A stretch of 64,000 bases of DNA, from assembly GCA_001799285.1 (NCBI GenBank), contig MGTD01000035.1:1-64000 (forward strand). The letters run 5' to 3'. Under the pieces are notes generated by a model. It was not told the origin of the DNA and ran no database searches. It saw nothing but the letters and a program-made list of their open reading frames with translations. This DNA comes from Deltaproteobacteria bacterium RIFOXYD12_FULL_56_24 (GTDB lineage: Bacteria > Desulfobacterota > Desulfobulbia > Desulfobulbales > Desulfurivibrionaceae). Shown piece after piece: positions 1 to 64,000 of this stretch. Numbering within the stretch: position 1 is the stretch's first letter; every line of letters starts with the position of its first letter. A program made the position numbers and the translations under genes.

Positions 1-2
1 CT

Positions 3-809
3 CCTGCGTCGCTTGGCGTTACGGCAAACAACGCAACCCGTCCATACGGCGCAGCAAACCCGGCATTCACTGCCACCTACACCGGCTTCCGGAACGAGGA
101 GAATTCCGCGACCTTGACCGGTACGCTGGCCTTCACTACCCCGGCGATGGCAACCTCCAACGTGGGTGACTATGTCATTAGTCCGAGTGGCCAGAGTTCG
201 ACAAACTACACCATCAGCTATCTCGACGGCGTCCTGGGCGTAGTCCCCTCGGCTCTGACGATAAGGGCGGATGATGCCTCGAAGGTCTTCGGCCAGACTC
301 CGATCCTGTCAGGCTTTACCTCAATTGGCCTGGTTAATGGTGAAACCATCGGCCGTGTCACCGAGACGAGCCCGGGCACGAATCCGGGCGCCAGCGTATC
401 AGGCAGCCCGTATGTGATCACGCCAAGCAACGCTACCGGCGGCACCTTCACCCCGACCAACTACATCATCGACTATGATAATAGCGGCAAACTATTCGTG
501 ACACCGCTGATCGTGCCACCCGTAATGACGCCGGTTCTGATGCCGCTCGTAGCGCCGGAACCCCAGTTACCTCTCGTCGTGGTCCTGGCCGATCCGCAGC
601 CCCAACAGCTATCCGTCTCACCGCCGGTTGAACCTATAGTCGTACCCGCACCGGTCGCTCCCGCACCGATAGCCGTACCCGCACCGGTAGAGCCAAAGCC
701 GATAGTCGTACCCGCACCGGTCGATCCATTGCCGGTTATCGTGCCGCAAGAGAGCGCTCTAAAACCCTTTGTGCCGGTGCTACGGTCACCCAAAGCAGAC
801 CGCAATTAG
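3..809 (+). CDS. MBG-domain surface protein, C-terminal part (partial)
   Basis: The reading frame is open from the window edge, so only the last 268 residues are visible. They hold about two copies of the MBG-type beta-rich repeat typical of filamentous-haemagglutinin-like secreted proteins; one shows YTISYLDGVLGVVPSALTIR followed by a KVFGQ strand start. The last ~90 residues are a Pro/Val-rich tail with repeated VVPAPV-like units, which resembles a wall- or membrane-spanning linker. Family knowledge suggests an exported adhesin or surface-display protein. No C-terminal anchor is recognised. The gene is followed by a palindromic repeat and a separately started L,D-transpeptidase gene. Confidence 0.7.
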   Translation, partial: PASLGVTANNATRPYGAANPAFTATYTGFRNEENSATLTGTLAFTTPAMATSNVGDYVISPSGQSSTNYTISYLDGVLGVVPSALTIRADDASKVFGQTPILSGFTSIGLVNGETIGRVTETSPGTNPGASVSGSPYVITPSNATGGTFTPTNYIIDYDNSGKLFVTPLIVPPVMTPVLMPLVAPEPQLPLVVVLADPQPQQLSVSPPVEPIVVPAPVAPAPIAVPAPVEPKPIVVPAPVDPLPVIVPQESALKPFVPVLRSPKADRN

Positions 810-903
810 AAATAGCGTGATAGGCAAGCACATGCTGATGAATAAAAAAACCATCGCTTTTTGGGTCTCGGCTGCCTTGCCCCACCGAAACCCAAAAAGC
901 GGG

Positions 904-1057
904 CAAACCGATTACGGGGCAAACCCACAAAGGTCAAATAACCACGGAACAAGCGGTCATAGGGTGCCGCAGGTTACGGCAAGCGGGACGGCGATGCGTA
1001 CTTTTGTACGTGAGCCGGACCGATCGCCGCAAGATGTGGTGCCCTGTGATCGCTTAC
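904..1057 (+). repeat. Modular palindromic repeat, copy 1
   Basis: A ~154-bp intergenic element. The left end (CCGATTACGGGGCA) and right end (reverse complement GTAAGCGATCACAGGGCA) form imperfect terminal inverted repeats. Inside is a second long palindrome (CGGTCATAGGGTGCCGCAGG against GTGGTGCCCTGTGATCGC) whose tip is GCGTACTTTTGTACGTG. Nine other copies or variants occur in this window, all between genes. Confidence 0.85.
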
Positions 1058-1083
1058 AGGGCGGGCAATCAATAACCGCGACC

Positions 1084-1788
1084 ATGGTCCAGATTATTTT
1101 TCTGGGCCTGCTGGTCGGGGGGTTCAACTCACCCCACACTTTTGCCGCAGATAACACTGGACATTCCCCCGGCCCGAATCTTTTCTCTGGTCAGGCAAAA
1201 CATCCGCGCCTGGCGACACAAGAGCCCAGACGAACGGATTTCGAAGGGGAACGCGCGTCGCGCGATGTACGGCAGACAGCAGATTGGGTGGTTGATTCAG
1301 GGGACAATCACCAGCTGCCTTTTGTGATTATCGACAAGGTAGACGCCAAAGTCTTTGTCTTCTACCCGGACGGCAAGCTTCGCGGTGTATCCCCTGCCCT
1401 GCTTGGCTCGGCCCGGGGTGATCATGCCGCCCCCGGCATCGGCACAAAAAAATTATCGAGCATTCTTCCCGAGGAACGGACAACACCTGCCGGTCGCTTC
1501 GTGGCTGCGCTGGGCTACAATTTGCGTGGCAAGGATATTCTTTGGGTAGACTACGACGGCGCAGTTTCCCTGCATCGAGTAGCTACAGCCAAACCGGAAG
1601 AGCGCCGTCTCGAACGCCTGGCCACCCCAACTCCGCTCGACAATCGTATCTCCTATGGCTGCATCAATGTCCCGGCAAAATTTTTCGACACCGTTGTCCG
1701 CCCGGCTTTCACCGGCACCAACGGCATCGTCTATGTGCTGCCGGAGACCAAGCCGGCCCGCGGGGTATTCGGCTCGTACGAGGTCTAG
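1084..1788 (+). CDS. L,D-transpeptidase (YkuD family), secreted
   Basis: A 234-residue protein starting at ATG 1084. Residues 1-22 are a signal peptide (MVQIIFLGLLVGG...FAA). The YkuD catalytic core covers roughly residues 75-225 and ends with the signature SYGCINVP; Cys193 is the expected nucleophile and the preceding VSLHR gives the conserved His. These enzymes form or swap 3-3 cross-links in peptidoglycan or attach proteins to it in the periplasm. The frame runs open further upstream, but that stretch is the palindromic repeat, so longer starts are rejected. The ribosome site is weak. Confidence 0.8.
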   Translation: MVQIIFLGLLVGGFNSPHTFAADNTGHSPGPNLFSGQAKHPRLATQEPRRTDFEGERASRDVRQTADWVVDSGDNHQLPFVIIDKVDAKVFVFYPDGKLRGVSPALLGSARGDHAAPGIGTKKLSSILPEERTTPAGRFVAALGYNLRGKDILWVDYDGAVSLHRVATAKPEERRLERLATPTPLDNRISYGCINVPAKFFDTVVRPAFTGTNGIVYVLPETKPARGVFGSYEV

Positions 1789-1892
1789 AAAAGCAATTGC
1801 GTGTTATTGGCCAAAATACGCTATACTGACTTTTTCAGCGCAAAATGCACTGAGAAGATGCATCCCACCCCCTTGGCGAGAGCGAGACCCTT

Positions 1893-4514
1893 GTGAAAAA
1901 AACCTTGAAACCCGGCAAAAATAAAACCCCATCTTCACCGGCCAATCCCCCGACCAAACCAGAAAACCCCATTTTCCCGATTGTCGGAATCGGCGCCTCA
2001 GCCGGTGGGCTTGAAGCGCTGGAGCAGTTCCTGGCGCAGGTGCCTGAGAAAAGCGACATGGCCTTTGTCGTTGTTCAGCATCTGGACCCAACCCACCAGG
2101 GGATGCTCGCCGAGTTACTGCAGCGCACCACGACCATGGATGTTTTTCAAGTCAGTGACCGGATGCGGGTTCTCACCAACTGCGTTTATGTGATTCCACC
2201 AAACAAAGATATGTCTATTCTGCACGGGGTTTTGCACCTGTTTGCGCCGTCTTTACCCCGAGGCCTGCGACTGCCGATTGACTACTTTCTCAACTCCCTG
2301 GCTATAGATCGACGCGAAGCAAGCATCGGAGTCATCCTTTCCGGCATGGGGTCGGACGGGACGGCAGGACTCAAGGCAATCAAAGAGAATGCGGGCGTGA
2401 CCCTGGCGCAGGATCCAGCCACCGCTAAATTCGACAGCATGCCGAAAAGCGCGATTGATGCCGGAGTTGTTGATATCGTTGCCCCGGCAGCCGAGCTTTG
2501 CGGCAAAATAATCGGTTACCTCGCTCACACCCTGGTTCTCGCCAAGCCCGAAAATCGCCTCGCGGAGAAGAACAGGAGCGGCCTGGAAAAAATAATTATC
2601 CTGCTGCGGAGCAATACCGGCCACGATTTTTCACTCTACAAAAATAATACCCTCTACCGCCGAATTGAGCGACGGATGGGGGTCCACCAGATCGACCGGA
2701 TCAGCACCTATGTTCGCTATCTGCAGGAAAATCCCCAGGAGGTCTTGCTGCTGTTCCGCGAGCTTCTCATCGGGGTGACCAGTTTTTTCCGCGACCCGGC
2801 GGCCTGGGAGCGCTTGCAGACCGAAATCCTTCCCGGCCTTCTGGCCGAGAGGCCTGCCGGCGGGAAACTTCGGGCCTGGTCAGCGGGCTGCTCGACCGGA
2901 GAGGAGGCGTATTCTCTGGCCATTCTTTTCAAAGAGCTGATCGCTACCATCGACCCTCCCGGAAATTTCACCCTCCAGATCTTTGCCACCGATCTCGACC
3001 GGGATGCGATCGACAAGGCCCGGCAGGGGGTCTATCCCGCCAGTATTGCCGCCGATCTCTCGCCAGAACGCCTGAGCCGATTTTTCGTTCCGGAAGGAAA
3101 CAGCTACCGAGTCGGCAAAGAGATCCGGGAGTTGGTAACCTTTGCCACCCAAAACCTGATCATGGACCCACCTTTTACCAAGCTGGACGTCCTGATCTGC
3201 CGCAACCTCCTGATCTACCTGATGCCGGAACTGCAAAAAAAACTGCTCCCCCTCTTTCACTACAGCCTCAGACAGGGCGGCGTTTTATTTCTTGGGAGCT
3301 CAGAAACGATCAGTGCCTCCCCCCAGCTCTTTGAGCCGATCAGCAGCAGATTGCGACTGTTCAGAAGACGCGAATTGACTCTCCAGGATGCAACCTGGGC
3401 CATCCCGGACCAACTGCCTCTTCCCCTGCTGAGAGACCCTAGGGAGCTTACGACCTTGAAATCACCGACACCGAACAATCTCCAATCCCTTGCCGAACAG
3501 CTGCTTCTCCAGCACTTTGCTCCCCCCGCGGTTCTAGTCAATACCAAGGGTGATATTGTTTATATCAGCGGTCGGACTGGAAAATATCTCGAACCGGCGG
3601 CCGGCAAGGCCAACTGGAACATCTTCGCCATGGCTCGAGAAGGGCTTCGGGCCGCGTTGGCCGGGGCCTTCCCCAAGGCACTCCGAACCAAGGAGACGGT
3701 CAGCGCTGAAGGCCTCCAGCTTGGCGTTAATGACGGCAACCAGATCGTCAATATCAGCATCCGGGCAATCAATGAGCCAAAGGAGCTCCAGGGGATGTTG
3801 CTGATCGTTTTTACCGATGTGGCCCCGCCATCGGAGAAGAAAACAGCGCTCCCCCAGAGCGAGCCCTCTTCGGTCGAAAACGACAGAGTCCGTGAGCTGG
3901 AGCAGGAACTCCATCATTTCCGCGAAGTGATGCGCTTCTCGGAAGAAGAACTCAAGTCAGCGAACGAGGAGCTGCAATCAACCAATGAGGAGCTGCAGTC
4001 AACCAATGAGGAGCTGACCACCTCACGGGAAGAGATGCAGTCGATGAACGAAGAACTGCAAACAATGAACGTCGAGCAACAGTCCAAGATGGACGAGCAG
4101 AATCGAAACAGTGACGACATGCGCAACTTGCTCAACAGCACCGAGATCATCACCATTTTCCTGGACAACCAACTGCATATCCGACGATTTACCAGCGGCG
4201 CGGATACACTCTTCAAGCTGCTTCCCGGGGATGTCGGGCGACCACTCTCCGATATCGTCAGCCTGCTGCTCTACCCCGAGATGAGTGAAGAAGCAGGGGA
4301 AGTGCTGCGAACCCTGGTCTTTTCCGAAAAACAAATCACCACCAACGACGGCCGCTGGTTTTCGGTGCGGATCATGCCCTATCGCAGCATGGCCGACCTG
4401 ATCGGCGGGGTGGTCATCACCTTTACCAACATCACTGCGGCCAAGAAATTGGAAGCGGAACTCCGTAAAGAAATAGCAGGGCTCAAGGCGCAGCTCAAGG
4501 GAGAGACGCCGTGA
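1893..4514 (+). CDS. CheB-CheR-PAS fusion signalling protein
   Basis: An 873-residue protein with GTG start at 1893. Residues ~29-210 are a CheB methylesterase domain without the usual REC domain (GIGASAGGLEALEQF Ser, VVQHLD His, SGMGSDGTAG Asp). Residues ~235-500 are a CheR methyltransferase (SAGCSTGEEAYSLA SAM site, ICRNLLIYL). A PAS-like segment, a long coiled coil of near-repeats (NEELQSTNEELQ, about 685-740) and a last PAS domain (about 745-860) follow. Such fusions act in signalling outside flagellar chemotaxis; no receptor or CheA gene is nearby. The last 4 bases overlap the next kinase gene, so the two are translationally coupled. Confidence 0.88.
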   Translation: MKKTLKPGKNKTPSSPANPPTKPENPIFPIVGIGASAGGLEALEQFLAQVPEKSDMAFVVVQHLDPTHQGMLAELLQRTTTMDVFQVSDRMRVLTNCVYVIPPNKDMSILHGVLHLFAPSLPRGLRLPIDYFLNSLAIDRREASIGVILSGMGSDGTAGLKAIKENAGVTLAQDPATAKFDSMPKSAIDAGVVDIVAPAAELCGKIIGYLAHTLVLAKPENRLAEKNRSGLEKIIILLRSNTGHDFSLYKNNTLYRRIERRMGVHQIDRISTYVRYLQENPQEVLLLFRELLIGVTSFFRDPAAWERLQTEILPGLLAERPAGGKLRAWSAGCSTGEEAYSLAILFKELIATIDPPGNFTLQIFATDLDRDAIDKARQGVYPASIAADLSPERLSRFFVPEGNSYRVGKEIRELVTFATQNLIMDPPFTKLDVLICRNLLIYLMPELQKKLLPLFHYSLRQGGVLFLGSSETISASPQLFEPISSRLRLFRRRELTLQDATWAIPDQLPLPLLRDPRELTTLKSPTPNNLQSLAEQLLLQHFAPPAVLVNTKGDIVYISGRTGKYLEPAAGKANWNIFAMAREGLRAALAGAFPKALRTKETVSAEGLQLGVNDGNQIVNISIRAINEPKELQGMLLIVFTDVAPPSEKKTALPQSEPSSVENDRVRELEQELHHFREVMRFSEEELKSANEELQSTNEELQSTNEELTTSREEMQSMNEELQTMNVEQQSKMDEQNRNSDDMRNLLNSTEIITIFLDNQLHIRRFTSGADTLFKLLPGDVGRPLSDIVSLLLYPEMSEEAGEVLRTLVFSEKQITTNDGRWFSVRIMPYRSMADLIGGVVITFTNITAAKKLEAELRKEIAGLKAQLKGETP

Positions 4515-7500
4515 CCACTCGCGATCCGGGAAATGATCCCCTGGCGATAAGCAAGCTTCGCCAGCGGGTAGAAGCGATGCTGGCAGACAAAACCGCCGCA
4601 AGCAACTCCAGCCGAAACATCACCGACACCCTGGCGCTGATCCATGAACTGGAGGTGCAGCGGATTGAATTGGAGCTGCAAAACGATGAACTGCGGAGCG
4701 CTCAGGAGGAACTCGAGTCTTCACGGAACCAGTATGTTGAGCTCTACGACTTTGCGCCGGTCGGCTACTTCACCTTTGATGCCCTTGGCCTGATCCTGGA
4801 GGCAAATCTTACCGGCGCGCTGCTCCTTGACGTTGAACGGCAAACCCTGATCAATAAACCCATGCAGCAATTCATTGCTGAACCCAAGGATATGGCGATT
4901 TTTTCTCTGCACCTCAAGAGCGTTTTGCAAAAAAACGGCCTCGAGAGCTGCGCCATCAAACTGAAGGGCAAAGATGGCTCGGTGTTTCGTGGTCAACTGC
5001 AGAGCATCGCGGTCGACACCGGCGAAAACAGAGAAGTCCGTATCCTGAGTTCACTGCTTGACATCAGCCTTGCCAAGCTGGCGGAAGAAGCAATCATAAA
5101 TGCCGGCGCCCTGCAGAACGCAATTTTCAAAAGCACCAACTTTTCAAGTATCGCCACCGACGCCAAGGGGGTGATCCAGCTATTCAACGGCGGCGCCGAA
5201 CGGATGCTGGGCTATAAAGCGGCCGAGGTGGTAAACATCATCACCCCTGCCGACATTTCCGACCCTCAAGAGCTGATCGCTCGCGCCAACTCCTTGAGCG
5301 TCGAACTCAAAACCCGGATCAACCCGGGCTTTGAAGCCTTGGTCTTCAAGGCCTCCCGCGGCATCGAAGACATCTACGAGCTGACCTATATCCGAAAAGA
5401 TGGCAGCCGCTTTCCGGCAGTCGTCTCGGTCACCGCCCTGTTCGATGCCCAGGGCGCCATTATCGGCTACCTGCTGATCGGCACCGACAATACGATGCGC
5501 AAGGAGATCGAAGACGAGCAGCAGCGTTCACTCGCTATCCAGAACGAGATGTACGGGCAACTGCAAGAGGCCAAGGATGCCGCCGAAAATGCCAACAACC
5601 TCAAATCGATATTTCTGGCAAACATGAGCCACGAGATCCGGACTCCGCTCAATGCAATCATCGGCTTCTCCGCCCTTCTTTTGAATACCGACCTCTCCCC
5701 CAAGCAACACGACTTTGTCCGCAAGATCAAAGAATCCGGAGTTTCTCTGCTCAGCATTATCAACAGCATCCTTGATTTCTCAAAGATCGAGGCCAACAAA
5801 CTGGAGATAGATCGCTCGGTGTTCAGCCTGGACGATGTCCTGGCCAGCGTCATCGCCGTGGTCGAGCAAAAAGCGGTCAACAAGAATATCGAATTGCTCC
5901 TCGACATTTCGCCGGAAATCCCCTGGCAACTGTTTGGCGATTCCCTGCGGCTCGGCCAGATTATTACCAACCTTATCGGCAATGCAATCAAGTTTACCGA
6001 ACAGGGCGAGGTGGAACTCAGCGCCACCCTTCTGGAGCGCATGGCAGGTCGGATAAAACTGCAATTCTCGGTTCGCGACACCGGAATCGGCCTTTCTTCC
6101 GACCAGATCGCCAAGCTCTTTCAGCCCTTTGCCCAGGCCGATGGCTCGATGACCCGCCGCTTCGGCGGCACCGGCCTGGGGCTTTCCATCTCAAAGCGGC
6201 TGGCGGAGCTGATGGGAGGGGCTATCTGGGCGGAAAGTGAGAGCGGCCTCGGCAGCACCTTCTGCTTTACCGTCTGGCTCGACATTGAAAGCGAGGGGAA
6301 TATCCCGCCCAACATCCCTGAGACCCTGCACCGGATGAGAATCCTGGTTGCCGATCATGATGAGGCCAACAGAACAAGGACGATCAAGCTCTTGAGTCGT
6401 TTCCCGGCACGGGTAGAAGCCGTCGATTCCGGCAGCGAAGCAGTGAGCGCCGTCCAGAACCAGAACCCAGCCGACCCCTACAAACTTATCCTGATGGACT
6501 GGAAAACCTCGGAGATGGCCGGCTTTGGAGCGGCAAGCCGGATCAAGAAATACCTGTCACTGCACCCCGCTCCATCTATCATTATGGTCACTTCTTTTTT
6601 AGGCCTGGAGAAAGAACTCTCGGCAACGCCATCGCCTGACAGTGCCGATTGTTTTCTGCGTCGACCGCTTAACGCCTCGACTTTGTTCGATGCAATAATC
6701 GAAATCCTCAGCCCGGCAGAGCGCACGGCGATCATGCAAAATCAACACGGCAGAGACTACAGCTACAGGTTCATGCCGGCGCGAATCCTGCTGGTGGAAG
6801 ACAACGAAATCAACCAGCAGCTTGCCATTGAACTGCTCAGCGGGGTGGGCTTGACGGTGGCTGTGGCCAACAACGGCCTTGAGGCGGTAGAAAAACTGAG
6901 GGCCGGGGAAGCCTATGATCTGCTGCTGATGGACATTCAGATGCCGGAAATGGATGGCTATGAGGCGACCCGGCAAATCCGCTTGGATCCCCGCTTCGCT
7001 GCGCTCCCTATTCTGGCGATGAGCGCCCATGCTCTGGTGGCGGACCGTCAAAAAAGTTTTACCGCCGGGATGAACGATCACATTACCAAGCCGATTGATC
7101 CCCAGGTCCTGTTCCGGGCCATAAGCCGCTATCTTCGCCAGGCGCCGGCAAACGCCGCTGCTCTTGGCCAACAGCCCCACAAGCCCCATGAATCACTCGC
7201 GATCCCTGAAATCCCCGGACTTGACGTAAGCGAAGCCCTTTATCGGATTAACGGCAACATCAAACTCTACTTGCAGTTGCTCAGAAAGTTCATCGTCAGC
7301 CAGACCGCTGCCACCATTGCCCTTGAATCAGCCCTTGCTTCGGGGGATCGCGCCCTGGCGGAACGCCTCGCCCATACGACAAAAGGGCTGGCCGGTAATA
7401 TCGGCGCAAACAAGGCCCAGAAGGTCGCCTCCGAACTGACGGAATCGATCAGGCATAACGATCCCCCAGAAAAAACGGCTGCGATATTCCAGCGCTTTTC

Positions 7501-7804
7501 GGTTGAGATGGCCAGGCTGATAGCCAACCTGAGGCAGGCAGTGGTGCCGGATGAGGAGATCAAGGTGGCCAATGCCGCAATCGATCTGACCAAGCTCGGT
7601 GCGGTCTTGTCCCAACTGCACCACTACATCAAGGAAAACAACGGCAAGGCGGAATATTGTTTTGCAGGATGCCGCAACGAGCTGGCGGGTCTTGCTGAGG
7701 CAGAGGTCGAAAAGCTCGGCCTGTGCCTTGCAAACTTTGACTATGACCAGGCCCTTACGGCCCTCTATGCCTTGGCAAAAAAGGCCGGGATCAAACTCGA
7801 TTAG
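4511..7804 (+). CDS. Hybrid histidine kinase PAS-HisKA-HATPase-REC-REC-HPt
   Basis: A 1097-residue soluble kinase; GTG start in a GTGA overlap with the fusion gene. Order: N-terminal coiled coil, PAS (~75-190), PAS (~200-330), HisKA with phospho-acceptor His374 in MSHEIRTPLN, HATPase (~480-600; NLIGNAIKFT, DTGIGL, GGTGLGLSIS), REC (~615-735, LILMDW), REC (~757-880, LLLMDIQMPEMDG) and an HPt domain with LAHTTKGLAGNIGA. It can run a full His-Asp-His relay, with the HPt His passing phosphate to a separate receiver; the sigma-54 response regulator at 9201 is the obvious local candidate. No membrane segment is seen, so it senses inside the cell. Confidence 0.9.
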   Translation: MTTRDPGNDPLAISKLRQRVEAMLADKTAASNSSRNITDTLALIHELEVQRIELELQNDELRSAQEELESSRNQYVELYDFAPVGYFTFDALGLILEANLTGALLLDVERQTLINKPMQQFIAEPKDMAIFSLHLKSVLQKNGLESCAIKLKGKDGSVFRGQLQSIAVDTGENREVRILSSLLDISLAKLAEEAIINAGALQNAIFKSTNFSSIATDAKGVIQLFNGGAERMLGYKAAEVVNIITPADISDPQELIARANSLSVELKTRINPGFEALVFKASRGIEDIYELTYIRKDGSRFPAVVSVTALFDAQGAIIGYLLIGTDNTMRKEIEDEQQRSLAIQNEMYGQLQEAKDAAENANNLKSIFLANMSHEIRTPLNAIIGFSALLLNTDLSPKQHDFVRKIKESGVSLLSIINSILDFSKIEANKLEIDRSVFSLDDVLASVIAVVEQKAVNKNIELLLDISPEIPWQLFGDSLRLGQIITNLIGNAIKFTEQGEVELSATLLERMAGRIKLQFSVRDTGIGLSSDQIAKLFQPFAQADGSMTRRFGGTGLGLSISKRLAELMGGAIWAESESGLGSTFCFTVWLDIESEGNIPPNIPETLHRMRILVADHDEANRTRTIKLLSRFPARVEAVDSGSEAVSAVQNQNPADPYKLILMDWKTSEMAGFGAASRIKKYLSLHPAPSIIMVTSFLGLEKELSATPSPDSADCFLRRPLNASTLFDAIIEILSPAERTAIMQNQHGRDYSYRFMPARILLVEDNEINQQLAIELLSGVGLTVAVANNGLEAVEKLRAGEAYDLLLMDIQMPEMDGYEATRQIRLDPRFAALPILAMSAHALVADRQKSFTAGMNDHITKPIDPQVLFRAISRYLRQAPANAAALGQQPHKPHESLAIPEIPGLDVSEALYRINGNIKLYLQLLRKFIVSQTAATIALESALASGDRALAERLAHTTKGLAGNIGANKAQKVASELTESIRHNDPPEKTAAIFQRFSVEMARLIANLRQAVVPDEEIKVANAAIDLTKLGAVLSQLHHYIKENNGKAEYCFAGCRNELAGLAEAEVEKLGLCLANFDYDQALTALYALAKKAGIKLD

Positions 7805-7817
7805 ACAGGTGGAGTCC

Positions 7818-9017
7818 GTGAAAAACACAAGCCCAAAAAGAGCGGTGCTCGCCTTAGTAGCCTTGGGCCTCTTTTACCCGGTGCAGACCCAGGCCAGAAA
7901 CGCCAGCGATATCTTCGAAGCCGTTTCCCCCAGTCTGGTGGTGGTGAAGGCCTTTGATGCCAAGGGGAGCAATTTAACCCAAGGCAGCGGGATAGCGCTG
8001 AGCCTTGACGAGATCATCACCAACTGCCATGTGTTGGGCGATGGCCAGAGCTACCAGATCGTCTACCGCGATCAGACCTACTCTGCCAATCTCAAATACA
8101 GCGATTGGGAACGCGATGTTTGCGCCCTGAGTGCCAACGGTCTCAAAGCCAAGCCTGTTGTCCTTGGCGGCACCAACAAACTTAAAGTAGGCCAGCGGGT
8201 CTATGTGGTCGGCGCGCCCCGTGGGCTGGAGCTGACTCTTTCAGATGGCCTGATCTCCAACTTGCGATCAGTGGAAGGTGGCCAGTATCTCCAAATTACC
8301 GCCCCGATTTCACCGGGCTCAAGCGGCGGCGGTCTGTTTGACGACCATGCCCGCTTGATCGGCTTGCCCACCTTCTATCTGACCGATGGCCAACAGCTCA
8401 ACTTCGCCCTGCCGGTAGAATGGATAAGCGAACTGCCCAAACGGCATCAAGTTGCCAAAACCTTACAACCGATTACTGCCCGAATAAACAAAGCGGTGGC
8501 ACTCGAGGAGAAAGGAGATTGGCCCGGTCTGCGGGAGCACGCGCTGCACTGGACCCAGGCCACCCCGAACAATGCGGTGGCCTGGTCCATCTTGGGCATC
8601 GCCTACAGCAAATTGCATCAGACCCCAAAGGAAATTGAGGCATACCTTCATGCTACCCAGCTTAGCCCGGATTATGCCGGCGCCTGGTACAACCTTGGCG
8701 GGGCTTACGGCAAAGCCGAGCAAATCGCTCAGGAAATTGATGCCTATCAACAGGCCATCCGAATCAACCCGGAATATACCGAAGTCTGGAACAACCTTGG
8801 TAACGCCTACGGCAAGGCAGGAGACTTGACCAAGGCCGGCGAAGCCTATCAACAGGCCATTCGAATCAATCCGGAATATGCCGGTGCCTGGTATAACCTT
8901 GGAAACACCTACAGCAAAGCAGGCCAGACCGGCAAGGTGATAGAAGTCTATAAAACTCTCAAAACCATCGATCCGGCAATGGCCGAGGTTTTTTTCAACA
9001 AAACAGTGTTACCCTAA
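7818..9017 (+). CDS. HtrA/trypsin-like serine protease with TPR repeats
   Basis: A 399-residue protein. The GTG start at 7818 follows AGGTGGAG at a proper distance. Residues 1-25 are a signal peptide (ALVALGLFYPVQTQA), so it acts in the periplasm. The trypsin fold occupies ~35-215 with a visible triad His71 (NCHV), Asp100 (ERDVCAL) and Ser169 (SPGSSGGGLFDD). Instead of PDZ domains it carries at least three TPR units (~265-390; repeated AWYNLG.AYGKAG and AIRINPEY). The gene starts 13 bases after the kinase stop and is probably co-transcribed. Substrate unknown; a role in envelope quality control linked to the phosphorelay is inference. Confidence 0.85.
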   Translation: MKNTSPKRAVLALVALGLFYPVQTQARNASDIFEAVSPSLVVVKAFDAKGSNLTQGSGIALSLDEIITNCHVLGDGQSYQIVYRDQTYSANLKYSDWERDVCALSANGLKAKPVVLGGTNKLKVGQRVYVVGAPRGLELTLSDGLISNLRSVEGGQYLQITAPISPGSSGGGLFDDHARLIGLPTFYLTDGQQLNFALPVEWISELPKRHQVAKTLQPITARINKAVALEEKGDWPGLREHALHWTQATPNNAVAWSILGIAYSKLHQTPKEIEAYLHATQLSPDYAGAWYNLGGAYGKAEQIAQEIDAYQQAIRINPEYTEVWNNLGNAYGKAGDLTKAGEAYQQAIRINPEYAGAWYNLGNTYSKAGQTGKVIEVYKTLKTIDPAMAEVFFNKTVLP

Positions 9018-9032
9018 ATGAACAGGAGAACG

Positions 9033-9185
9033 CAACAGATTACGGGGTATGCCCTATGAAATCGAATAACCACGAAACAAGCGGTCACAGGGTGCCACAG
9101 GTTGTGGCAAGCGAAACGGCGAAGCGTACTTTTGTACGTGATCCGGATCGATCGCCGCAAGATGTGGTGCCCTGTGATCGCTTAC
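9033..9185 (+). repeat. Modular palindromic repeat, copy 2
   Basis: A 153-bp copy between the protease stop (9017) and the response-regulator start. It has the same inner core with GCGTACTTTTGTACGTG and ends in CTGTGATCGCTTAC, immediately followed by the AGGAG ribosome site of the next gene. Confidence 0.85.
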
Positions 9186-9200
9186 AGGAGAACCGTTAAG

Positions 9201-10736
9201 ATGAATCCCAACAAACCACGCAAAACGGTTCTGATTGTCGATGACACCCCGGACAACATCAGTATTCTCAATGCCGCCTTGATGGACGAATACAACATCA
9301 AGGTAGCAACCCGGGGGAAAAAGGCCATCGAGATTGCGATGACTACCCCGGTTGACATCATCCTCCTCGACATCATGATGCCCGAAATGGACGGCTTTGA
9401 AACCTGCCGACGCTTGAAGCAAGAACCACTGACCAGCAGTATCCCGGTTATATTCATCACCGCCAAGAACGAGGTTGCCGCCGAGGCCAAAGGCCTCTCC
9501 TGTGGCGGCGTTGACTACATCGTCAAGCCGATCAGCGCCCCCATAGTCCAGGCACGGGTGAAAACCCATCTGGCATTGTATGCGCAAAACCAGATCCTCG
9601 AAGATCGGGTTCTGAAGCGCACCGGTGAGCTTATCCTGGTCAACAAGCAGCTTCAGGGTGAAATAGAGGGCCATAAGCAGGCAAAAGAGACCCTGCAGCA
9701 GGCAATTGACGAAGTTCAGCGCCTCACGGAACAGCTGCAAGCGGAGAACAGCTATCTCAAAAAAGAAGTGACCATCATGCACTCGCAGATGAATATGGTC
9801 GGCAACACCCAGGCCATCCGCACCATGTTCAAGCAGATAGCCCAGGTGGCGCCGACCGATTCGACGGTTTTGATCCAAGGGGAAACCGGGACCGGCAAGG
9901 AGCTGCTCGCTCACGCGATCCATAACCAGAGCGCTCGCAAGGACCGGCTGATGATCACGGTCAATTGCGCGGCCCTGCCGCCGACCCTGATCGAAAGTGA
10001 ATTGTTCGGCCGCGAGAAGGGTGCATTTACCGGGGCCCTCTCTCGGCAAATAGGCCGGTTTGAGCTTGCAGATAATTCCACTATTTTCCTTGATGAAATC
10101 GATGCCCTGTCTCTGGAGATGCAAGCCAAGCTCCTCAGAGTGCTGGAGAGCGGTGAGTTTCAGCGCCTGGGCAATCCGCGAACCACCAAGGTCAATGTCC
10201 GCATCATTTCCGCGACCAATTGCAACCTTGCCGATCTGGTCGCCGTCGGCAGTTTTCGGCAGGACATGTACTACCGCCTCAATGTTTTTCAGATTGCGGT
10301 GCCGCCGCTGCGCGAGCGGCGAGAAGATATTGTCCCCCTGGTCTGGTCTTTTGTCCAGGAGTTCGGCAAGAAGATGGGCAAGCAGATCGAGTCTATTCCA
10401 CGCCGTGACATTGAAGCACTGCAATCCCATCCCTGGCCCGGCAACATCAGAGAATTACGCAATGTCATCGAACGGGCAATGATCGTCTCCGACGGCCCGG
10501 TCCTGTGCCTGGATCTCCCCAGGATTGCCGAGCAATCTGTCGCCGGCCAGCCGACGACCCTCGAGGATCTCGACAGGCAGCACATTATAGGGATTCTCAA
10601 TCGCACCGGCTGGCGGGTCAGCGGCAGTGCCGGAGCCGCAGCGATCTTGGGGCTAAACCCAAAAACCCTCGAATCAAAAATGCAAAAACTTGGCATCCAA
10701 CGACGCAAGAGTTCGGATCTGCTCCCGCCATCGTAA
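9201..10736 (+). CDS. Sigma-54-dependent response regulator (REC-AAA+-Fis)
   Basis: A 511-residue NtrC-type activator. The start is ATG 9201, 6 bases after AGGAGAACC; the open frame upstream is the repeat and not coding. REC domain ~10-125 with Asp57 (LLDIMMPEMDG), a coiled-coil linker ~135-195, the AAA+ domain ~200-440 (GETGTGKE Walker A, GAFTGA sigma-54 contact loop, IFLDEIDAL Walker B), and a Fis-type helix-turn-helix near the end (AAILGLNPKTLESKMQKLG). Likely target of the HPt kinase at 4511. Its TAA stop lies inside the first bases of the following repeat copy. Confidence 0.92.
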   Translation: MNPNKPRKTVLIVDDTPDNISILNAALMDEYNIKVATRGKKAIEIAMTTPVDIILLDIMMPEMDGFETCRRLKQEPLTSSIPVIFITAKNEVAAEAKGLSCGGVDYIVKPISAPIVQARVKTHLALYAQNQILEDRVLKRTGELILVNKQLQGEIEGHKQAKETLQQAIDEVQRLTEQLQAENSYLKKEVTIMHSQMNMVGNTQAIRTMFKQIAQVAPTDSTVLIQGETGTGKELLAHAIHNQSARKDRLMITVNCAALPPTLIESELFGREKGAFTGALSRQIGRFELADNSTIFLDEIDALSLEMQAKLLRVLESGEFQRLGNPRTTKVNVRIISATNCNLADLVAVGSFRQDMYYRLNVFQIAVPPLRERREDIVPLVWSFVQEFGKKMGKQIESIPRRDIEALQSHPWPGNIRELRNVIERAMIVSDGPVLCLDLPRIAEQSVAGQPTTLEDLDRQHIIGILNRTGWRVSGSAGAAAILGLNPKTLESKMQKLGIQRRKSSDLLPPS

Positions 10737-10886
10737 CCGATCACGGGGCAACCCCACAAAGGTCAAATAACCACGAAACAAGCGGTCACAGGGTGCTGCA
10801 GGTTGCGGCAAGCGGGACGGCGATGCGTACCTTTGTCCGTGAGCCGAACCGATCGCCGCAAGATGTGGTGCCCTGTGATCGCTTAC
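10733..10886 (+). repeat. Modular palindromic repeat, copy 3
   Basis: A 154-bp copy with the clearest terminal inverted repeats: GTAACCGATCACGGGGCA on the left and the reverse complement of CCCTGTGATCGCTTAC on the right. The left end overlaps the response-regulator gene and provides its TAA stop codon at 10734-10736. Confidence 0.88.
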
Positions 10887-10903
10887 CCGCCGTCGACCAC
10901 CCC

Positions 10904-10939
10904 TTCCTGATATGCCAGCAAATTCCGGCATATCAGGAA
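10904..10939. terminator. Perfect 13-bp hairpin
   Basis: TTCCTGATATGCC and GGCATATCAGGAA are perfect complements around a 10-base loop. It lies downstream of the regulator gene and could end its transcript, but no T-run follows, so it may only be a structural repeat. Confidence 0.4.
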
Positions 10940-11036
10940 ACAACCCTCCCCGCAAAGCATCCCCGCAAACCGCAATTACCATATAAGTTCCAATGATTTC
11001 AGGATCAAAGGAACGCACCGCCCAGCATTATCCTCC

Positions 11037-11053
11037 TTGGCATACATTCTGCT
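11037..11053 (+). promoter_or_regulatory. Sigma-54-like promoter upstream of the small membrane peptides
   Basis: TTGGCATACATTCTGCT has GG and GC exactly 10 bases apart and matches the TTGGCAC-N5-TTGC consensus except for two positions. It lies 129 bases before the first 21-aa peptide gene and just downstream of a sigma-54 activator gene. An almost identical site lies at 19612. A GTTCC...GGAAC inverted pair 30-45 bases upstream could bind an activator. Confidence 0.5.
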
Positions 11054-11181
11054 CTGTAAAACTGACAGACACGGAACACTACCCACCGCTCTTTTTCGTT
11101 TCCATCGAATAGTCGTGGTTTTGTTCCTGGCCAATCGGCTTATTGAGAAAAACTGTATCTGCAAAAAAAGGAGGATAAAAA

Positions 11182-11247
11182 ATGGAATTAGTTCTCGCTA
11201 TCTTGATTGTCGCAGTCTTAGTCTACGTAGTCCTGTACGTCGTCTAG
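11182..11247 (+). CDS. 21-aa single-pass membrane peptide A
   Basis: A tiny gene, too short for most callers: ATG 11182 to TAG, 21 residues, beginning MELVLAILIVAVLVYVV. Almost every residue is hydrophobic, enough for one membrane span. The ribosome site AAAGGAGG lies 6-7 bases before ATG and is among the strongest in the window, which argues for real translation. A second peptide of the same length and style follows at 11486, beyond an inverted-repeat element. Function unknown; small stress-induced membrane peptides are a reasonable comparison. Confidence 0.6.
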   Translation: MELVLAILIVAVLVYVVLYVV

Positions 11248-11285
11248 GGAAAACATCCACCAGCTTTCAAAAAGTCAAAAAGGAA

Positions 11286-11470
11286 CCTGATTAGCGCTAA
11301 TCTTCCGCAACAAGCCCGTCATCCCCGAATGTCTTTATCTGGGATCCATTATTTCGATAACTGTCAGACTGTCAGACTGTCAGACTGATAAGTTAAAAAC
11401 TGGATTCCCGATCAAAAGCACTTCGGGGATGACACTTTTAGTGTCCTGCGGAAGATTAACGCTAATCAGG
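11286..11470. repeat. Inverted-repeat element with 24-bp ends
   Basis: 24-base arms (CCTGATTAGCGCTAATC... at 11286 and ...GATTAACGCTAATCAGG ending at 11470) match with one mismatch and flank ~137 bases. The inside holds a second palindrome (GTCATCCCCGAA ... CTTCGGGGATGAC) and three tandem copies of an 8-base unit, CTGTCAGA (11361-11384). It separates the two peptide genes. A related inner palindrome is found at 53772. Confidence 0.75.
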
Positions 11471-11485
11471 AAAAGGAAAAAGATT

Positions 11486-11551
11486 ATGGATTTACTTATT
11501 GCGGTCTTGGTTGTGGTTATTTTGGTTGTCCTCGTTGTAAGGCTTATCTGA
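11486..11551 (+). CDS. 21-aa single-pass membrane peptide B
   Basis: ATG 11486 to TGA 11549-11551, 21 residues, beginning MDLLIAVLVVVILVVLVV and ending RLI. It shares length, acidic second or third residue and a Val/Leu/Ile-only span with peptide A at 11182, so the pair looks like an old duplication. The ribosome site is AGGAAAAGG. It is followed 34 bases later by the secreted basic protein gene, likely one transcript. Function unknown. Confidence 0.55.
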   Translation: MDLLIAVLVVVILVVLVVRLI

Positions 11552-11585
11552 CCTTAACGAAATCGGCTCTGCACAAAGGAGAACA

Positions 11586-12119
11586 ATGATACGAAAAATC
11601 AGAAATGCCTGTTTGCTTGCCGCCGTTCCACTGGTTTTTGGCCTCACAACCGGGGTCAGTAAAAGTGCGGCGGAGGTAAACCTGAATATCGGCCTCAATT
11701 TGCCCTTAATCCGTTTTGCCGAACCACCGGAGGTAGTGGTAATCCCTGGAACCTATGTCTACGCGGTTCCTGATGTTGAAGCAGATATCCTGTTTTTTGA
11801 AGGATACTGGTGGCGTCCGCATCGGGGCCAATGGTTCCGTTCGAGAGAGTACGATGGCTCATGGCACAGGGTCTCTTCCAAAAAAATCCCTAGAGGCTTG
11901 CGAAATTTGCCCCGGGATTATCGACAACGACTTTCATACGGCCATGAACGGATCCCCCAGCATGATGTCCGAAAGAACTGGAAAAAATGGGAGCGGGAAA
12001 AGCGTTGGGACAGACAACATGAGCGCGGCAATGGCCGCCCCGGCAACGATCGATCCAACGATGGACGACCAGGCAAGCAAAACCGCGGCAACCATGACCG
12101 ACAAGACGGCAGACGATAA
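11586..12119 (+). CDS. Secreted basic protein of unknown function
   Basis: A 177-residue protein starting at ATG 11586 after AAAGGAG. Residues 1-29 are a signal peptide (AVPLVFGLTTGVSKSAA). The middle (about 50-110) has a compact aromatic module, PGTYVYAVPDVEADILFFEG then YWWRPHRGQWFRS, also seen in secreted proteins of other deltaproteobacteria. The last 50 residues are very basic and rich in Arg, Asn and Gly (low complexity), suggesting binding to polyanions such as LPS or nucleic acid. No enzyme motif. It sits in a run of envelope-related genes. Confidence 0.6.
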   Translation: MIRKIRNACLLAAVPLVFGLTTGVSKSAAEVNLNIGLNLPLIRFAEPPEVVVIPGTYVYAVPDVEADILFFEGYWWRPHRGQWFRSREYDGSWHRVSSKKIPRGLRNLPRDYRQRLSYGHERIPQHDVRKNWKKWEREKRWDRQHERGNGRPGNDRSNDGRPGKQNRGNHDRQDGRR

Positions 12120-12158
12120 GGGCCGTGCCGCACCTTTACCATTTGACTCCCCCCATCC

Positions 12159-12309
12159 GTACTGATCACGGGGAGGGGACAGAGGTCAACTAGCAACGGA
12201 ACAAGCGATCACAGGGTGCCGCAGGTTGCGGCAAGCGGTTCGGCGATGCGTACTTTTGTACGTGAGCCGGGCCGATCGCCGCAAGATGTGGTGCCATGTG
12301 ATCGCTTAC
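12159..12309 (+). repeat. Modular palindromic repeat, copy 4
   Basis: A 151-bp copy from GTACTGATCACGGGG to ATGTGATCGCTTAC with the standard core (GCGTACTTTTGTACGTG tip). It begins 40 bases after the secreted basic protein gene. Confidence 0.85.
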
Positions 12310-12379
12310 CTCCATCCTCGCCCTCCCCCCTGCAAGGGGAGAGGGTGATTCTTTTGACCTGCGCTAAAGGAGAAGCAAA

Positions 12380-12523
12380 ATGCTTGAGATCATTGCCATC
12401 GTTCTGGTTGTCCTTTGGCTTCTCGGCTTTGTTACCTCGCGGACCATGGGCGGCTTCATCCATATCCTGTTGGTTATTGCCGTGGTGGTGGTGCTGATTC
12501 GGCTCATTAAGGGGCGGCTCTGA
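12380..12523 (+). CDS. lmo0937-like small membrane protein
   Basis: A 47-residue protein, ATG 12380 after AAAGGAGAAGC. It has two membrane spans (about 3-18 and 27-43) around a short loop, VTSRTMGGFIHI, and ends IRLIKGRL. The pattern WLLGFVTS...GGFIHILLVIAVVVVL is that of the lmo0937-type family of tiny integral membrane proteins, widespread in bacteria and without a proven function. It is too short for many gene finders. Neighbours are also small envelope proteins. Confidence 0.75.
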   Translation: MLEIIAIVLVVLWLLGFVTSRTMGGFIHILLVIAVVVVLIRLIKGRL

Positions 12524-12612
12524 TAAAGCTGAGTTGAGCAGCTTGCCGGATTTTATGCCCTTTAGGGTGCAAACGAAACTTATGCCCTCTGGGTGTAAGA
12601 GCGAACTTGCCC
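12524..12612 (+). repeat. Stand-alone module of the palindromic repeat family
   Basis: AAGCTGAGTTGAGCAGCTTG followed by ACGAAACTTATGCCCTCTGG is the same insert module seen inside repeat copies at 20265 and 58231, here without the outer ends. It lies just upstream of the DUF3185-like gene. Confidence 0.6.
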
Positions 12613-12635
12613 GCAAATTTTTGGAGGAATACAAG

Positions 12636-12857
12636 ATGAATTTCGTCAAAATTGCAGCACTTCTGTTGATCGCAGCAGGCGCCCTGGCCTTGGTCTATGG
12701 AGGCTTCAGCTATACCAAGGAGACCCATGAAGCCAAAGTTGGGCCGATTGAGCTGTCGGTACAGGAAAAGCAGAAGGTCAACATTCCGGTTTGGGCCGGC
12801 GTGGGGGCGATCGTGCTTGGTGGCGGGCTCCTCCTTCTGGGCAGCAAGAAGAGCTAG
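12636..12857 (+). CDS. DUF3185-like small membrane protein
   Basis: A 73-residue protein. ATG 12636 is preceded by TTGGAGGAA; the longer open frame upstream runs through a repeat module and is not used. One span at ~5-24 (AALLLIAAGALALVYGGFSY) and one at ~50-69 (VWAGVGAIVLGGGLLLLG) flank a soluble stretch, TKETHEAKVGPIELSVQEKQ. This layout matches the DUF3185-type family. Function unknown; members often sit near stress and envelope genes, as here. Confidence 0.7.
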   Translation: MNFVKIAALLLIAAGALALVYGGFSYTKETHEAKVGPIELSVQEKQKVNIPVWAGVGAIVLGGGLLLLGSKKS

Positions 12858-12915
12858 TGTCAACAATGTAGTCCCATCACACGGATAAATAAACATCATC
12901 CAAGGAGATTTCCTC

Positions 12916-13566
12916 ATGACATTTAGAATCAAATCCGTATTCCCTCTCGTTGCTCCGTTGCTTGGAGTTCTTCTCCTCCTGCCTGGTTGCGCAACGACCG
13001 GTTCAGGCCGCGCTGAAAAGACCACCGCCAAAATGGAGGTCGTGGAGAGCGAGATACGGCAAGCCGTTGTCCAGATCGATGCGACTGGGGGCTCGCTGGA
13101 GAAACTCATTACGCCGGGATTATCCGACACGAAAGGGGCTTTTGAAACATATTCAAAAAACGTCGTTAAAATGGAGCACTTGGGAGAAAAGTTGATCAAG
13201 CACACCGCTGAGATGAGCGTTCGGGGCAAGGACTACTTCGCTGAGTGGGAAAAGCAGGGGAATACCTACACCAATCCGCGGATTCGGGAACTCAGTGAAC
13301 AGCGGCGAGCCGATTTGAATACAATATATAGAAAAATATCCGAGTCCAGCATCGGCGTGAAAGGCTGGTTCATTGCCTACATGCGCGATATTAAGGAAAT
13401 TCAGTCGTTCCTCTCGACGGACCTCACTGACAAGGGAATTGCAGCCATTACTCCGGTTGCCCGGAAGGCCATAAACGACGGGACAATTCTGAGGAATGCG
13501 GTTTTGCCGGTATTGTCCGCCATCGATGGTGCTAAAGGCGAAATGGCTCAAGGTGGTGCGAATTAA
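12916..13566 (+). CDS. DUF2959-family lipoprotein
   Basis: A 216-residue protein, ATG 12916 after AAGGAG. The signal peptide ends in a lipobox LLPGC with the lipidated Cys at residue 25. The rest is helical and charged; the segment SSIGVKGWFIAYMRDIKEIQ and DLTDKGIAAITP match the DUF2959 family of Gram-negative lipoproteins. No known enzymatic role. The next gene, a hybrid kinase, starts 11 bases after its stop, so they are probably one operon and the lipoprotein may relate to the sensed signal (inference). Confidence 0.75.
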   Translation: MTFRIKSVFPLVAPLLGVLLLLPGCATTGSGRAEKTTAKMEVVESEIRQAVVQIDATGGSLEKLITPGLSDTKGAFETYSKNVVKMEHLGEKLIKHTAEMSVRGKDYFAEWEKQGNTYTNPRIRELSEQRRADLNTIYRKISESSIGVKGWFIAYMRDIKEIQSFLSTDLTDKGIAAITPVARKAINDGTILRNAVLPVLSAIDGAKGEMAQGGAN

Positions 13567-13577
13567 AGGTTGTGACT

Positions 13578-15578
13578 ATGTCGGATACACAGGCCGAGAA
13601 TCAACTTTTCCTCGCCAACATCGAACTGAGTAGACACATTGCTCGATTGGAAGAGGCTTTGCGGGAAAAGGAGAAAGCCGGGGAGTCGTTGCAAGATTCC
13701 GAGAAGCGCTACCGCCGGCTCTTTGAGTCGGCCAAGGATGGGATCTTGATTCTCGATGCTGACACGGGCAAGGTGGTTGACGTCAATCCTTTCCTGTTGC
13801 AGCTGCTCGGGTATTCTTACGATGCATTATGTGGGAAGCATATCTGGGAGCTAGGGGTATTCAAAGACATTGCCGCGTCCAAGGACGCTTTTCAGGCTCT
13901 GCAAGATAAGGAATACATCCGCTATGAGGATTTACCGCTGGAAACCCAGGAGGGGCAAGCAATCGCCGTGGAGTTTGTCAGCAATGTGTACTTGGTGGAT
14001 AACCGCAAGGTGATCCAATGTAACATCCGTGACATCACCGCCCACAAGCGAGCCAAGGCCGAACGCACGCGGTTGATGGCGGCCATCGAGCAGGTTGGCG
14101 AGGGCATTTTTGTGACCGACGCCCAGGGGACCATCCAGTTCGTCAATCCGGCCTTCAAGCGGATGACGGGCTACTCCGGAGAGGAGGCCGTCGGGCAGAA
14201 TCTGCGCACCCTCGAAAGCGGCGAGCAGGACGAACTATTGTATCGCAATCTGTGGGAGACCGTCTCCGGCGGCAAAACCTGGAGCGGTCGGATGGTCAAC
14301 AAGCGCAAGGACGGGACTCTCTACACCGAGGAAACCACGATTTCGCCGGTTCGCGACGCGCTGGGGCAGATCGTCAACTACGTGGGCGTCGGACGGGACA
14401 TCACCGATCATCTCCAGTTGGCGGCCCAGTTTCAACATGCTCAGAAGATGGAAGCGGTTGGCCTGCTGGCGGGCGGAGTGGCCCACGATTACAACAATAT
14501 GCTCACCGTGATCCTCGGTTATGCGGAACTGGCGCAACGCAAGGTGGATCCGGCTCAGTCGGTGCATGCCGACCTTGAGGAAATCATCAAGGCAGGAAAA
14601 CGTTCCACAGGCATAACCCGGCAATTGCTGACCTTTGCCCGAAAACAGACAATCTCCCCCGTGGTGCTTGACCTGAATAACGCCGTGACGAACATGCTCA
14701 ATATGCTGCGGCGACTCATCGGCGAGGGTATCGATCTGGTCTGGCTGCCCGGGAAGGAACTCTCTTTGGTCAAGATGGATCCCGTCCAAGTGGATCAGAT
14801 GCTGGCCAATCTTTGTCTCAACGCCCAGGACGCCATTGCCGACGTAGGCAAGATCACGATTGAAACGGGAACCGTTGTCTTTGACGAGGCCTACTGCGCC
14901 GACCATGTCGGGTTTGTAACCGGAGAGTATGTCTTGCTGGCGGTCAGCGACAATGGCTGCGGCATGGACAAGGAGACCATGGAGCAAATTTTCGAGCCGT
15001 TTTTCACCAGCAAGGCGGTTGGGCAGGGAACCGGTTTGGGGCTATCCATGGTGTATGGCATCGTCAAGCAGAACAATGGATTCATCAACGTCTACAGCGA
15101 GCCGGGAAAAGGATCGACCTTTAGAATCTACCTGTCCCGATGTGCGGACCACGCCGTTGACGTCCAGGGGGAAAAAGCGGTGGAAATCCCTCTCAGTCAC
15201 GGGGAGACCGTGCTGCTGGTGGAGGATGAGCCCGCGCTCCTGAAGATGAGCAAGATGATGTTGCAAAAAATAGGATATCGGGTATTGGCCGCGGGCACGC
15301 CGGGCGAGGCCATTGGGCTGGCCAAGAAACACGCGGGCGAGATTCACCTTCTTCTCACCGATGTGGTTATGCCGGGAATGAACGGCAAAGACCTGGCGGA
15401 ACGGCTGCACGCCCTGCGCCCGAATATGAAAATTTTGTTCATGTCCGGCTATTCCGTGAACATGATCACTGACCAGGGGGTGCTGGACGAGAGGGTGAAT
15501 TTTATCGAAAAGCCATTTTCGATGAAGGATCTGGCCGTCAAAGTGACTGAAGCGCTGACAGATACCAGAAAGACGTAA
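13578..15578 (+). CDS. Hybrid histidine kinase PAS-PAS-HisKA-HATPase-REC
   Basis: A 666-residue cytoplasmic kinase. ATG 13578 is chosen over GTG 13572 because AAAGGT lies at the right distance. An N-terminal coiled coil is followed by PAS (~40-155, YRRLFESAKDGILILDAD), PAS (~160-285), HisKA with His303 (GGVAHDYNNML), HATPase (~395-525, GQGTGLGLSMV) and a C-terminal REC with Asp595 (LLTDVVMPGMNG). The first PAS and kinase core are close to the kinase at 20491, so they are paralogues; this one has gained a second PAS and a receiver. Its TAA stop lies within a palindromic repeat end, CGTAACTATCC. Confidence 0.9.
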   Translation: MSDTQAENQLFLANIELSRHIARLEEALREKEKAGESLQDSEKRYRRLFESAKDGILILDADTGKVVDVNPFLLQLLGYSYDALCGKHIWELGVFKDIAASKDAFQALQDKEYIRYEDLPLETQEGQAIAVEFVSNVYLVDNRKVIQCNIRDITAHKRAKAERTRLMAAIEQVGEGIFVTDAQGTIQFVNPAFKRMTGYSGEEAVGQNLRTLESGEQDELLYRNLWETVSGGKTWSGRMVNKRKDGTLYTEETTISPVRDALGQIVNYVGVGRDITDHLQLAAQFQHAQKMEAVGLLAGGVAHDYNNMLTVILGYAELAQRKVDPAQSVHADLEEIIKAGKRSTGITRQLLTFARKQTISPVVLDLNNAVTNMLNMLRRLIGEGIDLVWLPGKELSLVKMDPVQVDQMLANLCLNAQDAIADVGKITIETGTVVFDEAYCADHVGFVTGEYVLLAVSDNGCGMDKETMEQIFEPFFTSKAVGQGTGLGLSMVYGIVKQNNGFINVYSEPGKGSTFRIYLSRCADHAVDVQGEKAVEIPLSHGETVLLVEDEPALLKMSKMMLQKIGYRVLAAGTPGEAIGLAKKHAGEIHLLLTDVVMPGMNGKDLAERLHALRPNMKILFMSGYSVNMITDQGVLDERVNFIEKPFSMKDLAVKVTEALTDTRKT

Positions 15579-15640
15579 CTATCCACCAGCACCGCATCTG
15601 CGTTGTTGCACCCAGAGGGTATAAGTTTGTTGAAATCGTA
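15574..15640 (+). repeat. Half palindromic element (CGTAACTATCC end)
   Basis: CGTAACTATCCACCAGCACC then GCATCTGCGTTGTTGCACCC and AGAGGGTATAAGTTTG. The same pieces, reversed, occur in the full palindrome at 19667 and in the insert modules at 58310. Only one end is present here. The TAA of the kinase gene lies in its first bases. Confidence 0.6.
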
Positions 15641-15823
15641 AAAAGCCACGATTACAACGGGTATTAATGTAAGTGCTTGATTTAGCGTGGTGGTCCTGTG
15701 AGCTTTTCCGGCTGTTACGAGTTCATCGAGTTTCGTTTGAGCAGACAAGCAATAAAAACAAAGAGGTTGTCCGAAAGAGGTTGTCCGTGAGTTAAAGCGA
15801 AAAAAAGAGAAGGAGGGGTTTTT

Positions 15824-17749
15824 ATGAAAGTATTTAAGGCTCGGCAAATGTATCTTTTATTTATTGTAATTTTGAGTGTTTTTTCAATTACAGGCTGTGG
15901 AGGGGGAGGGAGCGATGGCCAAGCCCCTATTTTAGGTAGCGGCAATGCCGTGATCGCGCCCAGAGTGACTCTGGCCAGTCCTCTTAATAACGCTACAGGC
16001 GTTGCGCTCAACAGGAATATCACCGCGACGTTCAGTAAAGAAATGACTCTGGCAACGGTCACCGCAGCAGGAACCTTTACTGTGGCGAAGACATCCGACG
16101 GGCTTCCTATAGCAGGCACAGTGACTTACGTTGCCGCCGGCAGTACTGCAACCTTTAACCCAACAAGCGATCTCACTGCCGACACCCTCTATCGTGCCAC
16201 GATTAGCGTTGCGGCCAAGGATCTCGCAGGCGCCCCACTGGCGGCAGCATACACCTGGACCTTTAAAACTGGTCTAACGCTTGACGTTACCGCACCCACC
16301 TTGATTTCCACAGGTGTTGCCGATGGTGCGACCGATGTGCCCATCAACAGAAACTCCACGGCAACCTTCAGTGAGTCGATGGCCCCTGCAACACTCGCTT
16401 CTCCAGCAACCAATTTCACGGTGGTGAAAACATTGGGTGGAGCTTCCGTAGCGGGAACTGTGACCTACGTTGGCAACACGGCAACGTTTAACCCAACCAG
16501 CGATCTCGAACCCAATACCCAATATACCTCAACGATTCTGGCGGGGGCCACGGACCTGGCAGGCAATGCATTGGTGGCAGGGACGAGGGCGAATCCATGG
16601 AGCTGGACAACCGCCGCCGGGGCCGGGGCGGCAGACAGCACCGCACCCACCGTGACTCTCACATCTCCTGTTAATCTTGCCACAAATGTTGATCTCAACA
16701 AGACCGTCAGCGCCACCTTCAGTGAGGAGATGACTAATAGCACCATCACCACCACTACCTTCACCCTGGCGCCAACCGCAACCCCTGCCGCGCTCGTAAG
16801 CGGGGTCGTGATCTACGATCCGCTGACGAATATCGCGACCTTTAACCCGAATGCGAATCTCACTGCTTCGACGAACTATACCGCCACCATTACAAGCGGG
16901 GCTCAGGATCTGGCAGGCAATGCCCTGGTTGTACCGGCAGTGGGTGGACTGCCGAAACCGAATCCCTGGACCTTTACCACAGGTACGGGACTCGCGCCAG
17001 GCGCGGCAGATCTTAAGTCGGTTGCACCGTTCGGGACTTTTGGGGGCTCTGCCGGGATGACCAACCAAGGGACGCTTACCCAAATTAATGGAGATATCGG
17101 AACCATAGCTACGGATACTTCGACGGTGACCGGGTTCCACGATGTCAACGGAGATATCTATACGGAAACAGGGTCCAACATTGGCGCAGTGAACGGGACG
17201 ATCTATACCTGCACCACTTCCACCACGGGCCCCACTTCTGCTACTGTAAATGCTGCTAATTGTGATATTGCAACCCAAGCCCGTCTCGATGCGGTAGATG
17301 CGTATAATTACTTGCGCGACCTGCCGTCTGACGGAGTTCTGGCTGGCAATCTGGCAGGGACAACCATAAATCCCGGCGTCTATACAAACGCCTCGTCAGT
17401 CAAGATAGAGGGAGGGGATCTCACCCTCGACGCCCTTGGCGATGCAAATGCTGTCTTTGTCTTCCAGATAGGGAGTACGCTCACCGTGGGTGGCCCGGGC
17501 GCGGCCTTCCCTCAGAGCATCATCTTGGCTGGGGGGGCCCAGGCTAAGAACGTTTTCTGGCAGGTCGGCACTGCCGCCACGATCAACGCAGGAGGCGGGG
17601 GAACCATGGAAGGAACCATCATTGCTGATAGTGGAGTTTCGTTCTCCACGGTCGGCAACGTCGCAATAGTGACGCTGAACGGCAGAGCTTTGTCCCTGGT
17701 TTCTTCGGTTACCATGACGAATACCGTGATTAACGTACCTGCTCCGTAA
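15824..17749 (+). CDS. Lipoprotein with three Ig-like (Big_5) repeats and a DUF3494 domain
   Basis: A 641-residue protein, ATG 15824 after GGAGGGG. The lipobox SITGC places the lipidated Cys at 25. Three Big_5-type Ig-like domains (~45-145, 155-255, 270-385) each show the pattern NATGV.LN..ITATFSKEMT and end in WTF or WTT. Residues ~395-640 match the DUF3494 ice-binding-like beta-solenoid (GTTINPGVYT, GDLTLDALGDANAVFVFQIG, AKNVFWQVG). Outside cold habitats such proteins are often adhesins, so ice binding is not implied. Probably anchored in the outer membrane and exposed or periplasmic. No neighbour gives a tighter clue. Confidence 0.82.
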   Translation: MKVFKARQMYLLFIVILSVFSITGCGGGGSDGQAPILGSGNAVIAPRVTLASPLNNATGVALNRNITATFSKEMTLATVTAAGTFTVAKTSDGLPIAGTVTYVAAGSTATFNPTSDLTADTLYRATISVAAKDLAGAPLAAAYTWTFKTGLTLDVTAPTLISTGVADGATDVPINRNSTATFSESMAPATLASPATNFTVVKTLGGASVAGTVTYVGNTATFNPTSDLEPNTQYTSTILAGATDLAGNALVAGTRANPWSWTTAAGAGAADSTAPTVTLTSPVNLATNVDLNKTVSATFSEEMTNSTITTTTFTLAPTATPAALVSGVVIYDPLTNIATFNPNANLTASTNYTATITSGAQDLAGNALVVPAVGGLPKPNPWTFTTGTGLAPGAADLKSVAPFGTFGGSAGMTNQGTLTQINGDIGTIATDTSTVTGFHDVNGDIYTETGSNIGAVNGTIYTCTTSTTGPTSATVNAANCDIATQARLDAVDAYNYLRDLPSDGVLAGNLAGTTINPGVYTNASSVKIEGGDLTLDALGDANAVFVFQIGSTLTVGGPGAAFPQSIILAGGAQAKNVFWQVGTAATINAGGGGTMEGTIIADSGVSFSTVGNVAIVTLNGRALSLVSSVTMTNTVINVPAP

Positions 17750-17896
17750 GGAATGCGGGATGAGCAACCCCCCTTCTGCCGATCTTGATTGCTTGTTCAA
17801 GACAACGTGATCGTGGAGGCAGAAGGGATTGACAAATATTGTGCATCTTGTAGTTGCAACATGCACGGGAGTTTTTAAATCCTCCAGGAGAAAACC

Positions 17897-19075
17897 ATGA
17901 AATTAATAAGAGCCTCAGTGACACTAGGGTTTGCGGCCCTTACTGTAATTGCCGCCCCATTTGCGATGGCTGATGATTCCGGCTTGTACGTCGGAGGCAA
18001 CATCGGCCAATCACGCGCGACAATCGACGAGGAGAGGATTAGCAACAGTCTGGCGGGAGCGGGTTTTACCACCACCGGGTTCGAAGATGACAACCGCGAT
18101 CGCGGCTTTAAGCTGTTTGGCGGCTACCAGTTCAACAAGTATTTTGCCCTCGAAGCCGGCTACTTCGATCTGGGAGAGTTTGCTTTTACTGCAACCGGGT
18201 TGCCCCCGGGAACCCTGAGCGGCAATATCAAAATCAAAGGTGTGAATCTCGACGTAGTCGGCATTATGCCCATTACCGAAAAGTTTTCCGCCTTTGGCCG
18301 GGTCGGAGCGAACTACGCTAAAGCCGAAGACTCCTTTGTCGGGAGCGGCTCAACCACAGTACTCAATCCCAACCCCTCCAAGCGCGATACCAATTACAAA
18401 CTCGGCTTGGGACTTCAGTACGCCTTCAATGACTCTCTCGCCATGCGCGCTGAGGCGGAACGCTACCGGATAGACGATGCCGTCGGCAACGATGGCGACA
18501 TCGATCTTATCTCGGTCGGCCTGGTTTTTCGGTTCGGCGGGTCCCCCCCTGCTGCCCCGCGCGCCGAGGAACCGGCACCGGAGCCTGTTGCTAAAACGAT
18601 AGTGGCGGAACCTGTTCCGACCCCTGCTCCACCCCCCCCTGCTCCGGCTCCCCCTGCCCCGGCTCCAGTAGTGGTCCCGCCCCCGGCTCCGCGCTTCCAA
18701 AAATATACCCTCTCGGTAACAGAGCTATTTGCCTTTGACAGCGCTGAATTGCAGAAGTCGCAACCGAAGTTGGACGAAATCGCCAACGTTCTCATGAACG
18801 ACAGCACGGTAGATGACGTCCTTATTGTCGGCTACACCGATCGTATCGGCTCCGACAAATACAACCAGAAATTATCAGAGCGTCGGGCGGAGACGATAAA
18901 AAAATATCTGGTCAGCAAGGGAGTCAAGGCGGAGCGACTGGTGGCAAAAGGCAAGGGCGAAGCAGAACCGATCGTTGGCTGCGAAGGAAAGAAAAACGAT
19001 GCCTTGATCAGCTGTCTGGCGCCCAATCGCCGGGTAGAAATCGAGCAAATCACGTTCAAGCGTCTTGTGAAATAA
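17897..19075 (+). CDS. OmpA-family outer-membrane protein
   Basis: A 392-residue protein, ATG 17897 after CCAGGAG. Signal peptide 1-24 (LGFAALTVIAAPFAMA). Residues ~25-215 form an 8-strand beta-barrel (GLYVGGNIGQS, FKLFGGYQFNKYFALEAGYF, ending LVFRFGG). A long Pro/Ala linker (~220-268) leads to the OmpA C-terminal peptidoglycan-binding domain (~275-385; LFAFDSAEL, GYTDRIGSDKYNQKLSERRA, NRRVEIE). It tethers the outer membrane to the cell wall. A TTGACA box lies ~65 bases upstream, but the -10 match is poor. Confidence 0.9.
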   Translation: MKLIRASVTLGFAALTVIAAPFAMADDSGLYVGGNIGQSRATIDEERISNSLAGAGFTTTGFEDDNRDRGFKLFGGYQFNKYFALEAGYFDLGEFAFTATGLPPGTLSGNIKIKGVNLDVVGIMPITEKFSAFGRVGANYAKAEDSFVGSGSTTVLNPNPSKRDTNYKLGLGLQYAFNDSLAMRAEAERYRIDDAVGNDGDIDLISVGLVFRFGGSPPAAPRAEEPAPEPVAKTIVAEPVPTPAPPPPAPAPPAPAPVVVPPPAPRFQKYTLSVTELFAFDSAELQKSQPKLDEIANVLMNDSTVDDVLIVGYTDRIGSDKYNQKLSERRAETIKKYLVSKGVKAERLVAKGKGEAEPIVGCEGKKNDALISCLAPNRRVEIEQITFKRLVK

Positions 19076-19077
19076 CC

Positions 19078-19227
19078 GTAACGGATCACGGGGTATGCCC
19101 CAAGAGGTCAAAGAACCACGGAATAAACGGTCACAGGGTGGAGCAGGTTGCGGCAAGCGAAACGGCGATGCGTACTGTTGTACGTGAGCCGGACCGCCGC
19201 AAGATGTGGTGCCCTGTGATCGCTTGC
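19078..19227 (+). repeat. Modular palindromic repeat, copy 5
   Basis: Starts 2 bases after the OmpA stop with GTAACGGATCACGGGG and ends CCTGTGATCGCTTGC. It has a small deletion in the CCGATCGCCG arm of the inner hairpin, and the tip is GCGTACTGTTGTACGTG. Confidence 0.82.
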
Positions 19228-19611
19228 CGTTAAACCTGCTGGTTATTGACCCTGGTGAACGGGGTGAGCCTCGCACCTTCTTTTCTCAATCAGACCAGGC
19301 CCTCCGAGCCGACATCCGTTCCGCAGAATTTTGTTTCAGCTCCGCCCCCCCAGCCCGAGGATTTTTCGGCAGAAGAGTTCACTACAATTCCGGCGAAGAG
19401 CCGAACGCTTAGTACACCACCCGCACGGGTTCATGGCGGCACGCCAAGAAAAATGATGGAACCCACTGAACGTTGTCACGGCTGACATATCAGTAATTTC
19501 CTGACATGTCAGCCTGCAATCCTTTTCACAGTGTTTGTTCCGCACATCATGATCCGTTTAAATTCCCATCATTTCAGCAGGATGACAGCCGGAATCCCGG
19601 CAATAAATCAC
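19228..19611. other. Region without a credible gene; one inverted repeat
   Basis: No reading frame here has a good start and ribosome site. A hairpin at 19480-19514 pairs GGCTGACATATCAG with CTGACATGTCAGCC (one mismatch, 7-base loop). It is not followed by a T-run and may be an operator or a small repeat. Confidence 0.4.
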
Positions 19612-19628
19612 TTGGCACATATTCTGCT
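19612..19628 (+). promoter_or_regulatory. Sigma-54-like promoter upstream of the 135-aa protein
   Basis: TTGGCACATATTCTGCT keeps GG and GC 10 bases apart and has a perfect TTGGCAC half. It matches the site at 11037 at 14 of 17 positions. The next gene on this strand starts at 19851, beyond a small palindrome. Confidence 0.5.
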
Positions 19629-19666
19629 CTTCAAGTTCATTGATCAGAAACAAAAACAACCCAAAC

Positions 19667-19730
19667 CGTAACTATCCAGCAGTGCCTTCGGGGTGCAACA
19701 ACGCAGATGCGGTGCTCCTGGATAGTTACG
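19667..19730. repeat. Small palindromic element (CGTAACTATCCAG ends)
   Basis: A 64-bp element bounded by CGTAACTATCCAGCAG and CTCCTGGATAGTTACG. Its middle (GGGTGCAACAACGCAGATGC) is shared with the half element at 15574. It is a minimal form of the dispersed family; the ends also bound the chimeric copy at 53607. Confidence 0.75.
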
Positions 19731-19850
19731 AAAATTTCGGGGCATCCACGGCCAATTACCAGGCTGACCTTTTTGGCTGCAAAGTACACCCCGGCTTGGC
19801 CTGACTCGGTTTTGGTCTGTCCGGCGGGGATTCGACATATGGAGAGAGCA

Positions 19851-20258
19851 ATGGGGACAAAAGTCGGTTTATGGATTGACCAGCGGAAGGCGGTCATTGT
19901 GCTGGTTTCAGACCTGGGAGAAGAGGTCCGCCTGATCCTGTCGGGGGCCGAAAAACACGCCCGGCGTTCCGACGACTCAGCTCGCAATGGCCCTTATCAA
20001 GACCAGCAGCGAGCCGCCGATGATCAGCGACAGCGAATTTTCACCGCCCTTCTCAATACTTACTACGATGCGGTTATTGCCTCTTTTGCCGACGATGCGG
20101 AATCGATCCTGATCTTTGGCCCCGGTGAAGCGAAAGATCACTTGAAAACACGCCTTGAAGAGAACAAACTCGGTAAACGGCTGGTCGGCATTGAAGCAGC
20201 AGACAAGATGACAGATGGGCAAATCACGGCGAAGGTTCGGCAATATTTTGCCGGCTGA
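19851..20258 (+). CDS. Conserved hypothetical protein, host-attachment/eRF1-like fold
   Basis: A 135-residue soluble protein. ATG 19851 follows GGAGAG; a slightly longer start at 19839 is possible. It begins MGTKVGLWIDQRKAVIV and ends with DAESILIFGPGEAKDHLKTR, GKRLVGIEAADKMTDGQI and KVRQYFAG. These blocks are those of small deltaproteobacterial proteins related to the release-factor/host-attachment fold; no catalytic motif is known. The stretch between residues 30 and 60 is shorter and poorer than usual. A sigma-54-like promoter and a palindrome lie upstream. Confidence 0.6.
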   Translation: MGTKVGLWIDQRKAVIVLVSDLGEEVRLILSGAEKHARRSDDSARNGPYQDQQRAADDQRQRIFTALLNTYYDAVIASFADDAESILIFGPGEAKDHLKTRLEENKLGKRLVGIEAADKMTDGQITAKVRQYFAG

Positions 20259-20264
20259 ATTTCG

Positions 20265-20471
20265 GAAGCGATCACATGGCACCACATCTTGCGGCGATCG
20301 GTCCGGCTCACGTACCAAATGTACGCATCGCCATCCCGCTTGCCGCAACCTGCGGCACCCTGTGACCGCTTATAGCTGAGCTTGGCAGCTTGCCTGCCTA
20401 GCAAAAATTATGCCTTATGGGCATATTCCGTGGTTACTTGACCTCCGGGGGCGTACCCCATGATCTGTTAC
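20265..20471 (-). repeat. Modular palindromic repeat, copy 6, with inserted module
   Basis: A 207-bp reverse-oriented copy from GAAGCGATCACATGGCACC to CATGATCTGTTAC. At the junction after GTGACCGCTT it carries an extra ~55-base module (TAGCTGAGCTTGGCAGCTTG ... TATGCCTTATGGGCAT), the same module type that is tandemly repeated at 58310. Confidence 0.82.
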
Positions 20472-20490
20472 AATCAAAGGCGTGGCAATT

Positions 20491-21744
20491 ATGACCGACC
20501 AAAATCTCGAAGGCCGACTGCAGCACACTATTGCCGGCTTGACCCACCGCATCGCCCTGCTTGAAGCGGCATTACGGGAAAAAAAGAATATCGACCTGGC
20601 GCTGCGTGAGTCCGAAACACGCTACCGGCGGCTCTTTGAGTCGGCCAAGGACGGCATCCTGATCCTCGACGCCGATACCGGCAAGGTGGTTGATGCCAAT
20701 CCTTTTCTCACCGAATTACTTGGCCTTTCCCACAGCGATTTATGCGGCCAATACCTCTGGGAACTCGGGGTATTTAAAGACATTGCCGCATCGAAGGAGG
20801 CTTTTCGAAGCCTGCAGGACAAGGAATATATCCGCTATGACGATTTACCGCTGGAAACCCGTGATGGCCGACCTATTGCCGTAGAATTTGTCAGCAATGT
20901 TTATCTGATCGATCAGCACCGGGTTATTCAGTGCAACATCCGCGACATAACCGCCCAAAAGCGGGACCAGGCCGAGCGCCTGCAACTGGCCGCGCAACTG
21001 CAACAGACCCAGAAGATGGAATCGGTTGGTCGGCTGGCCGGCGGGGTGGCACATGAATACAACAACATGCTCAGCGTCATTCTCGGTCATGCAGAATTAG
21101 CGCTGGAAAAGGTCGACCCAAGTCAGCCGATCTACACCGATCTGAGAAAAATCTTCAAGGCAGGAAGACGCGCCGCCGATGTAACCAAACAATTACTGGC
21201 CTTTGCCCGCGAGCAAGCCATTATCCCGGTACAGCTTGACATGAATCAGGCCGTGGAGAGCATGCTCAATATGCTCAAGCGGCTAATCGGCGAGGAGATC
21301 GAACTCTCCTTCAGGTCCGAGGAGAGTACCTGGCCGGTGCAGTTGGATCCGGTCCAATTCGGCCAGATCCTGATCAATCTTTGCGTCAACGCCATGGACG
21401 CGATCAGCGGTAGCGGCAAGATCGTCATTGCCACCGGCAACACAACTTTTGACGAGAAATATTGCCATTCTCATCCTGGATTCGAGCCCGGAGAGTATGC
21501 GATGCTCTCGGTGAGCGACGATGGTTGCGGCATCGACCGAAAGATCCTCGACCAGATATTTGAACCTTTTTTCAGCAGCAAAGAAATTGGCAATGGAACC
21601 GGCTTGGGGCTCTCGATTATCTACGGCATCGTCAAACAAAATCATGGCTTTATCGATCTGGTCAGCGAACCGGGCCATGGAGCAAATTTCACTATTTATT
21701 TCCGCAAGGATTCCGGTCAACAGACCGGAGCACTTCCATGCTGA
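20491..21744 (+). CDS. Sensor histidine kinase PAS-HisKA-HATPase
   Basis: A 417-residue soluble kinase; ATG 20491 has AAAGG 10 bases upstream. A coiled coil, one PAS domain (~40-155, RRLFESAKDGILILDAD), HisKA with His188 (GGVAHEYNNML) and HATPase (~280-415, GNGTGLGLSII). It is a shorter paralogue of the kinase at 13578 and lacks its receiver, so its partner regulator must lie elsewhere. The stop overlaps the start of the ABC ATPase gene by 7 bases, which ties this sensor to the transporter operon. Confidence 0.88.
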   Translation: MTDQNLEGRLQHTIAGLTHRIALLEAALREKKNIDLALRESETRYRRLFESAKDGILILDADTGKVVDANPFLTELLGLSHSDLCGQYLWELGVFKDIAASKEAFRSLQDKEYIRYDDLPLETRDGRPIAVEFVSNVYLIDQHRVIQCNIRDITAQKRDQAERLQLAAQLQQTQKMESVGRLAGGVAHEYNNMLSVILGHAELALEKVDPSQPIYTDLRKIFKAGRRAADVTKQLLAFAREQAIIPVQLDMNQAVESMLNMLKRLIGEEIELSFRSEESTWPVQLDPVQFGQILINLCVNAMDAISGSGKIVIATGNTTFDEKYCHSHPGFEPGEYAMLSVSDDGCGIDRKILDQIFEPFFSSKEIGNGTGLGLSIIYGIVKQNHGFIDLVSEPGHGANFTIYFRKDSGQQTGALPC

Positions 21745-22418
21745 TTCAAGTAGACAATCTGGCCAAGGTCTACAAAGGGGGACGAGGCTTGTCCCAAACC
21801 GGTTTTTCGGTAGATAAGGGTGAGTTTATTGCGATAGTCGGTCATAACGGAGCCGGCAAATCCACCCTGCTGAAAATGCTGGCTGGCTGGATTATCCCTG
21901 ACAGCGGCGAGGTGTTTGTTGATGGCCTGCATCTCAAAAACAGGCTTGCCTTGGTAAGAAAGATTGGCTTTGTCCCGGAATCTCCCAATCTTTTCGATTT
22001 TTTTTCCGTTCAAGCCAATCTCAAGCTCTTCGCCCGTCTTTTCAAGCTTCCCTTGTCGCGCATCGAAGAAATTCTTGAAGAGTTCGACTTGCTGGCCTAT
22101 CGGCACAGCAAAATCCAGGACTTATCCAAGGGACTCAAGCAGAGGGTCAGCATTGGCCGCAGCCTTTTGGCCGATCCACCGGTCTTGCTTTTTGACGAAC
22201 CAAGCTCCGGCTTGGATTTTGAAATGACCAAAGAGATTTATCGACTCCTGAGAAGCTCTCATGCCGCAGGCAAAACCATTCTCTTTACTTCACATCGACC
22301 GGAAGAGATCAAGAGTCTCGCGACCCGTATTCTCTTGTTGCATCAGGGGGAAATAATCTTCGATGGCCCACCCAAAGAATATTTCCTGACCAAAATCCAC
22401 GAGAGTCTCTACGCATGA
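21738..22418 (+). CDS. ABC transporter ATP-binding protein
   Basis: A 226-residue ATPase. Walker A GHNGAGKST, signature LSKGLKQRVSIG, Walker B VLLFDEPSSGLD and the switch His in FTSHRPEE are all intact. It belongs to the ABC-2 exporter class. ATG 21738 follows CGGAG and overlaps the kinase gene; its own stop overlaps the permease gene by 4 bases. With the permease it should form an exporter; substrate unknown. The neighbouring glucan enzyme gives a hint only. Confidence 0.9.
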   Translation: MLIQVDNLAKVYKGGRGLSQTGFSVDKGEFIAIVGHNGAGKSTLLKMLAGWIIPDSGEVFVDGLHLKNRLALVRKIGFVPESPNLFDFFSVQANLKLFARLFKLPLSRIEEILEEFDLLAYRHSKIQDLSKGLKQRVSIGRSLLADPPVLLFDEPSSGLDFEMTKEIYRLLRSSHAAGKTILFTSHRPEEIKSLATRILLLHQGEIIFDGPPKEYFLTKIHESLYA

Positions 22419-23443
22419 TCCAAAATATCCTGATCTTAACTCTCAATGACCTGGCGATTGCTCTCAAAAACAAAACCATTTACCTGATCCTGTTTATCCC
22501 GTTTTTCGTATTTTTATCCTTGCAATTGATTGACCAGGAAAGTGCTGGTCTGCAACAGGTAAAAATCGGCCTGGTTAAAGACCAAGCGTATCCGACCATG
22601 ATCATTGAGAAGATCCAGGCAAGCGACAAGCTCTTTTCCATCTTATGGCTGAACGACCAGGCGGAAGGCAAAAAGCGCCTGAAGGAAAAGAAGCTTGACG
22701 GGATCTTGCTTGCTACCGCCGAAGCAGCGCCGGGCCTCAAGCTTATCGTTTTGAAGAAAACCTCCCATGCAACCATCGCCACCGTCGAAAGCCTTTCCGC
22801 TTTGCAAACCGCGGTAGAGGGCAAGAGTAAAAACTGGATCGCCGATATCCAGTCTTTGCAGGACAGCGGGGTCCAGAGACAAACCTTGCCGACCTGGATC
22901 TTGATGCTGGTCTTGCTGGTCGGCTTTATTATCATTCCAGCCCAGGTTGCCGAGGAAAAAGAAAAGAAACTCCTGCTTGGCCTGCTGCAAACCCCGATCA
23001 ATGAGTTTGAGTGGCTGCTCGCCAAATTGTTACTGGGGATGATCCTCATCCACCTGGCCGTTATCTTCCTCCATCTCCTGGGGGGGTTTGAAGTTACAAA
23101 CGTCCTGAGTTATTGGGCATTTATCAGCGCCGGCAGCTTCTGTTTCAGTTCGTTCGGCATATCTTTAGGCTTCCTCTGCCGGAACCAGGCAAGCGCCAGA
23201 TCACTCGGAGTCTTCTTTTATCTGCCCCTGCTGCTCCCTTCCGCCTTGTCCGACTTTTCCGAAAAATTGACCAACTTTGCCCCCCTCTTGCCTTCCTATC
23301 AGTTCTACCAGCCAATTAAGGCAATTCTGCTGGAAGGCAGCGCCATATCAGACTTTCCTCTTGATTTGCTTTATTTAATCTTCGTCGGCGTCCTGACTTC
23401 CTTGCTCTCCTATCAGTTGATCAAGAAACGCTGGCTCATGTAA
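22415..23443 (+). CDS. ABC-2 type transporter permease
   Basis: A 342-residue membrane protein. One span near residues 20-36, a soluble domain of ~130 residues, then five spans in the C-terminal half (from WILMLVLLVGFIIIPAQVA). The motif EEKEKKLLLGLLQTPINEFE after the second span is the ABC-2 signature region. ATG in an ATGA overlap with the ATPase gene. The two subunits probably work as a homodimeric 2+2 exporter. Confidence 0.85.
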   Translation: MIQNILILTLNDLAIALKNKTIYLILFIPFFVFLSLQLIDQESAGLQQVKIGLVKDQAYPTMIIEKIQASDKLFSILWLNDQAEGKKRLKEKKLDGILLATAEAAPGLKLIVLKKTSHATIATVESLSALQTAVEGKSKNWIADIQSLQDSGVQRQTLPTWILMLVLLVGFIIIPAQVAEEKEKKLLLGLLQTPINEFEWLLAKLLLGMILIHLAVIFLHLLGGFEVTNVLSYWAFISAGSFCFSSFGISLGFLCRNQASARSLGVFFYLPLLLPSALSDFSEKLTNFAPLLPSYQFYQPIKAILLEGSAISDFPLDLLYLIFVGVLTSLLSYQLIKKRWLM

Positions 23444-23459
23444 TAAGGAGGAACCAATC

Positions 23460-25247
23460 ATGAGCGATGAAGCCAAGATCAAAGGCCTGGGAGCGATACT
23501 CCACCCGCAGGGAGTCGCCTTCCGCGTTTGGGCGCCTCATGCGCAGCTGGTATCCGTCATTGGCTCCTTTAATGACTGGAATAATACCAGGCATCCCCTG
23601 CAAGCCGAGGAGAACGGCTACTGGTATGCCAGCGTGGCCGAGGCTCATGTTGGTGATCAATATCGGTTCCTCCTGTCCACGCCGAACGGTGAATTCAACC
23701 GCATCGATCCCTATGCCCGAGAGGTAACTCACTCAGTCGGCAACGCCATCGTTCACGATCCGAGCTTTGACTGGCAAGGGGATGATTTTCAGCTTGCGCC
23801 ATGGAATGAGCTTGTTATCTACGAATTGCATGTCGGCACCTTCAACGACCAGGAGGACGTCAACCACCCAGGCAAGTTTACTTCGGTGTCGGCGCGCCTG
23901 GGACATTTGAAAAAGCTCGGTATCAATGCGATCCAGATCATGCCGGTGGCCGAGTTTTCGGGAGATCGGTCCTGGGGGTACAATCCCGCCCATATCTTCT
24001 CGGTGGAAGTCGCCTATGGCGGACCGTTGGCCTTCAAACAGTTTGTCAAGCGCGCTCACCAGGATGGTATCGCGGTGATCCTGGATGTTGTTTACAACCA
24101 CCTGGGGCCTGGCGACCTCGATCTGTGGCAGTTTGACGGCTGGAGCGAGAACGGTCGCGGTGGAATCTACTTCTACAACGATGACCGGGCTAATACACCG
24201 TGGGGAGAAACCCGGCCTGACTACGGACGCGGCGAGGTCCGACAATACCTCATCGATAACATTTTGATGTGGTTCGAAGAATATCACCTTGACGGCATCC
24301 GCTTCGATTGCACCCAATTCATCCGCACCGTCAATGGTTCCGATGCTCAGGATCTGCCGGAGGGCTGGAGTCTGCTTCAATGGATCAACGACCAAGTCGC
24401 GCAGAAATACCCTGGCCGGATCACGATTGCCGAGGATATGCAAGATAACAATTGGGTCACCAAGGATGTCGGCGCCGGCGGCGCCGGGTTCGGGGCACAG
24501 TGGAACGCCATGTTCGTCCATCCCATCCGCCAGGCGGTGATCACTCCCGATGATGAGCAACGCTCACTTGGGGCCATCCGTGATGCCATCAGCTACAGCT
24601 ATAACGATGACGCCTTTGACCGGGTTATCTACAGCGAATCGCACGACGAGGTAGCTAACGGCAGGGCCCGCGTCCCCCAAGAGATCAGCCCAAACGACCC
24701 CAAAGGCTGGTATGCGCGGAAACGTTCGACGCTGGCTGCCGCCATGGTCTTTACCGCCCCCGGCATCCCCATGCTTTTTCAGGGGCAGGAATTCCTCGAA
24801 GGCGAATGGTTCCGTGACACGGTTCCTCTTGATTGGGATCAATGTGATGAATTTCATGGCATCGTTCGGCTGTACCGCGATCTCATCCGGTTGCGGCTCA
24901 ACCGTGACGGCTTCACCCGCGGCCTCTGCGGCCAGTCCACCCAGGTCTATCATCTGCACGATGAACACAAGGTTATCGCCTTTCACCGCTGGGACAAGGG
25001 TGGCCCGGCTGACGACGTTGTGGTCGTTGCCAATTTCTTGCACGAGCCACAAGAGGGCTACGTCATCGGCTTTCCGGCTGCAGGAATCTGGAAACTTCGC
25101 TTCAATAGCGACTGGCAGGGTTACAATGACGATTTCAAAAACCATCCGAGCACGGATGTCATCGCTGAGGCGACCGCCCGTGACGGACTTCCCTGGCAGG
25201 CAACGGTCTCGATTGCCCCGTACAGTGTCCTGATTTTTTCGCAATAA
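23460..25247 (+). CDS. GH13 alpha-glucan enzyme (branching / trehalohydrolase-like)
   Basis: A 595-residue protein, ATG 23460 after AAGGAGG. Residues ~10-95 are a CBM48-type beta domain (GVAFRVWAPHAQLVSVIGSF), ~110-480 a GH13 barrel, and the rest an all-beta C-terminal domain. Visible active-site residues are Asp283 (GIRFDCTQ), Glu325 (TIAEDMQ) and His395-Asp396 (SESHDEV). The layout fits glycogen branching enzyme GlgB or malto-oligosyltrehalose trehalohydrolase; sequence alone cannot decide. Cytoplasmic, no signal peptide. It follows the ABC genes by 16 bases and is likely in the same operon. Confidence 0.85.
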   Translation: MSDEAKIKGLGAILHPQGVAFRVWAPHAQLVSVIGSFNDWNNTRHPLQAEENGYWYASVAEAHVGDQYRFLLSTPNGEFNRIDPYAREVTHSVGNAIVHDPSFDWQGDDFQLAPWNELVIYELHVGTFNDQEDVNHPGKFTSVSARLGHLKKLGINAIQIMPVAEFSGDRSWGYNPAHIFSVEVAYGGPLAFKQFVKRAHQDGIAVILDVVYNHLGPGDLDLWQFDGWSENGRGGIYFYNDDRANTPWGETRPDYGRGEVRQYLIDNILMWFEEYHLDGIRFDCTQFIRTVNGSDAQDLPEGWSLLQWINDQVAQKYPGRITIAEDMQDNNWVTKDVGAGGAGFGAQWNAMFVHPIRQAVITPDDEQRSLGAIRDAISYSYNDDAFDRVIYSESHDEVANGRARVPQEISPNDPKGWYARKRSTLAAAMVFTAPGIPMLFQGQEFLEGEWFRDTVPLDWDQCDEFHGIVRLYRDLIRLRLNRDGFTRGLCGQSTQVYHLHDEHKVIAFHRWDKGGPADDVVVVANFLHEPQEGYVIGFPAAGIWKLRFNSDWQGYNDDFKNHPSTDVIAEATARDGLPWQATVSIAPYSVLIFSQ

Positions 25248-25344
25248 GTCCGCCAGGGATTGAGCCTCAGCAATGGTTGTATGAACTTGCCAAACTTCCG
25301 GAATCCAGGGAAGTTTTCTTTCAAGAAATCAGGAGGTATGGCTT

Positions 25345-25512
25345 TTGTTTAAAAAGTTCGCGACAGCAAAATGGAAGATCATTCTGGTCGGCATCCTGGT
25401 AGCGGCAGGGCCATTTCTTGGCCTGACCTTTTTCATTTATCTCAATGTCACCCAGGAGTTAGAGAGGATTGCCGGAGCCCAGCAGCAGTCCATTGCCGCT
25501 ACTGCCGGTTGA
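25345..25512 (+). CDS. 55-aa single-span membrane protein, TTG start
   Basis: TTG 25345 lies 8 bases after a perfect AGGAGG (25331-25336) and opens a 55-residue frame. Lys/Trp-rich N-terminus (KKFATAKWK), one strong span (IILVGILVAAGPFLGLTFFI), then a short helical tail rich in Gln. The nearer ATG at 25338 gives only four codons, so TTG is preferred. It resembles the start of a membrane sensor and could be a truncated one; sequence beyond the stop shows no continuing homology. Function unknown. Confidence 0.5.
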   Translation: MFKKFATAKWKIILVGILVAAGPFLGLTFFIYLNVTQELERIAGAQQQSIAATAG

Positions 25513-25723
25513 CAACCGACCAGGTCATCGGCTCCAGTGTGACGGCAGGGATCTTTTTTATCTGCGATTGCAAGGCTGCCACACCTCATATAGAAGCGCC
25601 AACGGGGGGGGGGCGGGACGCTCTCCCCTGATCTCCCCGCCAGCCCACCGAAGAACCCAACACCCATCGGCTGAGCCGGATGATTAACAAAATGGATTGA
25701 AAAGCAGGATACGGGGCAGCGGA

Positions 25724-26095
25724 TCAAACGAGATCATCTACGGTTAGGTGAAGAATGGCGGCGATACGCTTGAGCGTTTCAATGCCGCCTTCGCGGGCGC
25801 CGGTCTCGATCTGCGACAGATAGGAAGCGCTGATCTGCGCCCCGGCAGCAAGTTCGCGGGCTGATAGCCCCCGATACTCGCGCCAGACCCGGATTTTGCT
25901 CTCCCCGTCAAGAATGCGGTTCACCATGACGGCGGGGAGCAACTCCTCTTCGCCCGCCGCAAGCCGTTGTTGAAAATGCTCGATCGCCGCGATGTCCTCG
26001 CGATTTTCGATGGCATCGAGCATGGCCAGGTAATCGGCCTCGGGGATTACAACCAGGCGCTCTCCCCCGGTGGTGGTGATGATCTGCTCGTGCAT
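25724..26095 (-). CDS. XRE-family antitoxin (HigA/RelB-like)
   Basis: A 123-residue protein with ATG at 26095 after GGAG. The N-terminal half (EQIITTTGGERLVVIPEADY) resembles antitoxin toxin-binding segments; the C-terminal half is a helix-turn-helix of XRE type (VWREYRGLSARELAAGAQIS, SYLSQIETGAREGGIETLKR). The partner toxin gene lies 12 bases upstream, the toxin-first order of HigBA-type modules. The antitoxin looks intact, but the toxin has lost its middle, so the pair is probably inactive as a toxin system and the antitoxin may survive as a regulator. Confidence 0.8.
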   Translation of the reverse strand: MHEQIITTTGGERLVVIPEADYLAMLDAIENREDIAAIEHFQQRLAAGEEELLPAVMVNRILDGESKIRVWREYRGLSARELAAGAQISASYLSQIETGAREGGIETLKRIAAILHLTVDDLV

Positions 26096-26107
26096 GATTG
26101 CCTGCTC

Positions 26108-26287
26108 CTATTCATAGGCGCCGCCACGCAGCGCGACCTTGAATGCCTTGACATTGTTGGCCAGACTCGCCGGTTCCGCCGCATATTGCTCGATCTTGCT
26201 TCGGATAAAACGGGCTGTATCAACGGGCATTCGGCTCAGCGTCTTCAAGGAGTCCCGACTGTAGGTGATACTTTTCATTTGTTTCAT
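26108..26287 (-). pseudogene. RelE-type toxin with an internal deletion
   Basis: A 59-residue frame from ATG 26287. The first ~48 residues (ITYSRDSLKTLSRMP...RSKIEQYAAEPASLANNVKA) are a normal RelE/ParE-superfamily start and the last residues (VALRGGAYE) match the usual C-terminal end. The central beta-strands with the catalytic residues, about 25-30 residues in relatives, are missing without a frame change. The product cannot form the RNase active site. Too short for common gene finders. Confidence 0.7.
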
Positions 26288-26368
26288 GGTAGCTTAAAGC
26301 AAACTTAAAGCGAAGAAACAAGATTGCATTCAGCAACGCATCGTCGAGGGAGGCTCTCGAAAAAAGAA

Positions 26369-26416
26369 ATTAGGGGCAAGAAGGGAGTCTTGACATTTTG
26401 ACTTTTTCGCCCCTAA
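26369..26416 (-). terminator. Hairpin after recQ
   Basis: TTAGGGGC and GCCCCTAA close a stem directly behind the recQ stop; on the minus strand it is followed by a T-rich stretch (ATTTCTTTTTT), as in intrinsic terminators. The middle of the stem is imperfect. Confidence 0.5.
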
Positions 26417-26417
26417 C

Positions 26418-28214
26418 TTAGTCACCATACTTTCTGATCTCGGCCATAAACTCCGCGCCGTAGCGTTCAAGTTTATGGGCCCCCACTCCGTTGATCCGCA
26501 AGAAGGCCTCATCGTCGCAGGGCTTGTATGCGGCCATCTCCGCCAGAACGGCATCGCTGAAGATAACAAAGGGCGGCACCCCGGCCGCGTCGGCCGTGGC
26601 CTTGCGCAGTACCCGCAACTTGGCGAAAAGTTCCTGATCGTAATCAAGCTCGCCGGGTTTACGCCGGATCGCCTTGGGCAGGGCAATGGCCTTGGCCCTG
26701 GGTTTGGCCATGCTAAGGGTTTGCTCCCCGCGCAGCAGGGGCCGGGCCGCCTCGCTCAATTTAAGCACCGAGTAATTGCCCACGTCCTGCTCCAGATATC
26801 CCTGCTGCACCAGATGCCGTAAAATGCTGCCCCAGTACTCCTGGCTCTTGTCCGCCCCGATCCCGTAGGTGGAAAGCCGGTTATGCCCCAGTTGCAAAAG
26901 CCGCTCTTTTTTCGAGCCGCGCAACACCTCGATCACATACCCCACCCCGAAACGCTGCTCCACCCGAAAGACACAGGACAAGGCCTTGCGGGCATCCTCT
27001 GTCACGTCGATCAACTCCGGCGGATTGAGGCAGATATCGCAATTGCCGCAGTCCTGTTCCAGACGATCGCCGAAATAGCCGAGCAGCACCTGGCGCCGGC
27101 AGCTCAAGGCCTCGGCAAAGCCCACCATGGTGTTGAGCTTGTGGATTTCGATCCGCTTCTGCTCCGCATTGTCGCTGTTTTCGATCAGCCCCCGGGCCAG
27201 GGCGATATCGCCGTAGCCGAACAGAAGCATAGCCTCGGCTGCCAGGCCGTCGCGGCCGGCGCGGCCGGTTTCCTGATAATAGCTTTCGATGTTCTTGGGG
27301 ATGTCGTAATGCACCACATAGCGGATATTAGACTTGTCGATGCCCATGCCGAAGGCCACCGTGGCCACGATGATCCGGACATCGTCCCGCAAAAAATCCT
27401 CCTGCACCCGTTGGCGCTCCGCCGCCGGCAGCCCGGCATGGTAGGAGACAGCGGAAAACCCGGCCTCCCGCAGCTGCTCCGTCACCTTTTCCACCCGTTT
27501 CCGGCTCAGGCAGTAGACGATCCCCGCCTCCTCCTGCCGCCCCTTTAAAAAGTTAGCGAGCTGGGCAAAGGGCTTTTGTTTTTCCATTACCGTGTAGCGG
27601 ATATTGGGCCGGTCAAAGCCGGAGACATAACACTGGGAAGGGTTCAAGCCCAGCCGTGCCAGGATATCCTTGCGGGTATGGGGCTCGGCCGTGGCGGTGA
27701 GGGCGATCAGGGGGATGTCGGGAAAGAGCTGGCGCAACTGGCCGAGCTTGGCGTATTCTGGGCGGAAATCATGCCCCCACTGGGAGATGCAGTGGGCCTC
27801 GTCGATGGCGAACAGGGCGATGGGGATCTCGCGGAGCCGCTCGACAAATCCCTCGCTCATCAAGCGCTCCGGCGCAACATAAAGCAGATCCAGCTCCTCT
27901 GCGTGCAACAGGGCAAGAACCCGGCGGGCCTCCTCGCTTTTCAGGGAGGAGTTGTAAAAAGCCGCCCGAACCCCGCAGGCCAAAAGGGCATCCACCTGAT
28001 CCTTCATCAGGGAGATCAGGGGGGAAACCACGATCCCCACCCCTTTGCGGTGCAGGGCCGGGATCTGATAGCACAGCGATTTGCCGCCGCCGGTGGGCAT
28101 CAGGACAAAGGCGTCTTCGCCCCGGATGAGTCCTTCAATGATTTCCTGCTGTGGGGGCCGAAAGGTGGTGTAACCGAATATCTTCTTGAGGCTTTCCAGA
28201 GGGGTGTCGTGCAT
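26418..28214 (-). CDS. recQ: ATP-dependent DNA helicase RecQ
   Basis: A 598-residue helicase, ATG 28214. Helicase core with Walker A MPTGGGKSLCYQIPA and Walker B/aromatic-rich loop FAIDEAHCISQWGHDFRPEY; motif VI QETGRAGRDG. Zinc-binding cysteines lie in CRRQVLL and CGNCDIC, followed by a winged-helix RQC domain and a C-terminal HRDC domain (DDEAFLRINGVGAHKLERYG). It unwinds DNA in the RecF recombination pathway. A relic of a second recQ end lies at 43286. Single gene with its own terminator-like hairpin. Confidence 0.95.
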   Translation of the reverse strand: MHDTPLESLKKIFGYTTFRPPQQEIIEGLIRGEDAFVLMPTGGGKSLCYQIPALHRKGVGIVVSPLISLMKDQVDALLACGVRAAFYNSSLKSEEARRVLALLHAEELDLLYVAPERLMSEGFVERLREIPIALFAIDEAHCISQWGHDFRPEYAKLGQLRQLFPDIPLIALTATAEPHTRKDILARLGLNPSQCYVSGFDRPNIRYTVMEKQKPFAQLANFLKGRQEEAGIVYCLSRKRVEKVTEQLREAGFSAVSYHAGLPAAERQRVQEDFLRDDVRIIVATVAFGMGIDKSNIRYVVHYDIPKNIESYYQETGRAGRDGLAAEAMLLFGYGDIALARGLIENSDNAEQKRIEIHKLNTMVGFAEALSCRRQVLLGYFGDRLEQDCGNCDICLNPPELIDVTEDARKALSCVFRVEQRFGVGYVIEVLRGSKKERLLQLGHNRLSTYGIGADKSQEYWGSILRHLVQQGYLEQDVGNYSVLKLSEAARPLLRGEQTLSMAKPRAKAIALPKAIRRKPGELDYDQELFAKLRVLRKATADAAGVPPFVIFSDAVLAEMAAYKPCDDEAFLRINGVGAHKLERYGAEFMAEIRKYGD

Positions 28215-28596
28215 GCGATTCAGAGATCCTTTTATTTATTGTCAAATGATCTGTGATCTTACCCGTCATGGCAACACTCCTGCTAGCCTTTATCGATGGA
28301 CTCCAATAAATATCTGCTTAGCAAGTAATCTAATCTGAGTTCTTTGCTTCCTTTGCAGTTAAAATCCCATTGTTACGCAGCCGAGCACCGGAGAGGCTGC
28401 CGAAAAGGGATTTGCAATGTTTGAGGCGCAGCCGAGTTTGCAAAGCCCCGGCAGCATCGAGGAGCACAGGGTATCCCGCCCCCGGCGGGACAAGTGACAG
28501 GGTGCCCTTTCTTTTGGTTCGTTTTCTTTGGGCAAGCAAAGAAAATGAACAATACCGGCGTTGCCGAAAAATGAATTTTGAGTTTCCAGGAGCCCA
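28215..28596. other. Intergenic region with a widespread hairpin repeat
   Basis: No gene is seen. The stretch GTTCGTTTTCTTTG-GGCAAG-CAAAGAAAATGAAC (28517-28550) is a hairpin of 14 bp with one G-T pair, preceded by GGGTGCCCTTTCTTTTG. This motif is a common intergenic repeat in proteobacteria and may serve as terminator of the oxidoreductase operon. A nearby GC-rich palindrome is CCCGCCCCCGGCGGGA. Confidence 0.55.
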
Positions 28597-29448
28597 TCAA
28601 ACATAACCCTGCATTACCTTCCCCAACCCCTCCCGGGAAACCTCCTGCCGGACGAGCGGTCCATTTTTAAGAACCGCGAACTGCTCCTCAAAAATCGGCT
28701 TTTCCATCTTATAAATAACCCCAAGCGGAATGCGCGCCCCGAATTCCAGGGCGAGGCGGAGGGCCTGAGCATGATCGGCCGGGTCATGGTCCTCACCAAG
28801 CTCATAGCAATGCTCCTTGTACCATTGAAAGGTGTTGACCTTGTTAAAGGAGACGCAGGGCTGGAGAATATCAACCAGGGCCGTGCCCCGATGCTTGATC
28901 GCCTGGGCGATAAGGCCGGCGAGATGCTCCGGCAGGCCGGCATAGCCCCGGGCCACAAACGAGGCGCCCATGGTCACCGCCACGGCCACCGGGTTGAAGG
29001 GCGCGGCAAAAGAGCCGTGGGGCTGGGCCTTGGTTACGAACCCCTGCTCCGAGGTGGGGCTGGCCTGGCCTTTGGTGAGACCGTACACCCGGTTGTCGTG
29101 CGCCAGGATGGTAAGGTTGAGATTGCGGCGCAGGGCCGCGAGAAAATGGTTGCCGCCCTCCCCATACATGCAGCCATCGCCGCTTTCCGCGATCACGGTG
29201 AGTTCGGGATTGGCGAGCTTAGCCCCGATCGCCGCCGGCAGACTGCGGCCGTGCAGGCCGTTAAAGACATTGACCTTCAGATAATGGGGGGCCTTGGCCG
29301 CCTGGCCGATGCCGGAAACCAGCAGCACCTGATGGGGCGCAAGCTCGCAGGCAACCAGGGCATGCTTCAGGGCGTTGAGAATCCCGAAATTGCCGCAGCC
29401 GGGGCACCAGGCGGTCTCGTATTTGCCGTACTCCTCGATGGATATCAT
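28597..29448 (-). CDS. korB: 2-oxoacid:ferredoxin oxidoreductase, beta subunit
   Basis: A 283-residue TPP-binding subunit. CPGCGNFG near the start, the TPP motif GDGCMYGEGGNHFLAALRRN and NRVYGLTKGQ are those of 2-oxoglutarate (Kor) and related oxidoreductases. It oxidises a 2-oxoacid and CoA to acyl-CoA and CO2 while reducing ferredoxin. ATG 29448 overlaps the alpha-subunit stop by 4 bases. Kor is the likely type from size and the gamma-alpha fusion next door, but pyruvate or other oxoacids cannot be excluded. Confidence 0.88.
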   Translation of the reverse strand: MISIEEYGKYETAWCPGCGNFGILNALKHALVACELAPHQVLLVSGIGQAAKAPHYLKVNVFNGLHGRSLPAAIGAKLANPELTVIAESGDGCMYGEGGNHFLAALRRNLNLTILAHDNRVYGLTKGQASPTSEQGFVTKAQPHGSFAAPFNPVAVAVTMGASFVARGYAGLPEHLAGLIAQAIKHRGTALVDILQPCVSFNKVNTFQWYKEHCYELGEDHDPADHAQALRLALEFGARIPLGVIYKMEKPIFEEQFAVLKNGPLVRQEVSREGLGKVMQGYV

Positions 29449-31151
29449 GGGCGCACCTCCACGGCGGCAAGGTTTTCCAGGCCTTTCAGAATGTAGCGGG
29501 CGGTAAAGGGCAGCCCGTCGTAGCGCGTAATCCGCGCAGGGATGGCAAAGCCGCTTTCCCCCCTGATGAGCCGGGCAAACTGGCCGGTGGCATTGCCTTC
29601 CACGCAGACGACCTTGCCGGACGCTTGGAGAAGATCGAGAAACTGGTCTGGAACCAACGGCCAGACCTGGGGAAAATGCAGCATCGCGACACTGTGCCCC
29701 TTCTCGCGCAGAACGGCAACGGCCTCCTGCACCGGGCCCTGGCTGGAGCCCCAGCAGACGAGGAGAAGATCCGCGCCTTTTTCCCCGTTAAGCTCTGGGG
29801 CAACGGCCTCCTGCTGGAGAAGGGTGAATTTGCGGAGCCTTTTTTCCACCATCCCGATGCGCACCCCGTGGTCTTCGCTGATATGGCCGTCCTCGTCATG
29901 CTCGTCGCTGTCCGCCACTACCAGCTGCTCAGACATCCCGGGCAGCAGGCGGGGCGAGAGGCCGTTATCGGTAAAACGGTAGCGCTGGTAAGGGGTCACC
30001 GCCGCATCCGGCTCGACCCCCGCTATCACTGGGGTGATGGCCGCAAGGTCAAATGGCGCAATCGGCCGGGAGGAATCGGCGAGAAACTGGTCGGTCAGGA
30101 GAAAAATCGGCGATTGCGACCGCTCGGCCAGAGCCAGTGCTTTTTGGGTCAGATGGTAGCAGGCTTCAATACTGCCAGGGGCAAAAATCGCCCTGGGAAA
30201 TTCACCATGCCCGGCATGAAGGACAAATTCCAGGTCCGCCTGCTCGGTTCGGGTGGGCATGCCCGTGGCCGGGCCTGGCCGCTGGGCCACCGCGATCAGC
30301 ACCGGCGTTTCGGTCATGCCTGCCAAGCTCACCCCCTCGGCCATCAAGGCAAAACCGCCACCAGAAGTGGCCACCATGCTGGGCGCTCCGGCAAAGGCAG
30401 CGCCGATGGCCATGTTGATCGCGCCAATCTCGTCCTCCGCCTGCTCAAACACGCATCCCATGGTCTCGGCATGGGTGATCAGCTCAAGGACAATGGAGGT
30501 GGCCGGGGTCATGGGATAAAAGGCGCAGAACTTTAGGCCCCCGGCCAGCGCGCCCAGAGCAATGGCCTCGTTGCCGTTCAGCAATAAGCGATCCGCGGCA
30601 GGAGCGGTGGTGGTAAGGGTAAAGTCATGCTCCGGCACATGCCTTGCGGCCCATTCCCGACTTTTCTCCATGATCTCCCGGTTTTCGGCCAGGGCTTCCG
30701 GGTGTTTTTTGCCGAGCATCGTCTCCACCGCCTGGTAGAGAGCCTCGGAGGAAAGCCCCAGGATATTGCCGAGCAGGGCAAGGGCCGCAGTGTTCCAGAG
30801 CGGCTCCGGACCAAGCTCGGCAAAGGGCACCGCAATCGTGCCCGGCAGGTCAGGAGCAAAAGCGGCATCGGCAATGACCAGCGCCCGGCCGGTCAGTTGC
30901 TCCAGATGCAGCGTTACGGTTTCGGCATTGAGCGCCACCAGGATATCAATGGACTCGCGGGGCGCGGAAAATGGCCCCTCTCCCAGGCGGATGGCAAAAG
31001 TGTTGTGCCCGCCGCGAATCCTGGAATGATAACTCTGACTGACAAAAATCTCATACCCGGCCCGAACCAGCGTCTTACTCAGCAACTGGCCGATGGTCAC
31101 CAGACCCTGGCCGGCCTCGCCGCCAATAAGCAGATGAATGTCTCGTGGCAT
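29445..31151 (-). CDS. korA: 2-oxoacid:ferredoxin oxidoreductase, fused gamma-alpha subunit
   Basis: A 568-residue protein starting at ATG 31151 (MPRDIHLLIGGEAGQGLVTI) after CAGGGAG; the longer frame upstream runs over another gene's shadow. Residues ~1-180 are the gamma domain, ~195-410 the TPP-dimer alpha domain (GNEAIALGALAGGLKF, PMTPATSIVLEL), and the C-terminal part the transketolase-C-like domain. Works with the beta subunit at 28597. It closes a minus-strand block of ferritin-like and thioredoxin-like genes, so reduced ferredoxin may feed them (inference). Confidence 0.9.
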   Translation of the reverse strand: MPRDIHLLIGGEAGQGLVTIGQLLSKTLVRAGYEIFVSQSYHSRIRGGHNTFAIRLGEGPFSAPRESIDILVALNAETVTLHLEQLTGRALVIADAAFAPDLPGTIAVPFAELGPEPLWNTAALALLGNILGLSSEALYQAVETMLGKKHPEALAENREIMEKSREWAARHVPEHDFTLTTTAPAADRLLLNGNEAIALGALAGGLKFCAFYPMTPATSIVLELITHAETMGCVFEQAEDEIGAINMAIGAAFAGAPSMVATSGGGFALMAEGVSLAGMTETPVLIAVAQRPGPATGMPTRTEQADLEFVLHAGHGEFPRAIFAPGSIEACYHLTQKALALAERSQSPIFLLTDQFLADSSRPIAPFDLAAITPVIAGVEPDAAVTPYQRYRFTDNGLSPRLLPGMSEQLVVADSDEHDEDGHISEDHGVRIGMVEKRLRKFTLLQQEAVAPELNGEKGADLLLVCWGSSQGPVQEAVAVLREKGHSVAMLHFPQVWPLVPDQFLDLLQASGKVVCVEGNATGQFARLIRGESGFAIPARITRYDGLPFTARYILKGLENLAAVEVRP

Positions 31152-31170
31152 GATCGTGGCTCCCTGGGGC

Positions 31171-31371
31171 TTATTTCCCGACTGATTTGTACTTGAAATA
31201 GAGATCGTGGATACGATGGCGCAAGGCACTGATCTTTTTGGAGTCTTCCTTGATAAGCCAGCGCGGTTCGCTGATCGCGAAGATGATCTTGGCCAGCTCA
31301 TTTTCTGCCAATTGCCCGCTCATCTCGTCGGTGGGGCCACCGCCGACTACGATAACCACATGTTTCGTCAC
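31171..31371 (-). pseudogene. Chimeric fragment of the 98-aa paralogue
   Basis: From GTG 31371 a 66-residue frame. Its last ~44 residues (ELAKIIFAISEPRWLIKEDS, KKISALRHRIHDLYFKYKSV) are nearly the same as the C-terminal half of the protein at 32563, while the first ~20 (TKHVVIVVGGGPTDEMSGQ) are unrelated. The gene therefore looks like a duplicated copy whose front was replaced in a rearrangement next to the palindrome at 31399. It may still be translated (GGGGG 7 bases upstream), but function is doubtful. Confidence 0.6.
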
Positions 31372-31398
31372 GCTTTGCCCCCTGCTTATGATATTATA

Positions 31399-31426
31399 GT
31401 AGGGGCTCAGCATGCAATGCCCCTAC
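31399..31426. repeat. 28-bp palindrome GTAGGGGC...GCCCCTAC
   Basis: GTAGGGGC and GCCCCTAC flank a GCATGC-centred loop. It lies exactly between two gene fragments (31371 and 31447) and may mark the rearrangement point. Confidence 0.65.
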
Positions 31427-31446
31427 AGTTTTTTGTTACTTTAACA

Positions 31447-31914
31447 AGGGATGTGCAGGGCGCGGCGCTTCATCCGCAATCCGGTCAGCTCTGGACCCAT
31501 GAATACGGCCCCCAGGGCGGCGACGAGGTCAATATTATCCTGCCCGACCGCAATTACGGCTGGCCGGTGATCACCCACGGCCGGGAATATGTGACCGGTT
31601 TTCATATCGGCGAGGGGACTGAGCGTGCGGACGTGACCGCGCCTCTCCATGTGTGGATCCCCTCTATTGCCCCTTCGGGCATGGCCTTCTATACCGGAAA
31701 CGCGATCCCGCAGTGGCAGGGGAGTCTTTTCGTCGGAGCCCAACGGGGCAGCCTACTGGCAAGGCTGGAGCTAAACGGCAACAAAGTGGTGCGGGAAGAA
31801 CGCCTGCTTATGGAGATCGGCCACCGCATCCGCGATGTTCGCCAGGGTCCGGATGGCAAGCTGTATCTGCTCGATGAAACCGCGGGCCGCATTCTGCGTC
31901 TGGAGCGGCCGTAA
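31447..31914 (+). pseudogene. PQQ-dependent sugar dehydrogenase, C-terminal fragment
   Basis: About 155 residues on the plus strand, opposite to the surrounding operon, match the end of soluble aldose/PQQ sugar dehydrogenases (Asd/YliI type): TRDVQGAALHPQSGQLWTHE, GPQGGDEVNIILPDRNYGWP, GMAFYTG, WQGSLFVGAQRGSLLARLEL, RIRDVRQGPDGKLYLLDETA. The N-terminal ~200 residues and signal peptide are absent; the frame runs on upstream but through unrelated sequence. It lies right beside the 28-bp palindrome. Non-functional relic. Confidence 0.75.
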
Positions 31915-31973
31915 CCGAAGAGCCCTCCCGTGCATCACCGGCCAGCCGACTGGTTTATTTTCTCCAGAGGCCA

Positions 31974-32471
31974 TCAATATGCATCAAGATGATGCCATTC
32001 CGCGTTTTCAAGCCAGTTCCCCGGTTCGGGCCGGGAAACAAACTCAAGGATATTTTCCATTATCCGTAAATGGTTGGCCTCTTCCCCGGCCAAGCGGGAA
32101 AATATCCGCTCTTCGTTTTCATCTTCGGCCTGCGCTCCCTTTTCCCGATAGAATTTTTCGCTCTCCGCCTCTATGGTGCAAGCCTTTCGGTAGTTGGTGG
32201 TCGCTGCGGTGGTGTCGATGAACAATTGCTCCTTTTCCTCCCGCATCCCGAGAAAGATGTTTTTAACATTGTCCAGAATCGCGGTATCCGCCAACTGCGG
32301 ATTATTTTCCTTCCTGCCCAGCCGTTCAACCACCGCGTAGTGTTTGACTTCCTCGTCCGCCAGCATGGCGAATATTTTGGCAAGACCGGAAACAGTGGCT
32401 TTCTTTGCGAGCCGGCGATAGAAATCTTCCCCGTCCTTTTCCATCTGCATGGCGAATTGGTAGATATTCAT
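31974..32471 (-). CDS. Ferritin-like (rubrerythrin-type) protein without rubredoxin domain
   Basis: A 165-residue four-helix protein, ATG 32471 after GGAG. Metal-ligand patterns are visible: EKDGEDFYRRLA, DEEVKHYAVVERL, EAESEKFYREKG and GEEANHLRIME, the paired E..E..H sets of rubrerythrin-like di-iron proteins. No C-terminal CxxC rubredoxin domain. Family members scavenge peroxide or store iron in anaerobes; an external reductant is needed, which the thioredoxin-like neighbours could provide (inference). Confidence 0.8.
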   Translation of the reverse strand: MNIYQFAMQMEKDGEDFYRRLAKKATVSGLAKIFAMLADEEVKHYAVVERLGRKENNPQLADTAILDNVKNIFLGMREEKEQLFIDTTAATTNYRKACTIEAESEKFYREKGAQAEDENEERIFSRLAGEEANHLRIMENILEFVSRPEPGNWLENAEWHHLDAY

Positions 32472-32562
32472 GGGAGAACTCCATATTTTTCCATTTCACA
32501 TCTCCATTGGTTTTCCCGGCACGCTTAAACCGCAGCATACCTAAAAAAAGGCGGCCTGCTCC

Positions 32563-32859
32563 TTACTTATTGACGGCCTTGTAACGGGCGTACAAGTCGT
32601 GGATGCGATGACGCAACTCGCTGATCTTCTTGGAATCTTCCTTGGCGAGCCAGCGCGGTTCACTGATCGCGAAGATGAGCTTAGCCAGCTCATCCAGCAC
32701 GCTTTCGGTGGCCAGGCACCACTCAGCGGTACAGATATGCGCCATCGTCCCTGCCTCCTCGATATCCTGAGCCAGAAGATTGAGGGATTTTTCAAGATTC
32801 TCCAGAAACTCCCGATGCGCACGCAGCATGAGTTCTTCCATTTCGACCTGACGTTTCAT
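32563..32859 (-). CDS. 98-aa hypothetical protein, helical
   Basis: ATG 32859 after GGAGGAGC; 98 residues, no signal peptide. Residues ~1-40 are helical and acidic (QVEMEELMLRAHREFLENLE), ~52-98 carry the block ELAKLIFAISEPRWLAKEDS-KKISELRHRIHDLYARYKAV that recurs in the fragment at 31171. The RHRIHDLY region is basic. The family is not recognised. It lies between the ferritin-like gene and the flavoprotein gene in the same orientation, so it may be part of the redox block. Confidence 0.6.
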   Translation of the reverse strand: MKRQVEMEELMLRAHREFLENLEKSLNLLAQDIEEAGTMAHICTAEWCLATESVLDELAKLIFAISEPRWLAKEDSKKISELRHRIHDLYARYKAVNK

Positions 32860-32961
32860 GATGCTCCTCCATGTTTGACTGGTTCATTGCTTATGGACGG
32901 GGGATACTCCATTCTCGCCCGTTAAGGGTGTCATAAGGAAAAATAAGCCGAGGCAGACAGC

Positions 32962-33852
32962 TCACAACTCCAACAGGCGATGGTTGATCTCGATACCCAC
33001 CATGGCTCCCTGGCCGGCGGCGATAATGGCCTGGGCCTTGCCCGTCTTCAGGGCGCCCAGAGCAAAGAGATTTTTTACCGAGGTTTCGCAGGCATGATCG
33101 GTTGCCAGCTTGGCCCCGTTGCCTTCCCGTTTCAGGGCAAGCCCGGCCAGGCAGGAATCGTTCAAGGTATAACCATAACTGAGCATTACCACCTCGCAGG
33201 CAACCTCCTGCCCATCTGCCAGCTTCACCCCGGTCAAGGCCGCCTCGCCAAGAAATTCCTGCGGCATTCCGGCCTTAAAGGCAATAGCATCCTCAGCCAA
33301 CAGCTCGGCATGGTCATCCGGCAGAAGCCCGGCGGGCAAAACAAGAGTAATGTCCGGGGTGAACATCTGTCGCATGGCAAAGGCGAGGCGCATGGCGTCC
33401 AGAGAATCGCCAATAATGACGAGTTTCCTGCCGGTGGTGCGGTAGCCGTCGCAGTCGACACAGGTAAAGACCGTCCGGCTGAAGAATCTGTTCATCCCCT
33501 TGATCTTCGGCGGATTCTCCACGGCCCCGGCGGAAACGATGACATAGGGCGCTTGGTACTGGCCATTTTTGGTGCTGACCATAAAACCATTTTCAACCCG
33601 TAGCGAAACAACCTGCTCACGCCTGAAATCAGCGCCGAAGGATTTGATCTGTCTGATGCCGGTATCAACAAGCTCTTTGCCCGAGATAACTTCAAGGCCG
33701 AGATAGTTTTCAATGTGCAGGGCATGCCGGGTCCGGCCGCCGCCCTGATCGAACAGGATGACCCTGCAGTTGTAACGGGCAAGATGAATGGCGGCCTGCA
33801 AGCCGCCTGGCCCCGCGCCGATGATGATACAGTCGTAGCTGTTTTTTCCCAT
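32962..33852 (-). CDS. Thioredoxin-reductase-like flavoprotein with CVDC centre
   Basis: A 296-residue protein, ATG 33852. FAD site GAGPGGLQAAIHLARY at 12-27; redox Cys131 and Cys134 in FTCVDCDGYRT; C-terminal FAD contact LGALKTGKAQAIIAAGQG. The second nucleotide site reads VIIGDSLDAM instead of the usual GxGxxA (GGGDSA), and the HRR motif that reads the NADPH phosphate is absent. NADPH is thus an unlikely donor; ferredoxin- or other-linked thioredoxin reductases show such losses. Its neighbour upstream is a UxxC thioredoxin, a natural partner. Confidence 0.8.
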   Translation of the reverse strand: MGKNSYDCIIIGAGPGGLQAAIHLARYNCRVILFDQGGGRTRHALHIENYLGLEVISGKELVDTGIRQIKSFGADFRREQVVSLRVENGFMVSTKNGQYQAPYVIVSAGAVENPPKIKGMNRFFSRTVFTCVDCDGYRTTGRKLVIIGDSLDAMRLAFAMRQMFTPDITLVLPAGLLPDDHAELLAEDAIAFKAGMPQEFLGEAALTGVKLADGQEVACEVVMLSYGYTLNDSCLAGLALKREGNGAKLATDHACETSVKNLFALGALKTGKAQAIIAAGQGAMVGIEINHRLLEL

Positions 33853-33940
33853 AATCCTTCTCTGCTCCTCCCCCCGGCAGCAGGAAACCTTTTGCCGAAA
33901 AGGACCCGCTGATCATTATCGGCCCGGCCTTTCCCAAGAC

Positions 33941-34510
33941 TCAGAGGAGACAATAGGGATAGGCACGCTTGGTCCATTCGCTGTCAGGGAAAGCAACGCT
34001 GAGCTTTTCATAGGCCTCCTTCAACGGCTTGGGATCGTGCGACTGCTTGTAGCGGCAGACACCGGAGAGAAAAACGGCCTCCGGCGCGCTGTCGCTTATG
34101 CCATATCCGGCCCCCAATTGCTCAAACCGGGCCAATGCCTCAGCAAAACGATCATTCTCAAACGCATACTTGCCAAGTCCCAGCAGGAGCGAGGGAATCA
34201 ACTCCTCTGGTCCGAGAAACCCCACGGTTCGGTGATGTTCCTGGGCTTCCGGGCTCAAGGTTATAATAGTGGGGGTCCACTTGACGTTAAACGTGTCCGA
34301 ATAAGGCTTGCTGTCGAAGCCAAGCCGCAGCGGGATAAAATTTTCTTCGATAAAGCTGACAACCTTGCTCTCTGGATACGTAACTGCATCCATCTGTTGA
34401 CAGCCGATTCAGCCAGGGTTGAAAAAATCGAGCAGGATCGGTTTTCCAGCCTTTTGCCCCAGACACAGGGCATCGTCCATTTCCGTGCGCCATTGAATTT
34501 TTGCGGCCAT
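33941..34510 (-). CDS. Thioredoxin-fold selenoprotein (UxxC) with helical C-terminal repeats
   Basis: Translated through an in-frame TGA, the gene runs from ATG 34510, with AGGAGG 7 bases upstream, to 33941: 189 residues. Residue 34 is encoded by TGA (34409-34411) within LLDFFNPG-U-IGCQQMDAVT, exactly the first Cys of a thioredoxin CxxC; Cys37 is the resolving residue. Homology to the thioredoxin fold continues smoothly on both sides (cis-Pro region VKWTPTIITLSP, then a TPR-like tail GVCRYKQSHDPKPLKEAYEK). A hairpin fitting a bacterial SECIS begins 17 nt after the TGA. Standard calling would start at 34393 and lose the active site. Likely reduces peroxides or disulfides with the neighbouring flavoprotein. 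Confidence 0.88.
34374..34391 (-). promoter_or_regulatory. Candidate bacterial SECIS hairpin
   Basis: Minus-strand GGATGC-AGTTAC-GTATCC: a 6-bp stem (one G-U pair) and a 6-base loop with GU at its second and third positions, starting 17 nt after the TGA. Position, loop size and GU agree with the bacterial SECIS pattern that recruits SelB. Confidence 0.75.
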
Positions 34511-34545
34511 GGTTGTCCCTCCTAAGGGGGTTAGGTCTGTCCGGA

Positions 34546-34827
34546 TCACTTCAGCAACTCGTCCACTTCTTCCTTGCCCTTCTCAAGTTCGCGCTGCTGT
34601 TCCTCGTCTTTTTGCAGAAGCAAGGCCTGAAACTCACCGACATGGGTTTTTTCCTCCCGGGCAACCTCGAGAAAAATGGTCTTCAGATTCTTGTCCTTTG
34701 CCAGGTTAGCCATCTGCTCATAAAGGTTGATTGCGTCCAGTTCGGCAATGATCGCTGCCCTGAGGAGTTCTTTGTCCACATCGTCCCTGTGGATTTTCTC
34801 CAGACTAAAAGGGATAGTCGCCAGCAT
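34546..34827 (-). CDS. Small ferritin-like protein (encapsulated-ferritin-like)
   Basis: A 93-residue protein. ATG 34827 is preceded by GGGAGGAAAAAG, so the longer upstream frame is rejected. Two helices carry the metal ligands: LLRAAIIAELDAINLYEQMA and EVAREEKTHVGEFQALLLQK, i.e. E, E..H as in half-ferritin proteins that dimerise to form the di-iron site. A charged tail (QRELEKGKEEVDELL) follows. The form is close to encapsulin-loaded ferritin-like proteins; no encapsulin gene is in the window. It sits 35 bases before the selenoprotein gene. Confidence 0.75.
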   Translation of the reverse strand: MLATIPFSLEKIHRDDVDKELLRAAIIAELDAINLYEQMANLAKDKNLKTIFLEVAREEKTHVGEFQALLLQKDEEQQRELEKGKEEVDELLK

Positions 34828-35063
34828 CTTTTTCCTCCCGAAAAACAATAGTTTTGGCAATGTTAGAGCCAGGTCTCTTGCCAGACAAAAGCGCATAACA
34901 ACGAACGGTCCTTCCCGGCCTTTTCAGAGGGTAGACTTAAGAAGACAAGGGAAAACGGCCAGTATCACTCGACGCCAAGCCCGAGAATTCCCGGCTGAAT
35001 CGCAAGTGGAATAAACCCCGAATCCCGGAGAATCATCCCCCATTCCGTGGGCGGCCTTGGCTG

Positions 35064-35333
35064 TCACGAGCAGCAGGACTCGATCAGGACAAAGGTCTTG
35101 CTCTCGCCTACCTCGCCGACCTCGCCGCACTTCGGGCATTTCAACTTAGCGGTCGGCTTTGTTTTTACATATATTTCCCTGCCGCAGCTCCCACAGATAA
35201 TATGATCCCCCTGGGTGACAAGATCATTGGGCAGAAGTTCGCGCCGGCACTTGCCTCCTTTGGGATCCTCGGAAAAATGAAGCCTTGGGCGACAGCCCTG
35301 TTCTTCCAGCTTCAGTTTTATAGCCAATGGCAA
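35064..35333 (-). CDS. Zinc-ribbon protein, 89 aa
   Basis: ATG 35333, 3 bases after the stop of the 82-aa gene, hence an operon pair. Residues ~28-29 and 47-50 (CGSCGREIYV) with CPKCGEVGEVG form a two-knuckle zinc ribbon; the end ESCCS adds two more cysteines. Such small ribbons are found in rubredoxin-like or nucleic-acid-binding proteins. No further function can be read. It heads the redox block. Confidence 0.6.
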   Translation of the reverse strand: MPLAIKLKLEEQGCRPRLHFSEDPKGGKCRRELLPNDLVTQGDHIICGSCGREIYVKTKPTAKLKCPKCGEVGEVGESKTFVLIESCCS

Positions 35334-35336
35334 CTG

Positions 35337-35585
35337 CTACAGCTGCTCGATATTCTGCCTGAGCTGGCCGATCTGTATCCCCAGCGACACGCATTGCTTG
35401 CCGTCCATGCACTGCTGCGCCTCGGATTCTTCCAGAAAGGTCTTGAGCTCGTGTCCGTCCTTTTTTAGGTCAACGACCCAGGCCTTGTTGTTCGCATCGT
35501 AATCAACCTTGAGGTCGATACCGCAGGCGCCGATCTCAGGAAAAACCCCTTTGATCTTCTCGCACAGCTCCTCTTTGGTGGGCAT
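35337..35585 (-). CDS. Conserved small protein with Cys residues, 82 aa
   Basis: ATG 35585 after AGGAGGATAA, a strong ribosome site. The acidic protein has four cysteines (ELCEKIK, IGACGIDL, QQCMDGKQCVSLG) and a central beta pattern WVVDLKKDGHELKTFLEESE. No known domain is recognised. The strong start and tight spacing to the zinc-ribbon gene support it as a real gene and the first of the minus-strand redox block. Confidence 0.6.
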   Translation of the reverse strand: MPTKEELCEKIKGVFPEIGACGIDLKVDYDANNKAWVVDLKKDGHELKTFLEESEAQQCMDGKQCVSLGIQIGQLRQNIEQL

Positions 35586-35744
35586 AATTTATCCTCCTGT
35601 TCCCTGGTTTTTCTGGCTGATATATAATTGTAGGCATCCAGAAATCTGGAAGTCAAGGAGGAAATTTCAGTAAAAAATGCAAGCAAACTAGAGAGAAAAC
35701 CGGGAGGCATCGCCTGGGATTAGCGGCACGCGAAGAGATCAAGG

Positions 35745-35899
35745 ATAAGCGATCACAGGGGCACCACATCTTGCGGCGATCGGCCCGGCTCACGTACAAA
35801 AGTACGCATCGCCGTCCCGCTTGTCGCAACCTGCGGCACCCTGTGACCGCTTGTTCCGTGGTTATTTGGACCTTTGTGGGCTTACCCCGTGATTAGTTA
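35745..35899 (-). repeat. Modular palindromic repeat, copy 7
   Basis: A 155-bp reverse-oriented copy from ATAAGCGATCACAGGGGCACC to CCGTGATTAGTTAC with tip CACGTACAAAAGTACGC. It lies between pyrF and the redox block; nothing else is seen in the surrounding 35586-35954 gap. Confidence 0.85.
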
Positions 35900-35954
35900 C
35901 GATCAAGGGAGGGAGGAAATTAAAGGCGCCCGGGCTGGCGCCCAGGCGTGGGAC

Positions 35955-36662
35955 TTACTGAAGAGACTGGATAATATCCTGCTGCAGAGCTTCAATCACC
36001 GCAATGGGATCAGCGGCCCTGGAGATGGGCCGACCCACGACCACCTGATCGGCGCCGCTGGTAATGGCGCGGCCAGCGGTCATGATCCTGGTCTGGTCGT
36101 CGCCGCTGTCGAGCACATTGGCGCCCGGTCTGATCCCCGGCGTGACCAGCAGCAGCTTCTCGCCAAGCCCCTCCCGGAGACGGGCTGCCTCAAGACCGGA
36201 GGAGACCACCCCATCACAGCCCAGTTCCAGTGCCCGTTTGGCCCGAAAATAGACCAGCTCTTCGATGGACTGGGTCATGCCCATGGCCCGCAGGTCTTCT
36301 TCGCCGAAGCTGGTGAGCACGGTCACGGCCAGCAGCCTGATCTCGCCCTTTTCCTCCAAGGCCGCCCGGATGATCGGGTCATTGCCGTGAACGGTGGCCA
36401 AGCTCACCCCATGCTTCCTCATTTGGGCCACGGCCAGTTTGACGGTTTCCGGGATGTCGAAAAACTTGAGATCCAGCATCACTTTATGGCCCCGGTCAAC
36501 CAGCCAGTCAACGGTATTAAACCAGTCGGCCATGAAGAGCTGTAAGCCCACCTTGTAAAAACCCAGATGGGATTCGGTTTTTCTCACCAGTTCCCTGGCC
36601 TGCTCCGGCGTTTCCACGTCAAGGGCCAGGATGATCCGTTCTTTCAAGGGAATATCTTTCAC
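35955..36662 (-). CDS. pyrF: Orotidine 5'-phosphate decarboxylase
   Basis: A 235-residue TIM-barrel enzyme, ATG 36662. Visible motifs: ILALDVETPEQA, the catalytic Lys-Asp set in VMLDLKFFDIPETV, TVHGND and the phosphate-binding VTPGIRPGAN and VVVGRPIS. It makes UMP in pyrimidine synthesis. The gene stands alone in orientation with the KDO genes but is separated from lptC by a palindrome. Full length for the family. Confidence 0.95.
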   Translation of the reverse strand: MKDIPLKERIILALDVETPEQARELVRKTESHLGFYKVGLQLFMADWFNTVDWLVDRGHKVMLDLKFFDIPETVKLAVAQMRKHGVSLATVHGNDPIIRAALEEKGEIRLLAVTVLTSFGEEDLRAMGMTQSIEELVYFRAKRALELGCDGVVSSGLEAARLREGLGEKLLLVTPGIRPGANVLDSGDDQTRIMTAGRAITSGADQVVVGRPISRAADPIAVIEALQQDIIQSLQ

Positions 36663-36752
36663 GCGCCACCTTTTTCCTTCTGCCTTACGCCAGCCCTATC
36701 GAATATAATAATCGTTCCCCAGGAACAAAGAATGTAGCTCCATCTTTGGTAA

Positions 36753-36861
36753 GATAAACGTTTAACAGTGCCGCAGATGCGCGGAAAAGGCTTGCGAACT
36801 ATAGCCCGCCTATGCAAGCAGGCCGATGACAAAGCAGATGCGGTGCTGCTGAACGTTTATC
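36753..36861. repeat. 109-bp palindromic element overlapping the lptC end
   Basis: GATAAACGTTTAACAGTGCC at the left pairs with GGTGCTGCTGAACGTTTATC at the right. The inner stems share GCAGATGC with the small elements at 15574 and 19667. The right end carries the TAA stop codon of lptC. Confidence 0.75.
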
Positions 36862-37426
36862 GAATATCCACCTTCACCCGACCGCTGACATCATAGGAAT
36901 CCCGCCGCATGTCGTAATCCATCCCCTGGCCGCGGATATCCATGCCTTTGCCGGTGATCTGCACTGGTGCCCTGGTCGCGATCATGCTGGTCTGCTCATC
37001 ATAGCTGAGGCTATCGGACTGAACCACCATGCCATTTGCGGCCTGTACCCTGACTCCGTTTCGCATGATGATGGTTTTATTTTTCCTGTTGTATTCGCCT
37101 TTCGGAGCGGTGATCAGAAATTTGCGCTCGGCGCCTTTAAAAAGCTGCGCTGCCACCGCTTCCAGCTGCATCAGGTCCTGATCTTCTTTGGTATAAAGTC
37201 GTTTGGCCTCGATCTGCCAGTCCTGCGCCCCGTTTTTCAGCTGGGAAAACAAAACCCCCTCCATGGTAAAGCCTGCGTCTGCACTCTTTGCCTTGGACAG
37301 GACAAGATTTGCGTTCAGGCCGCCGCGCGGGGCTAGAAATCTGGTAATTGCCCCGCCCCAAACCGGCCAGGAGAGCAAAAGACTCACGGGCAGCAACCAG
37401 AGGATATTACGGTAGCCGGTCATCAT
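36857..37426 (-). CDS. lptC: LPS export ABC transporter periplasmic protein LptC
   Basis: A 189-residue protein. ATG 37426 overlaps the kdsC stop in ATGATGA. One N-terminal membrane span (~6-24, NILWLLPVSLLLSWPVWGG) then an LptC jellyroll (MEGVLFSQLKNGAQDWQIEA, EYNRKNKTIIMRNGVRVQAA, DYDMRRDSYDVSGRV). It passes LPS from the inner-membrane LptBFG to LptA. In many relatives lptA and lptB follow directly; here a palindrome supplies the stop codon and pyrF follows instead. Confidence 0.82.
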   Translation of the reverse strand: MMTGYRNILWLLPVSLLLSWPVWGGAITRFLAPRGGLNANLVLSKAKSADAGFTMEGVLFSQLKNGAQDWQIEAKRLYTKEDQDLMQLEAVAAQLFKGAERKFLITAPKGEYNRKNKTIIMRNGVRVQAANGMVVQSDSLSYDEQTSMIATRAPVQITGKGMDIRGQGMDYDMRRDSYDVSGRVKVDIR

Positions 37427-38067
37427 CGCAGATACCTCGCCAACAGCTCTTCCCGCAAACCCTTGGCCTCGATGATCAGTTCGCACAGCTCGCGTACCGC
37501 ACCCCGGCCTCCAGCCTGCCGGGTCACATAATGGGCAACCTCCTTGACCTCGGCCACTCCGTCCGCCACCGTTGCCGCCAGGCCAACCCGGCTGAGCAGG
37601 GGCAGATCAAGCCAGTCATCCCCCATATAGGCGACCTGTTGGGGGGCGAGCTTCTGTTTGGCGAGAATCTCGGCAAAGGCCTCGAGCTTGTTGCCCACTC
37701 CCTGATAAACATGGGCCAGCTTCAGATCCTGGGCCCTGCGCTCCACCGCCTCAGAACGGCGGGCGGTGATGATCCCCACCTCCACTCCGGCCTCCCGCAG
37801 CAGGCGGATGCCGAAGCCGTCCTTGATGTTGAAGGCTTTCAGCTCCGTGCCACCATTGCCGTAGAGAATGGAGCCGTCGGTGAGCACTCCGTCCACGTCA
37901 AGGAGAAGAAGCTGAATCTCCTTGGCCAGCGGCAGGCAGTTGCGCCAGGCATAGCCGCGCTCGTCCTGACCTTGCCGCGACATGGCCCGCCGACGCAGCC
38001 CTTCGGTAACCTCGCAGTCGGAAGGATATTGGCCGCCAGGAATGCCGCAGGAGCCGGGATCGGTCAT
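37423..38067 (-). CDS. kdsC: 3-deoxy-D-manno-octulosonate 8-phosphate phosphatase
   Basis: A HAD-superfamily phosphatase of 214 residues from ATG 38067, which overlaps the kdsA stop (ATGA). Motif [14 protein letters not shown], motif [13 protein letters not shown], and motif [15 protein letters not shown]. The front ~40 residues before the HAD core are unusual for KdsC and look low in conservation; a shorter start at 37983 is possible. It removes phosphate from KDO-8-P in the lipid A-core pathway, between kdsA and lptC. Confidence 0.88.
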
Positions 38068-38906
38068 GGCCCGGCCTCCCCCGTCTGACGCTGGATAAGG
38101 GTATGAATCTCCAGAAGATGGGCGAGCAGCGGCTCCACCTCCCCAAGCGGCATGGAGTTGGGTCCATCGCACAGGGCCTTGGCCGGATCGGGATGAATCT
38201 CCATGAACAGGCCGTCGATTCCGGCCGCCACTGCGGCCCGGGCCAGGGTCGGGATAAACTCGCGCTGGCCGCCGGAACTGCCCCCTGCCCCGCCGGGCAG
38301 CTGGACGCTGTGGGTCGCATCGTAGATAACCGGACAGCCAAAAGAACGCATCACCGGCAGGGCGCGCATATCCACGACCAGATTGTTGTAGCCGAAGGTG
38401 GTGCCCCGCTCCATGAGCATCAACCGGTTTTTGGCCACCGCGCCTATCTTGCTCACTGCGTGCCGCATGTCCCAGGGCGAGACAAACTGGCCTTTCTTCA
38501 GGCTCACCACCTTGCCACTGGCAGCCGCCGCCACCAGCAGATCGGTCTGGCGGCAGAGAAAAGCGGGAATCTGCAAGACATCCAAGACCTCGGCTGCCGG
38601 CCCCACCTGGGCCACCTCATGCACATCGGCAACCACCGGCACCCCGAAATCTTGGCGGATGTCGGCGAGAATCCGCAGCCCTTCTTCCAGGCCGGGGCCA
38701 CGAAAGGAAGCAAGCGAGGTCCGGTTCGCCTTGTCAAAAGAGGCCTTGAACATATAGGAAATGCCCAGCCTGGCGCAAATCTCCTTAAGACCAGCGGCAA
38801 CCTCGCGGCACAGATCGGCCGATTCGATGACGCACGGCCCGCCGATCAATAAAAAAGGCCGGTTGGGACCGACCTCAAAAAAACCGGGAATGGAAACAGG
38901 CTCCAA
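38064..38906 (-). CDS. kdsA: 3-deoxy-8-phosphooctulonate synthase
   Basis: A 280-residue enzyme. TTG 38906 lies 5 bases after AAGGAGAG, giving a start at EPVSIPGF that fits the family; an upstream TTG at 38936 has no ribosome site. Motifs: [45 protein letters not shown] and [16 protein letters not shown]. It condenses arabinose-5-P and PEP to KDO-8-P. Coupled to kdsC by a 4-base overlap. Usually next to pyrG; here toxin-antitoxin remains lie between. Confidence 0.95.
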
Positions 38907-39069
38907 TTTTTCTCTCCTTAAAAATTCAGAGGTCAAGGGAAAATCTTGATAAACTGGCCAAAAGGGGGAGAGTATGTATCCTTGGGCATCCGCTCATCTT
39001 GGATGATGATGGTCTGAAATATTCAGTCAACACATCAACAACATCCTATAGCGCCCCTAATGGCCCCCT

Positions 39070-39282
39070 TCAAGCAAGGCAGGCGTGGTCTGGAACATTA
39101 ACTACAGTCATGATACAGCCAGGCGTGAAAGGGATCTCTGTAGCCAGCATTTCCTCTGCACCAATACGGAGCGAATCAAGCAGCTTTTCCTGTGTTTTTT
39201 CCTGTCCATTGACACCAGGGAGATCCACTAGCCAACCTATCCACCAGCCGTCTACCTGTTTCATTACCGCTCTGTACTTCAT
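39070..39282 (-). CDS. hicB: HicB-like antitoxin, 70 aa
   Basis: A 70-residue HicB domain (MKYRAVMKQVDGWWIGWLVD, LPGVNGQEKTQEKLLDSLRI) that folds like a partial RNase H. No DNA-binding domain follows, as in the short HicB class. ATG 39282 lies 4 bases after the hicA relic stop. As the toxin is frameshifted the antitoxin now appears to be an orphan. Confidence 0.8.
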   Translation of the reverse strand: MKYRAVMKQVDGWWIGWLVDLPGVNGQEKTQEKLLDSLRIGAEEMLATEIPFTPGCIMTVVNVPDHACLA

Positions 39283-39286
39283 AATT

Positions 39287-39470
39287 CTACCTCAAAAATG
39301 GTATTTCAAGATCCTTGCAGATTTTTCTGGCGAGCTCATCAACAATTTCACTATGTCGAGGAATTTGAGTTTTACGTTCTGCATATTTGTAAATACTGTG
39401 CCGACTCCCCTCGCGTAGTAGATGCGCTCCATGTTCTTTTAGATGTTTTCAGCAACTGAGTACGTTTCAT
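39287..39470 (-). pseudogene. hicA: hicA toxin with a frameshift
   Basis: From ATG 39470 the frame reads MKRTQLLK and then breaks. Removing one A from the AAAA run at 39446-39449 restores a complete HicA: KHLKEHGAHLLREGSRHSIY, KYAERKTQIPRHSEIVDELA and RKICKDLEIPFLR, with the catalytic His in GSRHSIY. Total length is 3n+1. Either a true knockout by slippage in an A-run, or a sequencing error. Confidence 0.8.
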
Positions 39471-39568
39471 GCTAAAACCATAACAAGCAGGCAGGCTAAA
39501 GTCAAACCGGAAGGGTTAAAGATGGATGAGCTGAATATACTGTCCCGGGAACTGCGGGGCCAATTAAA

Positions 39569-39829
39569 CTAATAAACTACCTCCGTCCCCTTCGGTGTTT
39601 CGTCCCCTTCGGTGTTTCTGTCCTCCCGGACAAGCTGTTCGCTACCGGCATCCAGATACGCTGATTTATCTCTGAGGGCTCTATGGGACGGAATAGCAAA
39701 TCCTCGGTTAAGCGGGAGAAGGCGGGCTATTGCTTTTCCCCTTCTGGTGATGGTCACCTCGCTTTCTTGGCTCAGAATCTGCTCAAGGTTCGACAATGAT
39801 TGACGCGCTTCGCGGATATAAAGTTGCAT
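39569..39829 (-). CDS. Phd/YefM-like orphan antitoxin with a 17-bp duplication
   Basis: An 86-residue protein. The first ~60 residues fit the Phd fold (QLYIREARQSLSNLEQILSQ, ESEVTITRRGKAIARLLPLN). The gene end contains two perfect copies of a 17-base unit (39584-39600 and 39601-39617), which shifts the frame and yields the odd tail DRNTEGDETPKGTEVVY. No toxin gene (PIN or Doc) follows. Probably an orphan whose C-terminal toxin-binding part is altered. Confidence 0.65.
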   Translation of the reverse strand: MQLYIREARQSLSNLEQILSQESEVTITRRGKAIARLLPLNRGFAIPSHRALRDKSAYLDAGSEQLVREDRNTEGDETPKGTEVVY

Positions 39830-39933
39830 GCTGGCTATGGCTCATTGCAATGATTGATGTGACACATCATTAGCTATTGTTGCACATTAAAGGGGGAGCA
39901 AGCCAAAAATCGTGGAGGCGGAGACAGCGCCCC

Positions 39934-41589
39934 TCAAATCCCCGCGTTCTCCAGGGCAGCCTTGATAAAATTCGTAAACAGGGGATGCGGCTTCATGGGG
40001 CCGGATTTGAATTCCGGGTGAAACTGGCAGCCCAGAAACCACGGGTGGCCGGGCAACTCAACAATCTCCACCAGCTTCTCATCCGGCGAGGTGCCGCTGA
40101 TGATGAGGCCATGCTTGACCAATTCGTCCTTAAAAGCGTTGTTGAATTCGTAGCGGTGCCGGTGACGCTCTTCAATCTGGTCCGTGCCATAGGCCTTGTG
40201 GGCAAAGGTTTCCTCTACCATCTTGCAGGGATAAGCGCCCAGCCGCAGGGTCCCGCCCATGGCGGAGGATTCGTCGCGGATCTGAATCTTGCCGGTACGG
40301 TAATCGTACCACTCCTTGATGAAGTAGATGACCGGATGCTTGGTCAGCTGGTTAAACTCGGTGCTGTCGGCATCTTTCATCCCGGCGATATGACGGGCAA
40401 ACTCAATCACCGCCAGCTGCATGCCGAGACAGATACCGAAAAAGGGAATCTTTTTCTCCCTGGCAAAGGTCACGGCGGCAATCTTGCCCCCCACCCCGCG
40501 ATTGCCAAAACCGCCCGGTACCAGCACCCCGTGACACCCGGCCAGCAGCTCGTCGGCCCCCTTCTCTTCAATCTCCTCGGCGCTCACATAGCGGAGCCGC
40601 ACCTTGGCCTCGTTGGCCACGGCCCCGTGCACCAGGGCCTCATGCAGGCTTTTGTACGACTCGGTCAGATCGACGTATTTGCCGATGATGCCGATCTCCA
40701 CCTCGCGTTTGGGGTGCTTGACCTTCTCGACCAGATCCTGCCAGGCATCCAGACGCGGCGACCCGGTCCAGATATTGAGCTTGTTGAGGATGATGTCGTC
40801 GAGCCCCTCGGCATGGAAACATAAGGGGACCTCGTAGATATTCTCCACGTCGCGGGCCGTGATCACCGCCTCTTTCTCCACGTTGCAGAACAGGGATATC
40901 TTGGCCTTCAGCTCATTGCTCAGCAACCCCTCCGTGCGGCAGAGGAGGATATCAGGCTGGATACCGATGGCCCGCAGCTCCTTGACGCTGTGCTGGGTTG
41001 GCTTGGTTTTCACCTCGCCCGCGGTCTTGATGTAGGGAACCCAGGTGACATGGATATAAAGGGAGTTTTCCCTGCCCACATCGGTACGGAACTGCCGGAT
41101 CGCCTCCAGAAAGGGCAGCCCTTCGATATCGCCGATGGTGCCGCCGATCTCGATGATGGCCACGTCCACCTCGCCTTCAAACTGCTTGATGGCCGTCTTT
41201 ATTTCGTCGGTGATGTGCGGAATCACCTGCACGGTGCCGCCCAGATATTCCCCGCGCCGCTCCTTGCTGATCACCGAATGATAGATGCGGCCCGAGGTGT
41301 AGTTGTTGCGTTGCCCCAGAACCGCGGAGGTGTACCGCTCGTAATGGCCGAGATCAAGATCGGTCTCCGCCCCGTCGTCGGTAACATACACCTCGCCGTG
41401 CTGGAAGGGGTTCATGGTGCCTGGATCAACGTTGATGTACGGGTCCAGCTTCTGGAAAGTGATGGACAGCCCGCGGCTTTCGAGCAGGGCGCCGATGGAC
41501 GCGGCAGCCAGCCCTTTTCCCAGGGAAGAGAGGACGCCGCCGGTAACGAAGATGAACTTGGTGCGATGGGTGTGATTTGTAGTTTTCAT
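39934..41589 (-). CDS. pyrG: CTP synthase
   Basis: A 551-residue enzyme. ATG 41589 ([18 protein letters not shown]) is chosen; the upstream open frame has no homology. Synthetase domain with [20 protein letters not shown] and [20 protein letters not shown]; class I glutaminase domain with catalytic Cys in [12 protein letters not shown] and a C-terminal His-Glu in CQFHPEF. Makes CTP from UTP and glutamine. The 41590-41927 region upstream should hold its promoter; no clear box is seen. Confidence 0.96.
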
Positions 41590-41927
41590 GAAATGGCGCC
41601 GGTCTCGTAAAATAGGAAAAGAACACGATGGCTGGTTTTCTACGCAAACACCGCAACTCATCGCCGTGACGCAACCCCAGGGTAGCGGGGCCTGCGTCGG
41701 AACTCCATCAGGCAATCAACAGACAGCAGGGGGGCAATGATGACAGCCCGAGATAATCGAGCCGCATTACATTTTCAACAAAATACAGCATCCCGCCCTC
41801 TTTTGTCCAAGGGAAAATACCCTTTTTGACAAGAGAAATTGCCGAGGCCGGCAGCCGGAATCATTCTTGCTGCGCCCATTGATTTCTTCGTCTTCTCAAC
41901 GATAGCAGGAAAAAACCACAGGCTGAC

Positions 41928-42128
41928 TTATCTAAAACTTACTGCCAGGTAAAGACTTCTAATATAATCGACATCCGTGGCATTAGGCTCGATGAACTGC
42001 AAACCGGCAAGGTATCCTTGCTCTTCTTTTTTTGACCAGGCCACTTTAGCCCGAAAAATAAATTTGCACTGCCCCACAGTGAATGAGAGCCGCAGCAAGT
42101 TTGACTCACAACATTCCCCTGAGGTCAT
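41928..42128 (-). pseudogene. PilZ-domain C-terminal remnant
   Basis: A 66-residue frame whose end, FIFRAKVAWSKKEEQGYLAG then LQFIEPNATDVDYI, looks like the last strands of a PilZ c-di-GMP-binding domain. The N-terminal RxxxR ligand motif is missing and a TAG lies a few codons upstream. A relic or a very short PilZ-like protein. The 42129-42559 stretch upstream shows no gene. Confidence 0.4.
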
Positions 42129-42559
42129 AACGGACGGATAAAATAGCTATAATTTCGATATCACAACACTTATTGCTTTGCAAGCCCTTATTCCACCCAT
42201 CGGTCGCAACACGCTGCCCCTGCCTAGGGCAGACACCGAGGACCATCGAGTGCTGACCTCGCACATGCAGGGAGAGGACGGGAAATGGCTCGAGATCATG
42301 AAGGCGAACTATCAGCGCAGAAAGTAGCTGGGCAATAACATAGGGTTGGCATTTTGATATTTGCTCAAGCCTGTCATCTGTCTCATCCGACGGGCATACC
42401 CGGTTTGCCGGGAAATCAGGATATGTCCCCGGAATACAATCCATGACAAGCAAAAAAATAAATAAGAACTCCCCCCTCTGCCTCAGCCTGCCCATGTATT
42501 TTTTCGTGGAAAAATCGGAGCGGGAGTGTACTGTTTTTCTGCAAGGAGGCTTGGCCCAT

Positions 42560-43123
42560 ATGCTTAACAGACGCGACCTGCTCAAGACGTTGTGCGCTCT
42601 TCCTGTTCTCTCCTTTTTTCCCGCAATGGGGAACGCGCAAGAGGCTGCCGGTTTTCCGCAATTGAAGGCGGGCTATGCCCTGCGCCTGAAAAAGATCCTG
42701 GCCGCGGGCGAGCTTCCCTATATCGATATCGAAAGCTCATGCAACTCCGCAAAGCTGGCCATCGAGTCCCTGGCGAAAAGCATGGATCGCCTCAATATCG
42801 GGATGATGGCCCTTTCCGCGGACATCGGCAAGGGGCAGTTCGCGAAGGGCGTGCGGTTTGACAATCTGTCGGAAAGGCTGCTTGCCGATTATCCGACCCA
42901 TTTCATTCCTGTGGGAAACGGCGGGCAGCCCCCGGCCCTGACGAACGCGCCGGACGAGTTTCTCGATGCCCAGGAAGCCGCCTCCCTCAAGAAACAGCTG
43001 CTGCTTCTGGGTGAATTCGAATTCCGCCACTACCCTTCGCCCAGGCAGGTGAAACGGGGCGATATGGACCGCGATGTGCATGTACCGATCGACGGACCCG
43101 TGGGGCGAAGGCAACATGGGTAG
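42560..43123 (+). pseudogene. Tat-exported amidohydrolase-family protein, truncated
   Basis: ATG 42560 follows AAGGAGG; the twin-arginine signal peptide MLNRRDLLKTLCALPVLSFF is clear. The mature part (MDRLNIGMMALSADIGKGQF, DNLSERLLADYPTHFIPVGN, EFEFRHYPSPRQVKRGDMDR, DVHVPIDGPVGRR) resembles the front half of amidohydrolase-type metal enzymes and stops abruptly with QHG at 43123. Relatives continue for roughly another 150 residues with metal ligands (from memory). A RecQ relic follows, so a deletion or rearrangement likely cut the gene. Confidence 0.5.
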
Positions 43124-43285
43124 TTGAAATCTTACCGATACGACTATTCCACTTTGGCGGGGTGGTAGCGACAGCACGGTGGTAAGGACACGCTAAGTAA
43201 CTGGAGAAACCCTACTCGCCCCGGCGCGAAATCGCCGGAGCAAGGTAGACCTTATAACCGGAGAACCCGGGAAGCTGGTTGAAGG

Positions 43286-43415
43286 TGAGAGATGGCGGCG
43301 CAAATGCCCACCGACAACGAGGCTTTCCTGCGGATCCACTGAGTCGGTGCCTGCAAGCTCTAACTCTACGGCGCGGATTTTCTTGGAGAGATTCAGCGGT
43401 TTTGTGACACGATCG
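43286..43415 (+). pseudogene. RecQ HRDC-domain relic
   Basis: Reading GAG ATG GCG onward gives EMAAQMPTDNEAFLRIH then stop, VGACKL, stop, LYGADFLGEIQRFCD. This follows the RecQ end at 26418 (EMAAYKPCDDEAFLRINGVG, AHKLERYGAEFMAEI) almost residue by residue. Two in-frame stops (43340 TGA, 43361 TAA) show decay. Nothing recognisable lies in 43124-43285 except a small CCGGCG-CGAAAT-CGCCGG hairpin. Confidence 0.75.
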
Positions 43416-43463
43416 AGAGGGAGAATTAAGATTCTTTCCGGCGTAAAAATTGGCCCGATAGGC

Positions 43464-43928
43464 TCATAAGAGATGCATGCCCATTTTGAGCACCACCTTT
43501 TTGGTGAAAACAGGCATCTGCTGGGTCATGAGCGACGGCATGTGCGCATCGTGGGGAAACAAGGCCATGAAATTGCCAGGAAACAGGTCTACCCGCAACA
43601 GCCCTTGAGCTGGATGTTTGTATAATTCCACATCTCTTGCCGCGTCATAGGGTGTGTCAATCTCCAGTGCACCGGCTTGGCACCAGCCAATCACCTCTTC
43701 TCCGCTGAGAACAGCCTGAATATCGAGATATTTCCGGTGCGTTTCAAGCTCGGAGGTTTCCGGAGAGCGCGTTTCATAGCTCATGACCATGGCGAAGAGG
43801 TCGTCGCCTTGCAGGTGGTACTTCTTTTCTTCCGCGTCGTGTTTCAGTGAGGTGAGAAAATCAAAGGCCAATTGCCAGGCCTTGCCAAATGGGTAACATT
43901 TGTAATTGGCTAAACGATCAACGATCAT
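43464..43928 (-). CDS. YhcH/YjgK/YiaL family protein
   Basis: A 154-residue DUF386-type cupin. ATG 43928 (MIVDRLANYKCYPFGKAW) is preceded by AAGAGG. Motifs: ETHRKYLDIQAVLSGEEVIG, FPGNFMALFPHDAHMPSL and KKVVLKMGMHL, which include the His and Glu metal ligands of the fold. Family members act on sugars such as N-glycolylneuraminate or are associated with sugar catabolism; the substrate here is unknown. It stands alone next to a LysR regulator on the same strand. Confidence 0.88.
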   Translation of the reverse strand: MIVDRLANYKCYPFGKAWQLAFDFLTSLKHDAEEKKYHLQGDDLFAMVMSYETRSPETSELETHRKYLDIQAVLSGEEVIGWCQAGALEIDTPYDAARDVELYKHPAQGLLRVDLFPGNFMALFPHDAHMPSLMTQQMPVFTKKVVLKMGMHLL

Positions 43929-44076
43929 GGCTGTAAAGTCCTCTTGGATTGTTTTTAGAGATAGAGGCCACATCTTTTTGCGTGGCCAAATACTGTCTGC
44001 CGCTCTGTTTGCCGGGGCAAATCTACCCTGTCAAGCCTGTGGGACAAGATTGCAGGATACTTCATCGTCAACCATC

Positions 44077-45051
44077 TCACATCCCCGGCTGCTGGCAGGA
44101 TTTGGCCAGCAGATCCTGGAGTTTCCTGGGGGAAGACAGGCAGGCGCACCCCTGATTGCACTCGTTGAGCAGGGCGCAGAAGTTGATGAACTCCTCCATC
44201 AGGTTGGTGGAGGCCTTTTTTTTGTATTGAATGATCTGCAGGGTTCGTTTCATGTCGACGCCCTCCACGGGCAGCCCTGCCAGCCATCCCTGTTCAACCT
44301 CCCGGCAGACTGCCAGTTTTGAGAGGCAGGCAACCCCGGCTTCTGATTCAACTGCCTTCTTGATGGCTTCGGTATGGCCGAGTTCCATGACCACCTTGAG
44401 CCCGGTTACATGGCGTCCCAGCCTTTTTTTGAAGATCTGGGCTGTGCCCGAGCCCTTTTCCCGCATAATCCATTTGCATTTTTCCAGATCCTCCGGCACG
44501 CGGAAGGTTTTTTGGGCACCTATTTCGCTGGCCGGGCTGGCGATCACCATCAGTTCATCCTGGAGCCAGGGAATGGTGGCAATTTGGTCGTTGCTTACCT
44601 CGCCTTCCACAAAACCAAGGTCCATGCTGCCTTCCACAATGAGTTCCTCGGCCCGCCCGGTGTTGCAGACCGCCATGTCGATGGAGACCGAGGGATGCAT
44701 CTGCCGGAAGGCACCGATCAGGTAGGGCAGGACGTAATTGCCGACGGTGGAGCTGGCCACGATTTTGAGGGCACCGACAACCTTGTCCTTTTTTTCGGCC
44801 ATCAGGGTCTCGATGTTGTTGATCTGGCATAGGATCTCCTTGGCAAAGGGCAGGAGATACCGACCGCGGTCATTAATCAGCAGGGTACGGCCCCGCCGGT
44901 CAAAAAGCGGTCCGCCCAGTTGATTTTGCAGCTCGTTTAGGGCCATACTTACCGCCGATTGTGTCAGAAACAGCTTCTCGCTTGCCTTGGTCACCTGCTG
45001 GCTTTCGGCCACGGCGACAAAAATTTCCAGTTGCCTCAGGGTAATGCTCAT
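44077..45051 (-). CDS. LysR-family transcriptional regulator
   Basis: A 324-residue regulator, ATG 45051. N-terminal winged helix-turn-helix (ITLRQLEIFVAVAESQQVTK, ASEKLFLTQSAVSMALNELQ) and a two-lobe ligand domain (ALKIVASSTVGNYVLPYLIG, WIMREKGSGTAQIFK). The ligand domain is close to the CysB/YeiE branch. The tail carries a Cys-rich segment, NECNQGCACLSS, not usual in the family. Target genes cannot be told; neither neighbour is divergently placed in the classic way, except the PilZ gene at 45278. Confidence 0.9.
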   Translation of the reverse strand: MSITLRQLEIFVAVAESQQVTKASEKLFLTQSAVSMALNELQNQLGGPLFDRRGRTLLINDRGRYLLPFAKEILCQINNIETLMAEKKDKVVGALKIVASSTVGNYVLPYLIGAFRQMHPSVSIDMAVCNTGRAEELIVEGSMDLGFVEGEVSNDQIATIPWLQDELMVIASPASEIGAQKTFRVPEDLEKCKWIMREKGSGTAQIFKKRLGRHVTGLKVVMELGHTEAIKKAVESEAGVACLSKLAVCREVEQGWLAGLPVEGVDMKRTLQIIQYKKKASTNLMEEFINFCALLNECNQGCACLSSPRKLQDLLAKSCQQPGM

Positions 45052-45277
45052 CAGGAGTTCCTCGCACGATGATGGTTAATTCGTTGTTCTCTTTAGTAGT
45101 ACCATAAGTAAAACTTGCGACAAACATTTATATTATTCATTTTTATTTATCATTAGGGTTCGTTAGAGTGTCTGCAAGGCTAAGGCAATACAGGGGGAAA
45201 CAGGGTAAGAATCGGTTTTCCCGGCGCAAACGCTAGGTGAGCCACAAAGATACTTCAGCAAAAAAGGAGGAATGGTC

Positions 45278-45883
45278 GTGGGAAAGTCAGAGGTTGCCGT
45301 CTGTAAGATTGTCCCTGTTCGCAACGCCTCTCCGCTCAGAGACGTTGCAATTCCTGAGAACCGGTCGGGGAATTGGCTCGATACCGGGGACGGCAAGCAT
45401 GCTCAAGATGGCAATGCACCGGGAGAGCAGCACGGAAAATTTCCTCGCTTCACCCCGCGCCTGGAGATGTATGTGTTTCATCAGGGGGTCGGACGGGTAC
45501 TCGACATCAGCATGGGCGGCGTGTCGTTTTCATACATTGCCGACAGCCACCCGCCGGAGGAACTGCCGAGGGAAGGGATGCTTTTTACCCACAGTGGCCA
45601 GCATATCCAAGAGATCCCCTTCGAGGTTGTGGCCGATGAGGTGTGTGCCCAGTTTTTTTTAAGCGACTATTTTGTCCTGGAAAGGAGGGTCCGCTTTGGC
45701 GAGCTTTCCGAGCTCCAGATCAGGCAGTTGGAAAGCTTTATCCTTAACAATGCCCATATCCCGCAATATTCCTACGACACGCGGTATACGGAGTACAAAT
45801 CCGTGTATTCTCCCGCCGGGCTGTCTTCTTTTAACAGAAAAGCACGGGCAAGGGAGGCCAACGCGGATGTACGCCTGGCTTGA
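45278..45883 (+). CDS. PilZ-domain protein
   Basis: A 201-residue protein. GTG 45278 lies 7 bases after AAAAGGAGG; the ATG at 45272 is too close to the ribosome site. Residues ~60-150 fit a PilZ domain: FPRFTPRLEMYVFHQG (RxxxR-like) and VGRVLDISMGGVSFSYIADS (D/NxSxxG). It may bind c-di-GMP. The next gene begins inside its last 17 bases, so it is coupled to the DoxX-like membrane protein. Confidence 0.65.
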   Translation: MGKSEVAVCKIVPVRNASPLRDVAIPENRSGNWLDTGDGKHAQDGNAPGEQHGKFPRFTPRLEMYVFHQGVGRVLDISMGGVSFSYIADSHPPEELPREGMLFTHSGQHIQEIPFEVVADEVCAQFFLSDYFVLERRVRFGELSELQIRQLESFILNNAHIPQYSYDTRYTEYKSVYSPAGLSSFNRKARAREANADVRLA

Positions 45884-46298
45884 CCGAGCTGATATCAAGA
45901 TTTCTGCGGGGATGGACAGGTACTGCCAGCCTTTGATGCGATACTCCATCGCTCTGATCTTCATCTGGTTCGGTCTGTTGAAGCCTTTGGGGATGAGTCC
46001 GGAGGATGAGCTTATCAAGCGCACGGTCTACTGGGTTTCTCCCCAGGTATTTCTGCCTGTTCTCGGCTGGTGGGAGGTTGCCATAGGCCTGTGCTTGCTC
46101 TATCGGCCGTTGATCCGCATCTCCCTGCTGCTCCTGCTTCTCCAGTTGCCGGGGACGATGCTGCCCTTGATGCTGCTGCCGGAAATCTGCTTTACCCATC
46201 CGCCGTTCGGGCTCTCCCTGGAAGGGCAATATATCGTAAAGAATATATTTTTGGTGAGCGCGGCTTTTATGATCGGCGGGAAGGTCCGCGTCCAGTAA
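45867..46298 (+). CDS. DoxX-like integral membrane protein
   Basis: A 143-residue membrane protein. ATG 45867 has GGGAGG 9 bases upstream and overlaps the PilZ gene. Four spans: YSIALIFIWFGLLKPL, VFLPVLGWWEVAIGLCLLY, ISLLLLLLQLPGTMLPLMLL and YIVKNIFLVSAAFMIGG. The last span with its YIVKN start is typical of DoxX/YkgB-type proteins. Function uncertain in the family; co-translated with a c-di-GMP-type sensor here. Confidence 0.65.
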   Translation: MYAWLDRADIKISAGMDRYCQPLMRYSIALIFIWFGLLKPLGMSPEDELIKRTVYWVSPQVFLPVLGWWEVAIGLCLLYRPLIRISLLLLLLQLPGTMLPLMLLPEICFTHPPFGLSLEGQYIVKNIFLVSAAFMIGGKVRVQ

Positions 46299-46427
46299 TC
46301 GCCCTCAGCACCGGCTCACTCCTCCGCAGCCGGGGCGACTGTGGCCTTGTCCAGACCTTCTCCCCTGGGCAAGGCCGCAGAGTTTTCCTGAAAAGGCGTG
46401 AGGGATGTTCTTTGGCAAGAACTGCCT

Positions 46428-49400
46428 TCAGCGCGAACTCAATTCCAGCTTGGCCGGGACACTTTTATCCTGCTCTTCGCTTTGCACCGCAGGGCCGACG
46501 GTGATTCGAACTGCGTCCGCGCCGGCCCGGTCCGTGAGTCCCTGGACGATGGCCTTTCCCCGTTGCTCGGCCAAACTCTCCAGCTCGGCTTGATTCAGGG
46601 GCGCGGTTTCCACCAGATACGCAAACAGAGCCCGGTAGAACTCGTGGTCCTCGCTGGCCCGGCCGAGCAGGGCCAGGGCAGGGTTGACCCGGTTCGCTGT
46701 TTTGCCTGTGTTTTTCCGGTAGTCGGCTTCAAAGGCGGCCAGTCTGTTTCCGCTCAGGGTTTCCAGGGCGCGCTGGGTTTTGGCATGGTCAAAGGCCACC
46801 GGGCCAGGGTCTTCGTCCGCTTCCAGTTTTACGCCAAGTTTTTGGGCCAGCTCGCGGCGGACCTGCGCCGACTTAAGCGCCGTTCCGTCCAGGCCGGGCG
46901 CAAAACCGCCATGCACGGTGAGTTGCAGCTGTTTTCTTTTTTCAAGAGCCAGCGCCACTTTGTTAAGTTTTTCCTGTTCCGGCGGGGTCAGCATCGCCTG
47001 GCCCGGCTCAAAAAGGATTTTATCCAGATTTTCAGAACTGCCGCTGAAAAGAGCGGCCAGGGCTCGGAAAGGCGCGGTGACTATCTTGGTGAGTACATTG
47101 GTAATGGCCTGCCAGATCAGGTGCCCGTATGAGAACTCCGGGTGGTCCACATTGCCGCGCACCGGGAGCTTCAGATCAATCTTGCCGTCGCTGTCGGTGA
47201 GCAGGGCAATGGCCAGATCAAGGGGCAATTTGAGGGCTCCTGGGCTTTCCACCCGCTCGCCCAGGGTGAAACGTTCCAGAATCACCGAGTTGTCGCCCAG
47301 CAGCTCGCTGTCTTTGATCTTGTATTCAAGGTCCAGGTTCAGCTTGCCGCTGGAGATGATTCGCCCGGCAAAGGTGGCGGTGTAGGGAGAAAGGGGCGGC
47401 ATCTCCACATTGCGGAAAGATACTTTGATGTCGGTGAATTTTTTCGGCGCGTAAGGGGCCAGGCTGCCTTCAGCCCGGGCCTGACCAAATTCGCCCACCT
47501 TGCCGTCGAGCTTCAGGTTGGCCCGGCTGTCCTTTTTGCTTGAGATCCCGGTGATAACCCCGCGGGTTTGTTCGATTTTGGCGGCAAAGGGCAAAACCAG
47601 GCTGAAGTCGGCAAAGTCAATCACCCCTTTTTCCAGGCGGACCCGCTCTATGTTCACCGGGAAGGGCGGGCGGTCCTGTTTTTCTTCCGGTTTGCCCGAC
47701 TTCGCCGCTTTTGCTGCCTCCGCAGGCCCTTGTTTTTTGCGGATCTTAGCCAGGTTTACGCTTTTGTCTTTGAAAATGGTGATCTTGGCCCCGGGCTCCC
47801 TCAGCCTGAGCTCCTTGATCTCCAGATGATCCGGATTGAGGCTTAAGTCAAAGCCGTTGGCCGCCAGCTCTTTCCAGGCAAGGAAACGGTCGCCGGTCTC
47901 CTCCTCTTGCAAAAGAAGATTGCCGATTTTGGCCAGGCCTGTAACGTTGATCTGGGGCTGGGGTTCCTTGGGCTCATAGCGCAGGTTGGTGTCGGCTGAA
48001 AAGTCCCCGGAAACCAGAGTAAGGGCTACCTCTTTCGCCACCAGGCCGGCCAGCGGCTTGAGGTTGAGGCGGTCAAGGGCGATCTTTGCCTCGATCTTCC
48101 CGATTTTATTACCTTGCCGGGGCACGGTTCCTTTAAGGCCCAAGGAGCCGCCCTGTCGGATCTTGCTTTGCAGGGTAAAGGCCAGGGGCTTTTCGCCGGG
48201 CAGAGTCAGCCCCGTCACTTCGGCCTGCAGGCCGGTCAGGTCAAAGGCCAGCGGGGTTGTACTCTGCCGGTCAACAAAACCAAGGTCAAGGCTGCTGACG
48301 GTAAGCAGGTCAAGGGCCACTTTCCAGGGCTGCTCTTTCCCGGCCTTGGCCTCCTCGGCTTTCCCAGTTTTCGCCTTGGCCTTTTGCCCTTTGCCTGCCG
48401 GACCTCTGTTTAGATTCAGGACCTTGCCGTTAACGGCAAAACGGCTAAGAGCAGCTTCCTTGCGCTCGGAATCAAGGCTTGCGCCACTGAGCCGCAAATC
48501 AAGCCGGGCCTCAAGGCCGATGGGGGCGGGCTGGCTTTCGTCGGTAAAGTTCACGGCGACGTTCTTGACGTTCAGGGCCGCCATTTTCACCCGCCAGCCT
48601 GGTTTCTTAGGCTCTTCCGGCTGCTCCTTGATCAGAGCCTGCCAGTTGTTGGAACCGTCCGGGTTGATCCGCAGGGCGATCCGGCAATCCGCCAGATCGA
48701 TGCCGGGGAGCTGTATCTCCCGGGCGGCAAGATCAAGCCTGGCTCCGGCGACCTTCAGGCTGTTAAGGCCGAGGATTGGCTGGGCCGAGTCCTTTCCGGC
48801 CAGGGTCAGCCCGGTTAAGGCCAGCTTATTCAGGTTGACGACCAGAGAAGGTTTTTGCTCGGGCAGAGAGAAATCATAGACGGCGGAAAGAGAGAGGGCG
48901 CCGGCCGGCTCGGTGATGTTGACCTGATCCTGCAAAAAATCAAAAATCGTGGCAGCCTGCAAGTCCGTAATGTCGATTTTTCCGGAGGCGGTTAGCGGTT
49001 TAAGAGTCATGCTCCCCTGCCAGCCGAGCTTGCCGCCGTCGGGCAGGGCGGCGCTGATGATGTAGGCGCCGCGCTCCTTGGCCAGGGTTGAGATGTTTCT
49101 CAGCTCAATGGCAACCGGGGCGGAATTGAGTTCAACCGGCTTTTCCCCGGAAATATCGGTGAGCCGCAGCGAGCCGCCGGTCAGCAACAGATGCCTGAGC
49201 AGCAAGCCGGGCAGCTCTGTAGCCGCCGGTTCCGGTTCCGCTGCTTTGGGTAGCTTCCCGACGATTCTGGCCAGGTTGAGACGGCCATCCGCTTCAATCA
49301 CCAGATGGACGGCAGGGTCTTCCACGACGAGGTCGGCAAAGGTCCAGGCCCGGCGGAAAAGGCTGACCGCTTCAAAATCAATAAAAAACCTTTTCAGGGC

Positions 49401-49679
49401 AACAAGCGGTTGGCCTTTTTCTTTTACGCTGAAATTTGTTATCTCGACGGTGAAAAGCAGGGGGTTGATATTTATCCGGCCGGGCTCAAGCTGCAGGCCA
49501 AGCTTTTCCGAAACGGATTGTGGGGCATATTTGCTGATCAGCCAGGGGGCGAGATAAAAACCTGCCAAAGTATAGAGGGCAAAAAGAGTGGTCAGGATGC
49601 AGGCTGTGATGATCAGGCCACGGCGCCAGGCGTTTAGCAGGGCAAGGAAGCGGGGGATTATTTCGGCAGGCTTCGGCAT
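46428..49679 (-). CDS. DUF748 (AsmA-like) giant envelope protein
   Basis: A 1083-residue protein, ATG 49679. One N-terminal membrane span (~18-42, LIITACILTTLFALYTLAGF) and then a long periplasmic beta-rich body of repeated AsmA-type units, with low-complexity Lys/Ala linkers (GPAGKGQKAKAKTGKAEEAK). The conserved end PEFSYGHLIWQAITNVLTKI and the OmpA-like stretch ILFEPGQAMLTPPEQEKLNK identify DUF748. Related bridge-like proteins move phospholipid between membranes; this role is inferred. Follows pgpA, a phospholipid gene, by 40 bases. Confidence 0.85.
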   Translation of the reverse strand: MPKPAEIIPRFLALLNAWRRGLIITACILTTLFALYTLAGFYLAPWLISKYAPQSVSEKLGLQLEPGRININPLLFTVEITNFSVKEKGQPLVALKRFFIDFEAVSLFRRAWTFADLVVEDPAVHLVIEADGRLNLARIVGKLPKAAEPEPAATELPGLLLRHLLLTGGSLRLTDISGEKPVELNSAPVAIELRNISTLAKERGAYIISAALPDGGKLGWQGSMTLKPLTASGKIDITDLQAATIFDFLQDQVNITEPAGALSLSAVYDFSLPEQKPSLVVNLNKLALTGLTLAGKDSAQPILGLNSLKVAGARLDLAAREIQLPGIDLADCRIALRINPDGSNNWQALIKEQPEEPKKPGWRVKMAALNVKNVAVNFTDESQPAPIGLEARLDLRLSGASLDSERKEAALSRFAVNGKVLNLNRGPAGKGQKAKAKTGKAEEAKAGKEQPWKVALDLLTVSSLDLGFVDRQSTTPLAFDLTGLQAEVTGLTLPGEKPLAFTLQSKIRQGGSLGLKGTVPRQGNKIGKIEAKIALDRLNLKPLAGLVAKEVALTLVSGDFSADTNLRYEPKEPQPQINVTGLAKIGNLLLQEEETGDRFLAWKELAANGFDLSLNPDHLEIKELRLREPGAKITIFKDKSVNLAKIRKKQGPAEAAKAAKSGKPEEKQDRPPFPVNIERVRLEKGVIDFADFSLVLPFAAKIEQTRGVITGISSKKDSRANLKLDGKVGEFGQARAEGSLAPYAPKKFTDIKVSFRNVEMPPLSPYTATFAGRIISSGKLNLDLEYKIKDSELLGDNSVILERFTLGERVESPGALKLPLDLAIALLTDSDGKIDLKLPVRGNVDHPEFSYGHLIWQAITNVLTKIVTAPFRALAALFSGSSENLDKILFEPGQAMLTPPEQEKLNKVALALEKRKQLQLTVHGGFAPGLDGTALKSAQVRRELAQKLGVKLEADEDPGPVAFDHAKTQRALETLSGNRLAAFEADYRKNTGKTANRVNPALALLGRASEDHEFYRALFAYLVETAPLNQAELESLAEQRGKAIVQGLTDRAGADAVRITVGPAVQSEEQDKSVPAKLELSSR

Positions 49680-49719
49680 TGGGTGGCTCCGTAAGGGATG
49701 CTCGGGAGATGATGGCCGT

Positions 49720-50175
49720 CTATCTGCCTATAGCATAACAGAAAATTTGCAGGATGATGAGACTGTAAATCCCGGCCAGCACATCATCGAGAACGATGCC
49801 CAGGCCGCCGTTGAGCCGCTGGTCGATAAGGCGGATGGGGTATGGCTTGAAAATGTCGAAAAAACGGAAAATGAAAAACCCCAGCAGCCAGATCAGGGGG
49901 TTGTCCGGCGCAGCGATCAGGGTGATCAGCATGCCGATGACCTCGTCGATCACCACCACCCCCGGATCTTTGCGGTCCAGAATCTTTTCCGCCTGCCCGG
50001 CCGTGATGACGGCGATGAAAAATATGGCCGTCAGGGCCAGGGCATAATAATTCGGCGCCAGCTGGCGGAGAAAAAAATGCAGGGGCAGGGCCAACAGCGA
50101 CCCCCAGGTGCCGGGGGCCTTGGGCAGATAGCCCGCGCCAAAACCGGTGGCAATACCCATGAACAGTCGATCCAT
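49720..50175 (-). CDS. pgpA: Phosphatidylglycerophosphatase A
   Basis: A 151-residue membrane enzyme, ATG 50175 touching the larC stop. Motifs: GFGAGYLPKAPGTWGSLLAL at the N-terminus, VVIDEVIGMLITL and FRFFDIFKPYPIRLIDQRLN, with GGLGIVLDDVLAGIYS. It dephosphorylates phosphatidylglycerol-phosphate. Four spans. Last or second-last gene of the def-fmt-TVP38-larC run. Confidence 0.93.
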   Translation of the reverse strand: MDRLFMGIATGFGAGYLPKAPGTWGSLLALPLHFFLRQLAPNYYALALTAIFFIAVITAGQAEKILDRKDPGVVVIDEVIGMLITLIAAPDNPLIWLLGFFIFRFFDIFKPYPIRLIDQRLNGGLGIVLDDVLAGIYSLIILQIFCYAIGR

Positions 50176-51369
50176 TTACCTTTCCCCTTTAAATCTTTTG
50201 CCTTCGGCGCGCCCAACCTCAGCGTACACCTCTTTGAGCGGGACGTGGTGCTCTATTGCCACCCGCTTGCAGTCCTCGTATTCCGGGGTCAAAACCTTCC
50301 CGGCCGGGGTCGTTACCTTTTTTACCCGCACCTCGCCCCAGCGGGTGGGAATCGTGCCACCCTCCCGGGGCAGGGTCCAGCGCTGCTCGGTGCGAAAACG
50401 CAGGCCGATGGCCGTGGTCTCGCTTAAAATGCACTCCTTGACTGCCAGGGCAGCAGCCCGGTCACAGATCACCCGCAACAGAAAGCCGGGCCGCCCCTTT
50501 TTCATCTGGATGGGGATCAGGGCCACATCCAGGGCGCTTAGGGTGAAGAGCCGTTCACTGAGATAGGGAAAGGTTTCCGGCGACCAGTCGTCCAGATGGG
50601 TTTCGATCACCTCTACCTCCTGGGCCTCAACCACGGGCCTGGCGGTGCCCAGAATCAGACGGAGGAGATTGGCCTGGCCGTTGCTCAGCTCCTGGCTGCC
50701 GGCTCCGTATCCCACCCCGGTTATGGTCATCGGCGGCATGGGGCCGTAGCCGGTAGCCAGGGTCTTAACGATGGCCGCCCCGGTCGGGGTGACCAGCTCC
50801 TGGCTCAGTTCGACTCCGTAAGTGGGCACCCCTTGCAGCAGTTCGCAGACCGCAGGGGCCGGCAGGGGCAGCAGGCCATGGGCGCAGCGGACCCAGCCGC
50901 TCGGCATGGGCAGCGGGGCGCAATGGAGCTGGGTGATCTTCAGGGCGGCAAGGCCGATGGCTACGCCGACGATATCCACAATGGCGTCGATCCCGCCCAC
51001 CTCATGGAAATGGACGGTCTCCACCGTCCTGCCATGCACCCTGGCTTCGGCCTCGGCCAGCAGGGAGAAGATGGCAAGCGCCGTTGCCTGGACCGGCTCC
51101 GCGAGTCTGCTTGCGGTGATGAGCTGCCTAATGTCCGTCAAGTTGCGGTGCGGATGGCTCTCCCCGCTTTGCACCGAAAGGGTAGTGGCGGCGATGGCCC
51201 CGCAGCTCTTTTTGCCCACGCTCATGGTATAGCCGTCAAGGCCGAGCAGGGCCAGCTGGCTTTGCAATTCCGCCAGCGGCAGCCCGGCATCGAGCAGGGC
51301 GCCAAGGAACATGTCGCCGCTGATTCCGGAAAAACAGTCGATATAGGCGATGGTGCGCTGGTCAGTCAT
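50176..51369 (-). CDS. larC: Nickel-pincer cofactor biosynthesis protein LarC
   Basis: A 397-residue protein, ATG 51369, overlapping the TVP38 gene by 8 bases. Signature start YIDCFSGISGDMFLGALLDA; ETVHFHEVGGIDAIVDIVG and the C-terminal part CKRVAIEHHVPLKEVYAEV. LarC inserts nickel into the pyridinium-dithiocarboxylate cofactor of lactate racemase and related LarA enzymes. No larA, larB or larE lies in the window. Programmed frameshifting known for some larC genes is not needed here; the frame is continuous. Confidence 0.92.
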   Translation of the reverse strand: MTDQRTIAYIDCFSGISGDMFLGALLDAGLPLAELQSQLALLGLDGYTMSVGKKSCGAIAATTLSVQSGESHPHRNLTDIRQLITASRLAEPVQATALAIFSLLAEAEARVHGRTVETVHFHEVGGIDAIVDIVGVAIGLAALKITQLHCAPLPMPSGWVRCAHGLLPLPAPAVCELLQGVPTYGVELSQELVTPTGAAIVKTLATGYGPMPPMTITGVGYGAGSQELSNGQANLLRLILGTARPVVEAQEVEVIETHLDDWSPETFPYLSERLFTLSALDVALIPIQMKKGRPGFLLRVICDRAAALAVKECILSETTAIGLRFRTEQRWTLPREGGTIPTRWGEVRVKKVTTPAGKVLTPEYEDCKRVAIEHHVPLKEVYAEVGRAEGKRFKGER

Positions 51370-52123
51370 TTTTTCTCGAAGGATCAGGTTTGGTCAGCTC
51401 GTCGTCGGGGAAGGTCCGGCGGCTGTAGTGGGTGAGCCAGGCGAGGATCTGATGGTGATAGAAGGCATAGGGAATGGCAATCAGGGCGGAAAGGCCGAGT
51501 ATAATGGCAAATTTCAAATAGTTGCCCTGATAGATCTCGGCTCCCTGGAAGGAAAGGAGCAGGGTGCCCGGCATCCGGCCCACGAAGGTGATGAACAAAA
51601 AAACCGGCAGCGGCATGTGGCTCATGCCCAGGAGATAGGCCAGGGAATCCTTGGGGAAGCCGGGCAGGAGAAAGAGGATAAAGGGAATAATAAAATCTCC
51701 CTTGCTGATCAGATGGTTGAATCGCTGGTAGAGGGCAGTGTGCTCCAACCTGCGGCGGACCAGATCGCTTAGCAGGCGGCCGACCATGAAGGCCAGCCAG
51801 GAACCGATGGTCAGCCCAATGGTGGAATAAACAAATGCCGACAGGACGCCGAAAAGGTAGCCGCCCAAAACGCCGCTTGCCTCGCCGGGGATGGGGGCAA
51901 TGAGAACCTGCATGATCTGCAGGGAGATGAAGATGAGTGGCGCGAAGACGCCTTTGGCCAGGATGACCTCTCGGAGCTGTTCCCCGTGCTGCCGCGAATT
52001 TTGTAAGTAAGAAAGAACCCGGCCAAAAAGGTTGTCTTGCTGGAGGGCATAGAGGGCAACGACCCCAATCCCGGCGAGGATGAGCACAAGGTAGAAGATG
52101 CGGCTTTTCAGAAATCGGGTCAT
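51362..52123 (-). CDS. TVP38/TMEM64 (VTT-domain) membrane protein
   Basis: A 253-residue protein, ATG 52123 in an ATGA overlap with fmt. Five to six spans; the VTT core includes GEASGVLGGYLFGVLSAFVY, the re-entrant FLLPGFPKDSLAYLLGMSHM and FVGRMPGTLLLSFQGAEIY. DedA/VTT proteins are lipid scramblases or flippases in other organisms (undecaprenyl phosphate, phospholipids). Lies with fmt, larC and pgpA in one transcript. Confidence 0.85.
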   Translation of the reverse strand: MTRFLKSRIFYLVLILAGIGVVALYALQQDNLFGRVLSYLQNSRQHGEQLREVILAKGVFAPLIFISLQIMQVLIAPIPGEASGVLGGYLFGVLSAFVYSTIGLTIGSWLAFMVGRLLSDLVRRRLEHTALYQRFNHLISKGDFIIPFILFLLPGFPKDSLAYLLGMSHMPLPVFLFITFVGRMPGTLLLSFQGAEIYQGNYLKFAIILGLSALIAIPYAFYHHQILAWLTHYSRRTFPDDELTKPDPSRKND

Positions 52124-53067
52124 GTGGGAAACCGCAGCCCTTTTTCGAGCGGCCTGCCCCGGAGAAAGGCGTCCGAGCTCAGCCGCTTGGAGCCTTCAAG
52201 CTGCACCTCCCCGAGGCGCAGATACCCTTCGCCGGTGGCCACCACCAGCCCACCCTTGTTGGCTCGGCACAGGGTGCCGGGCGCTTCGCCAACACTCCCC
52301 TCGCTAACCTGCGGGGCAAAAAAACGCAGCCATTTGCCATCCAGGGTGGTGTGGGCCATGGGCCATGGGTCCAGCCCCCTGATCTGGCAGCTGATTTCCT
52401 TGGCTGATCGGCGCCAGTCAATGGCGCTCAACTCCTTGGAGAGCGGCGGCGCCGGGGTGGCCAGACTGTCGTCCTGTTTGTGTGGCGGGAGGTTGCCGGC
52501 CTTGAGCCGTTCCAGAGCTTCGATGAGCAGCCGGCCGCCAAGGTCGGCCATCTTAACGGCCAGGCTGCCGGCGGTGTCATCAGCCGCGATGATCAGGTTG
52601 CCAGGCAAAAGGATGTCGCCGGTGTCCAGGCCCTCGTCCATCTGCATGATGGTGATGCCGGTTTCCGGGTCACCGTTCAGCACCGCCCACTGGATGGGGG
52701 CCGCGCCTCGGTATCTGGGGAGGAGCGAGCCGTGTACGTTGATGGTGCCTAAAGGCGGCAGGTTGAGTACCGGCCCGGGCAGGATGCGGCCATAGGCGGT
52801 AACGACCATGAGATCCGGGGAAAAGCTGCGGAGTTCTTCCAGAAACTCAGGGGTTCTGACCCTGGCAGGCTGGAGAACCGGAAGGCCCGCGGCCAGGGCC
52901 AGCTCCTTGACCGGCGGCGGGCTCAGCTTGCGGCCGCGGCCTTTGGGCCTGTCCGGCTGGCAGACCACGGCGACCACTTCTTCTCCGTGGTCGAGAAGGG
53001 CCTGTAGCGAGGGCACGGCGAACTCCGGGGTGCCCATGAAGATTATGCGGTACCTGCTGGTCGCCAC
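52120..53067 (-). CDS. fmt: Methionyl-tRNA formyltransferase
   Basis: A 315-residue enzyme with GTG start at 53067, 3 bases after the def stop. Motifs: RIIFMGTPEFAVPSLQALL, the formyl-folate site NVHGSLLPRYRGAAPIQWAV, MQMDEGLDTGDILL. It formylates Met-tRNA(fMet). The def-fmt pair is a common operon; the GTG has GAGGAA about 11 bases upstream. Confidence 0.95.
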   Translation of the reverse strand: MATSRYRIIFMGTPEFAVPSLQALLDHGEEVVAVVCQPDRPKGRGRKLSPPPVKELALAAGLPVLQPARVRTPEFLEELRSFSPDLMVVTAYGRILPGPVLNLPPLGTINVHGSLLPRYRGAAPIQWAVLNGDPETGITIMQMDEGLDTGDILLPGNLIIAADDTAGSLAVKMADLGGRLLIEALERLKAGNLPPHKQDDSLATPAPPLSKELSAIDWRRSAKEISCQIRGLDPWPMAHTTLDGKWLRFFAPQVSEGSVGEAPGTLCRANKGGLVVATGEGYLRLGEVQLEGSKRLSSDAFLRGRPLEKGLRFPT

Positions 53068-53070
53068 CGG

Positions 53071-53586
53071 TTATTTTTCCTCTTCGGCCTTGAGCATCTT
53101 TTTGAGCTTCTTTTTATAGAGCGTCCGTTTGAGGGGGCTGATCCGGTCGATGAACAGGGTGCCGTTCAGATGATCGAGCTCGTGCTGGATCACCCGGGCG
53201 TAATAGTCTTCCGCCTCGAAACTCAGCGGCCGGCCGGTGATATCCTGGGCCTCCACCCAAATCCTGGTATAGCGGACCACCTTGCTGGAATACTCGCGCA
53301 CGCTTAGGCAGCCCTCTTCGTCAACCTCCTGGCCCTCGCCCTTGATGATTTTGGGATTGGCCAGCACGATCAGCTCTCGGGGTGCATCCTTGGGCGAGAT
53401 ATCAATGACGCAGAGCTGCAGAGGGATGTTGATCTGCGGGGCCGCTAAGCCGACGCCGGGAGCGGCGTACATGGTTTCCGCCATGTCGGCCACCAGCTTT
53501 TTGAGCTCCTCGCCGAAGTCGGTAACCGGCTTGGCCGTGTCCTTGAGAATGGGAAAAGGGTAGGTGACAATCTCTCGCAATGGCAT
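53071..53586 (-). CDS. def: Peptide deformylase
   Basis: A 171-residue metalloenzyme, ATG 53586. All three motifs present: GVGLAAPQI, EEGCLSV and HELDH in IQHELDHLNGTLF. It removes the N-formyl group from new proteins. First gene of def-fmt-TVP38-larC-pgpA. A palindromic element at 53607 lies just upstream, so the promoter must lie within or before it. Confidence 0.96.
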   Translation of the reverse strand: MPLREIVTYPFPILKDTAKPVTDFGEELKKLVADMAETMYAAPGVGLAAPQINIPLQLCVIDISPKDAPRELIVLANPKIIKGEGQEVDEEGCLSVREYSSKVVRYTRIWVEAQDITGRPLSFEAEDYYARVIQHELDHLNGTLFIDRISPLKRTLYKKKLKKMLKAEEEK

Positions 53587-53606
53587 GGGGTATCCTTAAA
53601 AATATG

Positions 53607-53713
53607 GTAACTATCCAGCAGCACCCCATCTTGCGGCGATCGGCCCGGCTCACGTACAAAAGTACGCTTCGCCGTCCCGCTTACCGCAACCTGGGGCACT
53701 GCTGAATAGTTAC
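53607..53713. repeat. Chimeric palindromic element
   Basis: A 107-bp element with the ends of the small family (GTAACTATCCAGCAGCACC and GGCACTGCTGAATAGTTAC) and the inner core of the large family (GCGGCGATCGGCCCGGCTCA, tip CACGTACAAAAGTACGC). Each half also occurs separately in this window. Confidence 0.8.
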
Positions 53714-53771
53714 GGTTTGGTGGTTTTAGTCATTTCCGGCATTGAGCTGGATAGTTACGTTTTCTTTAATC

Positions 53772-53908
53772 TTGATGGACTCGCAACAACTCGTCATACC
53801 CGCGAAGGCGGGTATCCATTGCCTCGGTAACTAATTTAAAATACTGGATTCCCGTTTTCACGGGAATGACAAAATAATGTTGTTTCCAAGTTGTTACGAG
53901 TCCATCAA
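53772..53908. repeat. Inverted-repeat element with 20-bp ends next to ccdB
   Basis: TTGATGGACTCGCAACAACT pairs with the arm 53889-53908 with one mismatch. Inside, GTCATACCCGCGAAGGCGGG and CTGGATTCCCG...CGGGAATGAC form a nested palindrome of the same style as at 11286. The element ends 3 bases after the ccdB stop (minus strand) and may terminate it. Confidence 0.7.
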
Positions 53909-53911
53909 TCT

Positions 53912-54226
53912 TCAATATCCTGTAAACAAAAAATCGAGCGCCGCGATGATTTCTCCCCGGTGTTCCGCCAGCGAGTCGATTCTTTCTCCTAGAAGGCGCA
54001 CCGGAATACCGGCAAGTTCTGCTGTGGACATGATCACTTCCGTTTGCCGCACGGTAAATCGGGGGTTAAGGTGCCGTGCTGCTTTACCCATGGCCGAGGC
54101 AAGAACCAGCGGCGCGACTACATGGGTGGCAAGGTCGTTCAGCAGGCCTGCCTGTATGTCCAGCAAGTAGGGGATTTCTTCCCTGGTCGCCGGGTTGAGG
54201 TTTTCGTACACATCGAATTGGGCCAT
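53912..54226 (-). CDS. ccdB: CcdB-type toxin
   Basis: A 104-residue protein, ATG 54226, sharing bases with the ccdA stop (TGATG). Motifs of CcdB: QFDVYENLNP, YLLDIQAGLLNDLATHVVAP, and the C-terminal RIDSLAEHRGEIIAALDFLF with the end GY rather than the GI common in the gyrase-binding plasmid toxin. CcdB poisons DNA gyrase. It appears complete and is the only intact toxin gene seen in the window. Confidence 0.9.
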   Translation of the reverse strand: MAQFDVYENLNPATREEIPYLLDIQAGLLNDLATHVVAPLVLASAMGKAARHLNPRFTVRQTEVIMSTAELAGIPVRLLGERIDSLAEHRGEIIAALDFLFTGY

Positions 54227-54474
54227 CAGAATTGTCTCAAGCCGTCGTTGAACACCCCGTGATTCCCAACGCGGGAGTTGTAGTCATCTATGGCCTTGCG
54301 GTTTTCCTCAAGCCATTTGCGGCCTTGATCCTCCCGCAGCAGATCAGCAAGGTGCTGCTCAAGAGCCTGGGAAAGATTGATGCGGCTTTCCCGCGCCAGT
54401 CTCAGTAACTCATGGTTTATGCTGAGATTAGCCGACTTTTTAGGGGCTGCCGGGTCAAAAAAGGTTGTCTGCAT
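54226..54474 (-). CDS. ccdA: CcdA-type antitoxin
   Basis: An 82-residue protein. ATG 54474 follows TGAGGAGATAGCG; upstream frame extends into the palindromic repeat and is spurious. N-terminal ribbon-helix-helix (KKSANLSINHELLRLARESR, INLSQALEQHLADLL), C-terminal toxin-binding tail RKWLEENRKAIDDYNSRVGN. It binds and neutralises CcdB and represses the operon. Order antitoxin-toxin as expected. Confidence 0.9.
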   Translation of the reverse strand: MQTTFFDPAAPKKSANLSINHELLRLARESRINLSQALEQHLADLLREDQGRKWLEENRKAIDDYNSRVGNHGVFNDGLRQF

Positions 54475-54546
54475 CGCTATCTCCTCATGCGCATTAGGTA
54501 TGCGCATAATATATCCGTTGTGACAGGCGAAGGCAAGGGCGATATC

Positions 54547-54700
54547 GTAAGCGATCACAGGGCACCACATTTTGCGGCGATCGGCCCGGCTCACGTACAA
54601 AAGTACGCATCGCCGTCCCGCTTGCCGCAACCTGCGGCACGCTGTGACCGCTTGTTTCGTGGTTATTTGACCTTTGTGGGGTTGCCCTGTGATCGTTTAT
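54547..54700 (-). repeat. Modular palindromic repeat, copy 9
   Basis: A 154-bp reverse-oriented copy from GTAAGCGATCACAGGGCACC to CCCTGTGATCGTTTA with tip CACGTACAAAAGTACGC. It lies between priA and the ccdA promoter region. Confidence 0.86.
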
Positions 54701-54756
54701 GAGATATCGACTGCGTACTTGCATAAAGGTAATTAGTATCCGCTGGACAGTTACGC

Positions 54757-57207
54757 TTAAAGCATATTTTCCGGATCAACGTCCACCGCCAAATTCACCG
54801 CCCCAGCCAACCGGGCGTGCTCCTGTTCCAGCTCCAGGCAGAGGGAGTGCAGCTCTTCAAGGTCCGGGCCTTTGAGCAGGATCTGCCAGCGGAATCTGCC
54901 CCGCAACCGGGCCAGGGGCGCCGGGGCCGGGCCGAGGATCGCGGTTTTCCGATAGCGGCGCAGTGCTTTGCCCTTGGCAACGAGAGATTCTGCCCGGTTC
55001 TGCACCGGTTCTTCCTGTTCCCCGTCCAGAACCATGTTGATGAGCCGGCTGAAGGGGGGATAGCCCAGAGCCTTGCGCAGCCCGGTTTCTTTGGCAAAAA
55101 AACCGGGGTAATCGTGGTCGCGGGCCGCGGCAATGCTGTAATGGCCGGGCTGATAAGTCTGGACGATGACCCTGCCCGGCTGCTCGCCCCGGCCCGCTCG
55201 GCCGGTTACTTGGGCCAGGAGCTGGAAGGTGCGCTCGCCTGCCTTGTAATCGGGCATCCCCAGCCCGGCATCGGCCCAGACGATGCCCACCAGGGTAACA
55301 TGGGGGAAATGGTGGCCCTTGGTGATCATCTGGGTACCCACCAGAATGTCCACCTCCCGGTCATGCACCGCTCGGAGGATGCGGAGGAAATCCTGGCGGT
55401 TGCGGGTGGTGTCGTGGTCGAGCCGGGCGATGCGGGCCTTGGGAAACATCCCCGCAAGTTCCTCTTCGATGCGTTCCGTGCCGAAACCGATGGGGGCCAG
55501 GTTTATCGAGCGGCAGTTGGTGCAGACCGTGCGGCTGTTGGTGGCATAGCCGCAGTAATGGCAAACCAGTTCGCCCCTCCCCTTGTGCAGGGTCAGGGTT
55601 ATCCGGCAATGGGGGCATTGCACTGCCTGGCCGCAATCGGAACAGAGCATGCAGCCGGCAAAACCGCGGCGGTTCAAGAAGACGAGGCTCTGCTCCTGTC
55701 GGGCCAGGGTCGCCCGCAGCGCCTGTTTGAGCTGCGGGGAAAAAAGAGGCGGCCGGCCGGAGACGGTATTCACCGCCTGGAGATCGACCAGTTCCACCTG
55801 GGGCAGGGGCCGGTTTTCGATCCGGCTCGGCAGGCTGAGCAGGGTGTACTTGCCATTGAGCGCATGCTGGTAGCTGGCCAGCGACGGGGTGGCCGAGCCG
55901 AGCAGCACTGTGGCCCCGCCCTGGCTGCCGCGGAGCAGGGCCAGATCTCGGCCCTGGTAACGGAGGCTGTCTTCCTGCTTGTAGGCGGAGTCGTGTTCCT
56001 CATCGACGATGATCAATCCTGGGTCGGCCAGGGGGGCGAAGATGGCGGAGCGGGCGCCGATCACGATGCGCGCCTCGCCGGAAACGACCCGTTGCCACTG
56101 GTCGAATCGTTCCCCCCGGGCCAGGCCGCTGTGGAGCAGGGCCACGGTTTTACCGAAACGGGAGAGAAAATGCGCCTCCAGTTGGGTGGCCAGGGCGATC
56201 TCCGGCACCAGCACCAAGACGCTGCGGCCCAAGGCCAAGGTGGTCTCCGCTGCCTGCAGGTAGACCTCGGTCTTGCCGCTGCCGGTGACGCCATGCAGCA
56301 GGAAGGGCGCGTATTTTTTTTGGGCAATGGCCGGGTTCAGTTGGGCCATGGCAACCTGTTGATCAACGGTAAGCTGGGTGGGCCTGGGGTGAAAATGCGG
56401 GGTTTCCCCAAAGGGGTCGCGATACACCGGCCGCTCTGCCAGGCGGATGAGGCCATGGTCGGCCAGGGAGGCAAGGGCCTTTGCCGCGCCACTGTAAAGC
56501 TTGCTTAGCTCCCGGCGGGGAAGCCCCTGGGGCGAATTCGGCAGTAGCTCCTTAATGAGGGCGAGGGTCTTGTTTTCCGAAGGCTTGAGGGTGGCGGGGA
56601 GTTCCGGAGCAAGCGGCTCGGCGGCGAGAAAGATGCAGGTCTCCGTCTTCTGGCCTATGGAGGCCCCGGAGATAATTTGTTCCACGGAAAGCAGGCCCTG
56701 TTCGGACCATTGTTCGATGAGCCGTCTTTCCTTGCCCCGCCAGAGCTTGCGCATGGCGGCACCGCTCAATTTTTTTTTGGCCAGCAGCCCGGCAAGCCAG
56801 GGATGGTCGTGGGCAAGCTGCGGCTGGGCAACGAGGAAATAATGCTGGCCGGCTTCGGTAATCTTGAGCTGGCGGCCGCTCTGCGAGGTGAGCCCGCCGG
56901 GCAGCGCGCCCCGGATTACCTCGCCGATGGGATAATGATAGTAGCGGGCCACCCAGCGAAAAAAAGGGACCATGGCTTCCGGAAAAACCGAAAAATCATC
57001 AAGGACGTCGGTTACTCGTTTGAGCCGGAATTCCGGCTTTTCTTCGCTTAAGGCCAGCACATAACCGGTGAGCAACCGTCCGCTTAAAGGAGCCAGCACC
57101 CGCTGTCCGGGCATGGGGATTTCTCCGCTGGCCGGGACTGCATAGGTCAGGGTCTGCGTAAGGGGTGCAGCAACGGCTACTTCAAGATAGAAAGAGGATG
57201 GGGGCAT
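54757..57207 (-). CDS. priA: Primosomal protein N' (replication restart helicase PriA)
   Basis: An 816-residue helicase, ATG 57207. N-terminal 3'-DNA-binding domain, then the helicase core (Walker A LLHGVTGSGKTEVYLQ, IIVDEEHDSAYKQEDSLRYQ) with the zinc module CMLCSDCGQAVQCPHC and CHYCGYATNSRTVCTNC, then TQMITKGHHFPHVTLVGIV and the C-terminal domain. Restarts stalled forks. Full length. Single gene between galU and ccdA. Confidence 0.95.
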   Translation of the reverse strand: MPPSSFYLEVAVAAPLTQTLTYAVPASGEIPMPGQRVLAPLSGRLLTGYVLALSEEKPEFRLKRVTDVLDDFSVFPEAMVPFFRWVARYYHYPIGEVIRGALPGGLTSQSGRQLKITEAGQHYFLVAQPQLAHDHPWLAGLLAKKKLSGAAMRKLWRGKERRLIEQWSEQGLLSVEQIISGASIGQKTETCIFLAAEPLAPELPATLKPSENKTLALIKELLPNSPQGLPRRELSKLYSGAAKALASLADHGLIRLAERPVYRDPFGETPHFHPRPTQLTVDQQVAMAQLNPAIAQKKYAPFLLHGVTGSGKTEVYLQAAETTLALGRSVLVLVPEIALATQLEAHFLSRFGKTVALLHSGLARGERFDQWQRVVSGEARIVIGARSAIFAPLADPGLIIVDEEHDSAYKQEDSLRYQGRDLALLRGSQGGATVLLGSATPSLASYQHALNGKYTLLSLPSRIENRPLPQVELVDLQAVNTVSGRPPLFSPQLKQALRATLARQEQSLVFLNRRGFAGCMLCSDCGQAVQCPHCRITLTLHKGRGELVCHYCGYATNSRTVCTNCRSINLAPIGFGTERIEEELAGMFPKARIARLDHDTTRNRQDFLRILRAVHDREVDILVGTQMITKGHHFPHVTLVGIVWADAGLGMPDYKAGERTFQLLAQVTGRAGRGEQPGRVIVQTYQPGHYSIAAARDHDYPGFFAKETGLRKALGYPPFSRLINMVLDGEQEEPVQNRAESLVAKGKALRRYRKTAILGPAPAPLARLRGRFRWQILLKGPDLEELHSLCLELEQEHARLAGAVNLAVDVDPENML

Positions 57208-57219
57208 GGATGCTTACTA

Positions 57220-57320
57220 AGCCGTCGTTAAAAAAACAACTTGAACGATTGTTATCCCGCGAACGGCATAAGGAGCCGTAACAAAATGGTCCAGACTGAG
57301 CATGTTGTTTTTTAACGGCT
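57220..57320. terminator. Inverted repeat between galU and priA
   Basis: AGCCGTCGTTAAAAAAACAAC at 57220 and GTTGTTTTTTAACGGCT at 57304 can pair across ~63 bases. It lies directly behind the galU stop and could terminate galU, but the loop is long. Confidence 0.4.
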
Positions 57321-57321
57321 C

Positions 57322-58191
57322 CTAAAAATCCGCGCAGATTTCCTTGATGTGTTTCTTGAATTCCTTGCAGACCACGGGATGGCGCAGGGCATAGGCGACA
57401 ATTGCCTTGAGGTAGCCGAGCTTGTCCCCGGCGTCGAAGCGGGTGCCGGTGAATTCGTAGGCATACATGGGTCGTTGTTTGGCCAGGGCCAGCAGGGCGT
57501 CGGTGAGTTGAATCTCCCCGCCATGGCCCGGGGTGGTTTTTTCGAGCATGGCAAAAATCTCCGGGGTCAGCAGATAGCGACCGATGATCGCCAGGTCGGA
57601 GTCGGTGGTGCCGGGCGCGGGTTTTTCCACCATGCGGTCCACTTGATAAACCCTCTCTCGAAGCTTGGTTCCCTCCACAATCCCGTACTGGTTGGTTTCC
57701 TCCGCCGACACTTTCTGGATAGCCACGATGGGCGCATCCAGCTCTTCGTGCAGGGTGAGCATCTGCTGGCAGCACGGGGTATTGCTCAATACCAGATCAT
57801 CTCCCAGCAGCACCAGGAATGGTTCGTTGCCGATGACGTTTCGGGTGGCCCAGATGGCGTGGCCCAGTCCCAATGGTTTTTTCTGGCGGACCGTGGTAAT
57901 GTCAATGAGATTCGAGATGTGGTTGATCTCTTCGCAAAGGGCATCCTTGCCTTTCTGCTTGAGGATGGTGTCGAGTTCGAAATCGTAGTCAAAATGATTT
58001 TCAATGGCCTCTTTGCCTTGGCTGGTGACAAAAACGATCTCTTCGATCCCCGAAGCGACCACCTCTTCGACAATGTACTGGATGGTCGGCCGGTCAACGA
58101 TGGTGAGCATTTCCTTGGGGATCGCCTTGCTGGCCGGGAGAAAGCGGGTGCCCTTGCCGGCCACCGGGATAACAGCTTTGCGGACATTCAT
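57322..58191 (-). CDS. galU: UTP--glucose-1-phosphate uridylyltransferase
   Basis: A 289-residue nucleotidyltransferase starting at ATG 58191 (MNVRKAVIPVAGKGTRFLPA). The frame runs 31 codons further into the repeat, which is spurious. Motifs: GKGTRFLPASKAIPKEMLTI, GLGHAIWATRN, LVLLGDDLVL, VEKPAPGTTDSDLAIIGRYL and GTRFDAGDKLGYLKA. Makes UDP-glucose for LPS and polysaccharide synthesis. Confidence 0.95.
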   Translation of the reverse strand: MNVRKAVIPVAGKGTRFLPASKAIPKEMLTIVDRPTIQYIVEEVVASGIEEIVFVTSQGKEAIENHFDYDFELDTILKQKGKDALCEEINHISNLIDITTVRQKKPLGLGHAIWATRNVIGNEPFLVLLGDDLVLSNTPCCQQMLTLHEELDAPIVAIQKVSAEETNQYGIVEGTKLRERVYQVDRMVEKPAPGTTDSDLAIIGRYLLTPEIFAMLEKTTPGHGGEIQLTDALLALAKQRPMYAYEFTGTRFDAGDKLGYLKAIVAYALRHPVVCKEFKKHIKEICADF

Positions 58192-58230
58192 GGTGAAGGA
58201 CCTATTACCTGAGGTTTTGGGGATATAAGG

Positions 58231-58577
58231 GTAAGCGATCACAGGGCACCACATCTTGCGGCGATCGGCCCGGCTCACGTACAAAAAGTACGCATCGCCG
58301 TCCCGCTTATAGCTGAGCCGGGCAGCTTGTCTGCCCTAGCGAAACTTATACCCTCTGGGTGCGCCGCAATCTGCGGCACCCTGTGACCGCTTTTAGCTGA
58401 GTTGAGCAGCTTGTCTGCTCAAACGAAACTTATACCCTCTGGGTGCGCCGCAATCTGCGGCACCCTGTGACCGCTTTTAGCTGAGTTGAGCAGCTTGTCT
58501 GCTCAAAACGAAACTTATACCCGAAGGGTGATTCCGTGGTTATTTGACCTTTGTGGGCTTACCCCGTGATTGGTTAC
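58231..58577 (-). repeat. Modular palindromic repeat, copy 10, with tandem 84-bp modules
   Basis: A 347-bp copy. Its left end (GTAAGCGATCACAGGGCACC) and right end (CCCGTGATTGGTTAC) are standard, but after CCGTCCCGCTTA two complete 84-bp units (58310-58393, 58394-58477) and a partial third (58478-58530) are inserted. Each unit reads TAGCTGAG...GCAGCTTGTCTG, CGAAACTTATACCCTCTGGG, then CGCCGCAATCTGCGGCACCC. The single-module version is at 20265. Confidence 0.88.
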
Positions 58578-58660
58578 AGATAAGGCATCTTCTGGCAATG
58601 CTATATCACATAGCCTAAAGATGGCCCCATGTTCAAGACAATTATTGATAAGAGGCTCTC

Positions 58661-59674
58661 TTGCTGCGAAAGATTGAAAAGATCATCAGGGCCGGGGGCT
58701 TGCTTGTCTCCGGGGAGCGCTGCGTGGTGGCGGTATCCGGCGGACCTGATTCCATGGCTTTGCTGCATGTTCTGGCGCGACTGGCCCCGGGGCTTGGCTT
58801 TTCCCTGGTGGTCGCCCACCTGGATCATGGTCTGCGCCCGGAAGAGGCCGAGGCTGAGGCCGCCTTGGTAAGAGAGGCCGCCGCCAGTTTTGGCCTGGCC
58901 TTTGTGGCCGGCCAGGTGGAGACCATGGCTCACGCCCATGCGCAAGGGCTGTCCTTGGAACATGCGGCCCGCGACCTGCGCCACGCTTTTCTTGCTGAGG
59001 TGGCCGACCGGCACCAGGCCCGCAGGATTGCCCTGGCCCATACCGCCGACGATCAGGCCGAAGAGGTGCTTTTGCGGCTGCTCCGGGGCACCGGCCGCAA
59101 AGGTCTGGCCGGGATGGCCATGGTTTCCGGGCGGTTGATCCGCCCTTTTCTGGAAACCGAGAAGGTGGAAATTCTCCGTTATCTGGCCAGGAAAAATATC
59201 CCCTATCTTATTGACAGTTCCAATCTTAAGCCCGTTTATCTGCGCAATCGGATCAGGCTTGAGCTGCTTCCCTGCCTGCGGGAACAGTATAATCCCGGCA
59301 TTGATCTAATTCTGCGGCAGACCGCGGCTATCCTCGCGGACGAGGAAGAACTGCTTGCCGCCATGGCGGAAAAGGCCAGCGCCATAATTATCGCCTTGGA
59401 AGAGACGGATGGCGGGCTTACCATAGAGTTGGCGGCTTTTGCCCGTGAGCCGTTGGCCCTCAAAAGGCGAGTGCTGGAGGCCGCCTGCTGGCGCATGGGT
59501 TGCCGGCCATCCTTCCGGCAGCTTGCCCAGCTTCTCCACCTGGCCGAACGTGGCGCCACCGGGGCCGGGCTGCATCTGGCCATGGGCCTGCGGGTGGCCA
59601 AGGAGCCAGGGCGGCTCCATCTGGCCTACCCTTTGGGGCGAAAGGCCTTCAGGGGAGAAGCGGCTGGGCGGTGA
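58661..59674 (+). CDS. tilS: tRNA(Ile)-lysidine synthase
   Basis: A 337-residue enzyme. TTG 58661 lies 5 bases after AGAGG; no better ATG precedes the conserved part. P-loop AVSGGPDSMALLHVLARL; VAHLDHGLRPEEAEAEA, ALAHTADDQAEEVLLRLLRG, RPFLETEKVEIL and DSSNLKPVYLRNRIR complete the N-type ATP pyrophosphatase core. The C-terminal domain is short. It modifies C34 of tRNA-Ile so that it reads AUA. First of the plus-strand tilS-tRNA group. Confidence 0.93.
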   Translation: MLRKIEKIIRAGGLLVSGERCVVAVSGGPDSMALLHVLARLAPGLGFSLVVAHLDHGLRPEEAEAEAALVREAAASFGLAFVAGQVETMAHAHAQGLSLEHAARDLRHAFLAEVADRHQARRIALAHTADDQAEEVLLRLLRGTGRKGLAGMAMVSGRLIRPFLETEKVEILRYLARKNIPYLIDSSNLKPVYLRNRIRLELLPCLREQYNPGIDLILRQTAAILADEEELLAAMAEKASAIIIALEETDGGLTIELAAFAREPLALKRRVLEAACWRMGCRPSFRQLAQLLHLAERGATGAGLHLAMGLRVAKEPGRLHLAYPLGRKAFRGEAAGR

Positions 59675-59738
59675 AAATGGCTTTACTGGAAAAGCAAGAC
59701 ATGGTAAGTAGGTTGCCACTGCAAGAAAGAAAACCCGA

Positions 59739-59815
59739 GGGCGGGTAGCTCAGTTGGATAGAGTGTTGGCCTCCGAAGCCAAAGGTCGTGGGTTCGATCC
59801 CCGCTCCGCCCACCA
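59739..59815 (+). tRNA. tRNA-Arg (anticodon CCG)
   Basis: GGGCGGG at 59739 pairs with TCCGCCC near the 3' end; CCA is encoded. The D arm is AGCTCAGTTGGATAGAG, the anticodon arm TTGGC-CTCCGAA-GCCAA gives CCG (reads CGG), the T arm is GTGGGTTCGATCCCCGC. All arms pair; length 77. Confidence 0.97.
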
Positions 59816-59824
59816 AGAAAATCA

Positions 59825-59854
59825 ATGGGTTACAGGATATTTCCTGTAACCCAT
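59825..59854 (+). terminator. Intrinsic terminator after tRNA-Arg
   Basis: ATGGGTTACAGGA and TCCTGTAACCCAT form a perfect 13-bp stem with a 4-base loop, followed by TTTTCATTT, 10 bases after the tRNA. Confidence 0.7.
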
Positions 59855-59888
59855 TTTCATTTATCCAACCCTATATCCAACCTTGGGG

Positions 59889-60005
59889 TCAGCCGGACTG
59901 CTCTGTCTCAAATACTCGCGGCGGCCTGTAATCGAACTTCACCCGCCTGCTGAGCTTGGCCGTGAAGGCGTTGAACCGCTCCAGGATGTCGTGTCCTTCG
60001 GCCAT
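59889..60005 (-). CDS. 38-aa candidate small protein
   Basis: ATG 60005 with AAGGAG 7-8 bases upstream; MAEGHDILERFNAFTAKLSR followed by RVKFDYRPPRVFETEQSG. The composition is not random looking, and it lies directly behind an AbrB-type antitoxin relic with the same orientation. It may be the leftover of the partner gene. No family recognised. The rest of 59816-60386 holds no gene. Confidence 0.35.
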   Translation of the reverse strand: MAEGHDILERFNAFTAKLSRRVKFDYRPPRVFETEQSG

Positions 60006-60132
60006 CAGTTTTTCTCCTTCCATTTTGGGGAGGCGTCAACTATCCGCGCTGCAAAAATAAACTCGACCTTCGCTGGACTGAGGCCGACTTAGGGATGACT
60101 ACTTGATATTTGCTCGATATCGTGGCTTGCAT
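60003..60132 (-). pseudogene. AbrB/MazE-like antitoxin relic
   Basis: ATG 60132, with AAAAAGGAG upstream, begins MQATISSKYQVVIPKS, the standard SpoVT-AbrB start. The frame then leaves the family; in the next frame VGLSPAKVEFIFAARI fits the following AbrB segment. A frameshift plus loss of about 5-7 residues explains this. TAG at 60040-60042 ends the first frame. Decayed antitoxin; no toxin found. Confidence 0.5.
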
Positions 60133-60304
60133 GATATTCTCCTTTTTCATGATCGATTGCATCATCGTAAGATTTAGGCGAAAACCTGTCAATGAAAATA
60201 AACCCGGCCTATTTGCGCCCGCCCGCAGCGTCAGGTAATGCAGCATATCTGTGGGCAGACATACCTGTTCCCCACGGCAACCGCATCCACATCCCGCCTG
60301 AAAC

Positions 60305-60339
60305 TTGTCGGATTTCGCTTCGCTCTATCCGACCTACGA
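60305..60339. repeat. Common TTGTCGGAT...ATCCGACCTA hairpin repeat
   Basis: CTTGTCGGATTTCGCTTCGC with CTATCCGACCTACGA forms a hairpin known as a dispersed intergenic repeat type in many proteobacteria. It lies between serA and the small relic region. Confidence 0.5.
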
Positions 60340-60386
60340 AATACTCCGAACCGCGAACTGTCACCTAGCTCCCATCCCAAAATCCT

Positions 60387-61571
60387 TCAGCCCGCAAAGG
60401 AGATCGTCCTGGTCCGGATCACCCCGGGGTGCGCTTCAATTTCCGCCACCAGCGCCGGCGGGATTCCCGACTCCAGATCGATGATATTGTAGCCGATGGT
60501 CCCGTTGGACTCGTTGAGGTAGCTGGCGATGTTGATGCCGCTGGCGCCGATGGCGTGGGAGGCAAAGCCGATCATGCCCGGGATGTCGCGATTGATCATG
60601 ATGAAACGGGTGTGCACACTGGCGGCGGGCACCAGTTCGGCGGAGGGAAAATTGACGCTGTGGGTGATGGCGCCGTACTCCAGATAGCCGCGCAGCTCCA
60701 GGGCGGCCATGCTGGCGCATTGCTCCTCCGACTCCTCGGTGCTCGCGCCCAGATGAGGGGTAGCGATGATCCGCGGATGCCCCAGGGTGGCGGCGGAGGG
60801 AAAATCGGTGAGGTAGGCCCCGAGCCGGCCTCCGGCCAGGGCACCAAGCACGGCCTGCTCGTCGACCACGGGGCCGCGAGCGTAGTTGACCAGGATAGCC
60901 CCCTGCGGCAGACGGCTAAGCAGCTCACCGTTCACCATGCCCCTGGTTTTCTCGTTGAGCGGGGTGTGCACCGTCAGGATTTCGCTCTTGCTCACCATTT
61001 CATGCAGGGAGCGGGACAGGGAGACCTCCGGGGAGAGATGGTGGATGTTCTCCAGGGCCGGAATGGGATCGAAACCGATAACCCGCATCTGTCGCGTGAC
61101 CCCGCCGTTGGCCACCCTAAGGCCGATCTTGCCCAGACCCAGGACGCCCAGGGTTTTCCCGGCCAGCTCGAATCCCTTGAAGGCTGATTTCTGTTTCTCG
61201 ATGCGGGAGGAAATCTCCTGGTCGGCCAAACCTGCCAGCCCCTGAGCAAAGGCGAGGCTGTGGTGGATGTTGCGCGCCTGGATTCCCAGCATGACGAAAA
61301 CCAGCTCGGCCACGGCATTGGCATTGGCGCCGGGGGTGTTGAAGACGCAGATCCCCTGCTCCGTGGCTTTGGCCACCGTGATATTGTTGACCCCGGCTCC
61401 GGCCCGGGCCACCGCAAGCAAGGATGGCCAGTCCGCAGTAGCCACCTGGCTGCTGCGCACCAGAATGCCGTGCGGGTCGGGCTCCTCCGCGCTTACCTGA
61501 AACCGCTCCGCCAAAATAGCCAGCCCTTCCGGGGCGATCTTGTTGAGCACCCTGATACGATAGCCTGTCAT
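60387..61571 (-). CDS. serA: D-3-phosphoglycerate dehydrogenase, short ACT type
   Basis: A 394-residue enzyme, ATG 61571 after AAGGAG. NAD site LGVLGLGKIGLRVANGGVTR, substrate residues AGAGVNNITV, catalytic set ARGPVVDE with HLGASTEESE, and a C-terminal ACT domain (RDIPGMIGFASHAIGASGIN, IDLESGIPPALVAEI). It makes the first step of serine synthesis; the ACT domain suggests allosteric control by serine. It lacks the long intervening domain of the large SerA type. Confidence 0.9.
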   Translation of the reverse strand: MTGYRIRVLNKIAPEGLAILAERFQVSAEEPDPHGILVRSSQVATADWPSLLAVARAGAGVNNITVAKATEQGICVFNTPGANANAVAELVFVMLGIQARNIHHSLAFAQGLAGLADQEISSRIEKQKSAFKGFELAGKTLGVLGLGKIGLRVANGGVTRQMRVIGFDPIPALENIHHLSPEVSLSRSLHEMVSKSEILTVHTPLNEKTRGMVNGELLSRLPQGAILVNYARGPVVDEQAVLGALAGGRLGAYLTDFPSAATLGHPRIIATPHLGASTEESEEQCASMAALELRGYLEYGAITHSVNFPSAELVPAASVHTRFIMINRDIPGMIGFASHAIGASGINIASYLNESNGTIGYNIIDLESGIPPALVAEIEAHPGVIRTRTISFAG

Positions 61572-61748
61572 GCTCTCTCCTTACTGCGCAGTGCAACGGG
61601 AATAAAAAAAAGCCATGCCTGATTGTAGCAGAATTTTCCTCTGCTCCACTCAGCCATGGCATGATTTTTTGTTTTCAGCGGGCGCAGCCGAAACTCAGCC
61701 TTGCTCGACACAGACACAACAATCTAGGTGAAAAAGAGAAATCCGGCC

Positions 61749-63923
61749 TTAAAATGCGGCGCCGAGGCTGAAATGAACGACGTACCCCGCCTCGTCCCTC
61801 TCTGTGTCCCGATCCGGGTTCCAGGCAAAATCAAGGCGGGCCGGTCCTATGGGCAATAGATAGAGAAGGCCGCAGCCGATCCCGGAGCGAAAGCCCTTGA
61901 AATACTCGGCAAGGGTCGCGTCGATAACCTGGGAACGATCACTGAAAGGGAGTTCGCCCGACTCTTCCCGGCTCCGGTTGGGAGAGATATTGCCGTAATC
62001 GAAAAAAAGCGAACCGGCCAGCCTCTCCGTCAGCATGCGGCGCAGCTCGATGGAAAAAACATTGAAGGCATCACCGCCCAAGGGTTCGCCCAAGGCATCC
62101 CTGGGACCAAGCTGCGACTCATTGAAGCTGCGCACCGTATGCTCGCCGCCGTTGAAGAAGCGCTCGCCGATGGGGATGGCAAGCTGGTCGCGGCCGGGAA
62201 GAATGAGCCCGGTGTCATAGCGCAGACCAAGGGTGTTCTTTTCACTGAGCGGGAAAAATTTGCGCAACCCCAGGTTGAAACGGTAAAAGGAGATGCCGCT
62301 GCCCAGGGCGGGGTCGGCTACTTCCACGGACGCAAAGGTCTTGTGCCCGCTGGTGGGGAAAAAGATGTCGTTGCGTTTGTCCAAGGTGGCCTGGAGCTTG
62401 ACGCTGGCGATGGTATACTCACTCTCCGGCACCTCGGTGAGAGAAAGGGACGCGATATCAACAATATTGTTTTCGCGGTAAAGATAGCCCAGGGTCACGC
62501 CCATATTTTCGAAAAAATCCCTGGAAAAAAAGAGGGAGGCCCCCGTTTCCTCCCTAGTGAAGGAGGGCTCCTCCCGCCGCCGGAAGTAAACAGGCAGGTC
62601 GGCGGTAATATCGCTGCCTAGGAACCATGGGTCGGTAAGGTTGGCCTGCAGGGCGGCGCTTTTTGCCGAGACGCCGGCTTCGAGGCGGAAGAGCCGGCCC
62701 GTGCCGAAAATATTGTTGTGCTGATAGCCGGCGGAACCCCGAAGCATCTCGTAGGATCCCCAACCACCCTGAATAAAAAGCTCCTTGGCCATGCCCTCCT
62801 GCACCGTAACCTCGAGAACCCGCTCGGTGGGGCTGGACCCTTCCCCCAGCTCGATAGTCACCCTGGAAAAAAGCCGGGTCTGGTAAAGACTCTTGAAACT
62901 TGCCTGTTTGCCTTCGTCGCTGTACAGATCCCCGGGCCGCAGGGTGACCCGGTCAAGGATAAATGCCTCCTTGGTGCGTTCGTTGCCGTGAATTTCAATG
63001 CCTGAGATTTTTACCCGCGGTCCGCTGACAATGCTGACATCCAGCCGCACCTGCGAAAAATTGAGCCCGGGGCCTTCCACCACCGCAACCTCGGCGTCTG
63101 GAAAGCCGAGGTTGGCGTAAATCTCCCGCACCCGGCTTTGCAGCAGCAAACGGCGGCGGGGAACATAGGGCTTGCCGATCTGCTCCTCGGGAATATCGGC
63201 CAACATCCCCATGGCCAAGGTATCGGTATCCCCATGAAACTCCACTTCGGCAACGGTGCGGCGGATTCCCTCGAAGATGATGCTGTGCACCGTGACCCGG
63301 CTCCGGTCCGCAGAAAAGGAAAGAACCGGTTCGCCGACCGTGACCTGCGGATACCCTTCACTGAGATAGAGATCCCGGATCTCCGCCAATCCATCCCGGA
63401 CATCCTTTTCCACAAAGATCTCTCTGTCCGGGCCGAGAAAGCCTCGCTTGCCCGCGGCAAAAAAGGTAAGCAGCTCCTCGCGCGAAAAGGCGGTGTGGCC
63501 GGAAAACTCGATGGCCTCGAGAATCACCTGCTCCCCCTCACTCACGATAAATTCGAGGACCAGGTCTTCGCCTGGGGCGGAAAAGCGGTAAGAGAGGATG
63601 GCAAAGGCGTAGCCTTCCTCCTTGTAGGCCTGCTCCATCATAAAAGCCGCATCGTCGGCGTTCGCCTCCGGAAACTCGGCACTGCCGAGATCGGCAAGCT
63701 CCTCGACCGCAATCTGGCGCAGGCGCGTTTCGGAGAATACCTGATTGCCGGAGAAAAGCAGCCGGTACTCCCGCCCGCTCTGCCTTTGCTCCGCTTGGGC
63801 CAGCACCGTGGACGGCCCTGCCGCAAATCCCAGCAGCAGCAGAAGCAGCCAGCAGAATCCGAACGTTGCCCTGGGATGCAGGCACCTTGCCGCAGCCAAA
63901 CGCCTACTTGAAACGGAAAACAA
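61749..63923 (-). CDS. tamA: Omp85-family outer-membrane protein, TamA-like
   Basis: A 724-residue protein. The TTG start at 63923 follows GGGGGTG and overlaps the end of the upstream gene. Signal peptide ~18-45 (FCWLLLLLLGFAAGPSTVLA). Four to five POTRA-like repeats to ~370 (YRLLFSGNQVFSETRLRQIA, VILEAIEFSGHTAFSREELL, VKISGIEIHGNERTKEAFIL) and then a 16-strand barrel with the FFNGGEHTVRSFNESQLGPR signature (VRGF/Y box) and a final strand ending in GAAF. Inserts outer-membrane proteins, with TamB. BamA is less likely because a tamB-type gene precedes it. Confidence 0.82.
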   Translation of the reverse strand: MFSVSSRRLAAARCLHPRATFGFCWLLLLLLGFAAGPSTVLAQAEQRQSGREYRLLFSGNQVFSETRLRQIAVEELADLGSAEFPEANADDAAFMMEQAYKEEGYAFAILSYRFSAPGEDLVLEFIVSEGEQVILEAIEFSGHTAFSREELLTFFAAGKRGFLGPDREIFVEKDVRDGLAEIRDLYLSEGYPQVTVGEPVLSFSADRSRVTVHSIIFEGIRRTVAEVEFHGDTDTLAMGMLADIPEEQIGKPYVPRRRLLLQSRVREIYANLGFPDAEVAVVEGPGLNFSQVRLDVSIVSGPRVKISGIEIHGNERTKEAFILDRVTLRPGDLYSDEGKQASFKSLYQTRLFSRVTIELGEGSSPTERVLEVTVQEGMAKELFIQGGWGSYEMLRGSAGYQHNNIFGTGRLFRLEAGVSAKSAALQANLTDPWFLGSDITADLPVYFRRREEPSFTREETGASLFFSRDFFENMGVTLGYLYRENNIVDIASLSLTEVPESEYTIASVKLQATLDKRNDIFFPTSGHKTFASVEVADPALGSGISFYRFNLGLRKFFPLSEKNTLGLRYDTGLILPGRDQLAIPIGERFFNGGEHTVRSFNESQLGPRDALGEPLGGDAFNVFSIELRRMLTERLAGSLFFDYGNISPNRSREESGELPFSDRSQVIDATLAEYFKGFRSGIGCGLLYLLPIGPARLDFAWNPDRDTERDEAGYVVHFSLGAAF

Positions 63924-63999
63924 TCTTCACCCCCATGTTGTAGTTGTCATACACATCCCGTTCGCTGGTGATGTAAAGCCGGTCCCCGGAGAGCAGCAG
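63904..63999 (-). CDS. tamB: TamB-like protein (DUF490), last 31 residues (partial)
   Basis: The frame entering from the window edge ends at TAG 63904 with LYITSERDVYDNYNMGVKIV then FRFK. An aromatic strand ending in FRFK is the usual C-terminal end of TamB/DUF490 proteins, which pair with TamA to move lipids or help insert outer-membrane proteins. The overlap of 20 bases with tamA supports coupling. Only the tail is visible. Confidence 0.5.
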   Translation of the reverse strand: MLLSGDRLYITSERDVYDNYNMGVKIVFRFK

Positions 64000-64000
64000 C

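Follow-up and report, generated by a model that had tools for sequence, protein, structure and literature searches.

Known thioredoxin-like selenoproteins

A 2026 review covers 119 selenoprotein families (PMC13188914). Among them, the nearest to the protein that we describe here is the "thiol:disulfide interchange protein", a PF13098 protein with a UxxC motif whose representative is WP_011366075.1 (PMC13188914) and which was described from Geobacter metallireducens, G. uraniumreducens, and Syntrophus aciditrophicus (PMC1794560). The gene that we analyzed lies in a stretch of 64,000 nucleotides (the window) from a 3.04 Mb Desulfobacterota genome (G000, contig C35). Its product shares with the interchange protein the PF13098 domain, which is its best Pfam domain, the UxxC motif, and a broad bacterial lineage. 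Compared by description only, the two differ in that the window protein has a TPR-like C-terminal domain and lacks an evident signal peptide (none was evident by eye).

Selenothioredoxin (Trx, PF00085, UxxC) also has a thioredoxin fold and a UxxC center. In contrast, the window protein is below the gathering cut-off for PF00085 (16.1 vs. 23.5 bits), has the active site NPxUIGCxQM, and carries an added C-terminal domain; it also misses the cut-off of the canonical thioredoxin model TIGR01068 (19.3 vs. 96.8 bits). The VPGUxxT, TsoB, and Trx7/PDZ selenoproteins (NF041382/NF041383, NF045694, and NF041199, respectively) have related thioredoxin_2/7-like domains and give weak HMM matches, but they differ from the window protein in motif or architecture. 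All of these scores were far below the curated cut-offs (TsoB, 38 bits vs. 805; VPGUxxT type 2, 30 vs. 275; VPGUxxT type 1, 29 vs. 350; Trx7/PDZ, 15 vs. 300).

DsbD gamma, DsbH, and YbbN have the thioredoxin fold as well, but they are Cys enzymes or, in the case of YbbN, Cys-less, and they are only 14–24% identical to the window protein. YbbN joins a thioredoxin domain to TPR-like helices; its structural match to the window protein has a TMq of 0.42 and an rmsd of 11.9. The window protein is another thioredoxin-fold UxxC selenoprotein, and this kind is already known. On this protein every NCBIfam model stays below its cut-off, and judging from sequence the UxxC thioredoxin-TPR family appears to be uncatalogued among the curated models that we searched, with the nearest published entry known by description only.

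An in-frame TGA at the thioredoxin active site

The gene occupies 33941..34510 on the minus strand and encodes 189 residues with a single selenocysteine (Sec, U34). By direct reading of the window, a Shine-Dalgarno sequence, AGGAGG (34523..34518), stands 7 nt ahead of the ATG at 34510, and AGGAGG- or AGGAG-like sites precede the ATG in many homologues. The frame then runs without an indel through DFFNPG-TGA-IGCQQMDAVTYP, in which the TGA (34411..34409) is codon 34 and opens UIGC (UxxC, residues 34–37), and it closes at the TGA at 33943..33941. A reading made from the sequence alone had pointed out both the in-frame TGA in NPG-TGA-IGC and the AGGAGG ahead of the start, and both are where it had put them. 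It had also warned that an automatic caller would start at 34393 and delete the active site. Indeed, with translation table 11 the start is the ATG at 34393, and the 150-residue product has neither Sec34 nor Cys37. Standard gene callers drop the active site because the in-frame TGA encodes Sec.

The read-through product has two domains. Residues 1–110 (34181..34510, minus strand) form a thioredoxin-fold domain by Pfam (PF13098, 39.9 bits with a cut-off of 27; PF13899, 31.4 bits, also over its gathering cut-off), by the predicted model, and by structural matches. Residues 111–189 (33944..34180, minus strand) form a TPR-like helical domain by predicted helices and by matches to TPR_16/TPR_6, which are weak and are seen in many members. 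The C-terminal end, EWTKRAYPYRLL, is conserved, and in the window protein it reads ...YCLL. AlphaFold2, run on the whole read-through product with Sec modelled as Cys, gave a mean pLDDT of 96.5 and a pTM of 0.90, with a thioredoxin topology and helices across residues 101–188 (pLDDT 93–98). Among solved structures, the closest are those of DsbD gamma, DsbH-like proteins, and YbbN.

Conservation of the TGA codon

A search of 58 relatives returned homologues at 53–86% identity, nearly all of them full length and each with one internal TGA. In translations, U was kept at the same codon in all 24 order-level homologues. We then ran a profile built from 19 sequences (A1) on 395 Desulfobacterota genomes; among the matches listed (at least 115 bits), 75 genomes have a TGA-form homologue over most of the protein. 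Across 100 distinct genes from the fetched loci, the codon for residue 34 is TGA in 89, TGC in 9, ACG in 1, and GAG in 1, and UxxC is kept in all 89 Sec genes. Three loci (L091, L092, and L094) have TGC at the TGA column with an intact CxxC, while the other relatives from family f72 have lost one or both cysteines. As a check on the TGA, the sequence-only reading had proposed looking for Cys or Sec at residue 34 of homologues: besides Sec in the 89 distinct genes, Cys is found in a few (those of G337, G071, and G173). Genomes of family f54 gave mostly TPR-only matches and no full-length member, and the plasmid records that we searched gave weak relatives only.

One rival reading is that the TGA arose through an error in sequencing or assembly, or that a nonsense mutation has turned the gene into a pseudogene. 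The window does come from a single metagenome-assembled genome, and the family does decay at times, as a copy in G024 (L157/L039) is split across two frames shortly after the TGA, by either a pseudogene or an assembly error. Against this, dozens of independent assemblies, at widely differing levels of identity, have the same TGA codon, which excludes a read error at 34409–34411, and the protein is strongly conserved on both sides of the codon, in keeping with the homology-like sequence that had been noted there. We give this explanation practically no chance.

A second possibility is that the functional product is just the C-terminal open reading frame from ATG 34393 (150 residues, TPR-like, no active site) and that the rest is a leader. 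This ATG comes soon after the TGA and is the one that a caller would pick, and the f72 relatives that lack one or both cysteines indicate that a redox-dead version can persist. However, AGGAGG precedes 34510, whereas the bases ahead of 34393 (GGCTGTCAACAG) contain no comparable site. Also, the first 33 residues and the UxxC are conserved, the read-through product models as one complete thioredoxin fold, and the Cys forms run full length in a single open frame. This seems very unlikely. By comparison of homologues, the TGA at 34411..34409 is a genuine selenocysteine codon of a predicted thioredoxin-like enzyme that is spread across Desulfobacterota.

Some genomes have more than one TGA-containing paralogue, UGAC variants included (L106, L105, and L107; G360 and G431). 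Two other TGA-containing thioredoxin-like families are separate from the UxxC-TPR family: one of about 110 residues with GUPHCHRL (L201 and L202; in L201, a hairpin, GGTC-CGTGA-GACC, lies 3' of the TGA), and one with WUAFC and a hydrophobic N-terminus (L203).

A covarying hairpin downstream of the TGA

A bacterial SECIS (bSECIS) hairpin at 34374..34391 (minus strand), with the stem GGAUGC/GUAUCC and the loop AGUUAC, is identified by folding, by a synonymous-codon null, and by compensatory changes. Its arms are GGATGC at 34391..34386 and GTATCC at 34379..34374, with AGTTAC between them; it starts 17 nt 3' of the TGA, which is exactly where the sequence-only reading had drawn it, GU in the loop included. 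An additional U-A pair (34392/34373) is possible. The hairpin folds at −8.8 kcal/mol (z = −3.6), and none of 200 shuffles was equally good.

A search of Rfam with E values up to 10 found no SECIS family in this region, and so we judged the hairpin against the published structural model and on covariation. The model calls for a loop of 3–9 nt, a stem of 4–16 bp, a G within the first two loop positions, and an apical loop 16–37 nt from the UGA (PMC13188914). The hairpin agrees on each point: its loop is 6 nt, its stem is 6–7 bp, G is at loop position 2, and the apical loop is at 23 nt. All 89 distinct Sec genes have that G.

If codons are redrawn synonymously and the stability of the hairpin is compared, the Sec genes have a mean z of −2.13 (n = 89) vs. 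−0.09 for the non-Sec genes (n = 11), and other segments of the Sec genes have z of about 0. Taken one by one, about half of the Sec genes miss P < 0.05 in this comparison, although the set as a whole passes. Among 53 distinct sequences, 94.7% of the cells for the six stem pairs are formed, vs. 23–63% in slid controls, and compensatory double changes occur in four of the six pairs (18 cells; none of 500 shuffles reached this count). The stem varies between families: GGAAGC/GTTTCC or GGAAAC/GTTTCC in f43, f91, and f63; GGGTGC/GTACCC in f21, f29, and f40; and GAATACG/CGTATTC in f41. Three divergent members (L142, L150, and L109) are without the canonical stem. The SECIS element that had been proposed is present, with G at loop position 2, and it covaries.

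The swap of U-A to A-U in the stem alters both of the codons that it spans, and D41E and Y45F are coupled: F45 is found in 5 of 6 cases with E41 vs. 1 of 83 without it (Fisher P = 9 × 10−7, uncorrected for relatedness). The swap is found at separate places on the tree. This coupling suggests that base-pairing in the SECIS RNA steers the choice of amino acids beside the active site.

Selenocysteine machinery and a natural cysteine form

The sequence-only reading had named selA, selB, selC, and selD as genes to look for, and the source genome contains all four. The scores for selA (609 bits), selB (359 bits), and selD (386 bits) are each over the cut-off, and selD has its own in-frame TGA. The tRNA-Sec (selC) has the anticodon UCA and is also over the cut-off (70.4 bits).

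Among 64 genomes that we tested, selA is over the cut-off in 58 and selB in 58. Four genomes with a non-Sec form have neither gene over the cut-off (G337, G423, G249, and G332), and five others retain the machinery (G071, G271, G173, G405, and G370), so the loss of Sec from this gene does not require the loss of the pathway. Three Sec-form genomes are short of one gene (selA is partial in G205, and selB is missing from G335 and G391), which we read as incomplete assemblies.

The clearest natural Cys form of the selenoprotein is in G337 (family f41, genus g218). It has TGC and CVGC instead of UxxC, its stem is disrupted, and selA and selB have no match above the cut-off. Its congener G409 has kept the TGA, the hairpin, selA, and selB. 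The Sec/non-Sec label needs three changes on the tree, which has several long branches; the placements other than that of G337 are unsure. As G337 sits inside a Sec clade, its change looks like Sec to Cys. The family is a clean natural experiment: in one genome, where selA and selB are undetectable, a Cys codon stands in place of the UGA and the SECIS stem has been lost, and the congener keeps both.

These data also bear on a third explanation, that the UGA is read through as another residue, such as Trp by near-cognate suppression, rather than as Sec. UGA can be leaky in bacteria. But homologues that keep the motif intact align Cys, rather than Trp, with the TGA; the genome has the Sec machinery, and the SECIS covaries; and in the best Cys case neither selA nor selB is detectable. 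We consider non-Sec read-through to be extremely improbable and insertion of Sec to be very probably the explanation for the codon.

Gene neighborhood

Downstream of the selenoprotein gene is a thioredoxin-reductase-like flavoprotein with a CVDC motif (32962..33852, minus strand), which we recognized from synteny and from TIGR01292 (129 bits, below the cut-off of 343). It is usually 3' of the selenoprotein gene, with linkage within the genus only. On the 5' side, again within the genus, lies the gene for an 82-residue protein; some genomes also have an EncB-like ferritin there. In the window the latter is an EncB/encapsulin-type ferritin-like protein (34546–34896, minus strand; NF058679, 57.8 bits, below the cut-off of 90), and in L137 and L139 a similar gene lies ahead of the one for the selenoprotein. 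We rejected a function based on the operon because the neighbors cluster within the genus only.

Outside the genus, no neighbor is generally conserved except for the 82-residue protein (35337–35585, minus strand). It has conserved cysteines (GxCGI...CxxGxxC) and no Pfam or NCBIfam match. In four distant families (G209, G034, G030, and G208), as well as in the window's genus, its gene adjoins the selenoprotein gene or is within 3 kb of it; the loci with this protein beyond the window are L133, L169, L170, and L131.

Proposed function

The gene very probably encodes a cytosolic, Sec-containing thioredoxin-like thiol:disulfide oxidoreductase with a UxxC center, in which Sec is inserted by way of SelB and the hairpin. 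SelB, with GTP and Sec-tRNA-Sec, would bind the hairpin just 3' of the UGA and place Sec at residue 34. From the conserved motif and the fold, Sec34 would make the nucleophilic attack and Cys37 would serve as the resolving residue, which is the arrangement in other selenoproteins with a thioredoxin fold. The fused TPR-like domain probably docks a partner or a substrate. In this genus, the flavoprotein beside the gene might conceivably be the reductase. More tentatively, and with some doubt on our part, the gene may represent an undescribed, phylum-wide family of Desulfobacterota selenoproteins (UxxC thioredoxin plus TPR-like) that works with the 82-residue cysteine-containing protein.

As annotation with the standard code truncates the gene and loses the catalytic center, roughly one in five of the Desulfobacterota genomes sampled would have a mis-annotated redox enzyme. 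A curated model would mend this annotation and add to what is known of the selenoproteomes of sulfate reducers and related organisms.
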